DNA from: Halarchaeum grantii
Lineage (GTDB): Archaea > Halobacteriota > Halobacteria > Halobacteriales > Halobacteriaceae
Direction of reading: 5' to 3'
Length of the DNA: 64,000 nucleotides
Assembly (NCBI RefSeq): GCF_014647455.2
Contig: NZ_BMPF01000003.1
Coordinates: 434,001-498,000, forward strand
The translations under genes and the position numbers were made by a program. Shown here in pieces: positions 1 through 64,000 of this stretch. The notes under the pieces were generated by a model that searched no databases, had not been told where the DNA came from, and saw nothing but the letters and a program-made list of their open reading frames with translations. Numbering within the stretch: the stretch's first letter is position 1; each line of letters opens with the position of its first letter.

Positions 1-13
1 AGACCGGTCGGAG

Positions 14-30
14 AGCGGACGCAGTGTACG
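14..30 (+). repeat. origin recognition box-like repeat A1 (degenerate)
   Basis: Contains GCGGACGCAGTG, matching the core GCGGAC-N3-GTG shared by the other copies. The G-rich tail is poorly kept. It lies close to the window edge, so more copies may exist to the left. Confidence 0.4.
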
Positions 31-38
31 GCGAATCG

Positions 39-55
39 AACACCACCGTGTCCGG
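39..55 (-). repeat. origin recognition box-like repeat A2
   Basis: On the minus strand it reads CCGGACACGGTGGTGTT, a good match to the core and tail of the set. It is inverted relative to the copy at 14-30. Confidence 0.5.
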
Positions 56-280
56 AGAAAAAGTCCGTTTCAGGCACTATATCACTCGATCTATCGAGTT
101 CGGGGCGTGGTGGTGGGGGGACACCGGTCCGTCCGGGATACCGCCGAGCCCTGAGCGCGGAAAGGGAGGAGGAGAGGAAACCGACGGAAGCGGTGGTCGA
201 GCGGGCGTCGGGACGAGAATCGGGACGTCGAGATACCGGCGGACAGCGCTGGTGGGGAGCCGGGACGCGCCCGACCGTGG

Positions 281-300
281 ACACACCACTATGTCCGCTG
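281..300 (-). repeat. origin recognition box-like repeat A3
   Basis: On the minus strand it reads CAGCGGACATAGTGGTGTGT, a full match to the core plus G-rich tail. It lies left of the AT-rich core in the same orientation as the copy at 341-365. Confidence 0.6.
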
Positions 301-340
301 TTCTGTGGAGTGGGCGGAATGCGACGGCCACCGGGGGGGG

Positions 341-365
341 ACACTCACCCCACTTTGTCCGCAGT
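341..365 (-). repeat. origin recognition box-like repeat A4
   Basis: The minus strand holds ACTGCGGACAAAGTGGGGTG, taken here as the best copy. It shares the 14-base run ACTGCGGACAAAGTGG with the inverted copy at 610-636. The two flank the AT-rich core symmetrically. Confidence 0.7.
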
Positions 366-469
366 AACGACGGGAGAAGACCGGGTGGGGGAACGGGATG
401 CGGCAATACGTGCCGCCGCGGTTCGGGAAGGATTGAAGCAACAGAGAAGAGAGAAGAAGACAAGGAGAA

Positions 470-575
470 GAATAGTTTGATAGAAGACATATCTTCATTC
501 TATATGTTCTATTTTGTTCGCAGTGCGGATACTGTTTTGTTTTCTCTTTATTCAATCTTTTCCCTCATCTAGAGT
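470..575. other. AT-rich duplex-unwinding element of origin A
   Basis: A stretch rich in A and T (for example TTCTATATGTTCTATTTTG) in an otherwise very GC-rich sequence, sitting between inverted repeats at 341-365 and 610-636. Position and composition suggest the unwinding site. A degenerate repeat core (GTGCGGATACTGTT) lies inside it. Confidence 0.6.
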
Positions 576-609
576 CCTCTCTTCCACCCCCTCCCTCCCT
601 TTCGCCAGT

Positions 610-636
610 ACTGCGGACAAAGTGGAGGGGGTGTGT
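610..636 (+). repeat. origin recognition box-like repeat A5
   Basis: Reads ACTGCGGACAAAGTGGAG followed by a G run and GTGTGT. It is the mirror partner of the copy at 341-365 across the AT-rich core. Confidence 0.7.
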
Positions 637-689
637 TAGCCGACACCGTTATCCGTCTTCGATAGGCCTTCAAGTGAACTCGGAACAGC

Positions 690-727
690 GGACGCTCCGG
701 ACACTCCGGACACTCCGGACGCGGTGG
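690..727 (+). repeat. tandem 9-base repeats running into a half recognition box
   Basis: Three units GGACGCTCC, GGACACTCC and GGACACTCC follow each other without gaps and run into GGACGCGGTGG, a half copy of the origin A repeat. The array ends two bases before the TATA-like box of the cdc6 gene, so initiator binding could control that promoter. Confidence 0.55.
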
Positions 728-728
728 C

Positions 729-735
729 TTTATTG
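729..735 (+). promoter_or_regulatory. TATA-like box of cdc6 gene 1
   Basis: TTTATTG is centred 28 bases before the ATG at 760. This spacing fits a leaderless transcript starting at or near that ATG and supports that start over the in-frame GTG at 724. Confidence 0.6.
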
Positions 736-759
736 TGGTCGGCGGTCTGGGACGTTCGC

Positions 760-2079
760 ATGGGGCTCTTCGAGCGGGACACCGACATCTATCGGGACCG
801 CGACGCACTCCGGGAGGACTACCAGCCAGCCGAACTCGTCGGGCGGGACGAGGAACTCTCAACCTACACGTCCGCCCTCCAGCCGGTCATCAACGGCGAA
901 CAGCCGAACAACGTCTTCCTCTACGGGAAGACGGGCGTCGGGAAGACTGCGGCGACGCGCTACCTCCTCGACCACCTCCGCGAGGACGCCGACGAGTACG
1001 ACGACATCGCCCTCGACATCATCTTCCTCAACTGCGACGGCCTCTCCTCCTCCTACCAGGTCGCCACCCACCTCGTGAACGAACTGCGCGCCGAGCACAA
1101 CCAGATCAGTACGACGGGCTACCCGCTCGCGACGGTCTACGAGATGCTCTGGGAGGACCTCGACTCGCACGGCGGCACGGTCCTCATCGTCCTCGACGAG
1201 ATCGACAACATCGGCGACGACTCCATCCTCTATCAACTCCCGCGCGCTCGCGCGAACGGCAAACTCGAGGACACCCAAGTGGGCCTCATCGGCATCTCGA
1301 ACGACTTCTCCTTCCGCGACGACCTCTCGCCGAAGGTGAAGTCCTCGCTCTGCGAGAACGAGATCCACTTCCCCGCGTACGACGCCACCGACCTGAAGGC
1401 CATCCTGAAACAGCGCGCGGACGTCGCGTTTCACGACGGCGTCCTCGACGACGGCGTTATCCCGCTCTGTGCGGCCTACGGCGCGAAGGACGCCGGTGAC
1501 GCCCGCCAATCCATCGACCTCCTGATGAAGGCGGGCGACGTCGCGCGCGACGACGAGGCCACCACCGTCACCGAGGACCACGTCGACCGTGGGCGCACCG
1601 CGCTCGAACGCGGCCGCATCGAGGAGGGCATTCGAGGGCTCACCGAGCACGGCCACCTCGTGCTCTACGCGCTCGTGACGAACGACCTCGAGGGCGAGAC
1701 GCCGATCCGCTCGCGCGACGTCCGCCCGCGCTACACGCGCTTCGCCGAACTCGCGAACCGCGACCCGCTCGTCCCCCGCCGTATGCGCGATCACCTGAGC
1801 GAGCTCGCGATGCTCGGCATCATCTCGGTCACGGAGCGCAACGAGGGGCGACGCGGCGGCACCTACCGCGAGTACGAACTCGACATGCCGGTCCAGCAGG
1901 TCCTGAGCGCGCTCTCGGAGACCGTCGAACTCGTCGGCGTTCACGAGTCGGTCGTCGAACTCGCGACGGACGTGATGCCGGACGTCGCGGCGGCGGCCGC
2001 CGCGAGCGCGGAGGCGGACGGCGAGGGTGAGGACGCGGACGACGACCACGAGGACGCCTCCCTCGCCTCCTTCGAGTAG
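760..2079 (+). CDS. cdc6: Orc1/Cdc6 family replication initiator 1
   Basis: An AAA+ ATPase that recognises origin repeats and starts replication. The 439-residue protein has Walker A GKTGVGKT at about 56-63, Walker B VLDEID at about 144-149, a sensor 1 region near 175-183 (GLIGISN), a sensor 2 arginine in GDAR near 249, and a C-terminal winged-helix region from about 300. The tail after residue 410 is alanine- and acid-rich and probably disordered. The ATG at 760 is chosen because a TATA-like box lies 28 bases upstream. Repeats lie on both sides of the gene. Its family role is secure. That it acts on these particular repeats is inferred from position. Confidence 0.93.
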   Translation: MGLFERDTDIYRDRDALREDYQPAELVGRDEELSTYTSALQPVINGEQPNNVFLYGKTGVGKTAATRYLLDHLREDADEYDDIALDIIFLNCDGLSSSYQVATHLVNELRAEHNQISTTGYPLATVYEMLWEDLDSHGGTVLIVLDEIDNIGDDSILYQLPRARANGKLEDTQVGLIGISNDFSFRDDLSPKVKSSLCENEIHFPAYDATDLKAILKQRADVAFHDGVLDDGVIPLCAAYGAKDAGDARQSIDLLMKAGDVARDDEATTVTEDHVDRGRTALERGRIEEGIRGLTEHGHLVLYALVTNDLEGETPIRSRDVRPRYTRFAELANRDPLVPRRMRDHLSELAMLGIISVTERNEGRRGGTYREYELDMPVQQVLSALSETVELVGVHESVVELATDVMPDVAAAAAASAEADGEGEDADDDHEDASLASFE

Positions 2080-2097
2080 CGCGTCCGAGCGAACCCG

Positions 2098-2120
2098 ATT
2101 ACTGCGGACGCGGTGGGGTA
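2098..2120 (+). repeat. origin recognition box-like repeat A6
   Basis: Contains ACTGCGGACGCGGTGGGGT, just downstream of cdc6 gene 1 in the same orientation as the copy at 610-636. Confidence 0.62.
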
Positions 2121-2227
2121 TACGGAACCCTTATCTGTCTGTATGGAAGTCCGAGGGCGGACCAGCGGCTGACACCCGCACATTGAACACCGGAAAACCC
2201 GCTGAGAGCCGCGTCTCAACCGTCGAT

Positions 2228-2250
2228 ACAGCGGACGAGGTGGTGTTCGG
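2228..2250 (+). repeat. origin recognition box-like repeat A7
   Basis: Contains ACAGCGGACGAGGTGGTGTT. The 2080-2305 gap between cdc6 and the next gene holds only this copy, the copy at 2098-2120 and no plausible ORF. Confidence 0.62.
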
Positions 2251-2305
2251 TTCGGCGTCGTGACGAACCGAAAGCGGTCTGAACCGGCCCGCCCTAGCCC
2301 GGGTG

Positions 2306-3124
2306 ATGCGTGTGCTCGTCACGGGCGCGACCGACCGATACGGCTACGCCGCCGCACGGGCGCTCGATGACGCCGGTATCGACGCCGTGGTGCTCACCCG
2401 TGACACCGATTCGCCGGCCGCGCGAGCGCTCACGGCGCACGGTCTCGACGTCGTGCACGGCCGGCGCGACCAACTCGACCACGTCGAGGACGCGCTCGCC
2501 GACGCGGACGGCGCCTTCCTCTCCGTCGGAACCGGGTCGGCGCGCACCACCACGGAGCGGGGCGAGACCCTCGTTCGCGCCGTCGAACGAACCGGGACGC
2601 CCGCCGTCCACGCCTCGGTGTTCGGCGCGGACGAGCGCCCCGGCGTCCGCTGTGTCGACGTCCGCGCGAGCGTCGACGCCGACCTCGCCGAGCGAGGCGT
2701 CCCGCACGTCTCCCTCCGGCCGGGCATCCCGCTCGACGCCTTCGAGCGCGTCCGCGAGACCGTCGAGGCGGAGGGACGACTCCCCTTCCCGCTCGAGGGC
2801 CACGCCCGCGCGGCGTTCACCGACCCCCGCGACGTCGGCCGCGCGACGGCCGCAGTCTTCCGAGGGGACATAGCGGGGTCCGAGCGCCTCCCCGTGGTCG
2901 GCGGGACGCACTCGCTCTACGACGTCGCGACCGCGCTCGAAGCCGTCACCGGGGAGTCGGTGCGCGCGGACCCGCGACCCCCGACGGACGCGCCGCGTTC
3001 GCTCACCGCCTTCTACCGATGGGTGAACGAGGGCGCACTGCTCGCCCCTTCGGGCGCGCTCACCGAGCGGTACGGCGTCGAGACGGCCGCGCTCGCCGAC
3101 TACTTCGAGCGACGCGACTGGTGA
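2306..3124 (+). CDS. NmrA-like atypical short-chain dehydrogenase
   Basis: A 272-residue Rossmann protein starting MRVLVTGATDRYG, with the glycine-rich nucleotide-binding motif in the first 13 residues. The pattern fits the NmrA/YwnB atypical SDR group, which binds NAD(P) and acts as a redox sensor or as a reductase on unknown substrates. There is no SDR catalytic YxxxK in the usual place. The ATG at 2306 is preferred over the adjacent GTG at 2303. The gene converges on nikR with a one-base gap. Its substrate is unknown. Confidence 0.75.
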   Translation: MRVLVTGATDRYGYAAARALDDAGIDAVVLTRDTDSPAARALTAHGLDVVHGRRDQLDHVEDALADADGAFLSVGTGSARTTTERGETLVRAVERTGTPAVHASVFGADERPGVRCVDVRASVDADLAERGVPHVSLRPGIPLDAFERVRETVEAEGRLPFPLEGHARAAFTDPRDVGRATAAVFRGDIAGSERLPVVGGTHSLYDVATALEAVTGESVRADPRPPTDAPRSLTAFYRWVNEGALLAPSGALTERYGVETAALADYFERRDW

Positions 3125-3125
3125 G

Positions 3126-3545
3126 TCAGGCGAACGGCCCGACGTCGTCAACCGGTGTGACCGAGTAATCGACGGTGAGGGTGTCCTTCGTCGCGCGGAC
3201 CTTCCCGACGAACGTCGAGATGTCCGCGAGCTCCCCTTCGAGGATGAACAGCTCCATGCAGTGATGGTCGCCGACGTGACTGTGGAAGTTCGCGGCGACG
3301 AGGCTCTCGTTCTCGTGGCGCAGATGCATCATCTTCTCCTCGACGGTCGTCGTCTCGTAGTCGAACATCACGGTGACGACGGCCATCAGCTCGCGGTCTT
3401 CGAGGCGTTTGTCCTCGAACTCGCCGAGGAGGTTGCGTGCGGCCTCGCGGACGACTTCCGAGCGGCCGGTGTAGCCGTGCTCGTCCGCGAACTCGTCGAT
3501 GCGGTCGGCGAGTTCGTCCGGCATGGAGATGGAGACAACGGTCAT
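3126..3545 (-). CDS. nikR: nickel-responsive regulator NikR
   Basis: A 139-residue protein with an N-terminal ribbon-helix-helix ([22 protein letters not shown] binding) and a C-terminal ACT-like metal domain. The nickel ligands match those of Escherichia coli NikR with numbering shifted by one: His77, His88, His90 and Cys96 (NFHSH and HHC). NikR represses nickel uptake genes when nickel is plentiful. No nickel importer lies in this window, but a nickel-dependent urease does. A TATA-like box on the minus strand near 3572 gives leaderless spacing. Confidence 0.92.
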
Positions 3546-3591
3546 GGCTAGTAACTCGGCGCCGCTCGAATAATAAGGATTGCCCGTCGCG

Positions 3592-3807
3592 CTAGTGCGT
3601 CGTGTGCGACTCGTGGTCGGACGTCGGGTGTCGCCACGCTTCGAGCGTGTAAATCCCGAGCGCGGCGAGCGCGACGAGCGCGGCGGCGGCGATGACGTAG
3701 AAGAGCGCCATCGACTGCACGCCCACGACGATGACGAGGACGAGCGCGATTATCTCGGCGACCGCGGCGACGCCGAAGATGCCGAACGCGAGGTCTTGTA
3801 ACTCCAT
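3592..3807 (-). CDS. small two-helix membrane protein with His-rich tail
   Basis: An unrecognised 71-residue protein. It has two hydrophobic segments (about 8-30 and 33-52) and a hydrophilic C-terminus with four histidines (HESHTTH at the end). Codon use has the strong C/G third position of its neighbours, and a TATA-like box lies about 26 bases before the ATG, so it is probably real. It lies upstream of nikR on the same strand. A link to metal is only a guess from position and the histidines. Confidence 0.6.
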
Positions 3808-3894
3808 ATCCGCCGATACTGTCGAAACCCGCTTATTCGTGTCGGTCCGCGAGCGGCGACCGGTCCTGCGCCCCTCCGAGGGCTATCGCCCGTC

Positions 3895-4152
3895 TCAACG
3901 CATATGCCGGAGGTGGCGGCGGTGCTTCGAGCGCGCGATCATGAAGACGAACGCGCCGAACGCCATCGTGAGGAAGCTCATTCCGACGATGATCGCGGCG
4001 ACCGTGAGCGTCGACGACGAGATGATCTCGATGCCCTGTACGACGGCCATCGGGTCCCCGATGAGTTCGTTGAGGAAGATGACGCAGCCGACGCAGAGGC
4101 CGATACAGCCCGCGACCATCATCGAGAAGGAGTAGACGCCGCTGTTCAACAC
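3895..4152 (-). CDS. small two-helix membrane protein
   Basis: An unrecognised 85-residue protein with two hydrophobic segments (about 8-28 and 46-73), two cysteines in the first (CIGLCVGC region) and a basic tail with several histidines (HRRHLRHMR). It lies 87 bases upstream of the other tiny membrane gene on the same strand and may be co-expressed with it. The start is uncertain because MMVAGC at residue 11 is an alternative. Confidence 0.5.
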   Translation of the reverse strand: MLNSGVYSFSMMVAGCIGLCVGCVIFLNELIGDPMAVVQGIEIISSSTLTVAAIIVGMSFLTMAFGAFVFMIARSKHRRHLRHMR

Positions 4153-4324
4153 GGCGTCCGGACGTTCCAGTGGGCGGCGGTACCGACCACTGAGCGCGTC
4201 CCTCCCTCCATCACTATATCGATCTGATTAGTCTCCAGCAGTAATAACTCTTCGCCGAGCGCCGTACACGGACGAACCCACCGGAGTCCGGGGGTTCAAG
4301 CCGCCGGCACCCCATTCGATTCGT

Positions 4325-5131
4325 ATGCCCATCGAGATGCCGCGCCTCGGACTCGGGACGTACACCGACGACGACCAGGAGGGCCGCTACGACGCCGTCA
4401 AGACCGCCCTCGACGTCGGCTATCGGCACATCGACACCGCGCAGGTCTACGAAAACGAGGAGTATGTCGGCGCCGCGATAGCGGACTCGGACGTCGCGCG
4501 CGAGGACGTCTTCCTCGCGACGAAGACCGTCCACCACGACGTCCCCGAGTCCCCCGGGGACGTCCGGGACGCCATCGAGGGCTGTCTCGAACGCCTCGGC
4601 ACGAACTACGTCGACCTGCTCTACGTCCACTGGCCGACCGGCGTCTACGACGCCGAGGCCGTCCTCGGCGCCTATCAGGACGCCCACGACGACGGACTCG
4701 TCGAGCATATCGGCGTCTCGAACTTCCTCCCCGAGCACCTCGAGGAAGCCCGTGAGGTCCTCGACGTCCCGATCGCCGCCCACCAGTTCGAGATGCATCC
4801 GCTCCTCCCGCAGGACGAACTCCGCGCGGACGCCCGCGAACACGGCTATTGGGCGGTCGCCTACTCCCCGGTCGCACAGGGCCGCGTCGCCGACCTCGAC
4901 CCCGTCGTCGAGGCCGCCGACGCCCACGACGCCTCCCCGTATCAGGTCGCGCTCGCGTGGCTCCTCTCGAAGGAGAACGTCGCCGCCGTCCCGCGCGCGA
5001 CGGGCCGCGCGCACATCGCCGATAACTACGGCGCGCGCGACCTCGAGTTGACCGCCTCGGAGGTCGCGGCCATCGACGCCATCGAGGACCGCGAGCGCCT
5101 CATCGACCCCGAGTGGGCGCCCTGGAACTGA
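4325..5131 (+). CDS. aldo/keto reductase (paralog 1)
   Basis: A 268-residue NADPH-dependent (beta/alpha)8 reductase of the AKR5-like type. The catalytic tetrad is visible: Asp in HIDTAQ, Tyr in QVYENE, Lys in ATKTVHH and His in YVHWP. The cofactor-binding region near LAWLLSKENV follows, and then a conserved end (APWN). A TATA-like TTCAAG at about 4295-4300 gives leaderless spacing to the ATG. Two close paralogs lie at 38117-38914 and 44081-44914. Its substrate is unknown. Confidence 0.88.
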   Translation: MPIEMPRLGLGTYTDDDQEGRYDAVKTALDVGYRHIDTAQVYENEEYVGAAIADSDVAREDVFLATKTVHHDVPESPGDVRDAIEGCLERLGTNYVDLLYVHWPTGVYDAEAVLGAYQDAHDDGLVEHIGVSNFLPEHLEEAREVLDVPIAAHQFEMHPLLPQDELRADAREHGYWAVAYSPVAQGRVADLDPVVEAADAHDASPYQVALAWLLSKENVAAVPRATGRAHIADNYGARDLELTASEVAAIDAIEDRERLIDPEWAPWN

Positions 5132-5251
5132 CGCGCGCTGACCACGGGGCCGGGTGGTCGACGGCGCGGGGCGTGAGCGCGTCTCGTCGGCCATCAGCCG
5201 GCCGATTCGGGAGGGGACAAATCCTTAACGGTGGAAACCCGATCCACCTAC

Positions 5252-6103
5252 ATGATTGATGAGGCGGTACAGGACATCGAGGAGATGCGGTCGCAGAGCG
5301 CCTCCGTCGTCGCTGTCAAGGCCGCCCGCGCGCTCGAAGAGCTCGTCCACCGCGACCACTACACGGTCGAGGAGGGGCTCCGGTCGCTCGAGCGCAACAG
5401 CAACGCGCTCCGGCGCGCGAGCCCATCGCACACGCTCCTGCACACCACCCAGAAGCGGATTCTCGAGCGCGTCACGGAGCCCGAGCCGACCGACGTCGAG
5501 GAGATGACCGCCAGACTCCGCACGACCATTCGCGACGTCGTCGCCGACGTCCAGACGAGCAAGGAGCGAGCGGCGGCGGAGGCCGCCAGAACCCTCTCCG
5601 ACGGCGACACCGTCCTCACCCACGAGAGCTCCTCGACGGTCATCGCGACGCTCGAACACGCCCTCGAGGACGGGCTGACGCTCGACCTCTACGTCACGGA
5701 AGCGAGACCGCGCTTCCTCGGGCGGCGGACCGCGCGCCGGCTCGCCGACCACGACGCCATCGACGTCACCGTCGTCGTCGACGGCGCCGCCGGCTACTGC
5801 CTCGACGAGTGCGACCGCGTCCTCGTCGGCATGAACTGCTTCGTCGACGACGTCGTCTACAACCGCGTCGGCACCTTCCCCATCGTCACCGCCGCCGACT
5901 ACCACGACGTCCCCGTGACCGTCGTCGGCTCCTCGATGAAGTTCATCGGCTCCGACTTCGTCTTCGAGAACACGCTCCGCTCGCCCGCCGAGGTGCTTCG
6001 GGAGCCGGCGGACGGGTTCTCCGCGCTCAACCCGAGCTACGACGAGACGCCGATCGAACTCCTCGACACCGTCGTCACCGAGGACGGCGCGATGCAGCTG
6101 TAG
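5252..6103 (+). CDS. eIF-2B alpha/ribose-1,5-bisphosphate isomerase-like protein
   Basis: A 283-residue protein of the eIF-2B alpha/beta/delta fold. The family includes translation factor subunits and sugar-phosphate isomerases. Typical motifs are the helical N-terminal half, THESSSTV, YVTEARP and GMNCFVDD. Archaeal members without an eIF-2B exchange role are often ribose-1,5-bisphosphate isomerases of the AMP route, but the sequence does not settle which role applies. The ATG at 5252 is chosen over the GTG at 5231 because TATA-like sequence near 5219-5229 lies 27 bases upstream. Confidence 0.8.
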   Translation: MIDEAVQDIEEMRSQSASVVAVKAARALEELVHRDHYTVEEGLRSLERNSNALRRASPSHTLLHTTQKRILERVTEPEPTDVEEMTARLRTTIRDVVADVQTSKERAAAEAARTLSDGDTVLTHESSSTVIATLEHALEDGLTLDLYVTEARPRFLGRRTARRLADHDAIDVTVVVDGAAGYCLDECDRVLVGMNCFVDDVVYNRVGTFPIVTAADYHDVPVTVVGSSMKFIGSDFVFENTLRSPAEVLREPADGFSALNPSYDETPIELLDTVVTEDGAMQL

Positions 6104-6456
6104 CCCTCCCGAGGCGTCACCGCGGACGGCGCACGCACAGCCCCACTCGAGACGGCGTCTCCCGTTCCTGCTCACGCGCTCGACCGACCACTCGAATCGG
6201 ACTGGACGCGGGGTCTTGCGGGGGTCGTGCGTGCTTTTGTTTCGGTCGAACTGGGAGATACTGGTCGATTCGAGTCTCAGGAACGGGTTTTGGAAGAATC
6301 GCGTCGCGAGTCAGGCCCGTGACCGGCGCGAGCGGCATCGAATCGCCGCCGTTCGGCCGTTCGACGCTCTGAGCCCGTGTGGACTCCTGCGATGTCCGCA
6401 GTGTCGATGGGCCCGGAACGTGTCCCTCGGTCCGCCACGCGGCGACTGTGGGGGCG
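6104..6456. other. gene-free stretch between convergent genes
   Basis: About 350 bases between the eIF-2B-like gene and the end of the sugar importer operon. The T-rich run TTTTGTTTCG near 6235-6244 could end the plus-strand transcript. An 86-codon ORF here has atypical composition and no recognisable motif. No RNA gene was recognised. Confidence 0.4.
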
Positions 6457-7539
6457 TTAGCCCTCCATGCCGCTGAAGGAGAGGCCGCCCTCGATGTAGC
6501 GTTGGGCGACGAGGTAGACGAGCATGATGGGGAGCGCGAACGTGAGTGCGAACGCGGAGAAGCGCGCCCACGGGATGGAGTACTCGCTGACGAGCGAGTA
6601 GAGCCCCACGGGAAGGGTGTAGTTCTGCGTGCCGAGCAGGGTCTGGGCGACGACGAACTCCGTCCAGCCGGTGAGGAAGGTGAAGATGAAGACGGTGGCG
6701 AGGCCGGCCGCGGAGAGCGGGAGGATGACCTCCGTGACGACGCGCCACGTCGGCGCACCGTCGACGATGGCGGCTTCCTCGTAGGAGGTGGGGATGCCGT
6801 CCATGTAGGTCTTCAACAGCCACGTGTTGAACGGGACGGCGGTCGCGGCGTAGTAGACGGAGAGCGCGAGTTTGTTGTCGTTGATGCCGAACTGGACGTA
6901 GACGGTGTAGAGACCGATCAGGAGCGCGATGCCGAGGCCGCCCCCGACCTGCGTCATGAGGACGTAGACGAAGAGCACCTTGCGCCGGAGGATGAACTGG
7001 CGACGCGAGAGCGCGTAGGCGGCGGGGACGACGAGCGCCATCGAGATGAGGACGGTGGGGACGGAGACGGTGATGCTGTTCCAGAGGAAGTGCTTGAACG
7101 CCGAGGGGTTCTCGATGCCGTAGCGCGAGACGTCGAGCAACACGAGTTTCGGCGTGTGGAACGCGAGCGCGAGCTCCGTCCCCGGGATGTTGAGGAGCAC
7201 CGTGTACGCGGGCACGATGAGGTCGCCGACGACCCAGAGGAACGACTTGAGGGTGGGGTTCGCGGGGACGAGTGCGAGGCCGCCCGAGGAGTAGATGGAG
7301 CCGCCGGTGCTGGAGAGGGCGGCCATCAGTATCCAGTAGATGGGGAAGAGAAGCGCGAGGCAGAGCGCGAGCGCGCCGACCGTCGCGAGCAGCGACTTCG
7401 CGGGCCCGCGTGGGGACTGCTCGCCGGCGCGGATCCGCCTGAGGGTGTAGACGGCGTCCCGCCCGGTTTCGACGGGAGCGAGCACGAGCGTGCGGGCGCC
7501 CTCGCCGAGTTTGCCGGCCATGCCGCCGAGGATGCTCAC
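6457..7539 (-). CDS. malG: maltodextrin-type ABC transporter permease (MalG-like)
   Basis: A 360-residue membrane permease of the carbohydrate CUT1 family with six or so hydrophobic segments. The EAA loop that docks the ATPase is at about 253-272 (EEAAIVDGA...ILP). The N-terminus is longer than in most MalG proteins, with about 50 soluble residues, and the first periplasmic loop is also long. The GTG start at 7539 overlaps the stop of the upstream permease by four bases (GTGA), which implies translational coupling. The last gene of the operon malE-malF-malG. The substrate is inferred from the neighbouring amylase genes and TrmB. Confidence 0.82.
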   Translation of the reverse strand: MSILGGMAGKLGEGARTLVLAPVETGRDAVYTLRRIRAGEQSPRGPAKSLLATVGALALCLALLFPIYWILMAALSSTGGSIYSSGGLALVPANPTLKSFLWVVGDLIVPAYTVLLNIPGTELALAFHTPKLVLLDVSRYGIENPSAFKHFLWNSITVSVPTVLISMALVVPAAYALSRRQFILRRKVLFVYVLMTQVGGGLGIALLIGLYTVYVQFGINDNKLALSVYYAATAVPFNTWLLKTYMDGIPTSYEEAAIVDGAPTWRVVTEVILPLSAAGLATVFIFTFLTGWTEFVVAQTLLGTQNYTLPVGLYSLVSEYSIPWARFSAFALTFALPIMLVYLVAQRYIEGGLSFSGMEG

Positions 7540-8501
7540 TGTTCGGACACCCCCTCGGCGAGGCGGCCGCGCTTCACGTTCAGCCACATGAACGTCCCGA
7601 TGAAGACGACGGCGATGAGGCTGATTGCGGCGCCGCGTCCGTACTCGGAGAAGGAGAGGGCTTCGCGGTAGCCGTAGACGACGATGAGTTCGTTCGCCCG
7701 CGCGGGGCCGCCCTGATTGAAGACGTAGGGGACGAGGAACTGCTGGAAGGAGGCGGCGGCGGTGAGGATGGCCGCGAAGAGGACGGGGCGCTTGATCGAG
7801 GGGACGGTAACGTGGAGGAAGCGGGAGAGGTAGCCGGCGCCGTCGACTTTCGCGGCTTCGTGGAGTTCCTCGGAGACGTCTTGGAGCGCGCTGACGGTGA
7901 TGATGACCATGAAGGGGTAGGAGAGCCACGCTTCGGTGACGTTGTACGCCATGAAGGCGGTCCAGCGCCCGGAGAGCCACGCGATGGCCTCGATGCCGAC
8001 GGAGCCGAGGAGCTGGTTCGCGAGGCCGAACTGCGCGGAGCTGAAGATGCCGCGCCAGACGGTGATGGTGAAGATGGCGGGCAGCCCCATCGGGAGGACG
8101 ATGAGCGAGCGCATGAGGCGCTTGCCCCGAACGCGGTCGCTGGTGACGACGAGCGCGATGGTGATGCTGAGCGAGAGCTTGAGCGCGACGCTCGTCGCGA
8201 CGAAGAGCCACGTGATGCCGAAGGAGTTCCAGAACTGCGGGTCGGTGAGGACGCTCACGTAGTTCCGGAGGCCGACGAACGTCGCTTCGCCGAACGTCAG
8301 GACGGAGAAGGCCCCGTCGCCCGCGAAGAGGTTGGCGGGCGCGGCGTTCGTGAACGAGATGCCGACGAGGTAGAGCACCGGGAAGAGCATGAACGCCGCG
8401 AAGACGAACAGCCCGGGGAGGACGAGGAGGAGCGAGAGGTCCCGCTTCTCGAGGAAGGGGACGTCAGCGACCCGGTCGCCGACGGTCGAGATGGCCGACA
8501 T
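7536..8501 (-). CDS. malF: maltodextrin-type ABC transporter permease (MalF-like)
   Basis: A 321-residue CUT1 permease. The first membrane segment is at about 23-50, the others lie between 95 and 315, and the EAA docking loop is at 211-238 (EELHEAAKVDGA). It starts three bases after the binding-protein stop and overlaps the next permease gene. It pairs with MalG to form the channel. Confidence 0.84.
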   Translation of the reverse strand: MSAISTVGDRVADVPFLEKRDLSLLLVLPGLFVFAAFMLFPVLYLVGISFTNAAPANLFAGDGAFSVLTFGEATFVGLRNYVSVLTDPQFWNSFGITWLFVATSVALKLSLSITIALVVTSDRVRGKRLMRSLIVLPMGLPAIFTITVWRGIFSSAQFGLANQLLGSVGIEAIAWLSGRWTAFMAYNVTEAWLSYPFMVIITVSALQDVSEELHEAAKVDGAGYLSRFLHVTVPSIKRPVLFAAILTAAASFQQFLVPYVFNQGGPARANELIVVYGYREALSFSEYGRGAAISLIAVVFIGTFMWLNVKRGRLAEGVSEQ

Positions 8502-8504
8502 CGC

Positions 8505-9767
8505 TCACTCCCAGTTGCTGCGGACCGTCTCGGCGGCCTGCGAGAGCGCGGCTTCGGGCGTCGCGTCGCCGTTGAACGCCTTGATGAGCGCGCTCTCGAC
8601 GGGCGGCCAGACCTTGTTGACCTTCGGGTGGGTGGGCATCGGCGTGCCCTGGTCGACGGCTTCGGAGAAGGCCTTGACTTCGCCGGGGAGGTCGTCGCTG
8701 CCGACGAGGCTGGCGAGGACGGGGATGCTCCCCTGCTGTTCGGCGCGCTGGAGGATGTGGTCCTCGTTGGTGGCGAACCACTCGACGAACGAGCGGCCGG
8801 CCTCGGTGGCGGGGCCCCCCTCGCGCATCGCCTTCGAGAAGTACCACATCTTCACGCCCGTGTAGGGGTTGGCTTCGCCGCCCTCGGGTTTCGGCGGCGT
8901 CGTCACCTCGTAGTTGACGCCCTTCTCGTTGAGGGTGGAGAGGTACCACGGGCCGTTGATGGCGAACGCGGCGTTGCCGGAGGCGAAGATGGACGCCTGT
9001 GGCTCGTAGGTGGGGTCGTTGGGCATGTAGGGCTTGAAGTTGTCGAGGGCGAACTGGAGGCCCTCGACGACGGGGTCCTTGTCGATGCCGAGCATGTCGT
9101 CCTTCGAGGCGTCGAAGTAGTAGCCGCCGAACGCCTGGAGCCAACTGCTCGTGAAGTAGGGGTTGAAGGGGTAGCCGAGGCCGTACTGGTTCTTCGAGGG
9201 GTCGTGGTAGTCCGCCATGACGTCGACCATCTCGGCGACGGTCTCGGGGGGCTCGTCGACGATGTCGGTGTTGTAGATGAGCGTCACCGTCTCGGCGGCG
9301 TGCGGGAGGCCGACGATCTGCCCGTCGAACTGGACGGCGTCGGCGGCGGCGCTCGTAAAGGTGTCGAGCGAGACGTCGAGCTCCCCGGTCTGGTCGGCGA
9401 GGAAGCCGCGCTGGGTGTAGTCGCCGACCCAGTCGTGGGCGTGCTCGAAGGACTGCGGGCCCTGTCCGGCGGGGATGGCGCTCGTCGTCTTCTTCTCCAT
9501 GGAGGAGATGTCGGCGCCCTCGACGGTGTGGGGCGACTGCTCGTTGAACGCGGTGATGGCGTCCTCGCGGAGCGGCTGCTCGGTGTCGGTGAGCGCGTAC
9601 CACGCGGTCGCCGTCCCGCCCCGTTCGGTCGTGGTGTCGCCGCCGTCGCTCGACGCGTCGCCCGAGGGGGTGCTCTCGGACTGCTGGACGCCGACGCATC
9701 CGGTCAACGCGACGAGCGCGCTGGCGCTTCCGACTCCGGCGATGAACTCCCTGCGGTTCGATGTCAT
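8505..9767 (-). CDS. malE: extracellular sugar-binding lipoprotein (MalE-like)
   Basis: A 420-residue family 1 solute-binding protein. The N-terminus has a Tat signal (RR at 5-6), a hydrophobic stretch and a lipobox LTGC with Cys24, so it is probably exported folded and lipid-anchored outside the cell. A Ser/Thr/Gly/Asp-rich linker follows the cysteine. It delivers sugar to the MalF/MalG permease pair. A minus-strand TATA-like sequence near 9797-9807 lies about 35 bases before the ATG. Confidence 0.87.
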   Translation of the reverse strand: MTSNRREFIAGVGSASALVALTGCVGVQQSESTPSGDASSDGGDTTTERGGTATAWYALTDTEQPLREDAITAFNEQSPHTVEGADISSMEKKTTSAIPAGQGPQSFEHAHDWVGDYTQRGFLADQTGELDVSLDTFTSAAADAVQFDGQIVGLPHAAETVTLIYNTDIVDEPPETVAEMVDVMADYHDPSKNQYGLGYPFNPYFTSSWLQAFGGYYFDASKDDMLGIDKDPVVEGLQFALDNFKPYMPNDPTYEPQASIFASGNAAFAINGPWYLSTLNEKGVNYEVTTPPKPEGGEANPYTGVKMWYFSKAMREGGPATEAGRSFVEWFATNEDHILQRAEQQGSIPVLASLVGSDDLPGEVKAFSEAVDQGTPMPTHPKVNKVWPPVESALIKAFNGDATPEAALSQAAETVRSNWE

Positions 9768-9934
9768 GGATGAACGTTAGTTGTGTTTGTAGTTCGTATA
9801 TTAAATTCTTCGGTTCTGGGGTCTGTGGAGCGAGAATACGGGCGTTTGAGACGTCTCTGCCGGCGGTCCGGGGCGAGTAAGCGAGCCATCGGGGACGAGT
9901 CGAGCCGGGCCTCGCCACCGTCTATGAAGTCCTA

Positions 9935-9945
9935 TGTAATATTAC
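9935..9945. promoter_or_regulatory. palindrome, candidate TrmB-type operator
   Basis: TGTAATATTAC contains the perfect palindrome GTAATATTAC and lies between the divergent malE and malK genes, about 28 bases before the malK TATA box. A related TGTAATAGTAT occurs at 13277-13287 between the two glycosidase genes. The link to the TrmB protein at 15454 is inferred. Confidence 0.35.
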
Positions 9946-9972
9946 TTCCCACATGATGGTAACGGGGGAAGA

Positions 9973-9979
9973 TTTATAT
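9973..9979 (+). promoter_or_regulatory. TATA box of malK
   Basis: TTTATAT is centred about 28 bases before ATG 10004. This spacing fits a leaderless transcript and supports the start at 10004 rather than the in-frame upstream ATG at 9953. Confidence 0.65.
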
Positions 9980-10003
9980 CTTCACGTGTCAACCTCTCTC
10001 GGG

Positions 10004-11140
10004 ATGGCAACCGTCACGCTCGACACCCTCCGAAAAGAGTTCGACAACGGGCGAATCGTCGCCGTCGACGACGTCTCGCTCGACGTCGCGGACGGCGAGT
10101 TCGTCACCGTCGTCGGCCCCTCTGGATGCGGGAAGTCGACCACCCTCCGCATGATCGCGGGCCTCGAGAGTCCGACGAGCGGCTCGATCCGCATCGGCGG
10201 CGAGGACGTCACCGACCTGCACGCGCGCGACCGGGACGTCGCGATGGTGTTCCAGAACTACGCGCTCTACCCGCACAAGACCGTCCGCGAGAACATGGCG
10301 TTCGGCCTGCGGATGAGCACCGACCTCTCGAAGGCCGAGCGCCGCGAGAAGGTCGACGAGACGGCGGAGATGATGGGCATCGAGGAGCTCCTCGACGACA
10401 CGCCCGGGGAGCTCTCCGGCGGGCAGAAACAGCGCGTCGCGCTCGGGCGCGCGATCGTCCGCGAGCCCGACGTCTTCCTCTTCGACGAACCGCTCTCGAA
10501 CCTGGACGCGAAGCTCCGCACGACGATGCGCACGGAGATCCAGCGCCTCCAGGACGAACTCGGCGTCACCTCCATCTACGTGACGCACGACCAGGAGGAG
10601 GCGATGACGATGGGTGACCGCCTCGCCATCCTCGACGGCGGCGAACTCCAGCAGACCGGCCGCCCGAAGGACGTCTACGAGCGCCCGCGCAACGAGTTCG
10701 TCGGCGGCTTCGTCGGGTCGCCCTCGATGAACACGCTCCCGGTCGTGGCGTCGGGTGACGACTCCGGCGTCACGCTCTCGAACGACCGCGTGCGCTACGA
10801 CCTCTCGGGCGAGCGCGCGCGCCGCGTCGCCGACGCTGGCGTCGAGGACATCCATCTCGGCGTCCGCCCCGAGGACGTCCGCGTCGTCGACTCCGGCGGC
10901 ATCGACACCGTCGTCGACGTCGTCGAACCCGTGGGGAGCGACAACTACCTCTATCTCGACCTCGGCCCGGACTTCATCGCGCGCGTCGACGCCGACGTCG
11001 AACCAGCGATGGACGACCGCATTCAGGTCACCTTCGACGAGCGCGACGTCCACCTCTTCGACGCCCGCACCGGCGACTCCCTCCTCTACGACGGGGACGC
11101 CGAGGGCGACGAGCGCGACGAACGGACGATTCCCGCCTGA
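10004..11140 (+). CDS. malK: sugar ABC transporter ATP-binding protein (MalK-like)
   Basis: A 378-residue ATPase that powers sugar import. Walker A GPSGCGKST is at 38-46, the Q-loop glutamine at 84, signature LSGGQKQR at 137-144, and Walker B VFLFDE at 157-162, with the H-loop THDQ after it. From about 240 a TOBE/OB regulatory domain follows, as in MalK/MsmX/UgpC. The gene is divergent from malEFG, so both units share a 236-base promoter region. The acidic tail is ordinary for a haloarchaeon. Confidence 0.9.
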   Translation: MATVTLDTLRKEFDNGRIVAVDDVSLDVADGEFVTVVGPSGCGKSTTLRMIAGLESPTSGSIRIGGEDVTDLHARDRDVAMVFQNYALYPHKTVRENMAFGLRMSTDLSKAERREKVDETAEMMGIEELLDDTPGELSGGQKQRVALGRAIVREPDVFLFDEPLSNLDAKLRTTMRTEIQRLQDELGVTSIYVTHDQEEAMTMGDRLAILDGGELQQTGRPKDVYERPRNEFVGGFVGSPSMNTLPVVASGDDSGVTLSNDRVRYDLSGERARRVADAGVEDIHLGVRPEDVRVVDSGGIDTVVDVVEPVGSDNYLYLDLGPDFIARVDADVEPAMDDRIQVTFDERDVHLFDARTGDSLLYDGDAEGDERDERTIPA

Positions 11141-11230
11141 GCGGTCCCGTCGCACGGGCGTGACGGCCGCCGGTCCGCGTTCCGATTCCTTCTCCCGCAC
11201 GCGACGGCCACGGGCGACGCGGCTGCCCGT

Positions 11231-13240
11231 CTATTCGACGTGCCCGTCCGGGGTGGCGGCGCGCTCGTCGCCCTCGAGGAGCGCGAGCGTCGCGCTCCGG
11301 ATGGCGTGCGGCCAGCCGAGCGGCGTCGCGGAGTCCGGCGTCCCGTCGTCGAAGACCTGCTCGGGGAGGTGGCCGGCCTCCGTGACGAGGGCACCGCCCG
11401 GCGCGACGAGCGCGAGCAACTCGCGGGCGCGCCGGTCGAGGGCGGTGGCGCGCTCGTCGCCGGCGGCGCGACAGAGCGCGGCGAGTTCGGCGGCGGCGTT
11501 CGCGCCCCACGCGGTCGAGACGGTCCAGATCTTCTCGCCGCCCTGCTCGCGCTGACGCCACGCGTCCCCCTCGTAGCGAACGAGGCCGCGAACGGCGCCC
11601 GCGTCGCGTTCGAGGCCGTCGAGGACGGTCGTGACGTGCTCGACGAGTCGGTCGCGGCGCGTCGCGTCCACGTCGCCGACGCGGGCGTAGGCGCGATGGG
11701 CGCTCGCGAGCGCGAGCGTCGCGGAGTCGAGGCGGTCGTCGAGGCCGTCCTCGGGGCTCTCGGGGCCGTACTCGCGGAGGGCGTACGCGCCGCGCGATTC
11801 GACCCAGAGGTCGTCGATGGCGTCGTACACGTCGTCGGCGTGCTCGCGGGCGCGTGAACCGACGGCGTCGTCGCGTTCGGCCGCGACGGTGGCGTAGGCG
11901 TCGAGGAACGTCGCGGCGGTGTGCGTGAAGCGCCCGGTCATGTCCTCCCACGCGTTCTGGCAGGTCTCGGGGCGGCCGTCGGCGGCGAGGGAGGCGTCGA
12001 GGCCGTCCACGCCGGCCGCGACGACGTCCGCGTAGTCGCCGTCGTCGTAGTCCGCGAGGAAGCTGAGCACGCTCGCGGTCTGGTCGGCCTGATAGTTGTG
12101 GCCGTCGCCGGCTTCGAGGCGGCCGTTCGCCCACCCGGGCGCGAGCGAGCCGTCGAACGCCCAGACGCGGTGTGGCCACGTGCCGTCGTCGAGCTGGGCG
12201 GCGGCGTAGGCGTCGGCGCTCCGCGCGAACCACTCCTCGAGGCCGAGGTCGAAGCGCCGGTCGGCGGTACGGAGGAAGCCCGAGATCTCGGCGTCGTCGC
12301 GGAACCACGCGTAGCCGTAGCCGCCGGAGTGGACGTAGTGGGGGTCGAAGTCGGGGCCGGCGATGCGGAGGCCGGTGGCCCCGGTGAGCGAGGCGAGCAC
12401 GCGGAGGTCGGTGGCGACGGCGTCGGCGGCGTCGCCCGCGTTCTCGGGGCCGGTGCCGGCGTCGGTGTGCGCGGCGTCGCGGAGCGTCTGTGCGTCCGCG
12501 TCGGCGGCGTCGCGGATGGCGGCGAGCGCATCGTCGCGCGGCGTCTCGGTGCGCGAGGTGAGGAGGGTGGCGAGGGTGGCGTGGCCGCCGTCACCGGGGA
12601 CGACACCGAGGACGGCGCCGGTGAGGAGGGCGTCGTCGTAGCGGCCCTCGGGGCGCTCGCGGGGGTAGTCGCGGGGGTCGTCGCCGAGGACGGCGCCGAA
12701 CTCCGTCGCGTCGCCGCGAACGGTGTGGAAGCCGGTGGCGCTCGCGAGGTAGTTGGCTTCGTCGGCGTGATAGACCTCGACGGCGTCGCCGTGGTGGAGT
12801 TGGGCGAGGCGGTCAGCGCGGCCGTCGGGGGTGAACTCGACGTAGCAGACGATGTCGACGCCGTCGGCGTCGCGCAGGTCGAAGTGGGTGCGGTGGCGCG
12901 CGCCGTCGGCGTAGTCGTACTGGACGACGGTGCCGTGGGCAGTCTCGTGCGTCGTCTCGACGAGCGCGGTGTCGTCGACGTAGCGCTGGGTGGCGTTCGC
13001 GGCGTCGAACCACTCGGGGTCGCTCGCCTCGTCGGTGCGGACGCCGAAGCGCGAGCGTGCGATGCCGCTGTGTCCGACGAGCGGATAGCTGTGGTCGCGG
13101 ACGGCACCCGAGGAATCGATGTGGATGAGGCGCCCGTCGTGGCCGGTGAAGCGGCCGTCGGTGGTGCGGCGTTCGCCGGGGAAGCGTCTGTCATGGTCGC
13201 GGTGGCGCTTGTAGTCGCGGAGCGCGTCGCGGAGATGCAT
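11231..13240 (-). CDS. glycoside hydrolase family 15 (glucoamylase-like)
   Basis: A 669-residue protein with an N-terminal beta-sandwich-like region and a C-terminal (alpha/alpha)6 barrel, the GH15 layout. The substrate site shows WFRDDAEI near 310. The candidate general acid is the Glu in WEDMTG near 430 and the candidate base is in PEQ near 626. It would release glucose from maltodextrins or from trehalose or dextran. There is no signal peptide, so it is probably cytoplasmic. A TATA-like TCTAATAGAT near 13263-13272 gives leaderless spacing to the ATG at 13240. The long in-frame extension beyond 13240 is antisense to the next gene and is rejected. Confidence 0.87.
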   Translation of the reverse strand: MHLRDALRDYKRHRDHDRRFPGERRTTDGRFTGHDGRLIHIDSSGAVRDHSYPLVGHSGIARSRFGVRTDEASDPEWFDAANATQRYVDDTALVETTHETAHGTVVQYDYADGARHRTHFDLRDADGVDIVCYVEFTPDGRADRLAQLHHGDAVEVYHADEANYLASATGFHTVRGDATEFGAVLGDDPRDYPRERPEGRYDDALLTGAVLGVVPGDGGHATLATLLTSRTETPRDDALAAIRDAADADAQTLRDAAHTDAGTGPENAGDAADAVATDLRVLASLTGATGLRIAGPDFDPHYVHSGGYGYAWFRDDAEISGFLRTADRRFDLGLEEWFARSADAYAAAQLDDGTWPHRVWAFDGSLAPGWANGRLEAGDGHNYQADQTASVLSFLADYDDGDYADVVAAGVDGLDASLAADGRPETCQNAWEDMTGRFTHTAATFLDAYATVAAERDDAVGSRAREHADDVYDAIDDLWVESRGAYALREYGPESPEDGLDDRLDSATLALASAHRAYARVGDVDATRRDRLVEHVTTVLDGLERDAGAVRGLVRYEGDAWRQREQGGEKIWTVSTAWGANAAAELAALCRAAGDERATALDRRARELLALVAPGGALVTEAGHLPEQVFDDGTPDSATPLGWPHAIRSATLALLEGDERAATPDGHVE

Positions 13241-13262
13241 GGCCGTAGTTGGTCGCCGGGGG

Positions 13263-13287
13263 TCTAATAGATATGGTGTAATAGTAT
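13263..13287. promoter_or_regulatory. shared promoter region of the divergent glycosidase genes
   Basis: The 102-base gap between the GH15 and GH13 genes holds an AT-rich core. It includes a minus-strand TATA-like sequence at 13263-13272 for GH15 and TGTAATAGTAT at 13277-13287, which resembles the malK palindrome at 9935-9945. Confidence 0.4.
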
Positions 13288-13342
13288 CTCTAAGATTTCC
13301 GGAATCGCTGGCTCCAAGTGACCGACCCGCGAGCGGACGTGT

Positions 13343-15409
13343 ATGCACCACCCCGGGCCACCCCGGTTCGTCGACGTCGGCGAGACGGTCGACCTCGCCC
13401 CCCGAAACCCCGACCCCGACGCCACCTACCGCTGGCGCCTCCGCGAGCGCCCCAGCGGGAGCGACGCCGGCGTCGGCGACGCGCCCGTCGTCGCCCTCGA
13501 ACCCGACGCTCCCGGCCGCTACGAACTCGAACTCGACGCCCCGGACGGCACGCACGTCCAGACCGTCCACGCCTACGACGTCGTCGAGGAACCCGTCACG
13601 TTCCGCGTCGCCGACGACGACGTCGACGCCGACCCGGCGGCCGTCGAGTTCGTCTCCGTCTACGGGGCGTTCAACGACTTCACGATGGGGACGCTCACCG
13701 CCGAGCGGAGCGCCGACGACGACGCGTGGGTCTACGAGACGACGCTCCAACCGGGGACGCACGAGGCGCTCTTCGCCGTCGACGGCGAGTTCGACGCCTT
13801 CGCCGCCGACGAGGTGGTCGTCGAGGGGCCCGGCCGGCCCCGCGTCTCGCTCGACGCGGCGGTACGCGGTGACGAACTCGTCGTGCGCGCGGCCGCCGAG
13901 GCCGCCCCGAACGGGCGCGACCCCGAAACGGTCTTCGCGTTCGACGACCGCGACGCGCTCTCGCGCGCCGACGCGACCGTTGACGGCGCCGAACTCCGCG
14001 TCCCCCTCGACGCCATCCCCGTCCACGCGCGCCTGCACGCCGTCCCGGTCGCCGAGCGCCACGGCGTCGCGGCGACGCTCGAAATCGAACGCGACGGCGA
14101 GGACGTCGCCCTCTCGGACCCCGGCGGGGCGCCCGACTGGGTACGTGAGGCCACCATCTACGAGATATTCGTCCGCGAGTTCGCGGGCGCGGACCTCGAC
14201 ACGACCTTCGGAGCGATCGAGGAGCGCGTCCCCTATCTGGCGCATCTCGGCGTCGACGCCGTCTGGTTCACGCCCGTCTGCGCGAGCCCGACCCGCCACG
14301 GCTACCACATCACGGACCTCTTCGACACTGCCGACGACCTCGGGACGCGCGCGGAGTTCGAGTCGCTCGTCGAGACCCTCCGGGACGCCGGCATCAGGGT
14401 GCTCTTCGACCTCGTCATCAACCACACGTCGCGCGACCACCCCGCCTTCCACCTCCACCGCGCGGGCGTCCCCGCGTACGCCGAGCACTACGAGCGCGTC
14501 CCCGCAGAACAGGACACGACGGACGTCGACTGGGCGGGCGCGGACGCGCCCGGCCACTACTTCAACTGGGCGAAGATACCGAACCTGAACTACGACTCGC
14601 TCGCCGTCCGCGCGTGGATGCTCGACGTCGTCGACGAGTGGGCGGACGTCGTGGACGGCTTTCGCTGCGACGTCGCGTGGGGCGTCCCGCACGGCTTCTG
14701 GAAGGAGGTCCGCGCCCGCGTGAAAGCCGACGACGCCGACTTCCTCCTCCTCGACGAGACGGTGCCCCGCGAGGTGGACTTCGATGAGGACGAGTTCGAC
14801 GTCCACTACGACACGGACTTCTACGAGGCGCTCCGCGACGTCGGGTCAGGGGAGGCGCCCGCCGACGCCGTCCTCGACGCGCTCGACGCGTCGCGTCGCC
14901 ACGGGTTCCCGGCGGACGCCGCGCACATGCGCTACGTGGAGAACCACGACGAGGACCGCTATACGGAGGTGTGTGGTGAGGCGCCGCTGCGCGCCGCCGT
15001 CGGCGCGACGTTCACCCTCCCGGGCGTCCCGATGATCTACTACGGGCAGGAGCGCGGCGTCGCGGACTACCGCGGCCCGATGCGGTGGTACGACGGCGAC
15101 GCCGACCTGACCGCGTTCCACCGCCGCCTCGTCGCCCTTCGCGACGAGCACGACGCCCTGCGCGCGCCCGCCGCGGCCGTCGAACGCGTCGCACACACCT
15201 GCGAGTCGGGCGACGCCGACGACGTGACGGTCTACGCCCGCGAGGGCGACGAGGAGACGCTCGTCGTCGCGCTCCACTTCGGTGCGGGCGAGGCCGTCGT
15301 CGACGTCGAGCGCGCCGTCGACGCGACCGACCTCGTCTCGGGGGCGGACGCGCGCGTCGCGGCCGGCCTCGCCGTCGACTCCGTCGCGGTCTTCGCGGCG
15401 CGCGAGTAG
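13343..15409 (+). CDS. glycoside hydrolase family 13 (alpha-amylase/cyclomaltodextrinase-like)
   Basis: A 688-residue enzyme. About 260 residues of beta-rich N-terminal domains, including a glycogen-binding-like segment (VYGAFNDFTMGT), precede the catalytic barrel. The four GH13 motifs are present: DLVINHT near 355, GFRCDVAW near 438 with the nucleophile Asp, LLDETVP near 470 with the acid Glu, and ENHDEDR near 532. A beta domain closes the protein. There is no signal peptide, so it probably acts on imported maltodextrins inside the cell together with the divergent GH15 enzyme. The exact specificity (amylase, neopullulanase or cyclodextrinase) cannot be told. Confidence 0.88.
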   Translation: MHHPGPPRFVDVGETVDLAPRNPDPDATYRWRLRERPSGSDAGVGDAPVVALEPDAPGRYELELDAPDGTHVQTVHAYDVVEEPVTFRVADDDVDADPAAVEFVSVYGAFNDFTMGTLTAERSADDDAWVYETTLQPGTHEALFAVDGEFDAFAADEVVVEGPGRPRVSLDAAVRGDELVVRAAAEAAPNGRDPETVFAFDDRDALSRADATVDGAELRVPLDAIPVHARLHAVPVAERHGVAATLEIERDGEDVALSDPGGAPDWVREATIYEIFVREFAGADLDTTFGAIEERVPYLAHLGVDAVWFTPVCASPTRHGYHITDLFDTADDLGTRAEFESLVETLRDAGIRVLFDLVINHTSRDHPAFHLHRAGVPAYAEHYERVPAEQDTTDVDWAGADAPGHYFNWAKIPNLNYDSLAVRAWMLDVVDEWADVVDGFRCDVAWGVPHGFWKEVRARVKADDADFLLLDETVPREVDFDEDEFDVHYDTDFYEALRDVGSGEAPADAVLDALDASRRHGFPADAAHMRYVENHDEDRYTEVCGEAPLRAAVGATFTLPGVPMIYYGQERGVADYRGPMRWYDGDADLTAFHRRLVALRDEHDALRAPAAAVERVAHTCESGDADDVTVYAREGDEETLVVALHFGAGEAVVDVERAVDATDLVSGADARVAAGLAVDSVAVFAARE

Positions 15410-15453
15410 CGATCACCGAGGGGTATACAACCCTCGCACGCCCATCCCCCGGT

Positions 15454-16506
15454 ATGGACTCAGCGGACGTCGAAACCCTGCTCAGGCGCTTCGGCCTCTC
15501 GGAGAAGGAGGTCGACACCTACCTGACGATACTCGAACTCGGGGAGGCGAAGGCGAGCACCGTCTCGGACGAGGCGGGGACCTCGAAGCGCTACGTCTAC
15601 AGCATCGCGGAGGAGCTCGAGGAGCGCGGCTTCGTCGAGGTGAACGACCACGCGGTGCCGACGACGATACGCGCCCGGCCGCCCGAGGAGGTGCGCGCCT
15701 CGCTCACGGACGACGTGGAAGAGATGGCGCCCGCGCTCGAGACCTACTACTCCCAACCGGAAGCGCCCACGCAGGAGTTCGAGGTGGTGAAGTCGCGCGT
15801 GACGGTGCTCAAGCGCCTCTCACAGTTCGTCTCGCGCGCGGAGTCGGAGATCACGCTCGCGGTGCCGGCCACGCACCTCGACGCCGTCCGCGAGGACCTC
15901 CGGGACGCCGTCGAACGCGGCGTCTTCGTCCTCCTGCTCGTCTCGGACGCGGACCCGGGGGCGGACGCGGACCTCGACGGCGTCGCGTCGGTCGCGCGCG
16001 TCTGGGAGCAGCCGATGCCGACGATGCTCACGGTCGACCAGAGCGGATGCGTCGTCGCGCCGAGCGAGATGCTCGCGCGCTCGAACAGCGACGAGCAGGC
16101 CATCGCGTTCGAGCAGCCCCAACTCGGCCCCGTCATCGTCGGCTCCTTCCTCGGGAACTACTTCCCGATGGCGAGCGAGGTGTACACGACGGCGCGCGAC
16201 GACCTCCCAGCGACCTACGTGGACTTCCGGAACGCCGTGTTGCAAGCGACGCTGCATCGCCGCGAGGGCGACGGTCTGCGCGTCACGGTCGAGGGCCACT
16301 TCGTCCGCGACCCCGGCGACGCGGTGACGCTCGACGGCCGCGTCGTCGAGGTGCGCCAGTCGCTGCTCGAACCCGCGACGAACTCCTTCCCCGTGGAGAC
16401 GTCGCTCGTGGTGGAGACGGACGACGGCGACGTCCACACGGTCGGCGGTCAGGGGTCGTTCGTCGAGGACGTCGAGGCGGACGAAGCGACGCTCTACTGG
16501 AGCTAA
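15454..16506 (+). CDS. trmB: TrmB family sugar-sensing transcription regulator
   Basis: A 350-residue protein. An N-terminal winged helix (about 5-70, LLRRFGLSEKEVDTYLTILE) is followed by a coiled linker and a C-terminal sugar-binding domain from about 110, as in TrmB and TrmBL proteins. Haloarchaeal TrmB responds to glucose and controls sugar metabolism genes. Its position right after the importer and amylase genes suggests local control. A TATA-like GTATACA at about 15423-15429 gives leaderless spacing to the ATG at 15454. Confidence 0.87.
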   Translation: MDSADVETLLRRFGLSEKEVDTYLTILELGEAKASTVSDEAGTSKRYVYSIAEELEERGFVEVNDHAVPTTIRARPPEEVRASLTDDVEEMAPALETYYSQPEAPTQEFEVVKSRVTVLKRLSQFVSRAESEITLAVPATHLDAVREDLRDAVERGVFVLLLVSDADPGADADLDGVASVARVWEQPMPTMLTVDQSGCVVAPSEMLARSNSDEQAIAFEQPQLGPVIVGSFLGNYFPMASEVYTTARDDLPATYVDFRNAVLQATLHRREGDGLRVTVEGHFVRDPGDAVTLDGRVVEVRQSLLEPATNSFPVETSLVVETDDGDVHTVGGQGSFVEDVEADEATLYWS

Positions 16507-16532
16507 ATGGATCCGTACGCGTTCGAGGCGGT

Positions 16533-17099
16533 TCAGTCGAGCTCGCGTCGCATCTCGAACTCGAGGGCGTGCTTGGCGACGACCTCGAAGTCGTAGCGCT
16601 CGTAGAGCGCGACGGCGGGCGCGTTCGACTTCTCGACGTGGAGCCAGACGGTGTCGACGCCGCGCTCGCGGCCGAACGCGAAGAGCGCGCGCATCGTGTG
16701 CGTGCCGACGCGCGCGCCCTGATAGTCCGGTTGGACGAAGATGGCGAGTTCGCGCGTGCCGTCGTCGCGTTCCGAGTCGGGGACGAGGACGGCGTGCGCG
16801 GCGGGCGTCCCGTCGTGGCGGACGACGACGTGGTGGGCGCCGAGGTCGCCGAGGCGCTCGAGCCACGAGCGGACGGCGTCGCTCCCGAGCGGCGGGAGGC
16901 CCTGCGCGCGGTCGGCGTGGTCAAACGTCACGTACATCCCGGTGAGGTCGTCGACGACGTCGGCGCTCAGGCGGCCGTGATAGCCGGTGATGTCGAGGGT
17001 CCGGCCCCGCTCGTCGTCGACGGTGGTGACGAACTCACTGCCCGACGACGAAGTTGACGAACGATTTTTGAATTCTGTATTTGGGGCGCCACTCGACAT
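16533..17099 (-). CDS. GNAT family N-acetyltransferase
   Basis: A 188-residue acetyltransferase that uses acetyl-CoA. The acetyl-CoA-binding motif A is seen as FVQPDYQGARVGTHTM near 138-153, followed by LYERYDFEVVAKH near the C-terminus. The first 30 residues are Ser-rich and probably flexible, so a shorter start is possible. Its substrate is unknown. It converges on trmB. Confidence 0.8.
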   Translation of the reverse strand: MSSGAPNTEFKNRSSTSSSGSEFVTTVDDERGRTLDITGYHGRLSADVVDDLTGMYVTFDHADRAQGLPPLGSDAVRSWLERLGDLGAHHVVVRHDGTPAAHAVLVPDSERDDGTRELAIFVQPDYQGARVGTHTMRALFAFGRERGVDTVWLHVEKSNAPAVALYERYDFEVVAKHALEFEMRRELD

Positions 17100-17194
17100 C
17101 TTCTGTTCACTCTATTGGACGAACGCAACACTAATAGGTCTTTTTCCACACGGTATATTATGGTGTTCGTTGGGTTGGCAGAACCCGCACCCGC

Positions 17195-17845
17195 TCAGAG
17201 GAGGTCGCGTGGGTCACCGAGCGCGACGCCGTGCGCGTCGAGGGCGTCGAGGTACGCCTCGAACGCCGCGACCGTGTTCCCGCCGTCGTGGAAGAGCAGG
17301 AGATCGTTCGGCTCGCTCGCGAGGCGCTCGGACTCCGCAGCGACGTTCTCGCGCATCGCCTCCGGGGTCTCGACCTCCCAGTCGGCGACGTCGAGCGTCC
17401 ACCCCCAGTCCCGGTAGCCCGCGTGTTCGTCGTCGTACCAGTCGTACGCGAACGCGGTGGCGTCCGGCCCGACGAAGCCCTCTTCCTCGAGGACTTCCTG
17501 GAAGTCGTCGGCGTGCTCGTCGCCCCGGTCGCCGTAGGGGAACCGGAAGAGCCTCGCGGGGCGCTCGACGCCCGCGCGCTCGTAGACGTCGTCGAGGAGC
17601 GCGTCGGTGCGCGCGACCTCCTCGCGGAACGCCCCGACCGAGAGGTCGCTGGCGTGCGTGTGCGTGTCGGCGTGGTTGCCGAGGAGGTGGCCGGCCTCGA
17701 CGGCCGCCACCGCGTGCGCGGCGTGCTCGTCGAGGCGCCGGCCCTCGCAGAAGAAGACGGCCGTGACGTCCCGCGCCGCGAGCAACTCGAGTTTCTCGGG
17801 CAGCGTCTCCGAGGGCGCGTCGTCGATGGTGGGGTAGGCGGGCAT
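17195..17845 (-). CDS. polysaccharide deacetylase-like (CE4/NodB fold) protein
   Basis: A 216-residue protein with the NodB-homology motifs of carbohydrate esterase 4: TIDDAP near the start (normally TFDDGP), the metal His pair in NHADTHTH and RFPYG. The fold removes acetyl groups from N-acetylglucosamine polymers, but distant haloarchaeal members may have other substrates. There is no signal peptide. The ATG at 17845 is used rather than a TTG at 17872 because the family motif begins right after it. Confidence 0.75.
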   Translation of the reverse strand: MPAYPTIDDAPSETLPEKLELLAARDVTAVFFCEGRRLDEHAAHAVAAVEAGHLLGNHADTHTHASDLSVGAFREEVARTDALLDDVYERAGVERPARLFRFPYGDRGDEHADDFQEVLEEEGFVGPDATAFAYDWYDDEHAGYRDWGWTLDVADWEVETPEAMRENVAAESERLASEPNDLLLFHDGGNTVAAFEAYLDALDAHGVALGDPRDLL

Positions 17846-17899
17846 CGTCGCGGGGTTCGACGCGCCGAACAAAGAGCCTTCGCGAGGCGGCGATCCGAC

Positions 17900-18601
17900 C
17901 TAGACGGCGAGGTAGGAGGCGATGGCGTCCTCGTCCGTGAGGGCGTCCGCGCCCACCTCGTCGACGATGCGCCCGCGCTTCATCGCGTAACACCGGTCGG
18001 CCATGTCCTGGATCGCGCCGAGGTTCTGCTCGACGAAGAGGACGGTCGTCCCGAGGTCGGCGTTGAGCTCGCGGAGGTTCTCGCTGATCTCCTCGACGAT
18101 AGAGGGCTGGACGCCCTCGCTGTGCTCGTCGAGGAGGAGGAGGTCGGGGTTGCCGACGAGCGCGCGGCCGATGGCGAGCATCTGCTGTTGGCCGCCGCTC
18201 ATCGTCCCCGCCTTCTGCGTGCGCCGCTCCTCGAGTATCGGGAAGTAGTCGTACACCTCGTCGTAGAGGTCATCGGTGCTCGCGTCGTTCACGCCCTCGC
18301 CGACGAGGAGGTTCTCCTCGACGGTGAGGTCGGGGAAGACGTCGCGGCCCTGCGGGATGTAGCCGATGCCGGCGCGCGCGCGGCGGTCCGGCGGGGTGCC
18401 CGCGAGGTCCTCGCCGCGATAGCGGACCGCGCCCGACTCGGGTTCGAGGAGGCCGATGATGGTCTTCATGAGCGTGGACTTCCCGGCGCCGTTCTTCCCC
18501 ATGACGCCGACGAGTTCGCCCGCCTCGACGTGGAGGTCGACGTCGCGGAGGACGAGCGTGGTGTCGTAGGCGACCGAGAGGTCCTCGCACTCGAGGAGCA
18601 C
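17900..18601 (-). CDS. urtE: urea-type ABC transporter ATPase UrtE
   Basis: A 233-residue ATPase of the branched-chain amino acid/urea (HAAT) group. Walker A GKNGAGKST lies near 35-43, the signature is MSGGQQQ, Walker B is LLLLDE, and EHSEGVQPS matches the UrtE/LivF pattern. It is the last gene of urtABCDE and starts three bases after urtD ends. Urea is inferred as substrate because a urease operon starts divergently next to urtA. Confidence 0.87.
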   Translation of the reverse strand: MLLECEDLSVAYDTTLVLRDVDLHVEAGELVGVMGKNGAGKSTLMKTIIGLLEPESGAVRYRGEDLAGTPPDRRARAGIGYIPQGRDVFPDLTVEENLLVGEGVNDASTDDLYDEVYDYFPILEERRTQKAGTMSGGQQQMLAIGRALVGNPDLLLLDEHSEGVQPSIVEEISENLRELNADLGTTVLFVEQNLGAIQDMADRCYAMKRGRIVDEVGADALTDEDAIASYLAV

Positions 18602-18604
18602 CGC

Positions 18605-19396
18605 TCACTCACCCCCCAGGTAGATGCGCCGCACCTCGTCGTCGTCGCGGATCGCCTCGATGTCGCCCTCGCGGAACACCGCGCCGCGGTGGAGCACCGT
18701 CACGTCGTCGGCGATGTCCGCGACGAAGTCGACGTCGTGCTCGATGACGATGAACGCGATGCCGTCGGCGTTCAGGTCGGTGACGAGCTCCGCGACCTCG
18801 TCGCGCTCCTCGACGGAGAGGCCGGCGACGGGTTCGTCGAGGAGGAGGAGGTCGGGTTCGAGCGCGGCCGCCATCCCGATTTCGAGGCGGCCCTGCTCAC
18901 CGTGCGAGAGCTCGCCCGCGAGCGTCTCGGCCTGCCCGCCGAGGTCGACGCGTTCGAGGGCGTCGCGGACGGCGGGTTCGAGGTCGCCGTCGACGACGCG
19001 CTGGATGGGGAGGCGCATGTTCTCGAACGCAGTGAGGTCGTCGAAGACGGAGGGCACCTGGAACTTCATGCCGATGCCCTGATCGACGCGCTCGTTCGGC
19101 CGGAGGTCGGTTATCTCCGCGCCGTCGTAGTAGATGGCGCCCTCGCTGGCCTCGTGGCGGCCCGTGATGAGCTTGAGGAGCGTGGATTTCCCGGCGCCGT
19201 TCGGGCCGATGAGACAGCGTAGTTGGCCCTCCTCGACGGCGAAGTCGACGCCGTCGATGGCGGTGAAGCCGCCGAAGCGCTTCGTGAGGCCGTCGGTCTG
19301 CAAGAGCGTGTCCGTGCCGGGGCCGGTCGCGGCGACGGCGGGCGGTTTGCGGCCGGACGTATCGGGTGCCGTGGAGTCGGTGTCTGTCGTGGTCAT
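18605..19396 (-). CDS. urtD: urea-type ABC transporter ATPase UrtD
   Basis: A 263-residue ATPase. About 30 Thr/Pro/Ala-rich residues precede the domain. Walker A is GPNGAGKST, the signature is LSHGEQGRLEIG, typical of UrtD/LivG, and Walker B is LLLLDEP. It overlaps urtC by four bases. It works with UrtE as the ATPase pair of the importer. Confidence 0.88.
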   Translation of the reverse strand: MTTTDTDSTAPDTSGRKPPAVAATGPGTDTLLQTDGLTKRFGGFTAIDGVDFAVEEGQLRCLIGPNGAGKSTLLKLITGRHEASEGAIYYDGAEITDLRPNERVDQGIGMKFQVPSVFDDLTAFENMRLPIQRVVDGDLEPAVRDALERVDLGGQAETLAGELSHGEQGRLEIGMAAALEPDLLLLDEPVAGLSVEERDEVAELVTDLNADGIAFIVIEHDVDFVADIADDVTVLHRGAVFREGDIEAIRDDDEVRRIYLGGE

Positions 19397-20487
19397 TCGG
19401 GGGTTCCCTCCATGGTGTCGCTATCGCTGGTGCGTTGCGCGCGTTCGCGGACGGCGACGACGGCTTCGCGGGCGCGCGGGACGATGCCTTCGGGGACGAA
19501 GAGGATGGCGACGAGCAGGACGACGCCGACGACCACCATCGCGTACTGGCTCCCGGTGACGGAGAGCTGCTGGCGGAACCACTCGATGGCGACGGTGGCG
19601 ACGACGGCGCCGAGGAGCGAGCGCCGGCCGCCGACGGTCACCCAGACGACGGGGATGGACGCGAAGGTGATGCCGAAGACGGTCGGGCTGATGTAGTTCC
19701 CCCACGAGGCGTAGAGGACGCCGGAGAAGCCGGCGAGCGCGCCGCCGAGCGAGAAGACGAGGAGCTTGATGCGCCGGACGTCGTAGCCGAGCATCTCGGT
19801 GCGGTCGGCGTCCTCGCGGGCGGCGACCATCGCGTAGCCGAAGCGCCCGTTCACGAGCGCGCGCAGGCCGAGGTATACGGCGAGGAGCGCGACGAGCGTG
19901 AACCAGTACAACGAGCTACCGTCGAGGGTGAGCGCGGCGCCCCCGACGCCGAACGTGAGGTTCGGGATGGCGGGGATGCCGTTGAAGCCGCCGAGCGCGA
20001 CGGAGCCGACCGACCACTCCGCGCCCGCCGTCTGCGCCATGAACGTGTTGAGGACGATGGCGACGACGAGCGTGAGGATGGTGACGTAGACGTCCCGGAC
20101 CTCGCCGTAGAACATGAAGTAGCCGAGGACGAACGCGGCGAGCGTCGCGAGCCCGACGGCGAGGGGGAGCGCGAGCATCGTCGTCACGGCGCTCGTGAGG
20201 TTGAGGCTGACGATGCCGAACGTGTAGCCGGCGATGCCGAAGAAGACCACCTGCCCGAAGCTCAGGATGCCCGTGTACCCCCAGACGACGGAGAGCGAGA
20301 GCGCGAGGATCGCGTAGAGCAGGTAGAGCGCGGCGCTGGAGGCGGCGTAGCTCCCGAAGCCGATGGGGTAGCCGACGAGGAGGGCGAAGACGAGGGCGAA
20401 GCCGACCCAGAACGTCCGCGTGTTCCCGAAGGTGTTCGGGCCCTCGAAGGGGTCGACGAGCCGGTCGAAGCGCTCACCGAGCCCCAT
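19393..20487 (-). CDS. urtC: urea-type ABC transporter permease UrtC
   Basis: A 364-residue membrane protein of the LivM/UrtC type with about eight to ten hydrophobic segments and the conserved LSFGQVVFFGIAGY segment near 73-86. It directly follows urtB and overlaps urtD. Confidence 0.88.
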   Translation of the reverse strand: MGLGERFDRLVDPFEGPNTFGNTRTFWVGFALVFALLVGYPIGFGSYAASSAALYLLYAILALSLSVVWGYTGILSFGQVVFFGIAGYTFGIVSLNLTSAVTTMLALPLAVGLATLAAFVLGYFMFYGEVRDVYVTILTLVVAIVLNTFMAQTAGAEWSVGSVALGGFNGIPAIPNLTFGVGGAALTLDGSSLYWFTLVALLAVYLGLRALVNGRFGYAMVAAREDADRTEMLGYDVRRIKLLVFSLGGALAGFSGVLYASWGNYISPTVFGITFASIPVVWVTVGGRRSLLGAVVATVAIEWFRQQLSVTGSQYAMVVVGVVLLVAILFVPEGIVPRAREAVVAVRERAQRTSDSDTMEGTPE

Positions 20488-21417
20488 CTATTCGCCCTCC
20501 ATTCTGTTGCGGACGTCCTCGACGAGGCCCGTCAGGCCGCCGCTGAGGAGGCGGATGGCGACGACGGCGGCGACGAGCATCGCGATCTGGCCGGCGAACG
20601 TCCCGAAGAGGTTGGTGAACGCGGCGTCGATGGCGCCGAGCAGCCCGCCCGAGAGCGTCGTCCCGAGGAGCACCGAGGGGCCGCCGATGACGACGGCGAC
20701 GAACGCCTCGACGAGGAACGATGAGCCCATGCCGGGGACGACGGTGAGCGTCGGCGCGTAGAGCGCGCCGGTGAGGCCGGCGAGCGCGGAGCCGATGACG
20801 AACGTCGTCGTGTACATGCGGTCGGTGTCGACGCCGAGCGAGCGCGCGGTGTCCGCGTCCTGAATGGTGGCGCGGGCGCGGATGCCGAACTCGGTGCGCG
20901 TGAAGACGACGTACATCGCGCCGAGCACGAGGACGGCGACGGCGGCGAGCAGGATGCGGTACGTCGAGTAGGAGAACGCGCCGTAGGCGACGTTCCCGAG
21001 GGGTGTGGCGACCTGCGCGATGGAGTTCCCGAAGAGGATGCGCATCCCCTGCGTGAGCACGAGGCCGATCGCCCACGTCGCGACCATCGAGTCGAGGAGG
21101 CGGCCGTAGAGCGGTTCGACGACGGACTTCCCGAGGGCGCGCTCGCTCACCCAGTTGATCGCGGCGCCGGAGACGACGACGCGCTCGACGACGAAGCCCA
21201 GTATCGCCGCGAGGACGATGCCGGAAATCATCGCGACGGGGAGGGGTGCGCCGGCGTTCGACGCGAGCGTCGTGCCGTACGCGCCGATCATGATGAACTC
21301 GCCGTGGCCGAGGTTGATGACGCCCATCATCCCGAAGATGACGGCGAGGCCGACGGCGGAGAGCACCACGAACGCGAAGTTATCCGCGAACTGGAACAGC
21401 AGGTTGAGCGGGTTCAT
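20488..21417 (-). CDS. urtB: urea-type ABC transporter permease UrtB
   Basis: A 309-residue membrane protein of the LivH/UrtB type. The conserved NLGHGEFIMIGAY lies near 35-47, with further hydrophobic segments to the C-terminus. It overlaps urtA by four bases and abuts urtC with no gap. Confidence 0.88.
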   Translation of the reverse strand: MNPLNLLFQFADNFAFVVLSAVGLAVIFGMMGVINLGHGEFIMIGAYGTTLASNAGAPLPVAMISGIVLAAILGFVVERVVVSGAAINWVSERALGKSVVEPLYGRLLDSMVATWAIGLVLTQGMRILFGNSIAQVATPLGNVAYGAFSYSTYRILLAAVAVLVLGAMYVVFTRTEFGIRARATIQDADTARSLGVDTDRMYTTTFVIGSALAGLTGALYAPTLTVVPGMGSSFLVEAFVAVVIGGPSVLLGTTLSGGLLGAIDAAFTNLFGTFAGQIAMLVAAVVAIRLLSGGLTGLVEDVRNRMEGE

Positions 21418-22685
21418 TTCGTCGTGTCGGCCTCCTCGTAGAAGTTCGCGGGGACGTACTGCGTGGTCTCGTCCTCTTCAGCGAGGTCGACGTCGACCGT
21501 CTCGGAGAGGAACTGCTCGGGGATCATCTGCTCGTCCTTGACGGTGATGTTGTGGTTCTCGTCGCAGTGGAAGACGCGCATGTTGTGCGTCATGTGGTGG
21601 ACGGGCCCCTGCAGGGAGATGTCACCCTCGGGCGCGGCGACGTCCATGCCCTTCTCGAGTTCTTCGATGATGTCGGCCTGATCCGTGGAGCCGACGGCTT
21701 CGGCGGCCTGCGCGTACATCTTGATGGAGAAGTAGTTGTTCACCGCCTCCTCGTTGATGTAGGAGGCCTCTGGGAACTTCTCGTAGAAGCGACTGACGAA
21801 CTCCTCGTTCCGGGAGGTGGGGAGCTCCTCCATGTAGTTGAAGCCGCCGTAGACGTCCTTCATCGCGGGCGCGTCGAGGCGCTTGTGCTGGTAGCCTTGG
21901 GCCATGACGGTGGAGGTGCCCATCGGGATGTCGAGGCCGGCGGAGCTCCGCTGGCTCCAGAAGGAGGTGTGGTTCGCGCCGACGAGGAGCGCCATCACGA
22001 AGTCGGGGTCGGCGTCCTGAATGTTGTTGATGGTGGAGCCGAAGTCGGTGACGGAGAGCGGAATGAACTCCTCGCCGATGACGTTCGCGTCGTGCTCGTC
22101 GGCGAGCACGCGCACCCAGTCGGCCGAGAGCTGGCCGAAGTTGTAGTCGGCGGCGATGGTGTAGACGTCGGAGCCGAAGTTCTCGACCATGTAGGGGAAG
22201 ACGCTGCCGAGTTGCTGGCGCGCGGTCGCGCCCATGCAGAAGGTGTAGGAGTCGGCGACGCCGCCCTCGTACTGCGTGGTGTAGAAGTAGAGCTGTTCGT
22301 TCTGGTCGATGATGGGCCGGATGGTCTCGCGGGTCGCGGAGGAGTAGCCCGCCCAGAGGGCGTCGACGTTCTCCTCGTTGATGGCTTGGCGGGTGAGTTG
22401 CTGGTAGCGCTGGTTGTCGGATTGGGGGTCGGGGGCGAACGTCTCGATCTCGTTGCCGAGGATGCCGCCCTCCTCGTTGAGCTCCTCGATGGCGAGCATG
22501 CTCGCTTGGTACTTCGGCGTGCCGTTGAGCGCGAAGTTCCCGGAGCGGTCCTCGATGATGCCGAGTTTGACGGTGTTCTCGCCGCTTCCGCTGCCGGTGA
22601 GACAGCCGGCGAGCGCGGTGCCGCCGAGCGCGGCACCGGTCGCGAGGAAGGAGCGCCGCGAGGCGCCCGAGCGTCCGTCCGTCAT
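21414..22685 (-). CDS. urtA: urea-type ABC transporter substrate-binding lipoprotein UrtA
   Basis: A 423-residue binding protein of the amide/urea (FmdD/UrtA) group. The start at 22685 gives a Tat signal (SRRSFL at 9-14) and lipobox LAGC with Cys28, so it is probably anchored outside the membrane. The mature part begins with a KLGIIEDRSG strand typical of type I periplasmic folds. The longer ORF upstream lacks these features and is rejected. It is the first gene of the urt operon, 478 bases from ureB on the other strand. Confidence 0.87.
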   Translation of the reverse strand: MTDGRSGASRRSFLATGAALGGTALAGCLTGSGSGENTVKLGIIEDRSGNFALNGTPKYQASMLAIEELNEEGGILGNEIETFAPDPQSDNQRYQQLTRQAINEENVDALWAGYSSATRETIRPIIDQNEQLYFYTTQYEGGVADSYTFCMGATARQQLGSVFPYMVENFGSDVYTIAADYNFGQLSADWVRVLADEHDANVIGEEFIPLSVTDFGSTINNIQDADPDFVMALLVGANHTSFWSQRSSAGLDIPMGTSTVMAQGYQHKRLDAPAMKDVYGGFNYMEELPTSRNEEFVSRFYEKFPEASYINEEAVNNYFSIKMYAQAAEAVGSTDQADIIEELEKGMDVAAPEGDISLQGPVHHMTHNMRVFHCDENHNITVKDEQMIPEQFLSETVDVDLAEEDETTQYVPANFYEEADTTK

Positions 22686-23163
22686 GCGAGACACCCCATC
22701 GGCGACCGAACGTCCCGAACCGCAACCATCTGTGAATCGACACCCGAACCGAATTCCGAAATACTTGGGCAAGCGTTCATACAGTATCGACATTCCCGGA
22801 CATTCGGTTGTAACTCAAAAACCTTGCCATTCGCGTATAACCATTGTACGAATTAGGGGTATATGTTTAAGGAATCAATGTGTATGCTGAATACGGTACA
22901 CGAACATAACCGAACGCACCGTCGAAACACGCTCGATTTCTCATTCTATGGATGGACGTTCGTACACTATATATCGGCGCCACATCTCCTATCTGGACGA
23001 ACACCACAGTCCTTCCGGTAGAACGGGACTATGTTCAACAATATACTCTATCTCGTGCAAATATTGGCGAGTGTGCGAGTCATTATTGTGTATAGCTAGA
23101 GAGTCACGGACAGTATGGTCGTACTTGAGTTCGAGCGGTCGCCGAGCACGGGGGCGACGGCGG
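22686..23163. promoter_or_regulatory. urt-ure divergent control region
   Basis: An AT-rich 478-base gap between urtA and ureB. An inverted repeat GTGTA-N12-TACAC lies at 22880-22901. Three GTTCGTACA-like words lie near 22845-22856 (inverted), 22896-22907 (inverted) and 22956-22967. TATA-like sequence is abundant, for example ACTATATATCGG near 22970 and TATTGTGTATAG at about 23084-23095. A regulator cannot be named. The tiny ORF at 23115-23171 occupies the right end. Confidence 0.4.
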
Positions 23164-23171
23164 ATGGGTGA
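23115..23171 (+). CDS. possible 18-codon leader ORF before ureB
   Basis: ATG at 23115 lies 20-30 bases after the TATA-like TATTGTGTATAG, so a leaderless transcript would begin at or near it. The ORF ([18 protein letters not shown]) ends in a TGA that overlaps the ureB start by eight bases (ATGGGTGA). No strong Shine-Dalgarno sequence precedes ureB, so coupling to this ORF could be how ureB is translated. Translation is inferred. Confidence 0.35.
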
Positions 23172-23568
23172 GCGCCTCGTCCCCGGTGAGGTCGTGCCCG
23201 GCGAGGGCGACGTATCGATCAACGAGGGCCGTGAGACGGCGACCGTCACCGTCGCGAACACCGGCGACCGGCCCGTGCAGGTGGGCTCGCACTTCCACTT
23301 CTTCGAGGCGAACGGCGCGCTCGCCTTCGACCGGGAGGCCGCGTTCGGGATGCGCCTGAACGTCCCCGCCGGTACCGCCGTCCGCTTCGAACCGGGCGAC
23401 GAGCGCGACATCGACCTCGTCGCTATCGGCGGGAAACAGCGCGCCCACGGGATGAACGGCGTCGTGAACGGGAGCGTCGCCGGCGACCCCGGCGCGGCGC
23501 TGGCGCGCCTGCGGGAGGCGGGCTTCGCCGACACCGGCACCGACGAGCAGACGGGGGACGAGTCGTGA
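23164..23568 (+). CDS. ureB: urease beta subunit
   Basis: A 134-residue structural subunit of urease (urea to ammonia and carbamate). It begins [12 protein letters not shown], the conserved start of UreB, and contains [11 protein letters not shown] and [13 protein letters not shown]. In-frame sequence upstream to 22948 has no family similarity. It is first in ureBCAGDEF and its stop overlaps the ureC GTG by four bases. The charged tail after about residue 115 is slightly longer than usual. Confidence 0.9.
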
Positions 23569-25265
23569 CCCGCGACGTCTCCCGCGAGGCCTACACGGAG
23601 CTCTACGGCCCCACGGTCGGCGGGCAGGTGCGCCTCGGCGACACCGACCTCTACGCCGAGGTCGAGGCGGACTATCGGACGCGTGGCGACGAGGCGGTCT
23701 TCGGCGGCGGGAAGACGCTCCGGGACGGCCTCGGGATGGCGCCCGGCGTCACGAACGAGGAGGGCGCGCTCGACTGGGTGATCACGAACGCGACGATCCT
23801 CGACCCCGTCCTCGGTGTCGTGGCGGCGGACGTCGGCGTTCGGGACGGCCGCATCGCCGGCATCGGGAACGCCGGGAACCCGGACACGATGGACGGCGTG
23901 GACATGGTCGTCGGCGCCGGGACGGACGTCTATCCGGCGGAGGGGAAGCTCCTCACGCCGGGCGCGCTCGACGTCCACGTCCACTTCAACGCCGCCCAAC
24001 TCCCCGAGCACGCGCTCGCGGCGGGCATCACGACGATGCTCGGCGGCGGCTACGGCGGCGGCGCGACCACGACGACGACGGGCCCGCGAAACGTCGAGAT
24101 GTTCCTCCGCGCCGCCGAGGACTGGCCGGTGAACGTCGGCTTCTACGGGAAGGGGTCGAGTTCGCGCCCGGAGTCGCTCTACGAGCAACTCGAGGCAGGC
24201 GCGTGCGGCCTGAAGATCCACGAGGACTGGGGCGCGATGCCGGGCGCCATCGACACCTGCCTCACGGTCGCGGACGAGGCGGACGTGCAGGTGGCGATGC
24301 ACACGGACACCCTGAACGAGACGGGGTTCGTGGAGAACACGATGGACGCCGTCGACGGGCGGACCGTCCACCTCTTCCACATCGAGGGCGCGGGCGGCGG
24401 GCACGCCCCGGACATCATGGAGACGGTCGGCGACCCGAACGTCCTCCCGTCCTCGACGAACCCGTCGATGCCGTACACGACGAACACGTTCGACGAGCAC
24501 CTCGACATGGTGATGGTCTGTCACCACCTGAACCCGGACGTCCCCGAGGACGTCGCGTTCGCGGAGTCGCGCATCCGCGCGGAGACCATCGCCGCCGAGG
24601 ACGTCCTGCACGACACGGGCGCGATCTCGATGATGACGACGGACGCGATGGCGATGGGCCGGATGGGCGAACTCGTCTCGCGGACGTGGCAGACCGCACA
24701 CAAGATGAAGGACCAGCGTGGCGCGCTCTCCGAGGAGGGGGCGGGCGACAACGAGCGCATCCTCCGGTATCTCGCGAAGTACACGATCAACCCCGCGATC
24801 GCCGCCGGCATCGACGACCACGTCGGCACGCTCGAACCGGGGAAGCTCGCGGACTTCGTCCTCTGGGAGCCGGCGTCGTTCGGCATCAAGCCGTTCGTGA
24901 CGTTCAAGGGCGGCTTCCCGGTCTACGGCGAGATGGGCGAGGCGAACGGCTCGCTGATGACCTGCGAGCCGATGATGCAGCGCCCGCGCGCGGGAGCGGT
25001 GGGGAGCGCGAAGAACGCCCTCTCGCTCGCGTTCGTCAGCCGCGCCGCGAAGGAGAACGGCGTCGGCGACGAGTACGACCTGACGACGGAGACGGTCGCC
25101 GTCTCCGGGGCGCGCACCGTCTCGAAGGGCGACATGGTCCGCAACACCACCTGCCCCGACGACATCGAGATCGACCCGGAGACCTTCGAGGTCCGCGTCG
25201 ACGGCGAGCACGTCACCTGCGAACCGGCCGAGGAACTCCCGCTCACCCAACGGTATATGCTATGA
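23565..25265 (+). CDS. ureC: urease alpha subunit (catalytic)
   Basis: A 566-residue catalytic subunit with a two-nickel centre. The active-site residues are present at the usual places: His pair DVHVHF near 135-138, carbamylated Lys in [10 protein letters not shown] near 217, His in MHTDTLNE near 246, His in [10 protein letters not shown] near 270, flap residues VCHHLNP near 317-320 and metal Asp in TTDAMAMGR near 359. It starts with GTG overlapping the ureB stop and ends overlapping ureA. It needs UreD, E, F and G for nickel insertion. Confidence 0.95.
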
Positions 25266-25606
25266 ACCTCACCCCGAAGGAACGCGAACGCCTCACGATT
25301 TACACGGCGGCACAGCTCGCGCGCGACCGCAAGGAGCGCGGCGTGAAGTTGAACCACCCCGAGAGCATCGCGTACATCTCCGACTGGATCTTCGAGGGCG
25401 CGCGCGAGGGGAAGGACGTCGCGACCCTGCGCGCGGAGGCGACCGGCCTCCTCGGGCGCGAGGACGTCATGGAGGGCGTCCCCGAGATGATCGACATGGT
25501 GCAGGTCGAGCCGATGTTCCCGGACGGGACGAAGCTCGTCACCGTCCACGACCCCATCCGCTCGGACAGCGCGCGTGACATCGGGAGCGGGGCGGGCGAG
25601 CCATGA
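25262..25606 (+). CDS. ureA: urease gamma subunit
   Basis: A 114-residue structural subunit. [20 protein letters not shown] and [19 protein letters not shown] are typical of UreA. The C-terminal [18 protein letters not shown] matches the family and about ten extra residues follow. Its ATG overlaps the ureC stop and its stop overlaps the ureG start (both ATGA). Confidence 0.93.
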
Positions 25607-26238
25607 GCGCCGAGGAGCGCCGCACCCACCGCGACGTCGCCACGGTGGGCATCGGCGGCCCCGTCGGGTCGGGGAAGACGTCGCTCATCAGCGAGGTCGT
25701 CCCCCGGCTGCGCGACGCGGGCCTCGACGTCGGCGTCATCGCGAACGACATCCTGACGCAGGCGGACGCCGACGCCCTCCGCGAGCGCTTCGCGGGCGTC
25801 GTCCCCGAGGACCTCGTCGCGGGCGTCGAGACGGGCGCGTGCCCGCACACGGGCATCCGCGAGGACCCGTCGATGAACCTCCGGCAGATAGACGACTTCG
25901 TCGCCGCGCACCCCGAGTTGGACCTCGTCATCGTCGAGAGCGGCGGCGACAACCTCGCGGCAACCTTCGACCCCGAGCTCGCGGATTACTCGCTCTACGT
26001 CATCTCCGTCGCGGAGGGCGACGACATCCCCGCGAAGCGCGGGCCCGGCGTCGTGGACTGCGACCTCCTCGTCGTGAACAAGACGGACCTCGCGCCGCAC
26101 GTCGGCGCTGACTTGGAGAAGATCGAGCGCGACGCCGCCGCCGTCCGCGACGGCCCCTACGTCCTCACGGACTGCAAGGCCGAGACGGGCGTCGAGGACG
26201 TCATCGAGCACGTGCGCTCCGAGGTGCTCTTCGCGTAG
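25603..26238 (+). CDS. ureG: urease accessory GTPase
   Basis: A 211-residue SIMIBI-class GTPase that delivers nickel to apo-urease. P-loop GPVGSGKT is at 19-26, the metal motif Cys79-Pro80-His81 ([11 protein letters not shown]) is present, and the guanine specificity motif is NKTD. It ends directly before ureD. Confidence 0.94.
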
Positions 26239-27216
26239 ATGGCGACCGAGGAGGCGGCGGGCGCGTCGGACGCGAGCGCGCTCCCCGAGGCGCCGGCGGA
26301 TGCGGGCGAGCGCGCGTTCCCGCCGGAGTTCGAGGCGTACGTCGACGAACCGCTCGCGCAGACGGCGGTCGGCGCGCCCGGAAAGGTCGGCGAACTCGAA
26401 GCGCGTTTCGCGCGCGACGACGGCGGGAAGACGCGGCTCGTCGAGGATTACGCGCGCGTCCCCTACCACCTGAGCGGGACGCTCGGTCACGACCGCGGGC
26501 GGCCGGACGGCACGACCGTCTACGTGCAGAGCCCGACCGGTGGCGTCGCGCAGGGCGACCGGAACCGGATGGCTCTGCGTGCCGAAACGGACGCGCTCGC
26601 GCACGTGAGCACGCAGAGCGCGACGAAGGTGCTCGCGATGAACGCGAACTGCGCGCGCGTCGACCAGACGTTCGTCGTCGGCGACGGCGCGCACCTCGAG
26701 TACGTCCCCGAGCAGACGATTCTCCACGATGGCGCGCGCTACTGTCAGGAGACGGCGGTGACGCTCGGACGGGACGCGACGGTCTTCCTCACGGAGACGG
26801 TGGTTCCGGGTCGCCTCGCGCGCGAGGAGGCCTTCGAGTTCGAGCGCTACTACGCGCGCACGACCGTCGACGGCCCCGACGGGCGCCTCCTCGCCGATAC
26901 GACGCATCTCGCGCCGGGCGACCCGCACGCGGACCCCCGGCGCGCGGGCGTCCTCGACGACTACGCGGTCTTCGGGACGGCGTACCTCGCGACGACGCGC
27001 GACGTCGACTGCGAGTCGTTGAGCGAGCGCCTGCACGGGCGCGCGAGCGACACGGTGGCGCGCGCGGCGGCGTCCACGCTCCCGAAGGACGCGGGCGTCG
27101 TGGTGCGCGCGCTCGGCGACCGGGCGAGCGACGTTCGGGCGGCGCTCCACGCGGCGTGGGACGCGAGCAGTCGCGCGCTCCGTGACGCGCCCGCGCCCGA
27201 CCAGCGGAAGAACTAG
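26239..27216 (+). CDS. ureD: urease accessory protein UreD
   Basis: A 325-residue scaffold that binds apo-urease and recruits UreF and UreG. Family motifs are YVQSPTGGVAQGDR, THVSTQSATKV-like AHVSTQSATKVL and EYVPEQTILHDGARY. About 40 acidic, Ala-rich residues precede the conserved domain, so a later start is possible. It abuts ureG and is followed by ureE after two bases. Confidence 0.9.
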   Translation: MATEEAAGASDASALPEAPADAGERAFPPEFEAYVDEPLAQTAVGAPGKVGELEARFARDDGGKTRLVEDYARVPYHLSGTLGHDRGRPDGTTVYVQSPTGGVAQGDRNRMALRAETDALAHVSTQSATKVLAMNANCARVDQTFVVGDGAHLEYVPEQTILHDGARYCQETAVTLGRDATVFLTETVVPGRLAREEAFEFERYYARTTVDGPDGRLLADTTHLAPGDPHADPRRAGVLDDYAVFGTAYLATTRDVDCESLSERLHGRASDTVARAAASTLPKDAGVVVRALGDRASDVRAALHAAWDASSRALRDAPAPDQRKN

Positions 27217-27218
27217 CC

Positions 27219-27821
27219 ATGGACCTCTACGACACCTACATCGGGAACACCGCGGACGAGGCGGTGGCATCGCGCGTCGAGCGCGCGGCGACGCGGGAGC
27301 TGACGCTCGACGAGACGACGCGGCGGCGCTCGCGCTTCCGGACTGAGACCGAGGACGGGACGGACGTCGGCGTCGTGACCGGGAAGGCCGGGAGCCTCGA
27401 ACCGGGGGACGTCCTCGCGAGCGACGACGCGGCGGCCCTGCTGGTCGTCGGTCTCGCGGCGCGCGACGCGCTCGTCGTGGACCTGCACGAGGCGGACGCG
27501 ACGCCGGAGGCGATGGCGCTCGCGGCGAAACTCGGGCACGTCGTCGGGAACCGCCACCGCGACCTCGCGGTGCGGGGCGCGTCGGTCCTCGTCGCCCTGG
27601 ACGAGTCGGTCGAGCGCCACCGCGAGGAGGTCGCAGCACACCTCCCGGACGGCGCGACGACGCGCGTCGAAGCCGTCGACCCGATGCGCTTCGACGACGG
27701 AACGCCCGACCACGCCCACGGCGACGACCACGTGCACGAACACGGCGACACCCACGAACACGACCACGGAAACGCGACGGGCGTCCGAGCGCCGAACCCG
27801 GACGGGGGCGAGTCGAAGTGA
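27219..27821 (+). CDS. ureE: urease nickel-binding chaperone
   Basis: A 200-residue chaperone that supplies nickel. After the N-terminal domain and the nickel-binding His107 region (KLGHVVGNRH), residues 165-183 are a His/Asp/Glu-rich tail with eight histidines, as in many nickel-storing UreE proteins. It overlaps ureF by four bases. Confidence 0.9.
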   Translation: MDLYDTYIGNTADEAVASRVERAATRELTLDETTRRRSRFRTETEDGTDVGVVTGKAGSLEPGDVLASDDAAALLVVGLAARDALVVDLHEADATPEAMALAAKLGHVVGNRHRDLAVRGASVLVALDESVERHREEVAAHLPDGATTRVEAVDPMRFDDGTPDHAHGDDHVHEHGDTHEHDHGNATGVRAPNPDGGESK

Positions 27822-28519
27822 CGTCTGATGTCGACTCGGACGCGCGCGCGTCGCTCTCGGCGTATCGCCTCGCGGACTCCTTCCTCCCGGTCGGCGGGAA
27901 CACGGTCTCCTACGGCCTCGAGCAGTTCGTCGCCTCGGGGCGCGTCGAGACCGCCGACGACCTCGGCGAGGTCCTCGAGAGCTACCTCCGCCGACAGGTC
28001 GGCCCCTGCGAGACGGTGGCGATCCGGGCGGCGCACGACGCGACCGACGACCTCGACGCGCTCGAGCGGGTGGACGACGCGCTCCTCACGCGCACGCTCG
28101 CGGCGGAGTTCCGCGAGAGCGCGACGAAGGCCGGCCGACGACTCCTCGAGGTGGAGGCGGAGACGAGCGCGGATTCGGTCGTCGCGGCCTACGAGGAGCG
28201 CGTCGCGACGGCGGACGCGCCCGGGACGTATCCGGTGGCGCTCGGCCTCGTCGCGGCGCGACGCGGCATCGACCCGGTGGAGGCCTGCCTCCTGCACGGC
28301 CACGCCTTCCTTACCGACATGCTCGGCGCGGCCCAGCGCCTCCTGAGCCTCGGGCACGTCGCCGCCCAGCGCCTCCTCGACGACCTCGCGGACGTCGTCG
28401 CGGACGTCGTCGCGGCGAACGCGGAGCGCCCGCTCGAACGCATGAGCCCGTTCGCGCCGCTCATCGACGTTCACGCGATGGAGCACGAACGCGCCGACCG
28501 CCGACTCTTCGTGAGCTAG
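27818..28519 (+). CDS. ureF: urease accessory protein UreF
   Basis: A 233-residue all-helical protein that bridges UreD and UreG. Conserved SYGLEQFV, FLPVGGNTVSYG and LLHGHAF-like segments are present. It is the last gene of ureBCAGDEF. The next gene has its own promoter, with TATA-like GTAGTTTTACG at 28525-28535. Confidence 0.89.
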   Translation: MTSDVDSDARASLSAYRLADSFLPVGGNTVSYGLEQFVASGRVETADDLGEVLESYLRRQVGPCETVAIRAAHDATDDLDALERVDDALLTRTLAAEFRESATKAGRRLLEVEAETSADSVVAAYEERVATADAPGTYPVALGLVAARRGIDPVEACLLHGHAFLTDMLGAAQRLLSLGHVAAQRLLDDLADVVADVVAANAERPLERMSPFAPLIDVHAMEHERADRRLFVS

Positions 28520-28559
28520 GGGGTAGTTTTACGCCGGTCGAGCGCCTTCACCCACGAAC

Positions 28560-28949
28560 ATGGTCAAGTCCACGGTGCGGTTCCCGGAGGAGGTGCTCGA
28601 TGCCGTGGAGGAACTCGTCGAGCGTGACCTCTTCACGAACCGCTCGGAGTTCCAGCGCTTCGCCGTTGAGTGCATCCTCGCGCAGGTGGACGAGGAGTAC
28701 GAGCCACAGATGCTCGACTACGACGAACTCTACTCGGAGGTCTTCCCCGAGGAGTCCACGGACGACCCCGCCGGCGTCCCGGACGCGGCGTCGATGGAGG
28801 AGGAGTTCCTACAGACGGCGGCGCGCGTCCGGCAGTTCGCGATGCGCGGCGAGATCGAGACCGCGGAGGAACTCGTCGACACGCGCTATTCGCCGGCCGA
28901 CCCGCGCGCCCTGCTCCTCGAGGACTTCCTCGCGGGCTATCGCGACTAG
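28560..28949 (+). CDS. ribbon-helix-helix DNA-binding protein
   Basis: A 129-residue protein. An N-terminal RHH domain (about 1-45, VKSTVRFPEEVLDAVEELVE) is followed by an acidic helical region of unknown role. A TATA-like sequence centred near 28532 gives leaderless spacing. It converges on thiD and the two stop codons share the four bases CTAG. Its targets are unknown; the nearby urease and thiamine genes are possible. Confidence 0.78.
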   Translation: MVKSTVRFPEEVLDAVEELVERDLFTNRSEFQRFAVECILAQVDEEYEPQMLDYDELYSEVFPEESTDDPAGVPDAASMEEEFLQTAARVRQFAMRGEIETAEELVDTRYSPADPRALLLEDFLAGYRD

Positions 28950-30184
28950 GGGAGGCGCTCGCGGAGCGCCGCGACGTCGGCCGCGAAGCACGTCGCGGCG
29001 TCGCCGTCGCACTCGCTCGGGTCGACGAGGACGGGTGCGTCCGCACAGACGTCGAAGGCGCGAGCGACGCGTTCGTCCGGCGGGAGTGAGGGGTCGGGCG
29101 CGCAGGTGCGCGCGCCGTCTTCGCCCCACGTCTCCGCGTCGTACGGGACGGTGGCTGCGTAGCGAAGCGACGGGTCGTGCTCGCGGGCGGCGAGGAGGAG
29201 TTCGCCGGGGCGACTCGGCACGTCGAAGCGAACGACGCCGCTCGCGTCGGGCGCGGCGACGTCGGCTGCGGATTCGGCGTACGGGGTCGCGCCCGCCACG
29301 CTCGCGTCGCCGTGCTCGGCACGGAGGGCACGGACGGCCTCGACGGTGGCGTGGCGGTCGGCGTCGTCGCGGAGCGCGGCGAGGTGGTGGACGCTCCCGG
29401 TTTCGGTGCCGACGGCGTGCGGGTAGCGGACGGCGCGCGCGACGTGCTCGATGCCGGCTTCGACGGCGGTGTCGAGGTCGTCGCCGGTGGCGAGGCGCGC
29501 GGCGATGGCGCTGGAGAGCGTACAGCCGGAGCCGTGCGTGCGGGCCGTTTCGACGCGCTCGTGCTCGAAGACGCGGACGTCGTCGGCGGTGACGAGGACG
29601 TCCACGGCGATGTCGCGGTCGTCCTCGACGTAGGGGTCACCGCCGGTGACGAGGGCGGCGTCGGCGCCCTGCTCGCGGAGGCGCTCGCCGGCGACGCGGG
29701 CGTCGACGCGGCTCTCGATGTCGACCCCGGTGAGCGTCTCGGCCTCGTCGGCGTTCGGGGTGAGGAGCGCCGCGTGCGCGAACAGCGTCTCGTAGGCGGC
29801 CTCGACTCGGTCGTCGGCGAGCGCGTCGCCCGACGTCGCGACGAGAACGGGGTCGACGACGACGGGGGCGTCGATTTCCGCGACCCCCTCGACGACGGTT
29901 TCGAGGGTGTCCGACCGGCCGAGCATCCCGGTCTTGACGGCACGGACGTCGTAGTCGTCGCGGACGGCGTCGAGTTGCGCGGCGACGTCGGCGGGCGGGA
30001 GGTGGTGGACGCCGTGGACGCCGCGCGTGTTCTGCGCGGTGACGCTCGTGACGACGCTCGTTCCGTAGGCCCCACAGGCCTCCATCGTCTTGAGGTCGGC
30101 CTGAATGCCGGCCGCGCCGCCCGAGTCGCTCCCGGCGACGGTGAGTGCGACGGGGTAGTCGACGGGTGCGGCGCGGCGCGTCAC
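28946..30184 (-). CDS. thiD: ThiD hydroxymethylpyrimidine (phosphate) kinase with extra C-terminal domain
   Basis: A 412-residue protein. Residues 1 to about 260 are a ribokinase-fold HMP/HMP-P kinase (ALTVAGSDSGGAAGIQADLKT, LTPNADEAE, THGSGCTLSSAIA) of thiamine synthesis. The last 150 residues form a separate domain that lies where archaeal ThiD proteins carry ThiN (thiamine phosphate synthase). Only loose similarity to ThiN can be seen, so activity is uncertain. A ThiE that would do the same reaction is encoded at 35581. The 179 bases upstream include an inverted repeat at 30230-30265. Confidence 0.87.
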   Translation of the reverse strand: MTRRAAPVDYPVALTVAGSDSGGAAGIQADLKTMEACGAYGTSVVTSVTAQNTRGVHGVHHLPPADVAAQLDAVRDDYDVRAVKTGMLGRSDTLETVVEGVAEIDAPVVVDPVLVATSGDALADDRVEAAYETLFAHAALLTPNADEAETLTGVDIESRVDARVAGERLREQGADAALVTGGDPYVEDDRDIAVDVLVTADDVRVFEHERVETARTHGSGCTLSSAIAARLATGDDLDTAVEAGIEHVARAVRYPHAVGTETGSVHHLAALRDDADRHATVEAVRALRAEHGDASVAGATPYAESAADVAAPDASGVVRFDVPSRPGELLLAAREHDPSLRYAATVPYDAETWGEDGARTCAPDPSLPPDERVARAFDVCADAPVLVDPSECDGDAATCFAADVAALRERLP

Positions 30185-30229
30185 GCTCCTCCCTCCTCAC
30201 CGGGTCGGTGTCTCGTGCTCGCGGTCATA

Positions 30230-30265
30230 CACCACGGTATCATGCAGTAGTACAATAGTGTGGTG
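30230..30265. promoter_or_regulatory. inverted repeat in the thiD/oxidoreductase promoter gap
   Basis: Arms CACCAC (30230-30235) and GTGGTG (30260-30265) enclose an AT-richer 24-base core with GGTATCATG and GTACAATAG. It lies between divergent thiD and the luciferase-like gene. It could be an operator. The thiamine riboswitch consensus is not visible. Confidence 0.3.
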
Positions 30266-30363
30266 GACCGCGCCCGTCGGCGCGTCGGTGTGCCCGGTGA
30301 ACGCGCCCGCGTGGGGTTCGCCGCCGCCCGGCGGTTTTTGGGCGTCCGGCGTCGAATCGGCCC

Positions 30364-31275
30364 ATGGAGACGCCGAATCGCGGCTACGAACGCCTCTTCG
30401 GGGGCGACGACCTGACGGTCGGCGCGACGTTCCCGCTCACGGGCACACGCGAGGAGCGCCCGGACGTGGCGCGCGAGTTGGCGCTCGCCGAGCGCCTCGA
30501 GGACCTCGGCTTCGACGGCCTGTGGGCGCGCGACGTGCCGACTTACTGGCCGGAGTTCCGGGACGCCGGCCAGACGTTCGACCCGTGGACGTGGCTCTCG
30601 CAGGTCGCCGCACGCACCGAGGCGGTCGCGCTCGGGACGGCGAGTATCGTCCTCCCGCTCCGTCACCCGCTCCACGTCGCGAAGAGCGCGGCGAGCCTCG
30701 ACCGCCTCTCGGACGGCCGCCTCGTCCTCGGCGTGGCGTCGGGCGACCGCCCGCCCGAGTACGAGGCGTTCGGTGTGAGCGAGGCCGAACGCGGTGCGGC
30801 GTTCCGCGAGAGCGTCCGTGTCCTGCGGGCGGCGTGGACGACCGATTTTCCCGAGGTGGAGACGCGCTGGGGGCGAATGGACGGGACGCTCGACGTCGTG
30901 CCGAAGCCCACTCGGGGCGATCTCCCGCTCCTGGTGACGGGGAACAGCCGCCAGTCCCGCGAGTGGATCGCCGAGCACGGTGACGGCTGGCTCTTCTACC
31001 ACCTCCCCGACGACACCCTCCGGGACTACCTCGACGACTGGCGCGCGCGCACGGACGCGCCCTTCGTCACGACCTGCACGGTCGAGTTGGCCGACGACCC
31101 CGACGCGCCCCCGGAGCACGTGAATCAGGGCTTTCGCGCGGGCGCGGCGTGGTTCCGCGAGTACTTCCGCGACCTCGACCGGTGGGGCGTCGATCACGTC
31201 CTCGTCGGGGTGACGGGTGACGACCGCGAACGCGCGTACGAACGCGTCGCCAGCGACGTCCTCGACGCGCTCTGA
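30364..31275 (+). CDS. luciferase-like monooxygenase family oxidoreductase
   Basis: A 303-residue (beta/alpha)8 flavin- or F420-dependent oxidoreductase of the bacterial luciferase superfamily. DGLWARDVP, LGTASIVLPLRHPLHVAKSAASLDRLS and LGVASGDRP match the BA3436-like subgroup. Its substrate is unknown. A TATA-like GGTTTTTGGG near 30331-30341 gives leaderless spacing to the ATG. Confidence 0.85.
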   Translation: METPNRGYERLFGGDDLTVGATFPLTGTREERPDVARELALAERLEDLGFDGLWARDVPTYWPEFRDAGQTFDPWTWLSQVAARTEAVALGTASIVLPLRHPLHVAKSAASLDRLSDGRLVLGVASGDRPPEYEAFGVSEAERGAAFRESVRVLRAAWTTDFPEVETRWGRMDGTLDVVPKPTRGDLPLLVTGNSRQSREWIAEHGDGWLFYHLPDDTLRDYLDDWRARTDAPFVTTCTVELADDPDAPPEHVNQGFRAGAAWFREYFRDLDRWGVDHVLVGVTGDDRERAYERVASDVLDAL

Positions 31276-31393
31276 GTGCGCCGAGTCCACGAACACGGAG
31301 TCGAACACCTCCCATGCCGGATATAATTTTACGAACGGGCTGTTTCACTCCGACCACGTCCTTATACACTCCCCAATACACCCAATACGACCT

Positions 31394-31410
31394 ATTTCCT
31401 GAAGGGAAAT
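31394..31410. promoter_or_regulatory. perfect inverted repeat upstream of nirA
   Basis: ATTTCC-TGAAG-GGAAAT, with six-base arms, lies in the 262-base AT-rich gap before nirA. TATA-like words near 31360-31366 and 31440-31452 flank it, and a short direct repeat CCAATAC occurs at about 31374-31389. A nitrogen-responsive operator is possible but not shown. Confidence 0.35.
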
Positions 31411-31537
31411 CCGACAGTGGAAGGTCGAATGAACAGAACTCTTTTACTTGAGAAGAAGGACAGACTATCCGTAATCAGCGCACGATACTTCACCGGTCGT
31501 CTGAATCGGTGGACGAACGTGTGCGGGACACACCACC

Positions 31538-33310
31538 ATGGCACACAAGAAGGAAGACGTCAAGGGCGAGCTGTACGGCGACGCGGTCAGGGAGAAGATA
31601 GAGGAGTTTGCGGCGGACGGCTGGGAGTCCATCCCCGAGGACGAGCGCGAGGAGTGGTTCACCCGCTTCAAGTTCTGGGGGCTCTTCCACCAGCGCAGCG
31701 GGCAGGAGAGCTACTTCATGATGCGCCTCAACAACTGCGGGGGCGTGCTGAAGCCCGAGCAGTTGCGCGCCATCGCGGAGGTCGCCGACGAGTACGCGCG
31801 CGGCCCCGTTGAGAACCCGCGCTGGGGGAACGGCTGGATCGACTACACGACCCGCCAGTCCATCCAGCTCCACTGGCTGAAACTCGAGGACGTCCCCGAA
31901 ATCTGGGAGAAACTCGAGTCCGTCGGCGTCTCCAGTCGCTCGGCGGGCGGCGACACGATGCGCAACATCTCGGGCTGCCCGGTCGCCGGGAAGGACGCCG
32001 ACGAGTACGTCCCGACGCGCGACCTCCTCGACGAGATCGAGGAGGGGATCCGGGGCGATGACGCGCTCGCGAACCTCCCGCGCAAGTTCAACATCTCCGT
32101 GACGGGCTGCACGGTAGGGTGCGCGCAGGACTCCATCAACGACGTCGCCTTGGAGCCCGCTCACCGGCCGGTGGACGGCGAGCACACGAAGGGGTTCAAC
32201 GTCCGCGTCGGCGGCGGCCTCGGCGGGCGCGAACCCCGGAAGGCGCGCTCGCTCGACCTCTTCGTCACCCCGGAGCACGCCTACGACACCGTCCGCGCGT
32301 TCGTCGAGCTCTACCACGAGGAGGGGAACAGGCAGAACCGGAACAAGAACCGCGCGCGCTTCTTCGTCGACGAGTGGGGGACGGAGGAGATCCGCGAGGA
32401 ACTCGACGAGCGCCTCGACTTCGAGCTCATGCACGCGGGCACGGACTTCCGGGGCGAATACACCTACAACGCCGGCAAGCGCGACGAGGAGGGGAAGCAC
32501 GACCACGTCGGCGTCCACGACCAGACCGACGAGCTGAGCTTCGTCGGCGTCAGCGTCCCCGTCGGGCGGATGCCCGCGACGGACGCGCTCGAACTCGCGG
32601 ACCTCGCGGACCGCTACGGGAGCGGGGAAGTCCGGCTCTCGCGCCGGCAGAACCCGCTCATCATGGACGTCCCGGACGAGCGCGTCCCCGACCTCCTCGA
32701 GGAACCGCTCCTTGAGACGTACTCGCCGGACCCGAACGTCTTCACGCGCGGCGGGATGGCGTGTACGGGCACCGAGTTCTGCTCCATCGCGCTCGCGGAG
32801 ACGAAGACGCGGATGGCGGAGACCCTCCAGTGGCTCCAGCGCACCGTCGAGGTGCCCGACGACGTGACGCAGCTGAAGATCCACTGCTCGGGCTGTACGG
32901 CTGACTGCGGGCAGGCGATGAGCGCGGACATCGGCCTGCAGGGGATGCGCGCCCGGAAGGACGGCGAGATGGTCGAGGCGATGGACGTCGGCGTCGGCGG
33001 GAGCATCGGCGAGGAGCCGAGCTTCATCGAGTGGGTCCACCAGCGCGTCCCCGCCGACGAGGTGCCGGGCCTCCTCGCGAACATCGTCGAGACGTACGTC
33101 GAGATGCGCAACGACGAGCAGACGTTCCGCGAGTGGGTGGCGGCGACCGGCAACGAGACCATCGCCGAACTCGCCGAGCCCGAGGAGACCGACTACACCG
33201 ACCCGTGTCTCACGGACGCGAAGCAGTCCTGGTATCCCTTCGATTCCGGCGACGGCCCGGCGCCGACGGCTGCCGACGGCACGCCGCTGGAGGCACAGAG
33301 CGATGACTGA
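31538..33310 (+). CDS. nirA: assimilatory ferredoxin-type nitrite reductase (or sulfite reductase)
   Basis: A 590-residue siroheme and [4Fe-4S] reductase with two ferredoxin-like repeats and two nitrite/sulfite reductase domains. The cluster and siroheme cysteines are Cys409-x5-Cys415 (CTGTEFC) and Cys453-x3-Cys457 (GCTADC). It reduces nitrite to ammonium or sulfite to sulfide with six electrons. The nitrate/nitrite transporter three genes down favours nitrite. It starts an operon with overlapping starts: its stop overlaps the next small gene. Confidence 0.88.
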   Translation: MAHKKEDVKGELYGDAVREKIEEFAADGWESIPEDEREEWFTRFKFWGLFHQRSGQESYFMMRLNNCGGVLKPEQLRAIAEVADEYARGPVENPRWGNGWIDYTTRQSIQLHWLKLEDVPEIWEKLESVGVSSRSAGGDTMRNISGCPVAGKDADEYVPTRDLLDEIEEGIRGDDALANLPRKFNISVTGCTVGCAQDSINDVALEPAHRPVDGEHTKGFNVRVGGGLGGREPRKARSLDLFVTPEHAYDTVRAFVELYHEEGNRQNRNKNRARFFVDEWGTEEIREELDERLDFELMHAGTDFRGEYTYNAGKRDEEGKHDHVGVHDQTDELSFVGVSVPVGRMPATDALELADLADRYGSGEVRLSRRQNPLIMDVPDERVPDLLEEPLLETYSPDPNVFTRGGMACTGTEFCSIALAETKTRMAETLQWLQRTVEVPDDVTQLKIHCSGCTADCGQAMSADIGLQGMRARKDGEMVEAMDVGVGGSIGEEPSFIEWVHQRVPADEVPGLLANIVETYVEMRNDEQTFREWVAATGNETIAELAEPEETDYTDPCLTDAKQSWYPFDSGDGPAPTAADGTPLEAQSDD

Positions 33311-33443
33311 CGGGAACGACGCGCGGGACGTCGCGCCCCTCGACGTCGCGCCCGAACTCCACGGCGACATCACAGCCGCGGGTGAGCGCGCGGCGGCGGG
33401 CGCCACCGGTGACGCGAGCGTGGGAGGTGGCGGCCACGAATGA
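33303..33443 (+). CDS. unrecognised 46-residue protein between nirA and transporter
   Basis: ATG at 33303 lies inside the end of nirA and is preceded by a GGAGG at about 33288. Its TGA overlaps the transporter ATG (ATGA at 33440), so the gene links its neighbours translationally. The 46-residue product begins MTDGNDARDVAPLDV and is acidic, Ala/Gly-rich, with no membrane segment and two histidines. No known domain was recognised. Coupling on both sides is the main support. Confidence 0.6.
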   Translation: MTDGNDARDVAPLDVAPELHGDITAAGERAAAGATGDASVGGGGHE

Positions 33444-34780
33444 TCTCGAAGAAGACCGAGCAGCTCGTCATCGCCACCGTCGGGTTCTTCTGGGCGTTCC
33501 TGATGTGGTTCTCGACGGCGGCGTTCAGCACGTCCATCGACAGCGCGTTCGGGCTGACGACGGGCGGGCTCGCGCTCCTCGCGAGCAGCGCGCTCTGGCT
33601 CGCGCCCCCGGGTCGCGTCATCGCGGGGTGGGCGGCCGACCGCTTCGGCGCACACAACACGTTCGCCGCCATCCTCGCGTACTCCGGCCTGATGAGTATC
33701 GCGTCGGCGTTCGCGACGAACTACGACGTGCTCTTCGTCGAGCGCCTCGTCGTCGCGTCGGCGGGCATCAGCTTCGTCGTCGGCATCCAGCACGTCTCCC
33801 AGTGGTTCGACGACCACGAGATCGGCACCGCGGAGGGCATCTACGCGGGCACGGGGAACGCGGGTGCCGGCGTCGGCGCGCTCGTCCTGCCGCGTCTCTA
33901 CGGGACGAACTTCGGGGACGCCTTCCTCCACCTCGGCATCGTCGCGCTCGTCATCGCCGTCGTCTACAAGTGGCGCGGCGAGCCCGCGAAGGACGTCGCG
34001 ACGGCGGAGACGGCGCGCTCGAACGCCGGCATCAAGGACACGCTCTACGTGTGGACGCGCTTCGCGGCCATCGGGCTGATGCTCGCGTACGCGATGTCGT
34101 TCGGCCTCGAAATCGCGATGAACTCGTGGCTCCCGACCTACTACGCGAGCGGGTTCCAGGACGCCATCGCCGGCCTCGGGTTCACGGGCGTCGCCGCGAT
34201 TCAGACGGCGGCCGGGACGTTCGCGGCCGTCCAGTCGTTCAACGCCTCGCTCTTCCGGCCGTTTTCAGGGTACATGTCCGACCTCTGGCAGCGCAAGGAG
34301 TGGACGCCGTACCCGTTCCTCTCGGCCGAGCAGGAGTACGCGCCGCGCGTCCACTGGCTGATGACCGCGCTCCTCCTCATCACGCTGATGATGTGCGCGC
34401 TCACCGTCGCGGGGACGATGGGCCTCCTCCCGGTCTCCGTCGTCGTGCTCGCCGGCTTCGGCATCGCGGTGAGCTTCGGGACCGGCGGCGTCTTCGCCAT
34501 CGTCCCGCTGATGTTCAAGGACCGCCCCGGCATCGCCGCCGGCTTCATCGGCGGCATCTCGACGGCGGGCGGCATCGTCTACCCGCTCGTCTTCGGGTGG
34601 ATACCGGACATCCACATGGGGTACGCGGCCGTCGCCATCGTGTTCTTCGTGCCGTTCATCGCCTTCTTCGTGTGGGCGATGCGCTCGGAGCAGAGCCTGA
34701 GCGAGCACGGCATCGGGTCGCGGGAGCGCTGGCTCGGCCCGGAGAAACCCACCAACGCCGTTCCCGGGGGTGACGACTGA
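33440..34780 (+). CDS. MFS nitrate/nitrite transporter (NarK/NasA type)
   Basis: A 446-residue transporter with about 12 hydrophobic segments. The two glycine-rich nitrate signature motifs are visible, GTGNAGAGVGALVLP in the first half and GISTAGGIVYP in the second. A strong GGAGGTG precedes the ATG. Context with nirA suggests uptake of nitrate or nitrite for assimilation, or nitrite exchange. Confidence 0.87.
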   Translation: MISKKTEQLVIATVGFFWAFLMWFSTAAFSTSIDSAFGLTTGGLALLASSALWLAPPGRVIAGWAADRFGAHNTFAAILAYSGLMSIASAFATNYDVLFVERLVVASAGISFVVGIQHVSQWFDDHEIGTAEGIYAGTGNAGAGVGALVLPRLYGTNFGDAFLHLGIVALVIAVVYKWRGEPAKDVATAETARSNAGIKDTLYVWTRFAAIGLMLAYAMSFGLEIAMNSWLPTYYASGFQDAIAGLGFTGVAAIQTAAGTFAAVQSFNASLFRPFSGYMSDLWQRKEWTPYPFLSAEQEYAPRVHWLMTALLLITLMMCALTVAGTMGLLPVSVVVLAGFGIAVSFGTGGVFAIVPLMFKDRPGIAAGFIGGISTAGGIVYPLVFGWIPDIHMGYAAVAIVFFVPFIAFFVWAMRSEQSLSEHGIGSRERWLGPEKPTNAVPGGDD

Positions 34781-34918
34781 ATGAGCGACGAGACGCCCGA
34801 GGAGCCGTGGTACCGCTGGGGGAAACGCGTCCTCTACGCCGAGATGGGGGTCGCGGTGCTCGTCACCGTGTTCTCGCTCGCGATGGCGTTCATGGGCGAA
34901 GCGGGGTACATCGCATGA
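34781..34918 (+). CDS. unrecognised 45-residue single-helix membrane protein
   Basis: ATG directly follows the transporter stop and is preceded by GGGGGTGA. The 45-residue product has a charged start (PEEPWYRWGKR) and one hydrophobic helix at about 20-38 (EMGVAVLVTVFSLAMAF). Its stop overlaps the ATG of the next gene (ATGA). It could be a small partner of the transporter or of a redox complex. No family was recognised. Confidence 0.6.
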   Translation: MSDETPEEPWYRWGKRVLYAEMGVAVLVTVFSLAMAFMGEAGYIA

Positions 34919-35517
34919 TCGGACGCGAGGACTGCGCGGCCGTCGTGGTCGCGAGCGGGCGCACGCACCGCTCGGCGTCGGCGGACGGTGACGCGACGGA
35001 CGCCGCCCGACTGCGCCACGTCGTCGAGCGCGTCGCGCCGCTCGTCGGCGAGGTTGTGGTGTGCTGTCGGCGCGACCAGCGCACCCGGTACGCGCGGGCG
35101 CTCGAGGCCTCCGACGTCTGGGCGAGCGCGGACGCGACCGTCCGCTTCGCTCGCGAGCGCACCCCGGGCGACCTGATGGCGGGGCTCGCGGGCGCGCTCC
35201 ACGAGACGGACGCGCCGTACGTCGCGGTGCTCTCGGCGGGCGGGCGCTCGCCGGGGCGGCACGCGGTCGCGTCGCTGTTCGCGTCGGCGCGCGAGGCGGG
35301 CGAGTCGACCGTCCCCGTGATGAAGGGGCGCCCGCTCCCGCTCTCGGCGGTCTACCACCGCGAGGACGCCCTGCGGGCGTGCGGGGCGGCGATCGCGGAG
35401 TCTGTGTCGCACGCGAACGGCGTCGTCGAGCACCTCGACGGCGTCCAGCACGCGACGGAGCCGGCCGACGAGCCGACGTGGTCGCGCGCGGCGTCCGGGT
35501 CGGCGGCGACCCGATAA
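34915..35517 (+). CDS. degenerate MobA-like nucleotidyltransferase
   Basis: A 200-residue protein that keeps the outline of MobA (molybdopterin guanylyltransferase): a strand-loop start, ERTPGDLMAGLAGAL, YVAVLS and late LPLSAVYHREDAL. However, the GTP/Mg loop LAGGxSxRMG is replaced by VASGRTHRS, and the Cys-Asp metal motif is replaced by Ser-Ala-Gly-Gly. It may be inactive or act on something else. It is the last gene of the nirA operon and overlaps the small membrane gene. MobB is encoded separately at 46042. Confidence 0.62.
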   Translation: MIGREDCAAVVVASGRTHRSASADGDATDAARLRHVVERVAPLVGEVVVCCRRDQRTRYARALEASDVWASADATVRFARERTPGDLMAGLAGALHETDAPYVAVLSAGGRSPGRHAVASLFASAREAGESTVPVMKGRPLPLSAVYHREDALRACGAAIAESVSHANGVVEHLDGVQHATEPADEPTWSRAASGSAATR

Positions 35518-35580
35518 CGCCGACCGTCGCGGAGTCGGAATCCTTTTGCGTTCACGACCGACCACCAGTAGGTACAACGA

Positions 35581-36207
35581 GTGAATATCGACACGTACCT
35601 CGTCACGCAGGGCAGCCGCTCGCGCGGGCGCACCACCGAGGACGTCGTCGCGGCCGCGATTCGCGGCGGCGTGGACGTCGTCCAGCTCCGCGAGAAGGGT
35701 GCGAGCGCGCGCGAGCGCTACCACCTCGGGCGCGCGCTCCGCGAGCAGACCCGCGAGGCGGACGTGACGTTCCTCGTCAACGACCGCGTGGACATCGCGG
35801 CCGCCATCGAGGCGGACGGCGTCCACCTCGGCGACGAGGACCTGCCGGTCGCGGCCGCCCGCGAGAGGCTGGGCGACGACGCCGTCGTCGGCCGCTCCGT
35901 CTCCACCGTCGAGGGCGCGCGCCGCGCCGTCCAGGCGGGCGCGGACTACCTCGGCGTCGGCGCCGTCTACGCCACCGACTCGAAGGACGTCCGCGAGGAA
36001 CACGCCGAGGTCGGGCCCGATCGCGTGGCCGCCATCGCGGACGCCGTCGACGTCCCCATCGTCGGTATCGGCGGCATCACGCCCGCGAACGCCCCGGACG
36101 TGATTCGGGCGGGCGCGGACGGCGTCGCCGTCGTCTCCGCGATCACCGCCGCCGACGACCCCGAGGCGGCGACCCGCGAGCTCAAAACAGCCGTCGAGAA
36201 CGCATGA
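35581..36207 (+). CDS. thiE: thiamine phosphate synthase ThiE
   Basis: A 208-residue TIM-barrel enzyme joining HMP-PP and thiazole phosphate to thiamine phosphate. DVVQLREKGA, FLVNDRVDIA, GVHLGDEDLP, GVGAVYATDSK and IGGITPANA match ThiE. GTG start. It overlaps thiM by four bases. Confidence 0.92.
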   Translation: MNIDTYLVTQGSRSRGRTTEDVVAAAIRGGVDVVQLREKGASARERYHLGRALREQTREADVTFLVNDRVDIAAAIEADGVHLGDEDLPVAAARERLGDDAVVGRSVSTVEGARRAVQAGADYLGVGAVYATDSKDVREEHAEVGPDRVAAIADAVDVPIVGIGGITPANAPDVIRAGADGVAVVSAITAADDPEAATRELKTAVENA

Positions 36208-37037
36208 CTACTGACTTCACCCTCACCGAGACGCTCGACAGCATCGCCGCCGACCAACCCCTCGTGAACTGCGTGACGAACGCCGTCACCGTCAACGACG
36301 TCGCGAACGTCACGCTCTACTGGGGCGGCCTCCCCGTGATGTCGGACGACGCCCGCGAGGTCGACGACATGGTCGCGGGCGCGCAGGGCTGTCTCCTCAA
36401 CATGGGGACGGTGAGCGAGGCGGGGGAAGAAGCGATGCTGACCGCGGGGCGCGCCGCGAGCGAGCACGGCGTCCCGCTCGTCGTCGACCCCGTCGGCGTC
36501 GGCGCGACCCCGACGCGCGACCGGGTCGCCGAGCGCCTCGTCACCGAGCTCGACCCGACGGTCGTCAAGGGCAACTACGGCGAGATAAGCGCGCTCGCGG
36601 GCGCTGACGCCGACGTGCGCGGCGTCGAATCCGTGGGGGAGTACGCGGCCGTCGCCGAGTCGGCGGTGTCGCTCGCGCGCGACACCGGTGCCGTGGTGGT
36701 GGCCTCCGGCGAGACGGACGTCGTCGCGACCGACGCGGCCGCCTACGAGGTCGAGTCGGGCGACCCGATGCTCGGGTCCGTCGTCGGCACCGGGTGCATG
36801 CTCGGCGTGACGCTCGCGACGTTCGCGGGCGCGCTCGAGAACATCGAAACAGCGGCGCTCGCGGGGACGCTCGCGTTCGGCGTCGCGGGCGAGGCCGCCG
36901 CGCGCGGCGCGTTCGGCGACTACGAGGGGCCGGCGAGCTACCGGACAGCGTTCCTCGATGCGGTCGCCGGCCTCGGGGACGTCGAGCATCCCGACCCCGA
37001 CGACAGGGTCACGCGCGTCCTCGACGCGGACGCCTGA
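36204..37037 (+). CDS. thiM: hydroxyethylthiazole kinase ThiM
   Basis: A 277-residue ribokinase-fold enzyme that phosphorylates hydroxyethylthiazole for salvage. PLVNCVTNAVTVNDVAN, LVVDPVGVGAT, KGNYGEI and VVGTGCMLG (catalytic Cys) are clear. It is coupled to thiE (ATGA). With ThiD it supplies both halves of thiamine phosphate. Confidence 0.93.
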   Translation: MTTDFTLTETLDSIAADQPLVNCVTNAVTVNDVANVTLYWGGLPVMSDDAREVDDMVAGAQGCLLNMGTVSEAGEEAMLTAGRAASEHGVPLVVDPVGVGATPTRDRVAERLVTELDPTVVKGNYGEISALAGADADVRGVESVGEYAAVAESAVSLARDTGAVVVASGETDVVATDAAAYEVESGDPMLGSVVGTGCMLGVTLATFAGALENIETAALAGTLAFGVAGEAAARGAFGDYEGPASYRTAFLDAVAGLGDVEHPDPDDRVTRVLDADA

Positions 37038-37043
37038 GTCGCC

Positions 37044-37481
37044 TTACTCGACTTCGATGGTGTGGCCGCCGGAGTCGTCGGCCTTCGAGAGCGTGACGGT
37101 GAGGACGCCGTTCTTCATCGTCGCGGAGACGGCGCTCTCGTCGATGGGCTCGGGGAGGTCGAGGCGTCGCGAGAAGGTGCGGCTGCTGCGCTCGCGGCGG
37201 ATGTACTGCCCCTCCTCCTCGCCCTCTTCCTCGCTCTCCGCCGTGTGTTCGGCGGTGATGGCGAGCGTCTGGTCCTGCACGCGGACGTCGACGTCCTCCT
37301 TCTCGAAGCCGGGGAGGTCGACGGTGACGACGAAGTCGTCGTCGGTCTCCGCGACGTCGACGGCGAACCCGCCGAGCGAACCGCTCTGCTCGCTCTCGAT
37401 GCGCTCTGCGGCCTCCTCGAACTGGCGGTTGAGTCGGTCGAAGAGCCGGTCGATGTCGTCGAAGGGATTGCGTCGGGACAT
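37044..37481 (-). CDS. Hsp20/alpha-crystallin small heat shock protein
   Basis: A 145-residue chaperone. A charged N-terminal helix (NPFDDIDRLFDRLNRQF) precedes the alpha-crystallin domain at about 40-140, with VDLPGFEKEDVDV, TFSRRLDLPEPID and MKNGVLTVTLSK. The acidic EEEGEEEG loop is haloarchaeal. The start at 37481 has a minus-strand TATA-like CTTTATTC about 28 bases upstream. It converges on thiM. Confidence 0.9.
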   Translation of the reverse strand: MSRRNPFDDIDRLFDRLNRQFEEAAERIESEQSGSLGGFAVDVAETDDDFVVTVDLPGFEKEDVDVRVQDQTLAITAEHTAESEEEGEEEGQYIRRERSSRTFSRRLDLPEPIDESAVSATMKNGVLTVTLSKADDSGGHTIEVE

Positions 37482-37664
37482 ACACGACTGAATTCGTGTT
37501 GCGGGGAATAAAGCGTAACGGCGGTCGTGTCGCACGTTGCCTCTTCTCACGAGGCCTTCGCGGTCCGCGCCGTCGGGCGCGTGCCGTCACCGCGGTTCGG
37601 CATCGCACGTTCGGCACAATACTTACCGAGGGTCGTCGCGCATCCCCACGTAGGTGACCTCGTG

Positions 37665-38051
37665 ATGGCTGACACACGGCCGACCGACGGCACGCTCCGG
37701 ACGCTCCTGCTCGTCCTCGCCGCCATCGTCGTCGCGCCACTCCTCGTGATGGCGGTGGCGGTCCCGATGATGGGGCTGTACGGCGGCATGATGGACGGCT
37801 CCGGCGGGATGATGGGAGCGTACGGGGGAATGACGGGCGGCTACTCACCGCTCTGGGGAATCGGGCCGCTGCTCGTCTTCCTCGTCGTCCTCGCCGTCCT
37901 CGCCTACGTCGCGTATCGCGCACTCGCCGGCCGGCAGGCGACTGACCCCGCGCTCGCGGAACTCCGCCTCGCGTACGCCCGTGGCGACCTCAGCGACGAG
38001 GAGTACGCGTCGCGCCGCGAGACCCTCCGCGAGGACGACCGCCGGGAGTGA
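37665..38051 (+). CDS. two-helix membrane protein with C-terminal SHOCT domain
   Basis: A 128-residue protein with two hydrophobic segments (about 14-36 and 67-88). A Gly/Met-rich loop (GGMMDGSGGMMG) separates them, and a short C-terminal SHOCT motif (LRLAYARGDLSDEEYASRRETL) follows. SHOCT proteins are common in haloarchaea and are thought to bind nucleic acid or help oligomerise. The function is unknown. The start gives a 17-base leader after a TATA-like CAATACTTAC near 37616-37626. Confidence 0.72.
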   Translation: MADTRPTDGTLRTLLLVLAAIVVAPLLVMAVAVPMMGLYGGMMDGSGGMMGAYGGMTGGYSPLWGIGPLLVFLVVLAVLAYVAYRALAGRQATDPALAELRLAYARGDLSDEEYASRRETLREDDRRE

Positions 38052-38116
38052 CCGGGTCGCCCACGGGACATACCGTGGCCCGCAGGGTTTTGGGCGTGCC
38101 CGCCGACGCGACGACC

Positions 38117-38914
38117 ATGAGCGAGTTCCACCGACTCGGCCTCGGGACGTACCGGAACACCGACCCCGACGCCTGTCGGACCGCCGTCGAGACGGCGCTC
38201 GAGGCGGGCTATCGACACGTCGACACCGCCCAGATGTACGACAACGAGAGCTACGTCGGCGAGGGAATCGCGGCCGCCGACGTCGCGCGCGAGGACGTCT
38301 TCCTCGCGACGAAACTCGACACCGACAACCTCGCGCGCGACGCCGTCCACGAGTCGAGCGCGGCAAGCCTCGAGCGACTCGATACCGACTATGTCGACCT
38401 CCTCTACGTCCACTGGCCCATCGACAGCTACGACGCCGCGGAGACCCTGCCCGCGCTCGACACCCTCCGCACCGAGGGCGCGATCCGGAACGTCGGCCTC
38501 TCGAACTTCACGCCTGAGCTGCTCGACGAGGCCATCGAGACGCTCGACGCGCCCGTCTTCGCCCATCAGGTCGAGATGCATCCGCTCCTCCAGCAGGAGG
38601 CCCTCCACGAGCGCGCCGTCGCGGACGACCACTGGCTCGTCGCCTACTGCCCGGTCGCGCGCGGGCAGGTCGCGGACGTCCCCGAACTCGTCGAACTCGG
38701 CGAGAAACACGACGCGACGCCGTATCAGGTGTCGCTCGCGTGGCTGCTCTCGAAGGAGAACGTCGCCGCCATCCCGAAAGCCACCTCGAAACAGCACATC
38801 GTCGAGAACTACGGCGCGCTCGACGTCGAACTCTCCGAGGCGGACGTCGCGAAGATCGACCGGATCGAGCGCGAGGAGCGCCTCGTCGACTTCCCCGCCG
38901 CACCCTGGAACTAG
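38117..38914 (+). CDS. aldo/keto reductase (paralog 2)
   Basis: A 265-residue AKR with the catalytic Asp (HVDTAQ), Tyr (QMYDNE), Lys (ATKLDTD) and His (YVHWP), and the cofactor region LAWLLSKENVAA. It shares long identical blocks with the proteins at 4325 and 44081, including EMHPLL and the APWN end. A TATA-like GGTTTTGGG near 38086-38095 gives leaderless spacing to the ATG at 38117, so the 23-residue upstream extension is dropped. Confidence 0.88.
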   Translation: MSEFHRLGLGTYRNTDPDACRTAVETALEAGYRHVDTAQMYDNESYVGEGIAAADVAREDVFLATKLDTDNLARDAVHESSAASLERLDTDYVDLLYVHWPIDSYDAAETLPALDTLRTEGAIRNVGLSNFTPELLDEAIETLDAPVFAHQVEMHPLLQQEALHERAVADDHWLVAYCPVARGQVADVPELVELGEKHDATPYQVSLAWLLSKENVAAIPKATSKQHIVENYGALDVELSEADVAKIDRIEREERLVDFPAAPWN

Positions 38915-39049
38915 CGCGCTCGCCGCCCGAACCCGCGACGGGACCGTGAGCCGGAGCCCGCGATTCGGGGTCGGCGACCCGCCGCAGAGCGCCGCCGGAG
39001 GGGGACCCGCGACCCTTATGCACCCCCGTCCGTATGTCACGAGTAGTGT

Positions 39050-39781
39050 ATGTCCGGCCGCGCCTCACCTGATACGGCCGTCGTCTCGTGTGCCGGCGTC
39101 GCGAAACGGTACACGCGCGGCGACACCGGCCTCCTCTCACGCAGTCGCGACCGCCCGACCGTCACGGCCCTCGACGGCGTCTCGCTCGACGTCCACGCGA
39201 ACGAGATCGTCGGCCTCGCCGGGCCGTCGGGCTCCGGGAAGTCCACGCTCCTCCACCTGCTCGCCGCGCTCGACCTCCCCAGCGAGGGGTCGGTGACGCT
39301 CGCGGGCGAACGCACCGACGCCCTCTCGACGCGCGAGCGCGCGCGTCTCCGCCTCGACTCGGTCGGTATCGTCTTCCAACACTTCCACCTCCTCCCGACG
39401 CTCACCGCGCGCGCGAACGTCGCGCTCCCGCTTGTCGAACGCGGCGTCCCGAAGCGCGCGCGCCGCGAGCGCGCCGTCGCCCTCCTCGAACGCGTCGGCC
39501 TCGGCGACCGGACGACGCACACCCCACCGGAGCTCTCGGGCGGCGAACAGCAGCGCGTCGCCATCGCGCGCGCGCTCGTCACCGACCCCGCCGTCGTCGT
39601 CGCGGACGAACCGACGGGCGAACTCGACACGGAGACGGGCGCAGCCATCCTCGAGGCCTTCCGCGACGTCGCCGACGACGGCCGCGCGGTCGTCCTCGCC
39701 TCGCACGACCGGGCGACGCTCGAGGCCGCCGACCGCGTCATCGACCTCCGCGACGGCCGGGTGGTCGACGCCGATGCGTAG
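39050..39781 (+). CDS. ABC transporter ATP-binding protein (LolD/MacB type)
   Basis: A 243-residue ATPase for an FtsX-type exporter or mechanotransducer. Walker A GPSGSGKST is at 58-66, the signature is LSGGEQQR, Walker B is VVVADEPTGELD and the H-loop is ASHDR. It overlaps the following permease gene by eight bases. A TATA-like CTTATGC lies near 39015-39021. Confidence 0.9.
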   Translation: MSGRASPDTAVVSCAGVAKRYTRGDTGLLSRSRDRPTVTALDGVSLDVHANEIVGLAGPSGSGKSTLLHLLAALDLPSEGSVTLAGERTDALSTRERARLRLDSVGIVFQHFHLLPTLTARANVALPLVERGVPKRARRERAVALLERVGLGDRTTHTPPELSGGEQQRVAIARALVTDPAVVVADEPTGELDTETGAAILEAFRDVADDGRAVVLASHDRATLEAADRVIDLRDGRVVDADA

Positions 39782-41003
39782 CCGCCTCGTCGGGTTCGCG
39801 GGCCTGGTCGGCGTCGGCCTCCGCCTGCTCGCCGGCCGCCTCCGATCGGGGAACCGGCGCCGCGTCCTCCTCAGCGTCACCGGCGTCGCGCTCGCGGTCG
39901 CGCTCCTCGTCGTCGTCTCCGGCATCAGCCTCGGCCTCGCGAGCAGCAACACCGTCTACGGCTCCGGCGTCGACTACTGGATCGTCCCCGAGTCCGCGTC
40001 CGCGTCGACGATGGCCATCGACGTCGGGAGCGCGCAACTCGGCGCCGCCCACCCGACGAGCGAGCGCATCGCCGGCATCGACGGCGTCGACGCCGTGACG
40101 CCCGTCCGAACGAGCCTCGTCCGCCTGCAGGCCGGGAGCGCGAGCGAGTACGTCGTCCTGCTCGGCGTCCTCCCGCAGTCCGGCGTCTCCGTCGCCGGCC
40201 TCTCGACGGCCCACCTCACTCCGGGCGACCCCTACTACGCGAACGGGAGCTACGACGGCGAGTGGACGGGCGAGCTCGTCCTCTCGGAGGGCGCGGCGGG
40301 CCTGCTGAACGCCACGAACGGCAGCGCGGTCGGCGTCGCCGGGCAGGCGAACGCGTCGTTCACCGTCGCCGACGTCCAGCGCGCGAGCACCGCGTCGGGC
40401 GCGGGCCAACTCCCCGTCGCCGTCGTCCACCTCGCCGAATCGCAGGCGGTCACGGGCGGCACCGCGAGCGACACCGCCGACCAGTTCGTCGTCGCGACGG
40501 ACACGCCCGCGGTGAAGGACGACCTCGCCGCCGTCTACCCGCAGTCGCGCGTCGTCGCGAGCGGCGGCGGCGGGCTCTCCGCCATCGGCACGTCGAAACT
40601 CGCGCTCGCCATCGCGGTCACGGCGTTCGTCGTCGCCGTCGTCGTCGGAACGCTCTTCGTCGCGACCGCGCTCGGCCTCGAAGTCGCCGCCGACCGCGCG
40701 ACGTACGCGACCCTGCTCGCCATCGGCCTCCGAACGCGCTCGCTCGCCGTCGTCGTCGCGACGCAGGCGGTCGCCGTCACGCTCCTCGGCGGCGTCCTCG
40801 GCCTCGTCCTCGGCGGCGGCGGCGTCGTCGCGGCGAACGCGCTCGCCCGGCGCTACCTCACGGAGAGCGCCATCGCCGCTTACCCGCCCGCCGTCGTGCC
40901 CTACGGCCTCGGGACGGCGGTCGCGGTCGGCCTGCTCGCGACCCCGTACCTCGTCTGGCTCGTCACCCGAACGGACGTCCTCGACCACCTCGCCACAGAG
41001 TAA
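39774..41003 (+). CDS. FtsX/MacB-type ABC permease 1
   Basis: A 409-residue permease. One membrane helix lies near 32-54, a long extracellular domain (about 55-275, with several possible Asn-glycosylation sequons such as NGS and NAT) follows, and then three C-terminal helices. This is the FtsX layout. Its stop and the next start share TAATG. With the ATPase and permease 2 it forms a heterodimeric transporter whose cargo is unknown. Confidence 0.86.
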   Translation: MRSRLVGFAGLVGVGLRLLAGRLRSGNRRRVLLSVTGVALAVALLVVVSGISLGLASSNTVYGSGVDYWIVPESASASTMAIDVGSAQLGAAHPTSERIAGIDGVDAVTPVRTSLVRLQAGSASEYVVLLGVLPQSGVSVAGLSTAHLTPGDPYYANGSYDGEWTGELVLSEGAAGLLNATNGSAVGVAGQANASFTVADVQRASTASGAGQLPVAVVHLAESQAVTGGTASDTADQFVVATDTPAVKDDLAAVYPQSRVVASGGGGLSAIGTSKLALAIAVTAFVVAVVVGTLFVATALGLEVAADRATYATLLAIGLRTRSLAVVVATQAVAVTLLGGVLGLVLGGGGVVAANALARRYLTESAIAAYPPAVVPYGLGTAVAVGLLATPYLVWLVTRTDVLDHLATE

Positions 41004-42229
41004 TGTTCACGAGATTCCGCGCCGCCGTCGGCATCGCTCTCGCCCAGTTGCGCCGCGACCGCACGCGCACCGCGCTCGCCGTCACCGGCGTCGTCCTCGC
41101 CGTCCTCGCCGCGACGCTGCTCGGGGGCGTCGGCTTCGGCGTCGTCGAGACCGGCCAGCAGAAGTTCGACCAGTCCGGCCGCGACCTCTGGATGACGGGC
41201 GGCCCCCTCCAGATCAGCCCGGGGAGCGTCGGCGGCTTCCAGCCCGGCGTCACGGACGCACACACCCTCTCCGACGACCTCTCGGCGCGCGAGGACGTCC
41301 GCACGGCGGTGCCGCTCTCCTTCCAGACGGTCTACGTCGGCGCGAACGAGTCGTCGCTCTCCACCATGGTCGCCGTCGGGACGCCCGGCGTCGGCGGCAG
41401 TTCGGTTCGCCTCACCGCCGGCGACGGCTTTACGACGGGGGGGCGCGCGCACTACGCGGGCGGGAGCTACGACGGCCCGATGACGCGCGAGGTCATCCTC
41501 GACCCGCAGACGGCGGCTCGCCTCGGCGTCGGCGTGAACGACACCGTCCACCTCGGTGCGACCGTCGTCGGCGCGCGCGAGCACGCGTGGCGCGTCGTCG
41601 GTATCTCGCCGACGTTCCGGCAGTTCCTCGGGACGGGCGCGGCGACGGTACCGCTCTCGGAACTCCAGTCGATGACGGGCACCGCCCGCGAGGACCGCGC
41701 CGCGATGCTCACCATCGACGTCGTCGAGCGCTCGGACCCAAGCGCCGTCGAGGCCGACCTCCAGCAGACGTACCCGAACTACGACGTGCGGACGAACCAG
41801 GAGCAACTGCAGGCCGTCCTCGAGCAGAAGGCACTCGTCATCGCGAGCGGCCTCACGCTCACCGTGCTCGCGGTCATCGCGGGCGTCGCGCTCACCGTGA
41901 ACCTCCTCCTCCTCCTCGTCTACCAGCAGCGCCGTACGCTCGCCGCCGTTCGCGCTATCGGCGTCTCCGGGACGACGCTCGTCGCTATCACCGCCGTGCA
42001 GGGTCTCGCCATCGGCATCATGGGCGGGGCAATCGGCGTCGCGCTCACCGTCCCGCTCGGGCGCGGCCTGAGCGAACTCGCGGCGATGCTCGTCGGCTTC
42101 GACGGCCTCGTGCAGACGCCGCCGCTCGTCCTCGCGGCCGGCGGCGCGCTCGCCGTCGTCGTGGGCGCCCTCAGCGCCGCCGTCGCCGGCTATCGCGTTG
42201 CGGGCGTCGACGCGCTCGAAGAGCTCTAG
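41003..42229 (+). CDS. FtsX/MacB-type ABC permease 2
   Basis: A 408-residue permease with the same plan as its neighbour: an N-terminal helix near 23-45, an extracellular MacB-like domain, and three C-terminal helices from about 280 (ALVIASGLTLTVLAVIAG). It converges on the next gene and the two stop codons share CTAG. Confidence 0.86.
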   Translation: MFTRFRAAVGIALAQLRRDRTRTALAVTGVVLAVLAATLLGGVGFGVVETGQQKFDQSGRDLWMTGGPLQISPGSVGGFQPGVTDAHTLSDDLSAREDVRTAVPLSFQTVYVGANESSLSTMVAVGTPGVGGSSVRLTAGDGFTTGGRAHYAGGSYDGPMTREVILDPQTAARLGVGVNDTVHLGATVVGAREHAWRVVGISPTFRQFLGTGAATVPLSELQSMTGTAREDRAAMLTIDVVERSDPSAVEADLQQTYPNYDVRTNQEQLQAVLEQKALVIASGLTLTVLAVIAGVALTVNLLLLLVYQQRRTLAAVRAIGVSGTTLVAITAVQGLAIGIMGGAIGVALTVPLGRGLSELAAMLVGFDGLVQTPPLVLAAGGALAVVVGALSAAVAGYRVAGVDALEEL

Positions 42230-42747
42230 TGCCACGCGCGGCCGAGGCGGTACTGGACGACGAGGAACGCGCCGAGCGCGACGACGCAGAGCGCGAACTG
42301 GAACGCGAGGAAGGACGTGAGTTCGAGGTTCGCGAAGTGCGAGAGGAAGCCGCCCTCGTCGCCGTACGGCGGCGTGCCGAGGAGCGGCCAGACGAGGAAG
42401 ACGAGGTACTCGTACTCGCCGGCGAGCACGTGTCCGACCGAGTCGCCGACGAGGTGGGAGACGTAGCCGATGCCGAACGCGACGCTCACGACGACGCGCT
42501 CGGCGTGCCGGCAGAGCAGGTAGACGGCGCCGCAGACGACGACGAGCGCGAGCACCGAGTGCGCGAGCGAGCGTCCGGACGGGAGCACGCCGACCGTCCA
42601 CGCGAGCGGCTTGTCCACGAGGTCCGGGAACTGCGTGCCGACCGCGAGCGCGCCGACCGCGAGCCACGTGGACGCGTCACCGCGCGCGCGGTACTCGTAG
42701 GGGAGATAGCAGAGATAGCCGAGCGCGAGGTGTCCCCACGGCCACAT
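42226..42747 (-). CDS. DUF457/YdjM-like membrane metal-dependent hydrolase
   Basis: A 173-residue membrane protein. Scattered His/Asp residues in membrane segments fit the DUF457 group: HLALGY, FPDLVDKP, LAHSVLAL and SHLVGDSVGH. Members are called metal-dependent hydrolases but their substrates are poorly known. The ATG at 42747 is preceded by a TATA-like GACTAAAC about 27 bases away on the minus strand. Confidence 0.75.
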   Translation of the reverse strand: MWPWGHLALGYLCYLPYEYRARGDASTWLAVGALAVGTQFPDLVDKPLAWTVGVLPSGRSLAHSVLALVVVCGAVYLLCRHAERVVVSVAFGIGYVSHLVGDSVGHVLAGEYEYLVFLVWPLLGTPPYGDEGGFLSHFANLELTSFLAFQFALCVVALGAFLVVQYRLGRAWH

Positions 42748-42891
42748 GGGTGTCCGTTGGCGAGTCGCTCGTTTAGTCGTTGTCGTCGGCGGTGACTCGC
42801 CGCTCGTGAGGGGGCGGCGTACCGAGAGCGTCGGGCTCCGGCGGCGTCGGGGGACGAGTCGGACGAACGCCGACAACCGTCTCGCGAGCGT

Positions 42892-43896
42892 TTAGATGTC
42901 GCTGTACGGGCCGCCCTTCGCCTCGGTGAGGCGCTCGACCTGCTCGTCCGAGAGGTCGATGTCGGCGGCACCGAGGTTCTCGGCGAGCTGGTCGGTGGTG
43001 CGCGCGCCGACGATGGGCGCGGCGACGCCGTCGCGATGCATGAGCCACGCGAGCGCGGTCTGCGCGGGCGTCGCGTCCACTTCCTCCGCGACTGCTTCGA
43101 GCTCGTCGAGCACGTCGAAGTTCTCCGCCGTGAGGTAGGCCTCCTCGAAGCCGCCGGAGGCCGCGGCCAGCGAGTCGCCGGTGAGCCCCTCCTCGCGCTC
43201 GTACTTGCCGGTGAGGAAGCCCTGTCCGAGCGGGCTCCACGGGCAGACGCCCATCCCGTAGTCGCGCGTCATCTCGAGGTAGCCGCCCTCGATTTCGCGG
43301 TCGACGAGGTTGTAGCGCGGCTGCGCGACGGTGAACGGCTCCCAGCCCTCGCGCTCGGCGATCTCGTTCGCCTTCGCGACCTTCCACGCGTCCGGGCGGT
43401 GACAGGACGCGCCGAGGTAGTGGACCTTGCCGTCCTCGACGAGGCCGTTCAGCGTCTTCATCATCTCGCGCGCCGGCGTCTCGTCGTCCCAGCGGTGGAT
43501 GTAGAGGACGTCCACGTAGTCCGTGTCGAGGCGCTCGAGGAGGGCGTCGATGCGGTTCCGGACGGTCTTCCGGTTCGTTCCTCGACTGTTGGGGTCGCCG
43601 TCGCGGATCTGCCAGTAGACCTTCGACGCGACCGTGTAGCGCTCGCGGTCGCGCTCCGCTAGCCAGTTCCCGATCCACTCCTCGCTCTTCCCGGCGCCGT
43701 AGACGTCGGCGGTGTCGATGTAGCGCCCGCCCGCGTCGGCGTAGGCGTCGAGGAGTTCGTACGCGCGCTCCTCGCCGATCTCGACGTCCCCGTCCTCGGT
43801 CTCTTTCCCGAAGCGCCACGTCCCGAACTGGAGTTCGCTCGTCTGCAGGCCGGTCTCGCCCAGCGAGACGAAGTCGAGGTCGATGTCATCCGTCAT
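42892..43896 (-). CDS. aldo/keto reductase, general-stress/YhdN-like subfamily
   Basis: A 334-residue AKR of the longer subfamily and not a close paralog of the other three. Catalytic residues appear in RYIDTADVYG (Asp, Tyr), VASKVYW (Lys) and YIHRWD (His). The C-terminal cofactor segment is PIVGARTTDQL. A TATA-like CTTTTC about 27 bases before the ATG at 43896 supports this start. Its substrate is unknown. Confidence 0.87.
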   Translation of the reverse strand: MTDDIDLDFVSLGETGLQTSELQFGTWRFGKETEDGDVEIGEERAYELLDAYADAGGRYIDTADVYGAGKSEEWIGNWLAERDRERYTVASKVYWQIRDGDPNSRGTNRKTVRNRIDALLERLDTDYVDVLYIHRWDDETPAREMMKTLNGLVEDGKVHYLGASCHRPDAWKVAKANEIAEREGWEPFTVAQPRYNLVDREIEGGYLEMTRDYGMGVCPWSPLGQGFLTGKYEREEGLTGDSLAAASGGFEEAYLTAENFDVLDELEAVAEEVDATPAQTALAWLMHRDGVAAPIVGARTTDQLAENLGAADIDLSDEQVERLTEAKGGPYSDI

Positions 43897-44080
43897 CGTC
43901 CGATAGGTGTGCGATGGCACGGAAAAGCGTTCAGCAACCGGCAGGGCGCGGCGGGCGCTCGGCGCTCGGCGAGTACGCGACCCCTGCTGGGCGGGGGGTG
44001 TGAAGGGTCCCGTTCGGGACGTCGATACCGCACACGCGTACGGCCGGACGCGACCCGCCGGGTCCGCGACCCGAAGCACT

Positions 44081-44914
44081 ATGCTCCCGTCTCACCCACC
44101 CATCGGCGTGAACAGAGTCCCCTCTCTCGGCCTCGGAACGTGGCAGAACACCGACACTGAACGCTGTGCGGAGAGCGTCCGGACCGCGCTCGAAGCGGGC
44201 TACCGGCACGTCGACACCGCGCAGTACTACGGCAACGAGGCGGCCGTCGGCCGCGGCATCGCCGCCGCCGACGTCGACCGGGAGGACGTGCTCGTCGCGA
44301 CGAAACTCCACCCCGAGCAGTCCGGCCTCGCCCGCGAGCAGGTCGTCGAAGGTGTCGAGGACAGCCTCGACCGCCTCGGCCTCGACACCATCGACCTCTG
44401 TTACGTCCACTGGCCGGTCGGGAACTACGACGCCGCAGAGACGCTCGCGGCGTTCGACGAGCTCAGGGACCGCGGCCGCATCGCGCACGTCGGCGTCTCC
44501 AACTTCGATACCGCGCTCCTCGAGGAGGCGATGGACGTCCTCGACGCGCCGCTGGTCGCCCATCAGGCCGAGACGCACCCCCTCCTCGCACAGGACGACC
44601 TCATCGAGCACGCGCAGGCGAACGACTACTACCACGTCGCGTACTCGCCGCTCGCGCGCGGCGAGGTCTTCGACTCGCCCGTCCTGACGGACATCGCGGA
44701 GGCGCGCGACGTCACTCCCGCGCAAGTCAGCCTCGCGTGGCTGCTCTCGAAGGAGAACGTCTGCGTCGTCCCGAAAGCCACCTCCGAACGGCACATCGCG
44801 GACAACCGCGCCGCGCTCGACCTCACGCTCACCGCCGACGAGATCGCGCGCATCGACGCCATCGAGCGCGAGGAGCGCCTCGTCGAGCGCGACGGCGCGC
44901 CCTGGCAGGACTGA
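44081..44914 (+). CDS. aldo/keto reductase (paralog 3)
   Basis: A 277-residue AKR with catalytic Asp (HVDTAQ), Tyr (QYYGNE), Lys (ATKLHPE) and His (YVHWP). It shares LAWLLSKENV and IDAIEREERLV with the proteins at 4325 and 38117. The ATG at 44081 is used; a GTG at 44108 closer to the family start is possible. Confidence 0.87.
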   Translation: MLPSHPPIGVNRVPSLGLGTWQNTDTERCAESVRTALEAGYRHVDTAQYYGNEAAVGRGIAAADVDREDVLVATKLHPEQSGLAREQVVEGVEDSLDRLGLDTIDLCYVHWPVGNYDAAETLAAFDELRDRGRIAHVGVSNFDTALLEEAMDVLDAPLVAHQAETHPLLAQDDLIEHAQANDYYHVAYSPLARGEVFDSPVLTDIAEARDVTPAQVSLAWLLSKENVCVVPKATSERHIADNRAALDLTLTADEIARIDAIEREERLVERDGAPWQD

Positions 44915-44938
44915 CCCCGGCGAGCGCCCTCCGTCCCC

Positions 44939-45874
44939 GTGTTCCCCTCCGCTCACCCGTCCGCCACCGCCGGCCTCGCCGTCCGCGCGTGGGGCATCAC
45001 GCTCGGCCTCTGCGCGTGCTCGCTCCTCGGCGCCGCCGCCGTCGCCGCCACCGGCGCGCCCCTCCTCGCAGTCGTCGGTGGCGTCGGCGGCCTCTGCGTG
45101 CTCGCCGTCGCCGCCGCGCGCTCCGGCGGCCGCTTCGCGTTCGACGCCGGCCACGCGCGCCCGCTCCGCGCCGACGAACTCCGCGCGGTCCGCCGCGCCG
45201 CCCGCGACGTCGCCGAGCGCGCCGGCCGCCCCGTCCCCCGCCTCGTCGTGATGGAGATGGACGCCCCCGGCGCGGTCGTCGGCTACGACGACGGCCGGCC
45301 GGTCGTCGCCGTCGACCCGCTGCTCCCGCGCGTCGTCGGCGAGCCCGGCCTCCGCGCGCTCCTCGCGCACGAACTCGGCCACCTCGGGAACGACCTCTAC
45401 ACGGACGCCCTCCGCCAGTACACGCCGCAGACGCTCGGTTTCTGCGCGCTCTGGCTCGGCGGCCTCGCCGGGCGCGGGCCCGTGCCCGCGACGCTCGGTA
45501 CGCTCTGCTTCCTCGCGCTCTCCTTCTCGGAGGCGCGTCTCGCGCGCTGGCCGCGCTACGCCCTCGGCGGCGGCGTCGAACTCCTCGCGCTCGCCGCGAG
45601 TCGGTACGCGAACCGCTGCGAGGAGTACCGCGCGGACGCCGCCGCCGCGTCGCTCGTGGACGCCGCGACGCTCGCGGACGCCCTCTACCGGGTCGCCGCC
45701 GTCGCCACCGGCGAGAACCTCGAGGACGTCGCGGGGCCGGTCCCGTGGAACGCCGACCGCTCGCTGCGCTTCGCGTGCTTCGCCACCCACCCGAGCGTCG
45801 AGTCGCGCGTCGAGCGCCTCGGCTGCGAGATCCCGGCGTGGGCGCGGCCGTACGAGCCACACCGCGACGCGTGA
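44939..45874 (+). CDS. M48 (HtpX-like) membrane zinc metalloprotease
   Basis: A 311-residue protease for membrane protein quality control. Two N-terminal helices lie at about 16-37 and 40-60. The zinc motif HELGH (LLAHELGHLGND) is near 144-148, a third zinc ligand Glu lies in CEEYRADAA near 226, and two further hydrophobic segments lie between. GTG start, 24 bases after the aldo/keto reductase. Confidence 0.84.
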   Translation: MFPSAHPSATAGLAVRAWGITLGLCACSLLGAAAVAATGAPLLAVVGGVGGLCVLAVAAARSGGRFAFDAGHARPLRADELRAVRRAARDVAERAGRPVPRLVVMEMDAPGAVVGYDDGRPVVAVDPLLPRVVGEPGLRALLAHELGHLGNDLYTDALRQYTPQTLGFCALWLGGLAGRGPVPATLGTLCFLALSFSEARLARWPRYALGGGVELLALAASRYANRCEEYRADAAAASLVDAATLADALYRVAAVATGENLEDVAGPVPWNADRSLRFACFATHPSVESRVERLGCEIPAWARPYEPHRDA

Positions 45875-46041
45875 GGCGGCGCGGGGCGACGCGGTGGCGC
45901 GCTCGCGTCCCGCCGTCCTCCGCTCGCCGTCTCGTTCGCCCTGCCCACGGGCGAGTGACGCGGGGAGGCTGCGCCATTCACGCGGCCGCACGGCGTCGCA
46001 CAACGCACGCCTTACCCGTCGCCCGTCCCTATCCGTGGCCG

Positions 46042-46497
46042 ATGAAGGTCGTCGGAATCGTCGGGCCGAGCGACGCCGGGAAGACCACGCTCGTCGAGCG
46101 CCTCGTGCCCGCGCTCGCCGAACACGGGCCGGTCGGGACGGTGAAGTCCATCCACCACGACGTCGAACTCGACGAGGCCGGAAAGGACACCCACCGCCAC
46201 CGGACGGCGGGTGCCGAGCGCGTCGTCGGCGTCACGCCGTCGCTCACCGCGACGTTCCGGTCGGTCGGGAAGGACGACGGCGGCGAGGGGGAGGCGCTCG
46301 CACGCGCACTCGACGAGTTCGACGACGCGGCGTTCGTCCTCGTCGAGGGGTTCGCGGACTCACCCCACCCGAAGATCGCGGTCGGCGACGTGGCCGAGGA
46401 CGCGCTCGGCGGCCGCGTTCTCGCGCGCGTCACCGACGGCGAATCGGCGGACGTCGCGGCACTCGTCGCGGCAGTCCGGGCGCTCGAGGACGCGTGA
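46042..46497 (+). CDS. mobB: molybdopterin-guanine dinucleotide biosynthesis protein MobB
   Basis: A 151-residue P-loop GTP-binding protein that assists MobA in attaching GMP to molybdopterin. P-loop GPSDAGKT is at 8-15. The family segment VGTVKSIHHDVELDEAGKDTH with TAGAERVV follows, then LVEGFADSPHPKI. A TATA-like CTTACC near 46011-46016 gives leaderless spacing. Confidence 0.88.
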   Translation: MKVVGIVGPSDAGKTTLVERLVPALAEHGPVGTVKSIHHDVELDEAGKDTHRHRTAGAERVVGVTPSLTATFRSVGKDDGGEGEALARALDEFDDAAFVLVEGFADSPHPKIAVGDVAEDALGGRVLARVTDGESADVAALVAAVRALEDA

Positions 46498-46588
46498 GGC
46501 GCGTTCGAACCCTCTCGGTTCGAGGCAACGCTCGCCGCACGGCAGCGAGACGGTGCGCTCAAGGCGCTCGACGCGCTTCCCACTCCTA

Positions 46589-47275
46589 ATGCTTCCCGAC
46601 CTCCTCGATGGTCTCGTCGCCGACCCGTTCGCGGTGCTGAACGCGGTCGGTCTCGTCGCGTTCGCGCTCGTCGGCGCGACGAAGGCGATCCGCGAGGAGT
46701 TCGACCTCTTCGGCGTGACCGTCGTCGGCCTCGGGACGGCGTTCGCAGGCGGCGCGACCCGCGACATCCTCGTCGGCCGCGTCCCGCTCGCGCTCCAGTC
46801 CTTCGGCGAAATCTCGCTGGGCCTGCTCGGCGTCGCGCTCGCCATCGCGCTCAGCGTCACCTTCGACGACGCCGACGAGCACCCGGTGGCGGTCGCCTCC
46901 GACGCCGCCGGTCTCGCGGCGTTCGCGACTGCGGGCGCCATCGTCGCCACCGACGTCGGCGTCTCCGGCTTCGGCGTCGTCGCCATCGCCGTCATCAACG
47001 CCTGCGGGGGCGGCGCGTTCGCGGACATCCTCCTCGACCGCTCGCCGTTCATCCTCGTCGAGGACTTCTACGCGAGCTGTACGGTCCTCGGCGGCCTCAC
47101 CTACTGGCTCGTCGACGTCGGCGCGTTCGCCGGCGTCGTCGGGAGCGCGGCGGGCACCGCCGCCGCGTGCTGTGCCGCCGTCACCATCGGCGCGCGCTTC
47201 GTCGGCGTCTACTTCGGCTGGCGCCTCCCGACCGCGCAGTCGCTCGCCGTCCACACGAGTCGCGGCGAGCGCTGA
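46589..47275 (+). CDS. TRIC/UPF0126 (YicG-like) membrane channel protein
   Basis: A 228-residue membrane protein with two repeats of three helices plus one, the plan of prokaryotic TRIC cation channels. The glycine motifs are FAGGATRDILVGR in repeat 1 and NACGGGAFADILLDR in repeat 2. Its physiological substrate is unknown. Confidence 0.83.
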   Translation: MLPDLLDGLVADPFAVLNAVGLVAFALVGATKAIREEFDLFGVTVVGLGTAFAGGATRDILVGRVPLALQSFGEISLGLLGVALAIALSVTFDDADEHPVAVASDAAGLAAFATAGAIVATDVGVSGFGVVAIAVINACGGGAFADILLDRSPFILVEDFYASCTVLGGLTYWLVDVGAFAGVVGSAAGTAAACCAAVTIGARFVGVYFGWRLPTAQSLAVHTSRGER

Positions 47276-47278
47276 CGC

Positions 47279-47308
47279 CGCGAACAACAGCGGACACGGT
47301 GGTGTGGT
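47279..47308 (+). repeat. isolated origin A-type repeat, left copy
   Basis: Contains ACAGCGGACACGGTGGTGTG, a match to the boxes around cdc6 gene 1 some 45 kb away. It matches the copy at 49046-49075 in 25 of 30 positions and lies just beyond the 3' end of the Bat-type regulator gene. Confidence 0.5.
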
Positions 47309-47343
47309 GTGGCACGCGACCGCCCGCGATCGTCACGGCGGGC

Positions 47344-48972
47344 CTACGCGTCGTCGAGGAGGCGACCGAAGACCTTCCGCTGGACGGCCCGGAGGTGCTG
47401 TGAGAACGTCGGCGGCGAGACGCCGAGCGCCTCCGCGACCGCCGACCCGCTCGTCTCGCGCGGCCACTCGAAATAGCCCATGAAGTACGCCGACTCGACG
47501 GCGGTGCGCTGGCGCTCCGTGAGCGCCTCCGACCAGACCGCGTGCAGGCGCTCCAGCGAGTCGTCGTGCGCGGGCACGCGACGCTGCGCGATGGGCTCCG
47601 CGTCGCCGTCGACCGCCCGAATCGTCTCGACGACGCGGCGTACCGCCGACTCCTCCGGGAGGTGGACGGTCATGTCGAGGTCGCGCCCGTCGACGACGAC
47701 CGACGCTATCGCGCCGCCCAGCGACGCCACCTCCGACATCACCGGCACGTCGCTCACGCGGAGTTCGAAGCGAACGCCGTCCGGTTGCTCGCTCACCACC
47801 GAGACCTCGTCCCACTCGTCGACGGCCGCCGTCATCGCGTCGACCGCCTCCACCGAGCGCTCGTCGGCGACGCCGTAGATGCGGAACGCGTCGTCGCGTA
47901 CCGGAATCGCGCGCTCGAGCGTGATCGTTCCGTCCGGGTCCTCCGCGTCGTCGAGCGAGCGCACCGCGTCGTGCAGGCGGAACTCGAGCTCCACGACCGT
48001 CTCGCTCACGAGCGCGCGCTTGCGCTCCGCGGCCGCGATCGCGTGCCCGACGACGCGGCCGAGGCGGGCGACGATTCCGCGCTCCGCCGCCCCGAACGCG
48101 TCCTCGCGGTCCGCGTAGACCACGAGAACGCCGTACGTCGTCTCCCCGTTGACGACCGGAATCGCGGCCGCCTCCGCCGCCGATGCGACGGCCTCCGCCT
48201 CCGCGAGCGCGTGCTCCCGGGTCGTCCGTATCTCGCCCGCCTCGAGCGCGCGCCCGCTCAGCGAGTCGGCCCCGTCCGACGCCCCCGAGAGCGCGACGGC
48301 GTCGGGCGTCGCGTCCCCGCCCGCGTCCGCACGCACCGACACCGTCTCCGAGCGCGGTTCCGGCGCGCCCAGCCACGCGCACTCGTAGCACTCCGAGGCG
48401 GCGAGGCGCTCGCAGGCCGCGCGCTCGACCTCCCGACGGGTCGCGCGCTCGATGACGGCCGCCGTCACCTCGTGCACCGCGTCGTGGAACCGGTTCACGT
48501 CGCCGTCACGCGGTCGACTCCGCTGCGACTCGTCGTCCGACGCCCCCGCCCGCTCGTCGCCGTCGTCGGGGACCTCGGCGACGACGACGCCCGCACCGTC
48601 CGCCGCCACCGGCGTGACGCGCAGCGTTCGCGCGACTCGCGTCCCCGCCGCGTCTCGCACCGTCGCGTCGAGGGTGCGGGTGGCATCCCGGTTGGTGACG
48701 CGGGCGTCGGCCGCCGCGTCGAGGTGGTCGCGAACGCGCGCGGCGTCGCGCTCGCCGAGCAGCGTCGCGAGCGACGACCCGGCGAGGGCGCCCGCCTCGT
48801 AGCCCAGTCGCTCGCGGGCGACGTCGTTCACCGCGAGCACCGCCCCCGACGCGTCGACGTGGTAGACGCCGTCGTCGAACAGCGCCGAGAGCGCACGCGC
48901 GCGGCCGTCCAGCACGTCGCGGTCCGCCGGCGCCCGAAACCGCGTGCCGGCGCCGTCTCCGTCTTCGGTCAT
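47344..48972 (-). CDS. Bat-type transcription regulator (PAS, GAF, HTH-10)
   Basis: A 542-residue haloarchaeal regulator. A PAS domain lies near 25-135 (ALFDDGVYHVDASGAVLAVNDVARERLGY), a GAF domain near 165-315 and a Bat/HoxA-like region from 330. The C-terminal HTH-10 ends it (LTERQRTAVESAYFMGYFEWPRE). It could sense light, redox or oxygen like Bat. The GAF part has two cysteines (SECYECAW). A minus-strand TATA-like GATTTATTC about 29 bases before 48972 supports this start. Origin A-type repeats flank the gene. Confidence 0.86.
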   Translation of the reverse strand: MTEDGDGAGTRFRAPADRDVLDGRARALSALFDDGVYHVDASGAVLAVNDVARERLGYEAGALAGSSLATLLGERDAARVRDHLDAAADARVTNRDATRTLDATVRDAAGTRVARTLRVTPVAADGAGVVVAEVPDDGDERAGASDDESQRSRPRDGDVNRFHDAVHEVTAAVIERATRREVERAACERLAASECYECAWLGAPEPRSETVSVRADAGGDATPDAVALSGASDGADSLSGRALEAGEIRTTREHALAEAEAVASAAEAAAIPVVNGETTYGVLVVYADREDAFGAAERGIVARLGRVVGHAIAAAERKRALVSETVVELEFRLHDAVRSLDDAEDPDGTITLERAIPVRDDAFRIYGVADERSVEAVDAMTAAVDEWDEVSVVSEQPDGVRFELRVSDVPVMSEVASLGGAIASVVVDGRDLDMTVHLPEESAVRRVVETIRAVDGDAEPIAQRRVPAHDDSLERLHAVWSEALTERQRTAVESAYFMGYFEWPRETSGSAVAEALGVSPPTFSQHLRAVQRKVFGRLLDDA

Positions 48973-49045
48973 CGAGTAGTGGATTCGGGTGGCCGCGAAT
49001 AAATCCCCCGTCGGCGTCACCGCGTCCCGCGCGCCGCGTGCGACG

Positions 49046-49075
49046 CGCGAACAACGGCGGATACGGCGGTGTCGG
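49046..49075 (+). repeat. isolated origin A-type repeat, right copy
   Basis: Contains ACGGCGGATACGGCGGTGTC, a diverged copy of the origin A box. It is a direct repeat of 47279-47308, on the other side of the Bat-type regulator gene. Confidence 0.45.
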
Positions 49076-49163
49076 TCGGTGAAACGACCGCCACGCCTAT
49101 TCGCGCCGCCGTCGTCGGTGTGCGTATGCACGCGTCGCCGTCGCGTCCCGTGGGTGTCGGGCG

Positions 49164-49541
49164 GTGAGTCTCGCCATCACGCACTTCGCGTTCGGCGCGC
49201 TCTGTGCGACCCTCCTCCTCGCCTACCTCCCGGTGCGGACGCGCTACGGCTTCCCGCTCGTCGTCGGGAGCGGCGTCTGGGCGATGCTCCCGGACTTCTG
49301 GCACGTCGCCCCCACGGCCGGCACGCTCTTTCGCACCGTCGGCCACTCCGTCCTCGGGAACGTCTTCTGGCTCCACCCGCTCCTCGACGCCGCCGACCCC
49401 GAGGACACCCACTTCCTCGGCGCCGTCATGGTCGGCGTCTACTTCCTCGTCAGCCTCGTTCACGCCGAGCGACGCCGCGACGCGCCCGTCTTCGCCGTCG
49501 AGTGGGAGCGTCTGCCGCGCGCGCTCAGGCGTCGCCGCTGA
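49164..49541 (+). CDS. small membrane protein, possibly DUF457-like
   Basis: A 125-residue protein with GTG start. Three hydrophobic segments carry spaced His/Asp residues (ITHFAFGAL, LPDFWHVAP, VGHSVLGNVFWLHP), a pattern like the DUF457 protein at 42226 but shorter. The C-terminus is basic. A TATA-like GCCTATTCG near 49096-49104 would give a leader of about 37 bases. Its function is unknown. Confidence 0.62.
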   Translation: MSLAITHFAFGALCATLLLAYLPVRTRYGFPLVVGSGVWAMLPDFWHVAPTAGTLFRTVGHSVLGNVFWLHPLLDAADPEDTHFLGAVMVGVYFLVSLVHAERRRDAPVFAVEWERLPRALRRRR

Positions 49542-49619
49542 CGACGGCCGCGACGGCGGGCGACGGATCGCCGGTGGTCTCTTGGCTCGCGAACACAACT
49601 CCGTCGACACGTCACACGG

Positions 49620-49635
49620 TTTAGGCCGGCCTAAA
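49620..49635. promoter_or_regulatory. iron box 1 (DtxR/IdeR/SirR-type operator)
   Basis: TTTAGGCCGGCCTAAA is a perfect 16-base palindrome. It matches the iron-box form TTAGG...CCTAA recognised by DtxR-family repressors such as haloarchaeal Idr proteins. It lies directly upstream of a TATA-like box for the siderophore operon. Confidence 0.75.
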
Positions 49636-49642
49636 ATCCGGT

Positions 49643-49649
49643 AGATTTA
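49643..49649 (+). promoter_or_regulatory. TATA-like box of the siderophore operon
   Basis: AGATTTA sits between the two iron boxes, centred about 32 bases before the ATG at 49678. Repressor on either box would block TBP or TFB. Confidence 0.5.
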
Positions 49650-49654
49650 CCTTC

Positions 49655-49670
49655 TTTAGGTTAGCCTAAA
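49655..49670. promoter_or_regulatory. iron box 2 (DtxR/IdeR/SirR-type operator)
   Basis: TTTAGGTTAGCCTAAA is a near-perfect palindrome very close to the bacterial iron-box consensus TTAGGTTAGSCTAACC. It covers the region just before the expected transcription start. Confidence 0.78.
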
Positions 49671-49677
49671 ACAACGC

Positions 49678-49758
49678 ATGCTCCGACGGCGACCCCGACT
49701 CGGACGGACCGCCCCGCCCGGACGAACGCGCTCTCGTCAACCCGAGGTGCCCACATGA
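49678..49758 (+). CDS. possible 26-codon basic leader ORF before dat
   Basis: ATG at 49678 is the first start codon after the TATA-like box and could be leaderless. The product (MLRRRPRLGRTAPPG...) has eight arginines and no acidic residue except one Glu, unlike local proteins. Its stop overlaps the dat start as ATGA, and a GAGGTG lies six bases before the dat ATG. The layout suits coupling or attenuation. Translation is unproven. Confidence 0.35.
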   Translation: MLRRRPRLGRTAPPGRTRSRQPEVPT

Positions 49759-51125
49759 GCTATCGCGACGCGAGCAACGACGCGCTGCTCGCCCAGCAGG
49801 CCGAGCGCGAGTCGAACGCGCGCACCTACCCGCGCCACCTCCCGCTCGCCATCGCCGAAGCCGGCGGCGTCACCGTCACCGACATGGACGGGAACGAGTA
49901 CTACGACTGCCTCGCCGGCGCGGGCACCCTCGCCCTCGGCCACAACCACCCCGCGCCAACCGAAGCCATGACGCGCGTCCTCGACGACGAGCGCGCCATC
50001 CACACCCTCGACATCACCGCGCCTGCGAAGGAGCGCTTCGTCGACACGCTCCTGTCGAGTCTCCCCGACGAGTTCGCCGAGAACGCGAAAGTCCAGTTCT
50101 GCAGTCCCGCCGGCACCGACGCCGTCGAGGCCGCCCTCAAACTCGTCAAGGCCGCCACCGGGAACCGGTCGATACTCGGCTTTCAGGGCGCCTACCACGG
50201 CATGACCGCCGGCGCGCTCTCCCTCCTCGGCGATGCCGAGACGAAGGACGTCCCCGGCGTCCTCGCCGACGTCCACCACCTCCCCTTCCCCGACGACTAC
50301 CGCCCGCCGTTCGGCGTCGGCGGCGACGACGGCCACCGCCTCGCCAGCACCTACGTCGAGAACCTCCTCGCCGACCCCAAGAGCGGCATCACCGACCCCG
50401 CCGGCGTGATACTCGAACCCGTGCAGGGCGAGGGCGGCGCGAACCCCGCACCCGACGCGTGGCTCCGCGAGATACGGCGCATCACCCGCGAGCACGACGT
50501 CCCCCTCGTCCTCGACGAAGTCCAGACCGGGCTCGGGCGTACCGGCGAGACGTACGCCTTCGAGCACGCCGGTATCGTCCCCGATGTCCTCGTGCTCTCG
50601 AAGGCTATCGGCGGCGGCCTCCCGCTCTCCGTCGTCGTCTACGACGACGCCCTCGACGAGTGGGGTCCCGGCGCGCACGCCGGCACCTTCCGGGGCAACC
50701 AACTCGCGATGGCCGCCGGCGACGCCACCATCGACTACGTCCTCGAAAACGACCTCGACGCGCACGCCGCCGAGATGGGTGCGCGCCTCCGCGACCACCT
50801 CGAGGGCGTCGCCCACCTCGACGCCGTCGGCGACGTTCGTGGACGCGGCCTCATGCTCGGCGTCGAGTTCGTCGACCCCGACGCCCCGTGGCCGGGCGCC
50901 GGTCCGCACGCCCCCGACGGCGACCTCGCCGCCGCCGTTCAGGCGGCGTGTTTCGAGCGCGGCCTCATCGTCGAACTCGGCGGCCGCGAGAGCGCCACCG
51001 CGCGCTTCCTCCCGCCGCTCGTCGTCACGCGCGAACAGGTCGACGACATCGCGGCCATCTTCGTCGACGCCGTCCGCGACGCCGTCGCCGCCGACGACTC
51101 GCTCACGCCCGAGGTGTCGCCGTGA
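49755..51125 (+). CDS. dat: diaminobutyrate-2-oxoglutarate aminotransferase
   Basis: A 456-residue class III PLP aminotransferase that makes L-2,4-diaminobutyrate from aspartate semialdehyde with glutamate as donor. FCSPAGTDAVEAALKLVK, YHGMTAGALSL, DEVQTGLGRTG and the PLP-lysine segment LSKAIGGGLPLS near 281 are clear. It is first in a six-gene operon. The stop overlaps the next GTG start. Confidence 0.9.
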   Translation: MSYRDASNDALLAQQAERESNARTYPRHLPLAIAEAGGVTVTDMDGNEYYDCLAGAGTLALGHNHPAPTEAMTRVLDDERAIHTLDITAPAKERFVDTLLSSLPDEFAENAKVQFCSPAGTDAVEAALKLVKAATGNRSILGFQGAYHGMTAGALSLLGDAETKDVPGVLADVHHLPFPDDYRPPFGVGGDDGHRLASTYVENLLADPKSGITDPAGVILEPVQGEGGANPAPDAWLREIRRITREHDVPLVLDEVQTGLGRTGETYAFEHAGIVPDVLVLSKAIGGGLPLSVVVYDDALDEWGPGAHAGTFRGNQLAMAAGDATIDYVLENDLDAHAAEMGARLRDHLEGVAHLDAVGDVRGRGLMLGVEFVDPDAPWPGAGPHAPDGDLAAAVQAACFERGLIVELGGRESATARFLPPLVVTREQVDDIAAIFVDAVRDAVAADDSLTPEVSP

Positions 51126-52600
51126 GCGCCGACGGTCTCTTCCTCGACGCCGACCTCGGCGAGAAGGCCTACCGGAGTGCGATGGCGCACGCCGTCGACG
51201 CCGTCCTCGACGCCCGCGACGACGAGCCCTACTCGGGCGCCACTCCGGACGCTCTCGCCGCCGAACTCGACGCGCCCGTCCTCCCCGAGGACGGCGTCGG
51301 CCTCTCGAACGCCATCGAGGACGTCGCGGGCGACGTGCTCGCGCACTCCGTCGACACCTCCCATCCCCGGACGGCCGCGCACCTCCAGTGCCCGCCCATG
51401 ATACCCGCGCTCGCCGCCGAGGCGATGCTCACGGCGACCAACCAGTCGCTCGACTCCTTCGATCAGGCACCCGCCGCCACCGTCCTCGAGGGGCGCGTCG
51501 TCAGCGCGCTCGCCGACCTCTTCGACCTCCCCTCGGACGCGGACGGCGTCTTCACGAGCGGCGCCACGCAGTCGAACTTCCAGGCGCTCCTCCTCGCGCG
51601 CGACCGCTCCCTCGCCGAGCACCTCGAATACGACGTCCAGCGCGACGGCCTCCCCGCCGCGGCGCGCGACCTGCGCGTCGTCGTCTCGGAGGAAGCGCAC
51701 TTTACCACCGAGCAGGCCGCCCACTTCCTCGGCCTCGGCGAGGACGCCGTCGTCGCCGTCGAGACCGACGCCGACCACCGGATGGACGCCGACGCGCTCG
51801 CCGCGACGCTCGACCACCTCGACCGTGAGGGACGCGAGGTGTTCGCCGTCGTCGGCACCGCGGGCACGACGGACTTCGGCGCCATCGACCCGCTCGACGC
51901 GCTCGCCGACGCCGCCGCCGAACACGACGCGTGGTTCCACGTGGACGCGGCCTACGGCGGCGCGCTCGCGCTCACGGACGAATCCGACCGCCTCGCCGGC
52001 ATCGAGCGCGCGGACTCGCTCGCCGTCGACTTCCACAAGCTCTTCTTCCAGCCCATCAGCTGCGGCGCGTTCCTCGTCCGCGACGGCGCGGCGTTCCGCC
52101 GGATGGCGCGCACCGCCGCCTACCTCAACCCCGAGGCGCACGCGGAGCGCGGCGTCCCGAACCTCGTCGGCAAGTCCACGCAGACGACGCGGCGCTTCGA
52201 CGCGCTCAAACCCTACCTCACCTTCCGCGCCGTCGGCCGCGAACGCCTCGGCGCGCTCGTCGACGCGACGCTCGCGCTCGCCGACCGGACGGCCGCGCTC
52301 CTCGCCGACGCCGACGACTTCGAACTCCTCGCCGACCCCTCGCTCACCACCGTCCTCTTCCGGTATCGGCCGCGCGAGCGCATGCCCGACGCGGCCGTGA
52401 GCGACCTGAACGCCGCCGTCCGAGAGGCGCTGCTCGCGGACGGTACGGCGCTCGTCGCGCGCACCGACGTCGCCGGCGTCACCAGCCTGAAGCTCACCCT
52501 CCTGAACCCGACGGCGACGCTCGACGACGTCGCCGAGACGCTCGACGCGATTCGGGCCGTCGCCGCCGACGTCGAGGCGGCCGGGGAGGTGTCCCCGTGA
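51122..52600 (+). CDS. ddc: L-2,4-diaminobutyrate decarboxylase
   Basis: A 492-residue group II PLP decarboxylase that makes 1,3-diaminopropane. HVDAAYGGAL and the PLP-lysine motif VDFHKLFFQP near 305 are present. GTG start overlaps dat (GTGA) and a GAGGTG lies upstream. Dat and Ddc together supply the diamine arm of the siderophore. Confidence 0.9.
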   Translation: MSADGLFLDADLGEKAYRSAMAHAVDAVLDARDDEPYSGATPDALAAELDAPVLPEDGVGLSNAIEDVAGDVLAHSVDTSHPRTAAHLQCPPMIPALAAEAMLTATNQSLDSFDQAPAATVLEGRVVSALADLFDLPSDADGVFTSGATQSNFQALLLARDRSLAEHLEYDVQRDGLPAAARDLRVVVSEEAHFTTEQAAHFLGLGEDAVVAVETDADHRMDADALAATLDHLDREGREVFAVVGTAGTTDFGAIDPLDALADAAAEHDAWFHVDAAYGGALALTDESDRLAGIERADSLAVDFHKLFFQPISCGAFLVRDGAAFRRMARTAAYLNPEAHAERGVPNLVGKSTQTTRRFDALKPYLTFRAVGRERLGALVDATLALADRTAALLADADDFELLADPSLTTVLFRYRPRERMPDAAVSDLNAAVREALLADGTALVARTDVAGVTSLKLTLLNPTATLDDVAETLDAIRAVAADVEAAGEVSP

Positions 52601-54432
52601 GCACCCCGAACGCCGACGCCCCCGACCGGGGCGACGCGGCCCCCACGGAGAGGGCCGTGGACCCGACGCGCCGCGCCGAGGACGCCACCGTCCACGCCTT
52701 CCTCAACTGCTACCTCCGCGAGCGCGGCGACTACGACGTCACCGAGTCGTCCGTAGCGGGCGTGTCGCCGGGCGCCGACGGCCTCCTCCGCGCTACGCTC
52801 CCCGCACAGGACATCGCCCTCCTCGCGCCCCTCGACTACCGCTCGCCGACCGAACGCCACCGCTTCGAGACGCCGGTCCGGTATCGGCTCCCCGGCGGCG
52901 GCGTCCACGACGCGGACGCCGCGACGCTCGCGACGCTCGTCCTCACCGACCTCGCGCGCGACGCCGACACCGACGTTCCGACCGCGCTCCTCCGGCGCGT
53001 CCTCACCAGCCAGCAGAACACCGAGGCGTTCGTCGCCGCGCGTGCGGGCGACGCGGAGCGCCTCTACGCGGACGATCTTTCCTTCCGCGACGCCGAGCAG
53101 GCGCTCGTCTTCGGCCACCACCGCCACCCCACCCCGAAGAGTCGGCAGGGCATCGCCGCCCACGAGCGCGAGACGTACGCCCCCGAACTCCGTGGGTCGT
53201 TCGCGCTCCACTACTTCCGCGCCGACCCGTCGCTCGTCACGCAGGAGAGCGCGCTCGAGCGCTCGGCCGCCGACTGGGTGGCCGACGCCCTCCGATGCGA
53301 CGACGCCGTCCCCGACGCCTTCGTCACCGAGCACGTCGAGAGCGACGACGTCCTCCTCCCCGTGCATCCGTGGCAGGCCGACTACCTCCGCTCGCGCGAC
53401 TACGTTCGGGACGCGCTCGGCGACGGCCTCCGGTATCTCGGCGCCGTCGGACGCGAGTTCCACCCGACGACGTCCGTCCGCACGCTCTACAGCGAGGGCG
53501 CGCCCTTCATGGTGAAGTCCTCGCTGCACGTCCAGATCACGAACTCCGTGCGGGCGAACAAGCGCCCCGAGCTCGCGCGCGGCGTCGCCGTCGCCGACCT
53601 CCTCGAAACCGGGTTCGGCGACGAGCTCGCGGACGCCTTCCCGCGCTTCGACGTCGTGCGCGACCCTGCGTACCTCGCGCTCGACGTCGGCCCCGACGCC
53701 GAGTCCGGCCTCGAGACCGTCCTCCGCGCCAACCCTTTCCGCGGGAGCGCGGCGGCGAACGCCACGCCCGTCGCGTCGCTCTGCCAGGACGCCATCCGGG
53801 GGCGCTCCCGACTCGGCCGCCTCGTCGCGTCCATCGCCGAACGCGACGGCCGCAGCACCGGGGACGTGAGCGCCGACTGGTTCCACCGCTACCTCGAAGT
53901 CGGCATCCGGCCCGTCCTCTGGCTCTACCTCGTGCAGGGCGTCGGCGTCGAAGCCCACCAGCAGAACTCCGTCGTGACGCTCGACGACGACGGCTACCCC
54001 GAGCGGTTCCACTACCGCGACAATCAGGGGTTCTACTTCCCCGAATCGCAGTACGAGGACGTCGCGGCGTACCTCCCCGGCGTCGGCGAACGCGCACAGA
54101 CCGTCTGCGCGGACGCGCTCGCGGACGAGCGCCTGCGCTACTACGTCGTCCTGAACAACGCACTCGACGTCGTGAACGCGCTCGGGTACGCCGGCGTCGC
54201 CGACGAAACCCGCCTGTTGGGCGTGCTCCGCGACGAACTCGAACGCGCACGCGAGCGCTACGACCGGCCGTCCTCCTCGCTCCTCCGGCCCCTGCTCGAG
54301 GACGCGACCGTCCCGTGCAAGGCCAACCTCCTCACGCGCTTTCGCGGCCTCGACGAACTCGAGAACGACCTCGAGAACCAGTCCGTCTACGCCGACGTGA
54401 CCAACCCCCTCGTCACCGAACTCGACCGATGA
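52597..54432 (+). CDS. IucA/IucC family NIS siderophore synthetase 1
   Basis: A 611-residue NRPS-independent siderophore synthetase that joins citrate to a hydroxamate amine using ATP. LLPVHPWQADYL, HPTTSVRTLYS, VKSSLHVQITNSVRANKR and AHQQNSVVTLDDDGYPERFHYRDNQG are signature segments. GTG start with GGGAGGTG upstream. It occupies the RhbC place in the operon. About 30 N-terminal residues are low-complexity. Confidence 0.9.
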   Translation: MSTPNADAPDRGDAAPTERAVDPTRRAEDATVHAFLNCYLRERGDYDVTESSVAGVSPGADGLLRATLPAQDIALLAPLDYRSPTERHRFETPVRYRLPGGGVHDADAATLATLVLTDLARDADTDVPTALLRRVLTSQQNTEAFVAARAGDAERLYADDLSFRDAEQALVFGHHRHPTPKSRQGIAAHERETYAPELRGSFALHYFRADPSLVTQESALERSAADWVADALRCDDAVPDAFVTEHVESDDVLLPVHPWQADYLRSRDYVRDALGDGLRYLGAVGREFHPTTSVRTLYSEGAPFMVKSSLHVQITNSVRANKRPELARGVAVADLLETGFGDELADAFPRFDVVRDPAYLALDVGPDAESGLETVLRANPFRGSAAANATPVASLCQDAIRGRSRLGRLVASIAERDGRSTGDVSADWFHRYLEVGIRPVLWLYLVQGVGVEAHQQNSVVTLDDDGYPERFHYRDNQGFYFPESQYEDVAAYLPGVGERAQTVCADALADERLRYYVVLNNALDVVNALGYAGVADETRLLGVLRDELERARERYDRPSSSLLRPLLEDATVPCKANLLTRFRGLDELENDLENQSVYADVTNPLVTELDR

Positions 54433-55052
54433 CCGACCCGACACTCACCGTCAACGACGACTACGACTACCGCACCTACGACCGCGACATCGACCGCCAG
54501 CTAGCGTTCCGGCCGGCGAGCGAGTCCCGCGATCTGGGGCGTCTGCATCGCTGGCTCGGGAGCGAGCACGTCCAGCCCTACTGGGAGCTCGACCTGCCGC
54601 TGCCCGCGTTCCGCGAGCGCCTCCGCGAGAAGCTCGCCGACGACCACCTCACGCCCTACATCGGCTGTCTCGACCACGTCCCGATGAGCTACTGGGAGTG
54701 CTACTGGGCCGCCGAGGACGACGTCGCCGCGCACTACGACGCCGACCCCGCCGACCGCGGCGTCCACCTCCTCATCGGCCCCACCGAATACCTCGGGCAG
54801 GGCTACGCCGTCCCGCTGTTGCGCGCCGTCACCGCGATGCAGTTCCGCCACCCCGAGACCGACCGCGTCGTCGCCGAACCCGACGCCCGGAACGACGCCG
54901 CGCGTCGCGTCTTCGAGCACTGCGGCTTCCGCGACGAGGGCGCGTTCCGCTTCGAGGAAGCCGGGAAGGACGCCCGCCTCCTCGTCTGCGAGCGCGAGCG
55001 CTTCGAGCGCGACGTCGCGCCCACGCCGGCCTCGGGAGGTGGCGAGCGATGA
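54429..55052 (+). CDS. siderophore hydroxylamine acetyltransferase (IucB/RhbD-like GNAT)
   Basis: A 207-residue GNAT acyltransferase. LRWLxxxHV-like LHRWLGSEHVQPYWEL, MSYWECYWA and LIGPTEYLGQGYAVPLL are typical of IucB/AlcB/RhbD enzymes that acetylate an N-hydroxy diamine. It overlaps both neighbours as ATGA. Confidence 0.87.
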   Translation: MTDPTLTVNDDYDYRTYDRDIDRQLAFRPASESRDLGRLHRWLGSEHVQPYWELDLPLPAFRERLREKLADDHLTPYIGCLDHVPMSYWECYWAAEDDVAAHYDADPADRGVHLLIGPTEYLGQGYAVPLLRAVTAMQFRHPETDRVVAEPDARNDAARRVFEHCGFRDEGAFRFEEAGKDARLLVCERERFERDVAPTPASGGGER

Positions 55053-56470
55053 CCGACGGCGAGGACGCGCCGGTTCGCGACGTCGTCGGAGTCGGGCTCG
55101 GGCCGTTCAACCTCGGGCTCGCCGCGCTCCTCGACGGCGTCGCCGAGGACGTCGATGCGGTCTTCCTCGAACGCGAGGCCGAGTTCAACTGGCACGAGGG
55201 GATGCTCCTCGACGGGACGACGCTCGAAGTGCCGTTCCTCGCGGACCTCGTGACGCTCGCCGACCCGACGAGCGAGCACAGCTACCTCAACTACCTCCGC
55301 GAGACGGGGCGCATCTACGAGTTCTACTTCTACGAGACGTTCCAGATACCGCGCCGCGAGTACAACGACTACCTCCGGTGGGTCGTCGAGCGCCTCGACG
55401 CGCCCGCGTTCCGACGCGAAGTCGTCGACGTCCGCTGGGCGGACGCCGACGCGAGCGCCGCCGATACCGGCGCTGGTGCCGACGCGCCCGGCCACTACGT
55501 CGTCACCGCACGCGACCCCGAGACGGGCGAACGCGACACCTACCGGGGTCGGCATCTCGCGCTCGGCATCGGCTCGCGCCCGCACGTCCCCGAGCACCTC
55601 CGGGGCCACCCCGACGCGGACGTCTTCCACACGGCGGCCTATCGACACACCCGCGAGCGCGTCCTCGACGCCGACTCCGTGACCGTCGTCGGCTCCGGGC
55701 AGAGCGCCGCCGAGGTCGTCGCGGACCTCCTCGAGCGCCAACCCGAGCACGACTACCGCCTCGACTGGCTCACCCGCTCGGAGGGCTTCTTCCCCATGGA
55801 GTACTCGAAGCTCGGCCTCCAGCACTTCAGCCCGGAGTACGCCCAGTACGTCTACGACCTCCCCCAGTCGACGACGGACGACCTCGTCGCGAACCAGGAC
55901 CTCCTCTACAAGGGCGTCGACCCGGAGACCAGCGCGGCCATCTACGACCTCCTCTACCGGCGCTCCATCGGCACCGCCGACCCCGACGTCGGCCTCTTCG
56001 CGATGACCGACGTCCGCGATATCGCCGCCGTCGACGGCGGCTACGCGCTCGACTGCCACCAGTGGCAGGCCGAGGAGTCCTTCGTCCACGAGAGCGAGGT
56101 CGTCGTCCTCGGCACGGGCTACGAGCGCCCCGTCCCCGGCTTCCTCGACCCGCTCGAGGACGACATCGCGTGGGACGACCGCGGGCGCTTCGAGGTGACC
56201 GCCGACCACCGCCTCGACGTCGACCTGCCGGGCGACGTCTTCCTCCAGAACGCCGACCTCCACACCCACGGCGTCGGCGCGCCCGACCTCGGCCTCGGCG
56301 CCCACCGGAACGCGACGTTCGTGAACCGCCTGCTCGGCCGCGACGCCTACCCGGACGACGTCGACACCGTCTTCCAGGACTTCTCCGTCGACGCCTTCGT
56401 CGAGCGCGCGCCCGGCGCCTCCCGCGACGGGAGCGAGACGACCGTGACTACCACCGACCCCGACCGATGA
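55049..56470 (+). CDS. siderophore amine N-monooxygenase (IucD/RhbE-like)
   Basis: A 473-residue FAD and NADPH flavoprotein that N-hydroxylates a diamine. The FAD motif GVGLGPFNLGLA is near 15-26, the NADPH motif VTVVGSGQSAAEV near 210, and ATFVNRLLG near the end. With Dat and Ddc upstream the likely substrate is 1,3-diaminopropane. GGAGGTG lies 12 bases before the ATG. Confidence 0.9.
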   Translation: MTDGEDAPVRDVVGVGLGPFNLGLAALLDGVAEDVDAVFLEREAEFNWHEGMLLDGTTLEVPFLADLVTLADPTSEHSYLNYLRETGRIYEFYFYETFQIPRREYNDYLRWVVERLDAPAFRREVVDVRWADADASAADTGAGADAPGHYVVTARDPETGERDTYRGRHLALGIGSRPHVPEHLRGHPDADVFHTAAYRHTRERVLDADSVTVVGSGQSAAEVVADLLERQPEHDYRLDWLTRSEGFFPMEYSKLGLQHFSPEYAQYVYDLPQSTTDDLVANQDLLYKGVDPETSAAIYDLLYRRSIGTADPDVGLFAMTDVRDIAAVDGGYALDCHQWQAEESFVHESEVVVLGTGYERPVPGFLDPLEDDIAWDDRGRFEVTADHRLDVDLPGDVFLQNADLHTHGVGAPDLGLGAHRNATFVNRLLGRDAYPDDVDTVFQDFSVDAFVERAPGASRDGSETTVTTTDPDR

Positions 56471-58293
56471 ACTCAGACGACGACCTCCGCGAGCGCGCAC
56501 TGACCCCGGACGTCCGCCGAACCGTCGAGCGCCGCCTCCTCACGAAGATGCTCGAGGAGTTCAGCTACGAGGAGATACTCGACCCCGAGCGCGTCACGGA
56601 CGGCGACGCCGCGACCGACGGCGAGCACGCCACCTATCGCGTCTCGCTCGACGCCGCCGACTACCGCTTCGACGCCACCGAACGGCTCCTCGACAGCTAC
56701 TCGGTCGACGGCGAGAGCGTCGAGCGCCGCGACCCCGGCGGCGCGTTCGAGGCGACGACGGACCCGATCCGTCTCCTGCGCGACCTCGAAGCGAGCGTCG
56801 ACGTCGACGCGCTCACCGCCGGGAACCTCGTGCGCGAGTACGAGCGCACCCTGCTCGCGGACGCCCACATCGAGGCGAAACGCCGCGCGCGCGACGACCA
56901 CGACCCGACCGCGCTCGACTACGCCGAACTCGAGGGCGAGATGACCGGTCACCCGTGGATTACCTACAACAAGGGCCGCCTCGGCTGGGGCTACGACGAC
57001 TATCGAGAGTATGCGCCCGAGCGCGGCGAGCGCGTCACCCTCTCGTGGGTCGCCGTCCGCCGCGACGACGCCACCTTCGTCGCCACCGACGGCGTCACTC
57101 ACGACGGCCTCGTGCGGGCCGAACTCGGCGAGCACTACGGCGTGTTCCGCGAGCGCCTCCGCGAGCGCGGCCTCGACCCGGACGCCTACTACCTCCTCCC
57201 CGTCCACGACTGGCAGTGGGAGCACAGCATCGTCCCGCTGTTCGGCGGTGACATCGCCCGCGACGACATCGTCCCGCTCGGCGAGGGCCCCGACGACTAC
57301 CTCCCCCAGCAGTCCGTGCGGACGTTCGTCAACGTCGACGACGAGGAGAAACACCACGTGAAGGTGCCGATGCGCATCCTCAACACGCTCGTCTGGCGCG
57401 GCCTCCCCGGCGAGCGCACCGAGATCGCGCCGACCGTCACCGAGTACGTCCAAGGTATCTACGAGCGCGACGACTTCCTCCAGTCGGAGGGCCTGATACT
57501 GCCCGGCGAGATCGCGGGCGTCAACTACGACCACAACGACTTCACCGCCATCGACGGCTCGCCCTACCAGTATCACGAACTCCTCGGCGCCGTGTGGCGC
57601 GAATCCATCTACACCTTCCTCGACGACGGCGAGGACGCCGTCACGCTCTCCGCGCTCATGCACGTCGACGGCACGGGGACGCCGTACCTCTCCCGCCTCG
57701 TCGAGCAGTCCGGCCTCACCCTCGACGAGTGGCTCACCGAGTTCTTCGACACCGTCCTCCCGCCCCTCCTCCACTTCCTCTACCGCTACGGGACCGTGTT
57801 CTCCCCGCACGGCCAGAACACCATCCTCGTCGTCGAGGACGGCGTGCCGACGCGCCTCGCCATCAAGGACTTCGCGGACGACGTGAACGTCAGCGACCGG
57901 CCGCTCCCCGAACTCGAACGCCTCCCCGACGAGGTGGACGCCGTCCTCCGCAAGGAGGACCCCGAAGGCCTCTGCCAGTTCATCTTCTCCGGGCTCTTCG
58001 TCTGCGTCCTCCGCTACGTCGCCGACGTCCTCGAACGCCACGAGGACTACGACGAGACGGCGTTCTGGACGCACGCGCGCGAGACGGTGCTCGACTACCA
58101 GCGCGACTTCCCCGAGCTCGAGGATCGCTTCGACCGCTTCGACCTCCTCCGGCCGGAGTTCACGAAGCTCGCGCTCAACCGGAATCGCCTCCTCGACTAC
58201 GGCTACGACGACGCCCCCGGCCGGCCGCACGCGAGCGAGCACGGCACCGTCACGAACCCGCTCCACGCCGTCGCCGACCGCACCGACGACTGA
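56467..58293 (+). CDS. IucA/IucC family NIS siderophore synthetase 2
   Basis: A 608-residue NIS synthetase that would attach the second hydroxamate arm. GHPWITYNKGRLGWGYDDYREYAPE, YLLPVHDWQWEH, PQQSVRTFVNV, KVPMRILNTLVWRG and FSPHGQNTILVVEDG are family signatures. It occupies the RhbF place and ends the operon, about 150 bases before the first repeat of origin B. Confidence 0.9.
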   Translation: MNSDDDLRERALTPDVRRTVERRLLTKMLEEFSYEEILDPERVTDGDAATDGEHATYRVSLDAADYRFDATERLLDSYSVDGESVERRDPGGAFEATTDPIRLLRDLEASVDVDALTAGNLVREYERTLLADAHIEAKRRARDDHDPTALDYAELEGEMTGHPWITYNKGRLGWGYDDYREYAPERGERVTLSWVAVRRDDATFVATDGVTHDGLVRAELGEHYGVFRERLRERGLDPDAYYLLPVHDWQWEHSIVPLFGGDIARDDIVPLGEGPDDYLPQQSVRTFVNVDDEEKHHVKVPMRILNTLVWRGLPGERTEIAPTVTEYVQGIYERDDFLQSEGLILPGEIAGVNYDHNDFTAIDGSPYQYHELLGAVWRESIYTFLDDGEDAVTLSALMHVDGTGTPYLSRLVEQSGLTLDEWLTEFFDTVLPPLLHFLYRYGTVFSPHGQNTILVVEDGVPTRLAIKDFADDVNVSDRPLPELERLPDEVDAVLRKEDPEGLCQFIFSGLFVCVLRYVADVLERHEDYDETAFWTHARETVLDYQRDFPELEDRFDRFDLLRPEFTKLALNRNRLLDYGYDDAPGRPHASEHGTVTNPLHAVADRTDD

Positions 58294-58443
58294 GACCGGG
58301 CGGACGCTGGCTGTCGCATCACTGACGGCCCAGTGACCGTCGCCCACCCATCCAGCGTCTACGACGAGATGGAACGGTCGCCTGCGGGTGTCACAGCCGT
58401 CACTGCACACGCGAGTGAGTGAGCGGATGAGCGTTCCACGCGC

Positions 58444-58463
58444 ACACCGTGTTTCCGGTGAAT
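58444..58463 (-). repeat. origin recognition box B1
   Basis: On the minus strand it reads ATTCACCGGAAACACGGTGT, identical in its core to the copy at 59098-59121. Confidence 0.75.
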
Positions 58464-58554
58464 CGGCTGTGGTGGCCGGGGGTCGGCCGCGATGCCGGGA
58501 CGACACGGCGGACCGCCGTGCTGCCACCTCGACTGTCGAGCGCGACGCGGACAG

Positions 58555-58577
58555 ACACACCGGGTTTCCGGTGAAAC
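58555..58577 (-). repeat. origin recognition box B2
   Basis: On the minus strand it reads TTTCACCGGAAACCCGGTGT plus GT repeats, the mirror image of the copy at 59054-59080. Confidence 0.78.
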
Positions 58578-58649
58578 ACGTTCGAGAGTCCCCGGTGGCG
58601 TCACGGTGTCGGCGACAGTCGGTGACGAATCGGGGCCGGTGGCTGACGA

Positions 58650-58750
58650 AGAGATGAGTAGTACTATATACTATAGCTTCGTTAAAATCCACTAGCTAGA
58701 TATCTGTATTATGAAGTCGATACTGTTGTATCGACGTATTCTTCTTGAAA
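58650..58750. other. AT-rich unwinding element of origin B
   Basis: Strongly AT-rich compared with its surroundings, with ACTATATACTATAGC, GTTAAAATCC and TAGATATCTGTATTATG. It lies between the inverted recognition boxes. Confidence 0.65.
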
Positions 58751-58994
58751 CAACCCCCCACTCCTCAGCAGTTTCTCGCGCTCGACGGGTCGCCCATCGC
58801 TTCGATGGGCTGCACCTCCTCCGACGGGCTCCTCTCCTCACTGGGCCTTTGTTTCCGATTGGCACCCACACGTCTCCCCGGTCGTCCGCATCGACGTGCC
58901 ACCACGTTGACCGCTACGTCGAGCGCCGCAAGCCGTCTCGCCGTCGTGTCGTCCCCGCGCGGCCGCTCGTATCCCCCGTCGCCCGAGGGGCGTA

Positions 58995-59012
58995 CCGCGC
59001 TTCCGGTGAAAT
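58995..59012 (-). repeat. degenerate origin recognition box B3
   Basis: ATTTCACCGGAAGCGCGG on the minus strand keeps TTTCACCGGAA but not the right half of the box. Confidence 0.4.
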
Positions 59013-59053
59013 GGAACCCCGGCTTCGTGACCCCTCCCATGCCTCTCTGACCT

Positions 59054-59080
59054 ATTTCACCGGAAACCCGGTGTGTGTGT
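59054..59080 (+). repeat. origin recognition box B4
   Basis: TTTCACCGGAAACCCGGTGT followed by a GT run, the best copy of the set together with 58555-58577. Confidence 0.78.
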
Positions 59081-59097
59081 CTCGGAAACGCTCAAGT

Positions 59098-59121
59098 ATA
59101 TTCACCGGAAACACGGTGTCA
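59098..59121 (+). repeat. origin recognition box B5 at the cdc6 promoter
   Basis: ATTCACCGGAAACACGGTGT fills the space between a TATA-like AAGTATATT (59094-59102) and the ATG at 59126. The initiator binding here would cover its own transcription start. Confidence 0.72.
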
Positions 59122-59125
59122 CCGA

Positions 59126-60340
59126 ATGCCCGACACCGACGACCTCTTCATTCGCGAGGACCCCGTCTTCACTAACAAGGAGCTCCTCGAAATCAACCAC
59201 CTCCCCGACGAGGGGCGCATTGTCGGCCGCGACGAGGAAATCCGCCAGCTCGCCAATGCCGTCAATCCCGCCATTTTCGGTCAGAGCCCGAGCAACATTC
59301 TCATCTACGGCAAGACGGGCACCGGGAAGTCGCTCTGCGCCAAACACGTCTCACAGCGCCTCGTCGAAACGGCCGGTGAGGAAGACATCGACGCCGTCTA
59401 CGCCTATGTTGACTGCGCACAGGACTCCACGGAGACGCAGGCTGTCCAGACGCTCGCCAGCAGCGTCAACGACCGCGCGCGCACCGACGCGAAGATTCCC
59501 GACAAGGGCATCAGCACCGCGACGTACTACAAGCGCCTCTGGCGCATTCTCGACGCCCGCCACGACATCGTCCTCGTCATCCTCGACGAGATCGACAAAC
59601 TCGAGGACGACGACATCCTCATGCAGCTCTCGCGCGCCGGTGAAGCCGGGAAGATCACCGACTGCAAGGTCGGCGTCATCGGCATCAGCAACAAGATCAA
59701 GTACAAGGACCGGATGGATGAACGCGTCAAATCGAGCCTCTGCGAGCGCGAGTTCGTCTTCCCGCCGTACGACGCCGACCAACTGAGCAGCATCATGCGC
59801 GCCCGCGCTGATGCGTTCCGTGACGGCGTCCTCGACGACGCCGTGATTCCGCGCGCCGCTGCCCTCGCTGCGCGCGAGCACGGCGACGCACGCAAGGCCA
59901 TCGACATCCTCCGGTACGCGGGCGAGATCGCTCAGTCGAGCGGCTCCGAGGCCGTCGAGGAGCGCTTCGTCGTCGACGCCCGCGAGCGTGCCGAAACCGA
60001 CCGGTTCCGCGAGCTCATTCGCGGGTCGACGCCGCACTCCCGCTACGTCCTCCACGCCCTCGTCGTGCTCGCGCTCGACGACGACACCGACGACGACGGC
60101 TTTCGCACGACGCGGATCTACGACGTCTATGAGCAAATCTGCCGGCAGGAGGGCCTCGACGCCCTCTCGCTTCGTCGCGTGCGCGACCTCCTGAAGGAGC
60201 ACGCGTTCCTCGATATCGTCGAGCAGTCCCGACACAGCGGCGGGAGCGCCGAAGGCACCTACACGAACCACACGCTCCTCGAGGACCCGACCGTCATCCG
60301 CGAAGTACTCACGGAGACTGCCACCCCCAAGGGCGCGTAG
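59126..60340 (+). CDS. cdc6: Orc1/Cdc6 family replication initiator 2 (oriC1 type)
   Basis: A 404-residue AAA+ initiator. The N-terminus MPDTDDLFIREDPVFTNKEL resembles the oriC1-linked Orc1 of many haloarchaea. Walker A GKTGTGKS is at 62-69, Walker B LVILDEID near 150-157 and sensor 1 VIGISN near 184-189. A winged helix follows from about 300. The ATG at 59126 is chosen because the TATA-like box lies 27 bases upstream and a longer start would translate the recognition box. The protein is clearly different from the initiator at 760, although the domain order is the same. Confidence 0.94.
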   Translation: MPDTDDLFIREDPVFTNKELLEINHLPDEGRIVGRDEEIRQLANAVNPAIFGQSPSNILIYGKTGTGKSLCAKHVSQRLVETAGEEDIDAVYAYVDCAQDSTETQAVQTLASSVNDRARTDAKIPDKGISTATYYKRLWRILDARHDIVLVILDEIDKLEDDDILMQLSRAGEAGKITDCKVGVIGISNKIKYKDRMDERVKSSLCEREFVFPPYDADQLSSIMRARADAFRDGVLDDAVIPRAAALAAREHGDARKAIDILRYAGEIAQSSGSEAVEERFVVDARERAETDRFRELIRGSTPHSRYVLHALVVLALDDDTDDDGFRTTRIYDVYEQICRQEGLDALSLRRVRDLLKEHAFLDIVEQSRHSGGSAEGTYTNHTLLEDPTVIREVLTETATPKGA

Positions 60341-60350
60341 CCCGGCCGTT

Positions 60351-60377
60351 GGTTTCACCGGAAACCCGGTGTCCGAG
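60351..60377 (+). repeat. origin recognition box B6
   Basis: TTTCACCGGAAACCCGGTGT lies 11 bases after the cdc6 stop, so boxes flank the gene on both sides. Confidence 0.75.
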
Positions 60378-60491
60378 ATGTCGTCCACTCCCGAGCGAGT
60401 GACGGCCAGCAACGCGTACCCCGTCCGCCACGTCACTCGTTGAATCGCGGCCACTTATGCCGCTCTCGCGCCAACGACACGCCGTTCGAGA

Positions 60492-62633
60492 GTGCGCCCC
60501 AACACCCATTCCGCCGGCCGCGACGCGCGGGCGCTCGACGTCACCGTCCACGTCTGCGCGGAGGAGACGCTCACCGCGTGGGCGCGCCGTGACGCGAGCG
60601 CGCGCGCCCTCGTTCTCACGCCCGAGCGCCTCCACCGGCGCAACCTCAAGCACGCCCTCGCCGCCGCCGACCGCCCGCGAAGCAGCCTCCGCCTCACCGA
60701 CCCCCGGAGCGTCGCGAACGCGGTGGCCGACGACGGCGGCGAGCGCGCCCGCCTCGACCGCGCCGACCGACTCCGTCTCGTCGGCGACGTCCTCGCCGAC
60801 GACCCCGACGGCGTCGACGCCCTCCGGCGCGCCCTCGGGACGGACCTCGGCGCGCGCGCCGAGACGGTCGAGGCCGTCCGCGAGGAACTCGACGTCGTCG
60901 CCGGCGGCCGCGACGACGCCACCGACGCCCTCCTCGACGTCGCCGACACCCTCCCCGCGTACGCGCGAGACGAGACGACCGCGCTCCTCCGCGGCGTTCG
61001 CGCCGTCGAACGCGCGCTCGCCGACCGGACGGACGCCGACGTCTCGCCCGCCGCCGCGCTCCGCGACGGCCGCGCGGCGCTCGCCGCGAGCGACGGCGAC
61101 GCCTGGACGGCCGCCTACCCCGCCGTCGAGCGCGTCGCCGTCGCCGGCGTCAGCACGCTCGGCACCGCGCTCCTCGACTTCCTCGGGGCGATCGCGGCCC
61201 ACACCGATGTTGAGGTCCACCTCTTCACGCGTGCGCGGACCGGCCCCCGCATCGCCGAGCGACTCCCGGCGCGACTCCGGGTCGGCCGCGACGCGCAGGT
61301 CGACGTGGACGTGGTCGACCGCACGCCCGCGCGACTCGCCGCCGACATGCCGGCCGTCGAACTCGTCACGACCACGCGCCGCCGCGAGGCGCGCGCCGCG
61401 CTCGCCGCCGTCGACGTCCTCCTCGAGCGCGGCGTCCCCGCGAGCGACGTCGCGGTCGTCGCGCGCGACGTCGACCGCTACGAGCGCCCGCTCGCGTCGG
61501 CCGCCACCGAATACGGCCGCCACCTCTCCGTCTGGACGCAGCTCGCGCTCCGCGATACCCTCCCGTACCGACTGCTCGTCGCCTGCCTCGACGTGCTCGC
61601 GGCGCACGCCGGCGACCCGGGGGCGGTCGGGACGGGTGTCGCGACCGGCGCGCACGGCGCCGAGGACTCCGGCCGACCCGGCCGCGTCGGGGCCGACACG
61701 CTGTTCGCGCCGCTCGACTACGAGTGGGTGCCGCCGGACGCCCGCTCGCGCGCCGTCTGGCCGCTCGCCCACCCCGACGTCTCGGCCGTCCGCCACCGCG
61801 TCGACGACGGCCGCGCCCGCACCCTCGCCGACTGGACCGCGCGCCTCGCCGACGTCTCGGGGCCGACCGCCGCCGGCGTTCGACGGCTCCTCCGGTGGGT
61901 GCGCGACCGGCCCGCGAACCCCGACCCCCGATCCGTCGAGGACGCGCTCGCGCCCCTCCTCGACGCCTTCGACGACGTCGCCCTCCCCGCGCGCCTCGAC
62001 GCCGACACGCCCGCCCTCGCCGAGACCTCGCAGACGGCGCGCGCGCTCGTGCGCTCCCGAACGCTCCTCGGCGAGACGCGCCGGAAGTACGCCGACTGGC
62101 TCGACCGCGGGCACGTCTCCCGGGGCTGGACGGCCGTCCGCGACGTCCTCGACGCCGTCGCCACCACCCGCCCGGGCCGGCGCGAGCACGACAACGCCGA
62201 GCGCGTCGACGTCCTCGACGCGAACGACACGTGGCTCCGCGACTACCGCTACGTCGTCGCCGTCGGCCTCGTCGACGGCGAGTGGCCCGACCGCCCCGAC
62301 GGCGCGCTCCCCGCAGCCCTTCGGGACGCCGTCGTCGCCGGTGACGGGGCCGCGAGCCGGCTCGGCGTGCGCGGCGCGTGGACCGAGGAGCGCGACGCCG
62401 ACCACTTCGTCGATGCCGTGCGCGCCGCCACCGACGGCCTCGTGCTCACGCGCTTCACCGAGGACAGCGCGGGCGCCACCTATCAGCGCTCGCCGCTCCT
62501 CGAGGACTGGGGCGTCGCCCCGCCCGTCGTCCGCGACGGCGGTGTCGCCGCCCTCATCGCGGCCGACCGGCGACTCGCCACCCCGCTTCGGTGCGTGCTC
62601 GACCCCAACGGCACGACGGGGGGATCGGAGTGA
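60492..62633 (+). CDS. AddB/RexB-like inactive helicase subunit
   Basis: A 713-residue protein with GTG start. It looks like the non-motor partner of an AddAB-type nuclease-helicase. It has no Walker A. The segment YRYVVAVGLVDGEWPDRPD near 590-610 matches the late helicase motif of this group, and GLVLTRFTEDSAGATYQRSPLLEDWG resembles AddB. The usual C-terminal PD-(D/E)XK nuclease with iron-sulfur cysteines is absent, since the protein ends soon after. It overlaps the next gene as GTGA. Assignment is by pattern and neighbour, so moderate. Confidence 0.6.
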   Translation: MRPNTHSAGRDARALDVTVHVCAEETLTAWARRDASARALVLTPERLHRRNLKHALAAADRPRSSLRLTDPRSVANAVADDGGERARLDRADRLRLVGDVLADDPDGVDALRRALGTDLGARAETVEAVREELDVVAGGRDDATDALLDVADTLPAYARDETTALLRGVRAVERALADRTDADVSPAAALRDGRAALAASDGDAWTAAYPAVERVAVAGVSTLGTALLDFLGAIAAHTDVEVHLFTRARTGPRIAERLPARLRVGRDAQVDVDVVDRTPARLAADMPAVELVTTTRRREARAALAAVDVLLERGVPASDVAVVARDVDRYERPLASAATEYGRHLSVWTQLALRDTLPYRLLVACLDVLAAHAGDPGAVGTGVATGAHGAEDSGRPGRVGADTLFAPLDYEWVPPDARSRAVWPLAHPDVSAVRHRVDDGRARTLADWTARLADVSGPTAAGVRRLLRWVRDRPANPDPRSVEDALAPLLDAFDDVALPARLDADTPALAETSQTARALVRSRTLLGETRRKYADWLDRGHVSRGWTAVRDVLDAVATTRPGRREHDNAERVDVLDANDTWLRDYRYVVAVGLVDGEWPDRPDGALPAALRDAVVAGDGAASRLGVRGAWTEERDADHFVDAVRAATDGLVLTRFTEDSAGATYQRSPLLEDWGVAPPVVRDGGVAALIAADRRLATPLRCVLDPNGTTGGSE

Positions 62634-64000
62634 CCGACACCACCCGGGGAGACGAGCGCGACGTCCCGCGACTGCGTGGCGCCCAGCGCGACATCCGAGA
62701 CGCCTTCCTCGCGCACGATTCGGGACTCTTCGTCCTCGACTGCAACCCCGGCGCCGGCAAATCAACCGTCGCCGAGCGACTCGCCGCCGACACGCTCGCC
62801 CGCGCGCACGACCGCGGCGAGCGCGCCCCCGAGCGCAGCCTCTGCGTCACCTCCTTCGCCCGCGACGACGCCGCCGCGATCCGCCCCGGCATCGAGGACG
62901 CCCTGCGCGCGCTCGCTGACGATACCGACCGCGACGTGGACGCCGACCACGCCACCGCCCTCGGTGACGCGGACGCCCGTACCATCGCGCGACGCGCCCG
63001 CGCGAGCGACACCATCGGCACCATCGACGGCGTCCTGCGGACCGTCTTCGCCGACGTCGCGACCGAACTCGGCTTCGACGCGACACCGGACGTCGGGAAC
63101 GAGGCGCGCCTCGCACCCCTCCGGGAGGACTGTCTCGCGGCCCTCCGCGACGACCCCGAGCACGCCGCGACGGCCCGCCGACTCGACGCCGCCTATCCCG
63201 GCGGCGAACACACCGCAGACCTCGACGCCCTCCTCGTCGACGCCCACCGCGCCGCCCGCGAACGCCGGCTCACCGTCGACGCCTTCGAGGACCGCCTCCG
63301 CGACGCCGTCGGTAGCGCCTACCCCGAGGGCCCGCCCGACGACTTCGCGGCCGTCGCTCGTGACATCGCCGCGTTCGTCGACCCCGAGACCGCCGAGCGG
63401 ACCGCCGCCGGTTTCGACGCCGCCGAGCGCGAGGCCTTCCGCGAGACCGACCGCGCCACCCACGACGCGTGGCGCGCCGCCGTCACCGACTTCTGCGCGC
63501 TCCTCTGCGCGTTCGCGGAGCGCTACGACGCGCGAACGCGCGAGCGCGGCGTCGCCTCCCACCTCGACGTCGCCCACTGGGTCGCCGCCTACTTCGGCGA
63601 CGACGCCCACGCCAGCGACTACCGGGCCGCCCGCCGCGCGCACTACGCCGCGCGCCTCGACACGCTCATCGTCGACGAAGCACAGGACGTCTCCGCCGTC
63701 CAGCACGACGCGCTCGCGCCGTTCGTCGACGCCGACACGCGCGTCCTCCTCGTCGGCGACGTCAAACAGTGCATCTACGCGTGGCGCAACGCCCACCCCG
63801 ACCTCTTCGAGCGCGCCCGCGACGACGGCGTCTACTTCGGCGTCGACTGGGAGACGCACGTCGTCGAGCGCGCCCAGCGGACCTATCGCGCCCGCCCGGA
63901 CGTCGCCGCCGCCATCGACGCCGTCTTCGCGGACGTCCTCACCGACCCCGAACGCGGCAACGCCGGCGCGCTCACCCTCGACTACCCGTCGCTCGTCGCC
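62630..64000 (+). CDS. UvrD/AddA-like superfamily 1 DNA helicase (cut by window edge)
   Basis: The first 457 residues of a longer gene, open to the end of the window. The GTG at 62630 overlaps the previous stop by four bases. Walker A NPGAGKST is at about 39-46. Motif II IVDEAQDVSAVQ is near 346-357, motif III GDVKQCIYAWRNAHPDLF near 378, and motif IV RTYRARPDVAA near 420. These are SF1A helicase motifs. The late motifs and any nuclease domain lie outside. With the preceding gene it may form an end-processing helicase near origin B. Confidence 0.83.
   Translation, partial: MTDTTRGDERDVPRLRGAQRDIRDAFLAHDSGLFVLDCNPGAGKSTVAERLAADTLARAHDRGERAPERSLCVTSFARDDAAAIRPGIEDALRALADDTDRDVDADHATALGDADARTIARRARASDTIGTIDGVLRTVFADVATELGFDATPDVGNEARLAPLREDCLAALRDDPEHAATARRLDAAYPGGEHTADLDALLVDAHRAARERRLTVDAFEDRLRDAVGSAYPEGPPDDFAAVARDIAAFVDPETAERTAAGFDAAEREAFRETDRATHDAWRAAVTDFCALLCAFAERYDARTRERGVASHLDVAHWVAAYFGDDAHASDYRAARRAHYAARLDTLIVDEAQDVSAVQHDALAPFVDADTRVLLVGDVKQCIYAWRNAHPDLFERARDDGVYFGVDWETHVVERAQRTYRARPDVAAAIDAVFADVLTDPERGNAGALTLDYPSLVA

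Follow-up and report, generated by a model that had tools for sequence, protein, structure and literature searches.

A probable Orc1/Cdc6-dependent megaplasmid origin of the oriP-cdc6K type in Halarchaeum grantii

Layout of the origin A locus

The window analysed here, a stretch of 64,000 nucleotides, corresponded to positions 434001-498000 of contig C3 (NZ_BMPF01000003.1) in the 3.02-Mb genome of Halarchaeum grantii, which is distributed over 13 contigs. Its first 2.3 kb, referred to as origin A, displayed an orc1/cdc6 gene, a repeated box GCGGAC-N3-GTG and an AT-rich element enclosed by inverted copies of this box (Table 1). No RNA family was found by Rfam in positions 1-6000 of the window.

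Table 1. Features of origin A and of one distant box on the same replicon (window coordinates)
Feature	Position	Strand	Evidence
orc1/cdc6 initiator gene, Cdc6K-type, 439 aa	760..2079	+	TIGR02928, Cdc6_lid, Cdc6_C
AT-rich candidate duplex unwinding element between inner boxes	430..585	.	36.5% GC
Inner left origin recognition box (predicted) TACTGCGGACAAAGTGGGG	348..366	-	exact core, mirror pair
Inner right origin recognition box (predicted) TACTGCGGACAAAGTGGAGG	609..628	+	exact core, mirror pair
Outer left box AACAGCGGACATAGTGGTGTGT	281..302	-	top PWM score of contig, 38.2 bits
One-mismatch box CCGGACACGGTG	44..55	-	PWM 21.2 bits
Exact-core but weak box, without G-rich tail	15..26	+	not among PWM matches of at least 12 bits
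Promoter box CCGGACGCGGTGG adjoining TATA-like CTTTATT	715..734	+	layout kept in nearly all orthologues
Downstream box 1 ACTGCGGACGCGGTGGGGT	2101..2119	+	exact core, PWM
Downstream box 2 ACAGCGGACGAGGTGGTGT	2228..2246	+	exact core, PWM
Half-box AGTGCGGATAC in AT-rich element	522..532	+	91 bp left of inner right box
Inner G-rich element, left arm GGGTGGGGG	383..391	+	sequence; family G-left/C-right pattern
Inner G-rich element, right arm (CCACCCCCTCCCTCCC on + strand)	584..599	-	sequence; family pattern
Isolated intergenic box ACAGCGGACACGGTGGTG	47287..47304	+	PWM 33.0 bits; ~47 kb from origin, same replicon

The first-pass annotation had counted at least seven copies of the box, with G-rich tails, and had placed minus-strand copies to the left of the AT-rich core and plus-strand copies to its right. 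The repeat proved real. However, exact copies numbered six, at 15(+), 287(-), 351(-), 613(+), 2104(+) and 2231(+), and seven or more were only reached by counting one-mismatch variants, found at 715(+) (CCGGACGCGGTG), at 44(-) (CCGGACACGGTG) and, ~29 bases before the window starts, at C3:433972(+) (GCGGACGGGATG). The orientation rule held for the innermost pair and for the copies at 287 and 351, but plus-strand copies at 15 and around -29 both lay left of the core. Tails were clear at 287, 351, 613, 2104 and 2231 and missing at 15 (GTGTACGG). Exact mirroring of ACTGCGGACAAAGTGG (610-625) at 350-365 was confirmed, and the mirror extended to 26-nt arms (341-366 and 609-634) that were 88% complementary. 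The AT-rich core was found as described, dropping to 32.7% GC at 450-550 in a contig of mostly ~65-72% GC.

This accumulation was far denser than in the surrounding DNA. Six exact cores were present in 2.3 kb, whereas the window had five in its remaining 61.7 kb (Poisson P ~5e-8), and five of the 13 exact ACNGCGGACNNNGTGG sites of the entire genome fell within the cluster (P ~7e-14). A literature search for the box sequence gave no match; published logos are contained in figures.

Box-like GACTGCGGACAGNGTGG sites were also encountered on four other contigs (C4:103267, C5:171009, C7:56707 and C8:61039) and are probably unrelated to ORBs. Those on C4, C5 and C7 were discounted because they sit in related copies of one apparent coding sequence, and the C8 site was nearly identical to them in sequence.

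The initiator protein

The fold of Orc1/Cdc6 proteins is already solved. The 760-2079 protein belonged to this family, as indicated by TIGR02928 (E 7.8e-133), Cdc6_lid and a Cdc6_C winged helix. ATG 760 was retained as start since relatives begin there, a GTG start at 724 being less likely. Among characterised proteins, its orthologue is Cdc6K, encoded on pHH400 of Haloarcula hispanica (74% identity, 73.8% before rounding, over 401 aa). Both grouped in a clade without any other tested Orc, with a support of 0.80 that became 0.99 once the group of Haladaptatus, Haloterrigena and Natrinema halophilum was included. Direct identity to Cdc6K was below the threshold of at least 80% used by Wu et al. 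to define Orc families, which is why the locus is referred to here as of oriP-cdc6K type, although tree and box place the protein with Cdc6K. Orthologues from Haloferax and Halobellus (80-83% identity) were accompanied by the same box. Within the genus, the gene was found in all four Halarchaeum genomes compared, at 95% identity or more.

Conservation of box and initiator

Sixty-seven homologous loci were compared. The box cluster, with AGAACWGCGGACANNGTGGTG as box, was carried by the 65 loci of closer Orc identity (~72-100%). A consensus derived from 439 unique sites (AGAACWGCGGACANNGTGGTGTGGG) was G-rich at positions 13-19, its 3' end, which fits the halophile-specific G-string of ORBs. In 59 of the 67 loci, including that of Halarchaeum, the nearest boxes flanking the AT minimum were on the minus strand at left and on the plus strand at right, at a near-constant position. 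Boxes averaged 4.9 in the 1.2 kb upstream of the gene and 2.1 in the 0.9 kb downstream, with none inside it; their density away from the gene was 0.097/kb. Downstream boxes were present in 53 of 62 loci, with 96 on the plus strand versus 35 on the minus strand.

The GCGGAC box was missing at seven homologues of only 52-64% identity. Other sites were found at these seven loci: GCGGAA-type boxes at the two Halorussus loci, CCGGAAA in Halapricum, CTGGAAAC in Halogranum and TGGACA-like sites in Haloterrigena, Natrinema halophilum and Haladaptatus. This linkage between initiator and box is the one described by Wu et al., here at higher resolution. A 2014 study considered conservation of oriP-cdc6K as apparently restricted to Haloarcula (PMC4441112). 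The type is already known from that genus; what is new here is that the same predicted box and its initiator are found together in more than 20 genera, repeatedly on megaplasmids.

For the cdc6 promoter, nearly all relatives shared one layout: GAACAGCGGACAC, followed by 9-bp units and by GTGGTTTTAT. Tandem CTCCGGACA units of 9 bp occupied positions ~693-720 of the window, their number varying among species while GTGGTTTTAT was fixed. Inside the box pair, family flanks were G-rich at left and C-rich at right (24 vs 15 and 9.5 vs 22 per 75 bp). In most of 59 loci, with two outliers, the AT-rich element contained a half-box, ACTACGGA, at a distance of 86-105 bp from the inner right box. Its motif score exceeded those of all 30 shuffles, in an exploratory comparison for which the motif had been seeded from the same data. 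The tight spacing, with a standard deviation of 7.8 bp versus ~32 in shuffles, was stronger evidence than this score but is inflated by the relatedness of the loci.

Comparison with characterized origins

The oriP-cdc6K region of H. hispanica replicates autonomously and displays ARS activity (PMC3528665). On pHH400 neither oriP nor cdc6K could be deleted, and marker frequency indicated that oriP alone drives replication (PMC3936714). Boxes of pHH400 oriP were located at -739, -685, -598, -453, -123, +1250 and +1307 relative to the cdc6K start. Origin A resembled this system by its orthologous initiator, its GCGGAC-N3-GTGG box with G-rich tail and its megaplasmid location, as well as by an inverted inner pair around an upstream AT-rich element and by two plus-strand boxes downstream. 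It differed from it by another host family and other neighbouring genes, by expanded 9-bp repeats in the promoter and by the extra Orc cassettes on C3.

Inverted ORBs with a G-string around an AT-rich element are shared with oriC1-cdc6A and classical archaeal ORB origins, whereas box sequence and initiator clade are different. An inner G-rich inverted repeat enhances oriC1 of H. hispanica (PMC3936714), and the G-rich arms at 383-391 and 584-599 are a possible counterpart of it. Boxes downstream of cdc6 recall oriC2-cdc6E of the same species, in which an ORB cluster (oriC2D) acts as a negative element, titrating the initiator and keeping firing in check (PMC3936714); however, Orc and locus are different there, and two downstream boxes contrast with 11 in oriC2. 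Origin II, known from Halorubrum lacusprofundi (Hla_3512) and Haloquadratum (HQ2959A), displays a nearly identical box (TAACAGCGGAAACAGTGGGGTGGGGGGGT) with A instead of C at position 6, but in the genome considered here the GCGGAA box sits at another Orc locus, C3:10049.

Replicon context and additional Orc loci

A close relative of the locus was found on pCBA1220-01, a complete circular replicon of 602,938 bp from Halarchaeum sp. CBA1220, in which tblastn detected a single Orc place. Its Orc was 99% identical to the 760-2079 protein. The window was largely colinear with this plasmid (~93-97% DNA identity in both halves), pieces of C3 sampled from 84 to 342 kb also aligned to it, and both strains shared the gene order msrA, M48 protease, UspA, origin, cdc6, NmrA-like and CopG/NikR-like. 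Protein match, colinearity and gene order together indicate that origin A belongs to a megaplasmid. This modifies the first-pass annotation: the locus is read as a megaplasmid origin, not evidently as that of the main chromosome, and we infer its activity in Halarchaeum grantii from sequence comparison. The first ~70 kb of C3 were lower in G+C, and sampled positions 1-20 kb were not colinear with pCBA1220-01.

Unlike pCBA1220-01, C3 carried three Orc genes. The second one was part of origin B (window 58295-60363, 2.07 kb), which displayed CACCGGAAAC boxes, with CACCGGAAACNCGGTGT as its box. This segment was absent from pCBA1220-01, where its flanks meet over ~20 bases, and DNA matches of its Orc within the genus reached only 66-73%. 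Origin A is therefore considered core and origin B accessory, either gained here or lost there. The earlier suggestions that the origin A box is unlike that of origin B and that both form separate initiator-origin pairs were supported: origin B combined another box with a distant Orc, the origin A cluster was present at only one of the compared Orc loci of this genome, and an independent pair is also supported by orthology with oriP-cdc6K and by the joint conservation of box and initiator at 65 loci.

A third Orc locus was located at C3:9718-11256 (Orc at C3:10049). Its GCGGAAGCAGTGGGG boxes, with GCGGAAGCAGTGG as box, were one base off the origin A box and matched a published ORB of Halorubrum and Haloquadratum; they offer a natural test of box discrimination.

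With two further Orc genes on the contig, origin A could share or lose its job in this strain. It could even be an intact origin that is dormant or secondary, with firing of the replicon left to origin B, at a distance of 59 kb, or to C3:10049. In haloarchaea, origins that are associated with Orc genes but dormant have been described (PMC4595724), and cumulative GC skew on the incomplete C3 displayed extrema at 228.7 and 471.8 kb, the latter 37 kb away, and none at 434.6 kb. Such dormancy is nevertheless unlikely: origin B is a 2.07-kb cassette lacking from the sister plasmid and poorly matched within the genus, colinearity with pCBA1220-01 does not extend to the segment bearing the C3:10049 Orc, and no Orc was detected on that plasmid other than the origin A one, which is conserved throughout the genus.

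Proposed mechanism and alternative readings

In the established archaeal ORB model, Orc proteins bound at inverted boxes face an AT-rich element and load MCM there. Origin A is very probably an Orc1/Cdc6-dependent Halarchaeum megaplasmid origin of oriP-cdc6K type, equipped with a dedicated initiator and operating along these lines. Orthology, co-conservation and geometry carry this assignment, and from them binding, melting and firing are predicted. The 760-2079 protein would bind the GCGGAC-N3-GTGG boxes as ORBs, and the inner inverted pair would orient initiators towards the AT-rich element, which would melt and receive the MCM helicase.

Since the promoter box touches the TATA-like element, repression by the initiator itself is predicted, and cdc6 may thus be autorepressed. 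Boxes at 2101-2246 would take up spare initiator and limit firing; by analogy with oriC2 of H. hispanica, titration is the simplest reading of their presence downstream.

A proposal that the boxes are primarily transcriptional operators, through which an Orc-family regulator controls its own gene at a locus that is no origin, draws on the same promoter layout, kept next to the TATA element in nearly all relatives. Autoregulation requires neither boxes inverted about an AT-rich element nor a downstream array, and the orthologous region replicates autonomously (PMC3528665), so that this proposal appears very improbable. It is hardly credible, too, that the boxes form a partition or centromere site, an iteron array for a ParB-like protein beside an unrelated cdc6. 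Boxes are indeed iterated, and a ParA gene lies ~2.5-3 kb downstream of the Haloferax mediterranei orthologue; however, the box tracks the Orc clade rather than any ParA/B gene, and the neighbouring genes annotated in Halarchaeum and Salarchaeum include no par gene. Chance repetition in G+C-rich DNA, compatible with single GCGGAC-N3-GTG copies elsewhere in the genome, some of them in apparent coding sequence, can be dismissed as virtually impossible in view of the Poisson values (~5e-8 to 7e-14) and is already refuted by the conservation of the same box at 65 orthologous loci.

Solitary boxes and possible extensions

Apart from the cluster, origin A-type boxes, single or paired, occurred in intergenic gaps far from the origin. 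Strong solitary ones occupied short gaps at C3:204689 and C3:481287 (the isolated box of Table 1), and weaker ones were located at C3:162990 and C3:342214. In 400 kb of contig C1, no box of comparable strength was found (best 20.9 bits vs 33.0). Solitary boxes were also present in pCBA1220-01, where the one at window position 47287 was identical, in DNA that is ~95% identical anyway. Counts are small, and their occurrence on the same replicon is considered as a lead. More tentatively, and with considerable doubt, the degenerate half-ORB ACTACGGA, ~90 bp from the right ORB, might provide a contact for melting or helicase loading, while solitary ORBs might titrate the initiator according to replicon copy number.

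Significance

For a predicted origin of oriP-cdc6K type, the joint occurrence of box and initiator in more than 20 genera points to a widespread and stable replicator, which may be useful for building vectors. It also raises the question of how archaeal initiators distinguish their own boxes from others that are almost identical, with GCGGAC here and GCGGAA at another Orc locus of the same contig.

Follow-up and report, generated by a model that had tools for sequence, protein, structure and literature searches.

Candidate Cdc6 sites dispersed along a Halarchaeum megaplasmid far from its cdc6-type origin

The regulator locus, its paired repeats and the origin

The analyzed stretch of Halarchaeum grantii DNA (64,000 nucleotides, hereafter the window) contains a cdc6-type origin at positions 1-2300 and, 45 kb away, a gene for a Bat-type regulator that is convergent with a TRIC gene and flanked by two 30-nt repeats at 47279-47308 and 49046-49075 (table 1). 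A first-pass annotation of the sequence had proposed such repeats on either side of the regulator gene, and the distance from the origin, the type of the regulator and the repeats themselves are all borne out: the regulator contains the BAT domain and the HTH_10 that define the Bat type (PF15915 at 1.7e-29, PF04967 at 4.4e-20), and the repeats share their orientation and 25 out of 30 positions. The window Cdc6 is 95-96% identical to that of three Halarchaeum genomes and 99.3% identical to that of Halarchaeum sp. CBA1220, the closest named relative, where the locus lies on a closed plasmid of 602,938 bp (NZ_CP054708.1) and not on the main chromosome. The origin and the regulator region of this 603-kb megaplasmid are 92.7% and 94.8% identical to the window, and by this homology the locus is shown to sit on a megaplasmid that would replicate from the cdc6 origin.

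The likeness of the repeats exceeds simulated chance. In 100 first-order Markov simulations of 64 kb, matches to the first 30-mer reached at most 22 out of 30 positions, and the similarity of the observed repeats extends over ~50 nt with small gaps (local score 44; mean 26.1, sd 5.1 and maximum 43 in 200 simulations). The pattern is also not common at chance level, which would have spoken against the annotation: a 26-mer at up to three mismatches has two occurrences in the 3.02-Mb genome, both of them the repeats, and the 16-mer core at up to two mismatches has 54 matches genome-wide versus seven for the reversed pattern.

Both repeats contain, as had been proposed, the ORB core found at the window's cdc6 origin. 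A 22-bp ORB motif, [AG][TG][TA]AC[TA]GCGGAC[AG]N[GA]GTGG[TG]GT, and the corresponding PWM were derived from 56 sites (up to two mismatches) around the cdc6 of the window origin in seven genomes, and these training sites score 17.0-37.6 bits. The end of the motif, GTGG[TG]GT, is G-rich without a long G run; one study describes haloarchaeal ORBs with a long terminal G-stretch, or “G-string” (PMC3528665). The repeats had been described as diverged boxes, which applies to ORB2 and not to ORB1. ORB1 lies inside the score range of the origin ORBs and is therefore a full ORB that matches the motif of its cognate cdc6-adjacent origin; in a second, sequence-only model (R1, trained on 49 of the 56) it scores 22.9 bits and ranks third in the genome among the best 150 candidates. 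ORB2 of this strain does not match the motif at that level, as it scores lower than every one of the 56 origin ORBs and has a T at a position where 56/56 carry a C. Sites of at least 15 bits occur twice in 3 Mb of simulated sequence and sites of at least 20 bits do not occur. ORB2 alone is unremarkable by score; it is notable for resembling ORB1 beyond the motif and has the appearance of a duplicate that has decayed.

Table 1. Genes, ORBs and ORB-like matches in the window and in the sequences compared with it
Sequence	Feature	Position	Strand	Score (bits)	Remarks
Window	Origin ORB	40..61	-	29.2	
Window	Origin ORB	283..304	-	32.6	
Window	Origin ORB	347..368	-	34.8	
Window	Origin ORB	607..628	+	29.4	
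Window	Weak ORB	709..730	+	16.4	Immediately before cdc6 start
Window	orc1/cdc6 initiator gene	760..2079	+		Cdc6_lid, Cdc6_C, AAA domains (Pfam)
Window	ORB 3' of cdc6	2098..2119	+	33.5	
Window	ORB 3' of cdc6	2225..2246	+	30.2	
Window	TRIC cation channel / Gly_transporter family gene	46643..47275	+		Precedes ORB1; PF03458; TRIC cation channel in CBA1220 annotation
Window	ORB1, extra-origin ORB	47284..47305	+	30.4 (origin PWM)	8 nt after TRIC stop codon
Window	Bat-type regulator gene, 542 aa	47344..48972	-		PAS-GAF-BAT-HTH_10 (Pfam)
Window	ORB2, degenerate ORB copy	49051..49072	+	15.4	79-100 nt upstream of regulator start
Window	Hypothetical protein gene, 125 aa	49164..49541	+		Right of ORB2; no Pfam match; hypothetical in CBA1220 annotation
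CBA1220 plasmid	Origin cluster	596178-598435			8 matches
CBA1220 plasmid	Dispersed locus	105021			One site, intergenic; 111 kb from origin
CBA1220 plasmid	Dispersed locus	246725-246746			One site; ends 1 nt before response-regulator gene; 252 kb from origin
CBA1220 plasmid	Dispersed locus	290351 + 290374			Pair 290351-290395, nearly fills 53-nt gap of convergent genes; 296 kb from origin
CBA1220 plasmid	Dispersed locus	545081 + 546848			Counterparts of ORB2 and ORB1, respectively; ~51 kb from origin
CBA1220 plasmid	GCGGAAGC type matches	473519, 473591			As beside another cdc6 of H. grantii
CBA1220 plasmid	Match in ureE			21.3	Coding
CBA1220 plasmid	Three weak matches			15.4-18.3	
pSVX82-2	Extra-origin ORB	4684		33.2	Intergenic
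pSVX82-2	Extra-origin ORB	228700		33.1	Intergenic, 55 kb away
pSVX82-2	Extra-origin ORB	279712		35.6	Intergenic
L034	In-frame ORB	2068-2086			
L035	In-frame ORB	2010-2028			
L036	In-frame ORB	2008-2026			
L037	In-frame ORB	2040-2058			
L111, L112, L113, L118, L174	In-frame ORB				

A second origin at ORB1 or ORB2 was considered and rejected. A cdc6-type origin is marked by a neighboring cdc6 gene and by oppositely oriented ORBs that bracket an AT-rich stretch, and these features are not found there: the ORB1 gap (~70 nt) has 28% A+T, the ORB2 gap 29%, and no cdc6 adjoins either. More generally, conserved ORBs far from the origin are a caution against reading a lone ORB as the sign of one. The window contains a second orc1/cdc6 gene (59144-60322, 40% identical to the first), beside which the PWM found no ORB of the studied type of at least 8 bits, and the genome as a whole holds 12 Cdc6 matches at E <= 1e-60. 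A 19-mer, TATGCGGACACGGTGGGGT, is present in all four Halarchaeum genomes (G000:C9:16709, G001:C153:16075, G002:C9:72077, G003:C6:29359) and lies within ~1 kb of another cdc6 gene in H. grantii (G000) and H. nitratireducens (G002); it may represent a related ORB type, with possible cross-recognition among Cdc6 proteins.

ORBs away from the origin and their conservation

The whole CBA1220 plasmid was scanned with the origin PWM at a cut-off of at least 14 bits, which gave 20 matches, and none in the reversed plasmid. Outside the origin cluster, six sites at four dispersed loci all lie between annotated genes (table 1). The counterpart of ORB1 is identical at 22 out of 22 positions and that of ORB2 at 21 out of 22, the one difference being the canonical C at the invariant position, which gives it 21.7 bits. 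The match in ureE has a counterpart in the window (27246-27267, 16.1 bits), and this ORB-like site is probably a coding coincidence. All four dispersed loci have counterparts in H. grantii, where the 22-mers are identical at three sites and differ by one to three bases at the others. Non-origin ORBs with at most one mismatch, outside coding repeats, were found in H. grantii at C3:162990/163013, 204689, 342214 and 481287 (ORB1), with one more on contig C2.

Three of the four dispersed loci have positional counterparts in three other species of Halarchaeum despite diverged noncoding flanks. H. acidiphilum (G001), H. nitratireducens (G002) and H. rubridurum (G003) each carry a single, identically oriented ORB ~100 nt past TRIC, so that with H. 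grantii all four genomes carry an ORB behind this gene. Among 22 TRIC loci of named genomes it is present at 3/3 in Halarchaeum and 0/19 in other genera, where the top score within 400 nt was 4.4 bits. The ORBs behind the response-regulator gene and behind dsbB are each present in all four genomes as well. The dsbB ORBs are exactly 23 bp apart and fill the convergent gap in H. grantii (L149:2788-2832), H. nitratireducens, H. rubridurum and CBA1220, and H. acidiphilum has a single one; a similar spacing, 24 bp, is seen in an ORB pair at the origin of another genome (G008). Mean pairwise identity of the 22-mer at the TRIC, response-regulator and dsbB loci is 0.77, 0.91 and 0.81 versus 0.29-0.52 for the 30-nt flanks, the 3' flank of dsbB including the second ORB. 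Such conservation is the principal evidence for selection on the extra-origin ORBs. A fixed polarity of the ORBs toward the origin was rejected, as their orientation tracks the neighboring gene.

In a second family, the Haloferax lucentense plasmid pSVX82-2 (NZ_CP104743.1, 285,035 bp) encodes a Cdc6 that is 80% identical, and it was scanned whole with the same PWM, whose training set contained no Haloferax sequence. It has 16 sites of at least 14 bits, compared with none in the reversed plasmid; 13 lie no more than 2 kb from the origin, and the gap that separates cdc6 from the following gene holds six of the 13. The remaining three are intergenic (table 1). In H. gibbonsii pHG2, the region corresponding to site 228700 is rearranged and no ORB was found behind the same MATE gene.

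The motif also follows the initiator from genome to genome. Model R1 was run on 12 genomes, with the best 150 candidates retained in each (down to ~12 bits); strong matches were numerous in the seven genomes whose Cdc6 is at least 84% identical, and the five genomes without this cdc6 gave three to six matches each, with a maximum of 17.4 bits among the candidates listed. A pattern search of 14 genomes, in which the presence of Cdc6 was called at E <= 1e-60 for G000-G012 with G013 outside that test, found 20-36 matches in the seven genomes with this Cdc6 versus 7-19 in the other seven, which lack a close copy, and one to six per genome for the reversed pattern. Within one genus, the genome with this Cdc6 (G004) has 28 matches and the genome without it (G010) has seven. 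That GC-rich halophile sequence produces such motifs by composition is very improbable as a general explanation, and chance is largely refuted for ORB1. The loose matches in genomes without a close cdc6 copy and the weak ones in coding sequence (~15-16 bits, the level of ORB2 alone) would fit it, but the absence of strong sites from simulated sequence, the blank scans of both reversed plasmids and the conservation of corresponding positions do not.

The claim advanced here is that the ORBs are restricted to the replicon, rather than placed near its origin. Contig tests gave a combined P of about 2e-6, which is indicative only since related species were treated as independent; the counts exclude the in-frame perfect ORBs (on C4, C5, C7 and C8 and in G001 and G002) and those belonging to the cdc6 at C3:10034. 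Clustering near the origin was suggested by genome G009, whose cdc6 is on a 3.18-Mb contig with eight sites of at most one mismatch at a mean distance of 290 kb versus 793 kb expected (P 0.0007). This was weakened by the location of four of the eight sites in open frames and by the closed 603-kb plasmid, where sites reach 296 kb. By inspection, the G009 sites have no neighbor genes in common with the Halarchaeum sites, indicating site turnover.

Possible roles of the dispersed ORBs

The dispersed ORBs, several of which lie directly behind stop codons in intergenic gaps, are most likely real Cdc6 sites that act as a replicon-specific initiator sink. On this explanation, which has about an even chance of being correct, ORB1 is a member of a limited group of ORBs, present singly or in pairs tens to hundreds of kilobases from the origin, that are bound by the Cdc6 of the replicon and titrate it, and ORB2 has decayed. 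Binding by this Cdc6 is suggested by the identity of the motif and by the way the motif tracks that cdc6 across genomes. Passage of the replication fork would copy the dispersed ORBs, the number of sites would rise and free Cdc6 would fall, and the lower level of free Cdc6 would delay re-initiation and hold the copy number. ORB2 would have arisen by duplication of ~50 nt around ORB1 and would mark the far end of a Bat-type regulator gene that had been acquired. Having decayed in this strain, it would add little binding, and titration would stand without it.

An initiator reservoir was one of three readings offered by the first-pass annotation and is the best supported of them: ORB1 belongs to a conserved set of extra-origin ORBs on a replicon with this cdc6, from which a role as a sink may follow. 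As in a titrating locus, the replicon has initiator sites, by motif, beyond its minimal origin; a dense cluster of them is not present. The capacity of the sink may be small, since no extra-origin locus has more than two sites, whereas the origin has more and a known titrating cluster far more (11 ORBs). The turnover of sites in G009 and at the Haloferax MATE gene speaks against titration as well, as do the distance of ORB1 from TRIC in CBA1220 (4.2 kb, TRIC having no ORB of its own) and the coding location of some matches, such as that in ureE.

The second reading of the annotation, Cdc6 as a transcription factor for the regulator, fares poorly. In its fuller form, Cdc6 would act as a roadblock behind TRIC and at an operator before the regulator gene, coupling the regulator to the replication state, and this appears unlikely. 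The positions of ORB2 upstream of the regulator start and of ORB1 behind its 3' end agree with such a role, as do the retention of both ORBs in CBA1220 (where the regulator is present, with 1554/1629 nt identical, and ORB2 is stronger) and the location of several extra-origin ORBs directly after stop codons in the sense of the gene. However, the only ORB upstream of the regulator is the degenerate ORB2, which lacks an invariant base in this strain, and ORB1 lies between convergent gene ends. The conserved ORBs adjoin unrelated genes (TRIC, response regulator, dsbB), mostly at 3' ends and not at promoters, and they are retained in species without this regulator: H. acidiphilum, H. nitratireducens and H. 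rubridurum have no close ortholog (best matches 35-36%). A scan of genome contigs with the regulator as query found no relative. The closest homologs (45-47% identity) occur in other genera (G009 and G018), and the 16 kb around them (L109, L110) contain no ORB of at least 13 bits; ORBs as a trait of Bat-type regulators were rejected on this result. Control of the regulator through the ORBs is a candidate function that stands unproven.

The third reading, a cassette scar, is upheld in part. It would have the regulator cassette enter at the ORB behind TRIC and leave an ORB copy at each end, of which the older alone works, a course of events of low probability. The regulator is missing from all three other Halarchaeum genomes, each of which retains one ORB behind TRIC; the likeness of the two ends over ~50 nt is above chance, and the weaker copy is ORB2. 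Against this, the sequence to the right of ORB2 (the 125-aa gene and siderophore genes) differs from the sequence after the ORB in G001-G003, so there is no clean empty site and a cassette insertion is possible rather than demonstrated. Identical short target duplications, which would mark a transposon or cassette together with a clean empty site, are likewise not seen: the copies differ at five of 30 positions and are not a fresh duplication. The CBA1220 annotation shows no recombinase at the ends, and a scar accounts for the ORB pair and not for the conserved ORB1. On the TRIC side, the two strains differ in gene order. A 5'-nucleotidase domain protein gene and a hypothetical gene lie between TRIC and ORB1 in CBA1220 (546990-551045) and are absent from H. 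grantii, and the left edge of ORB1 is where the similarity between the two strains ends. Since TRIC adjoins an ORB in the sister species, the TRIC-ORB order is taken as the older one and the two CBA1220 genes as a probable insertion.

It is quite unlikely that the dispersed ORBs are instead parS-like sites that serve to organize or partition the megaplasmid, with Cdc6 or some other protein as their binding partner. In favor of this is their spread over the whole replicon, which on the 603-kb circle takes them as far as 296 kb from the origin, in contrast to a titration cluster confined to one place; but the motif is the same as that of the origin ORBs and tracks the cdc6 gene, and no separate binding protein was identified.

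The datA locus carries several DnaA boxes at one place, and the copy number of iteron plasmids is controlled by iterons, which are tandem repeats at the origin. Titration by the dispersed ORBs would resemble datA and DARS of E. coli in that initiator sites away from the origin could set the initiation frequency, and iteron plasmids in that the number of replicon-specific initiator sites limits the copy number. It would differ from datA, whose boxes lie together, in its lone ORBs and its Orc1/Cdc6 initiator, and from iterons in the dispersal of the sites. Two papers respectively treat datA as a DnaA-titrating locus of E. coli (PMC3936714) and describe the DARS loci and the action of datA with DnaA-ATP hydrolysis (PMC4585315). 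The nearest known system is oriC2D of Haloarcula hispanica, where, according to the first paper, 11 ORBs directly downstream of cdc6E exert negative control on oriC2, probably by titration of Cdc6E (PMC3936714); a review considers this downstream cluster design likely to be general in haloarchaea (PMC4010727). Both systems have Cdc6-type ORBs outside the minimal origin that are proposed as a sink for their own initiator, but oriC2D is a dense cluster beside cdc6E, whereas the ORBs described here are single or paired, ~50-300 kb away, at conserved corresponding loci and known from sequence alone. Up to now, ORB titration has been known from a cluster adjoining cdc6, and what is new is the dispersal of initiator sites along a megaplasmid. 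In the literature outside subscription journals, the available parts of the papers covered, including PMC3936714, PMC3528665, PMC4010727 and PMC12141716, contain no mention of dispersed ORBs, and a search under Halarchaeum found nothing.

How archaea with many Cdc6/origin pairs keep the copy number of each replicon is an open question that these sites address. The conserved far-off ORBs provide exact, mutable sites at which archaeal initiator titration can be tested, including in the tractable Haloferax.

ORBs within plasmid ATPase genes

On other Halarchaeum contigs and on pCBA1220-02, a perfect 19-bp ORB also occurs in frame within a gene for an ATP-binding protein, next to a gene of the VirB4 family (table 1). 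These in-frame ORBs lie on H. grantii contigs C4, C5, C7 and C8 and in G001 and G002. Other plasmids may thus present ORBs to this Cdc6 or to another one. A cell-wide network, in which the replicon-wide ORBs and the perfect ORBs in conjugation-type ATPase genes of other Halarchaeum plasmids let the Cdc6 of one megaplasmid sense how many copies there are of its own replicon and of the others and coordinate their copy numbers, is distinctly improbable. The crtS site of Vibrio cholerae, which lies on one chromosome and controls the other, would be a possible parallel for ORBs inside plasmid genes, although cross-replicon control is without evidence here.

The in-frame ORBs were at first set aside as a coding coincidence, which was then withdrawn on the basis of constraint at the codon level. 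Codons of invariant residues are identical across eight copies at 5/5 positions inside the motif versus 6/24 outside (Fisher about 0.004), the eight Halarchaeum copies having been found through the motif, so that copies without it could be missed. Including CBA1220, 9/9 Halarchaeum copies carry the in-frame ORB and 0/9 homologs of other genera do, the latter hand-picked from 143 matching records.
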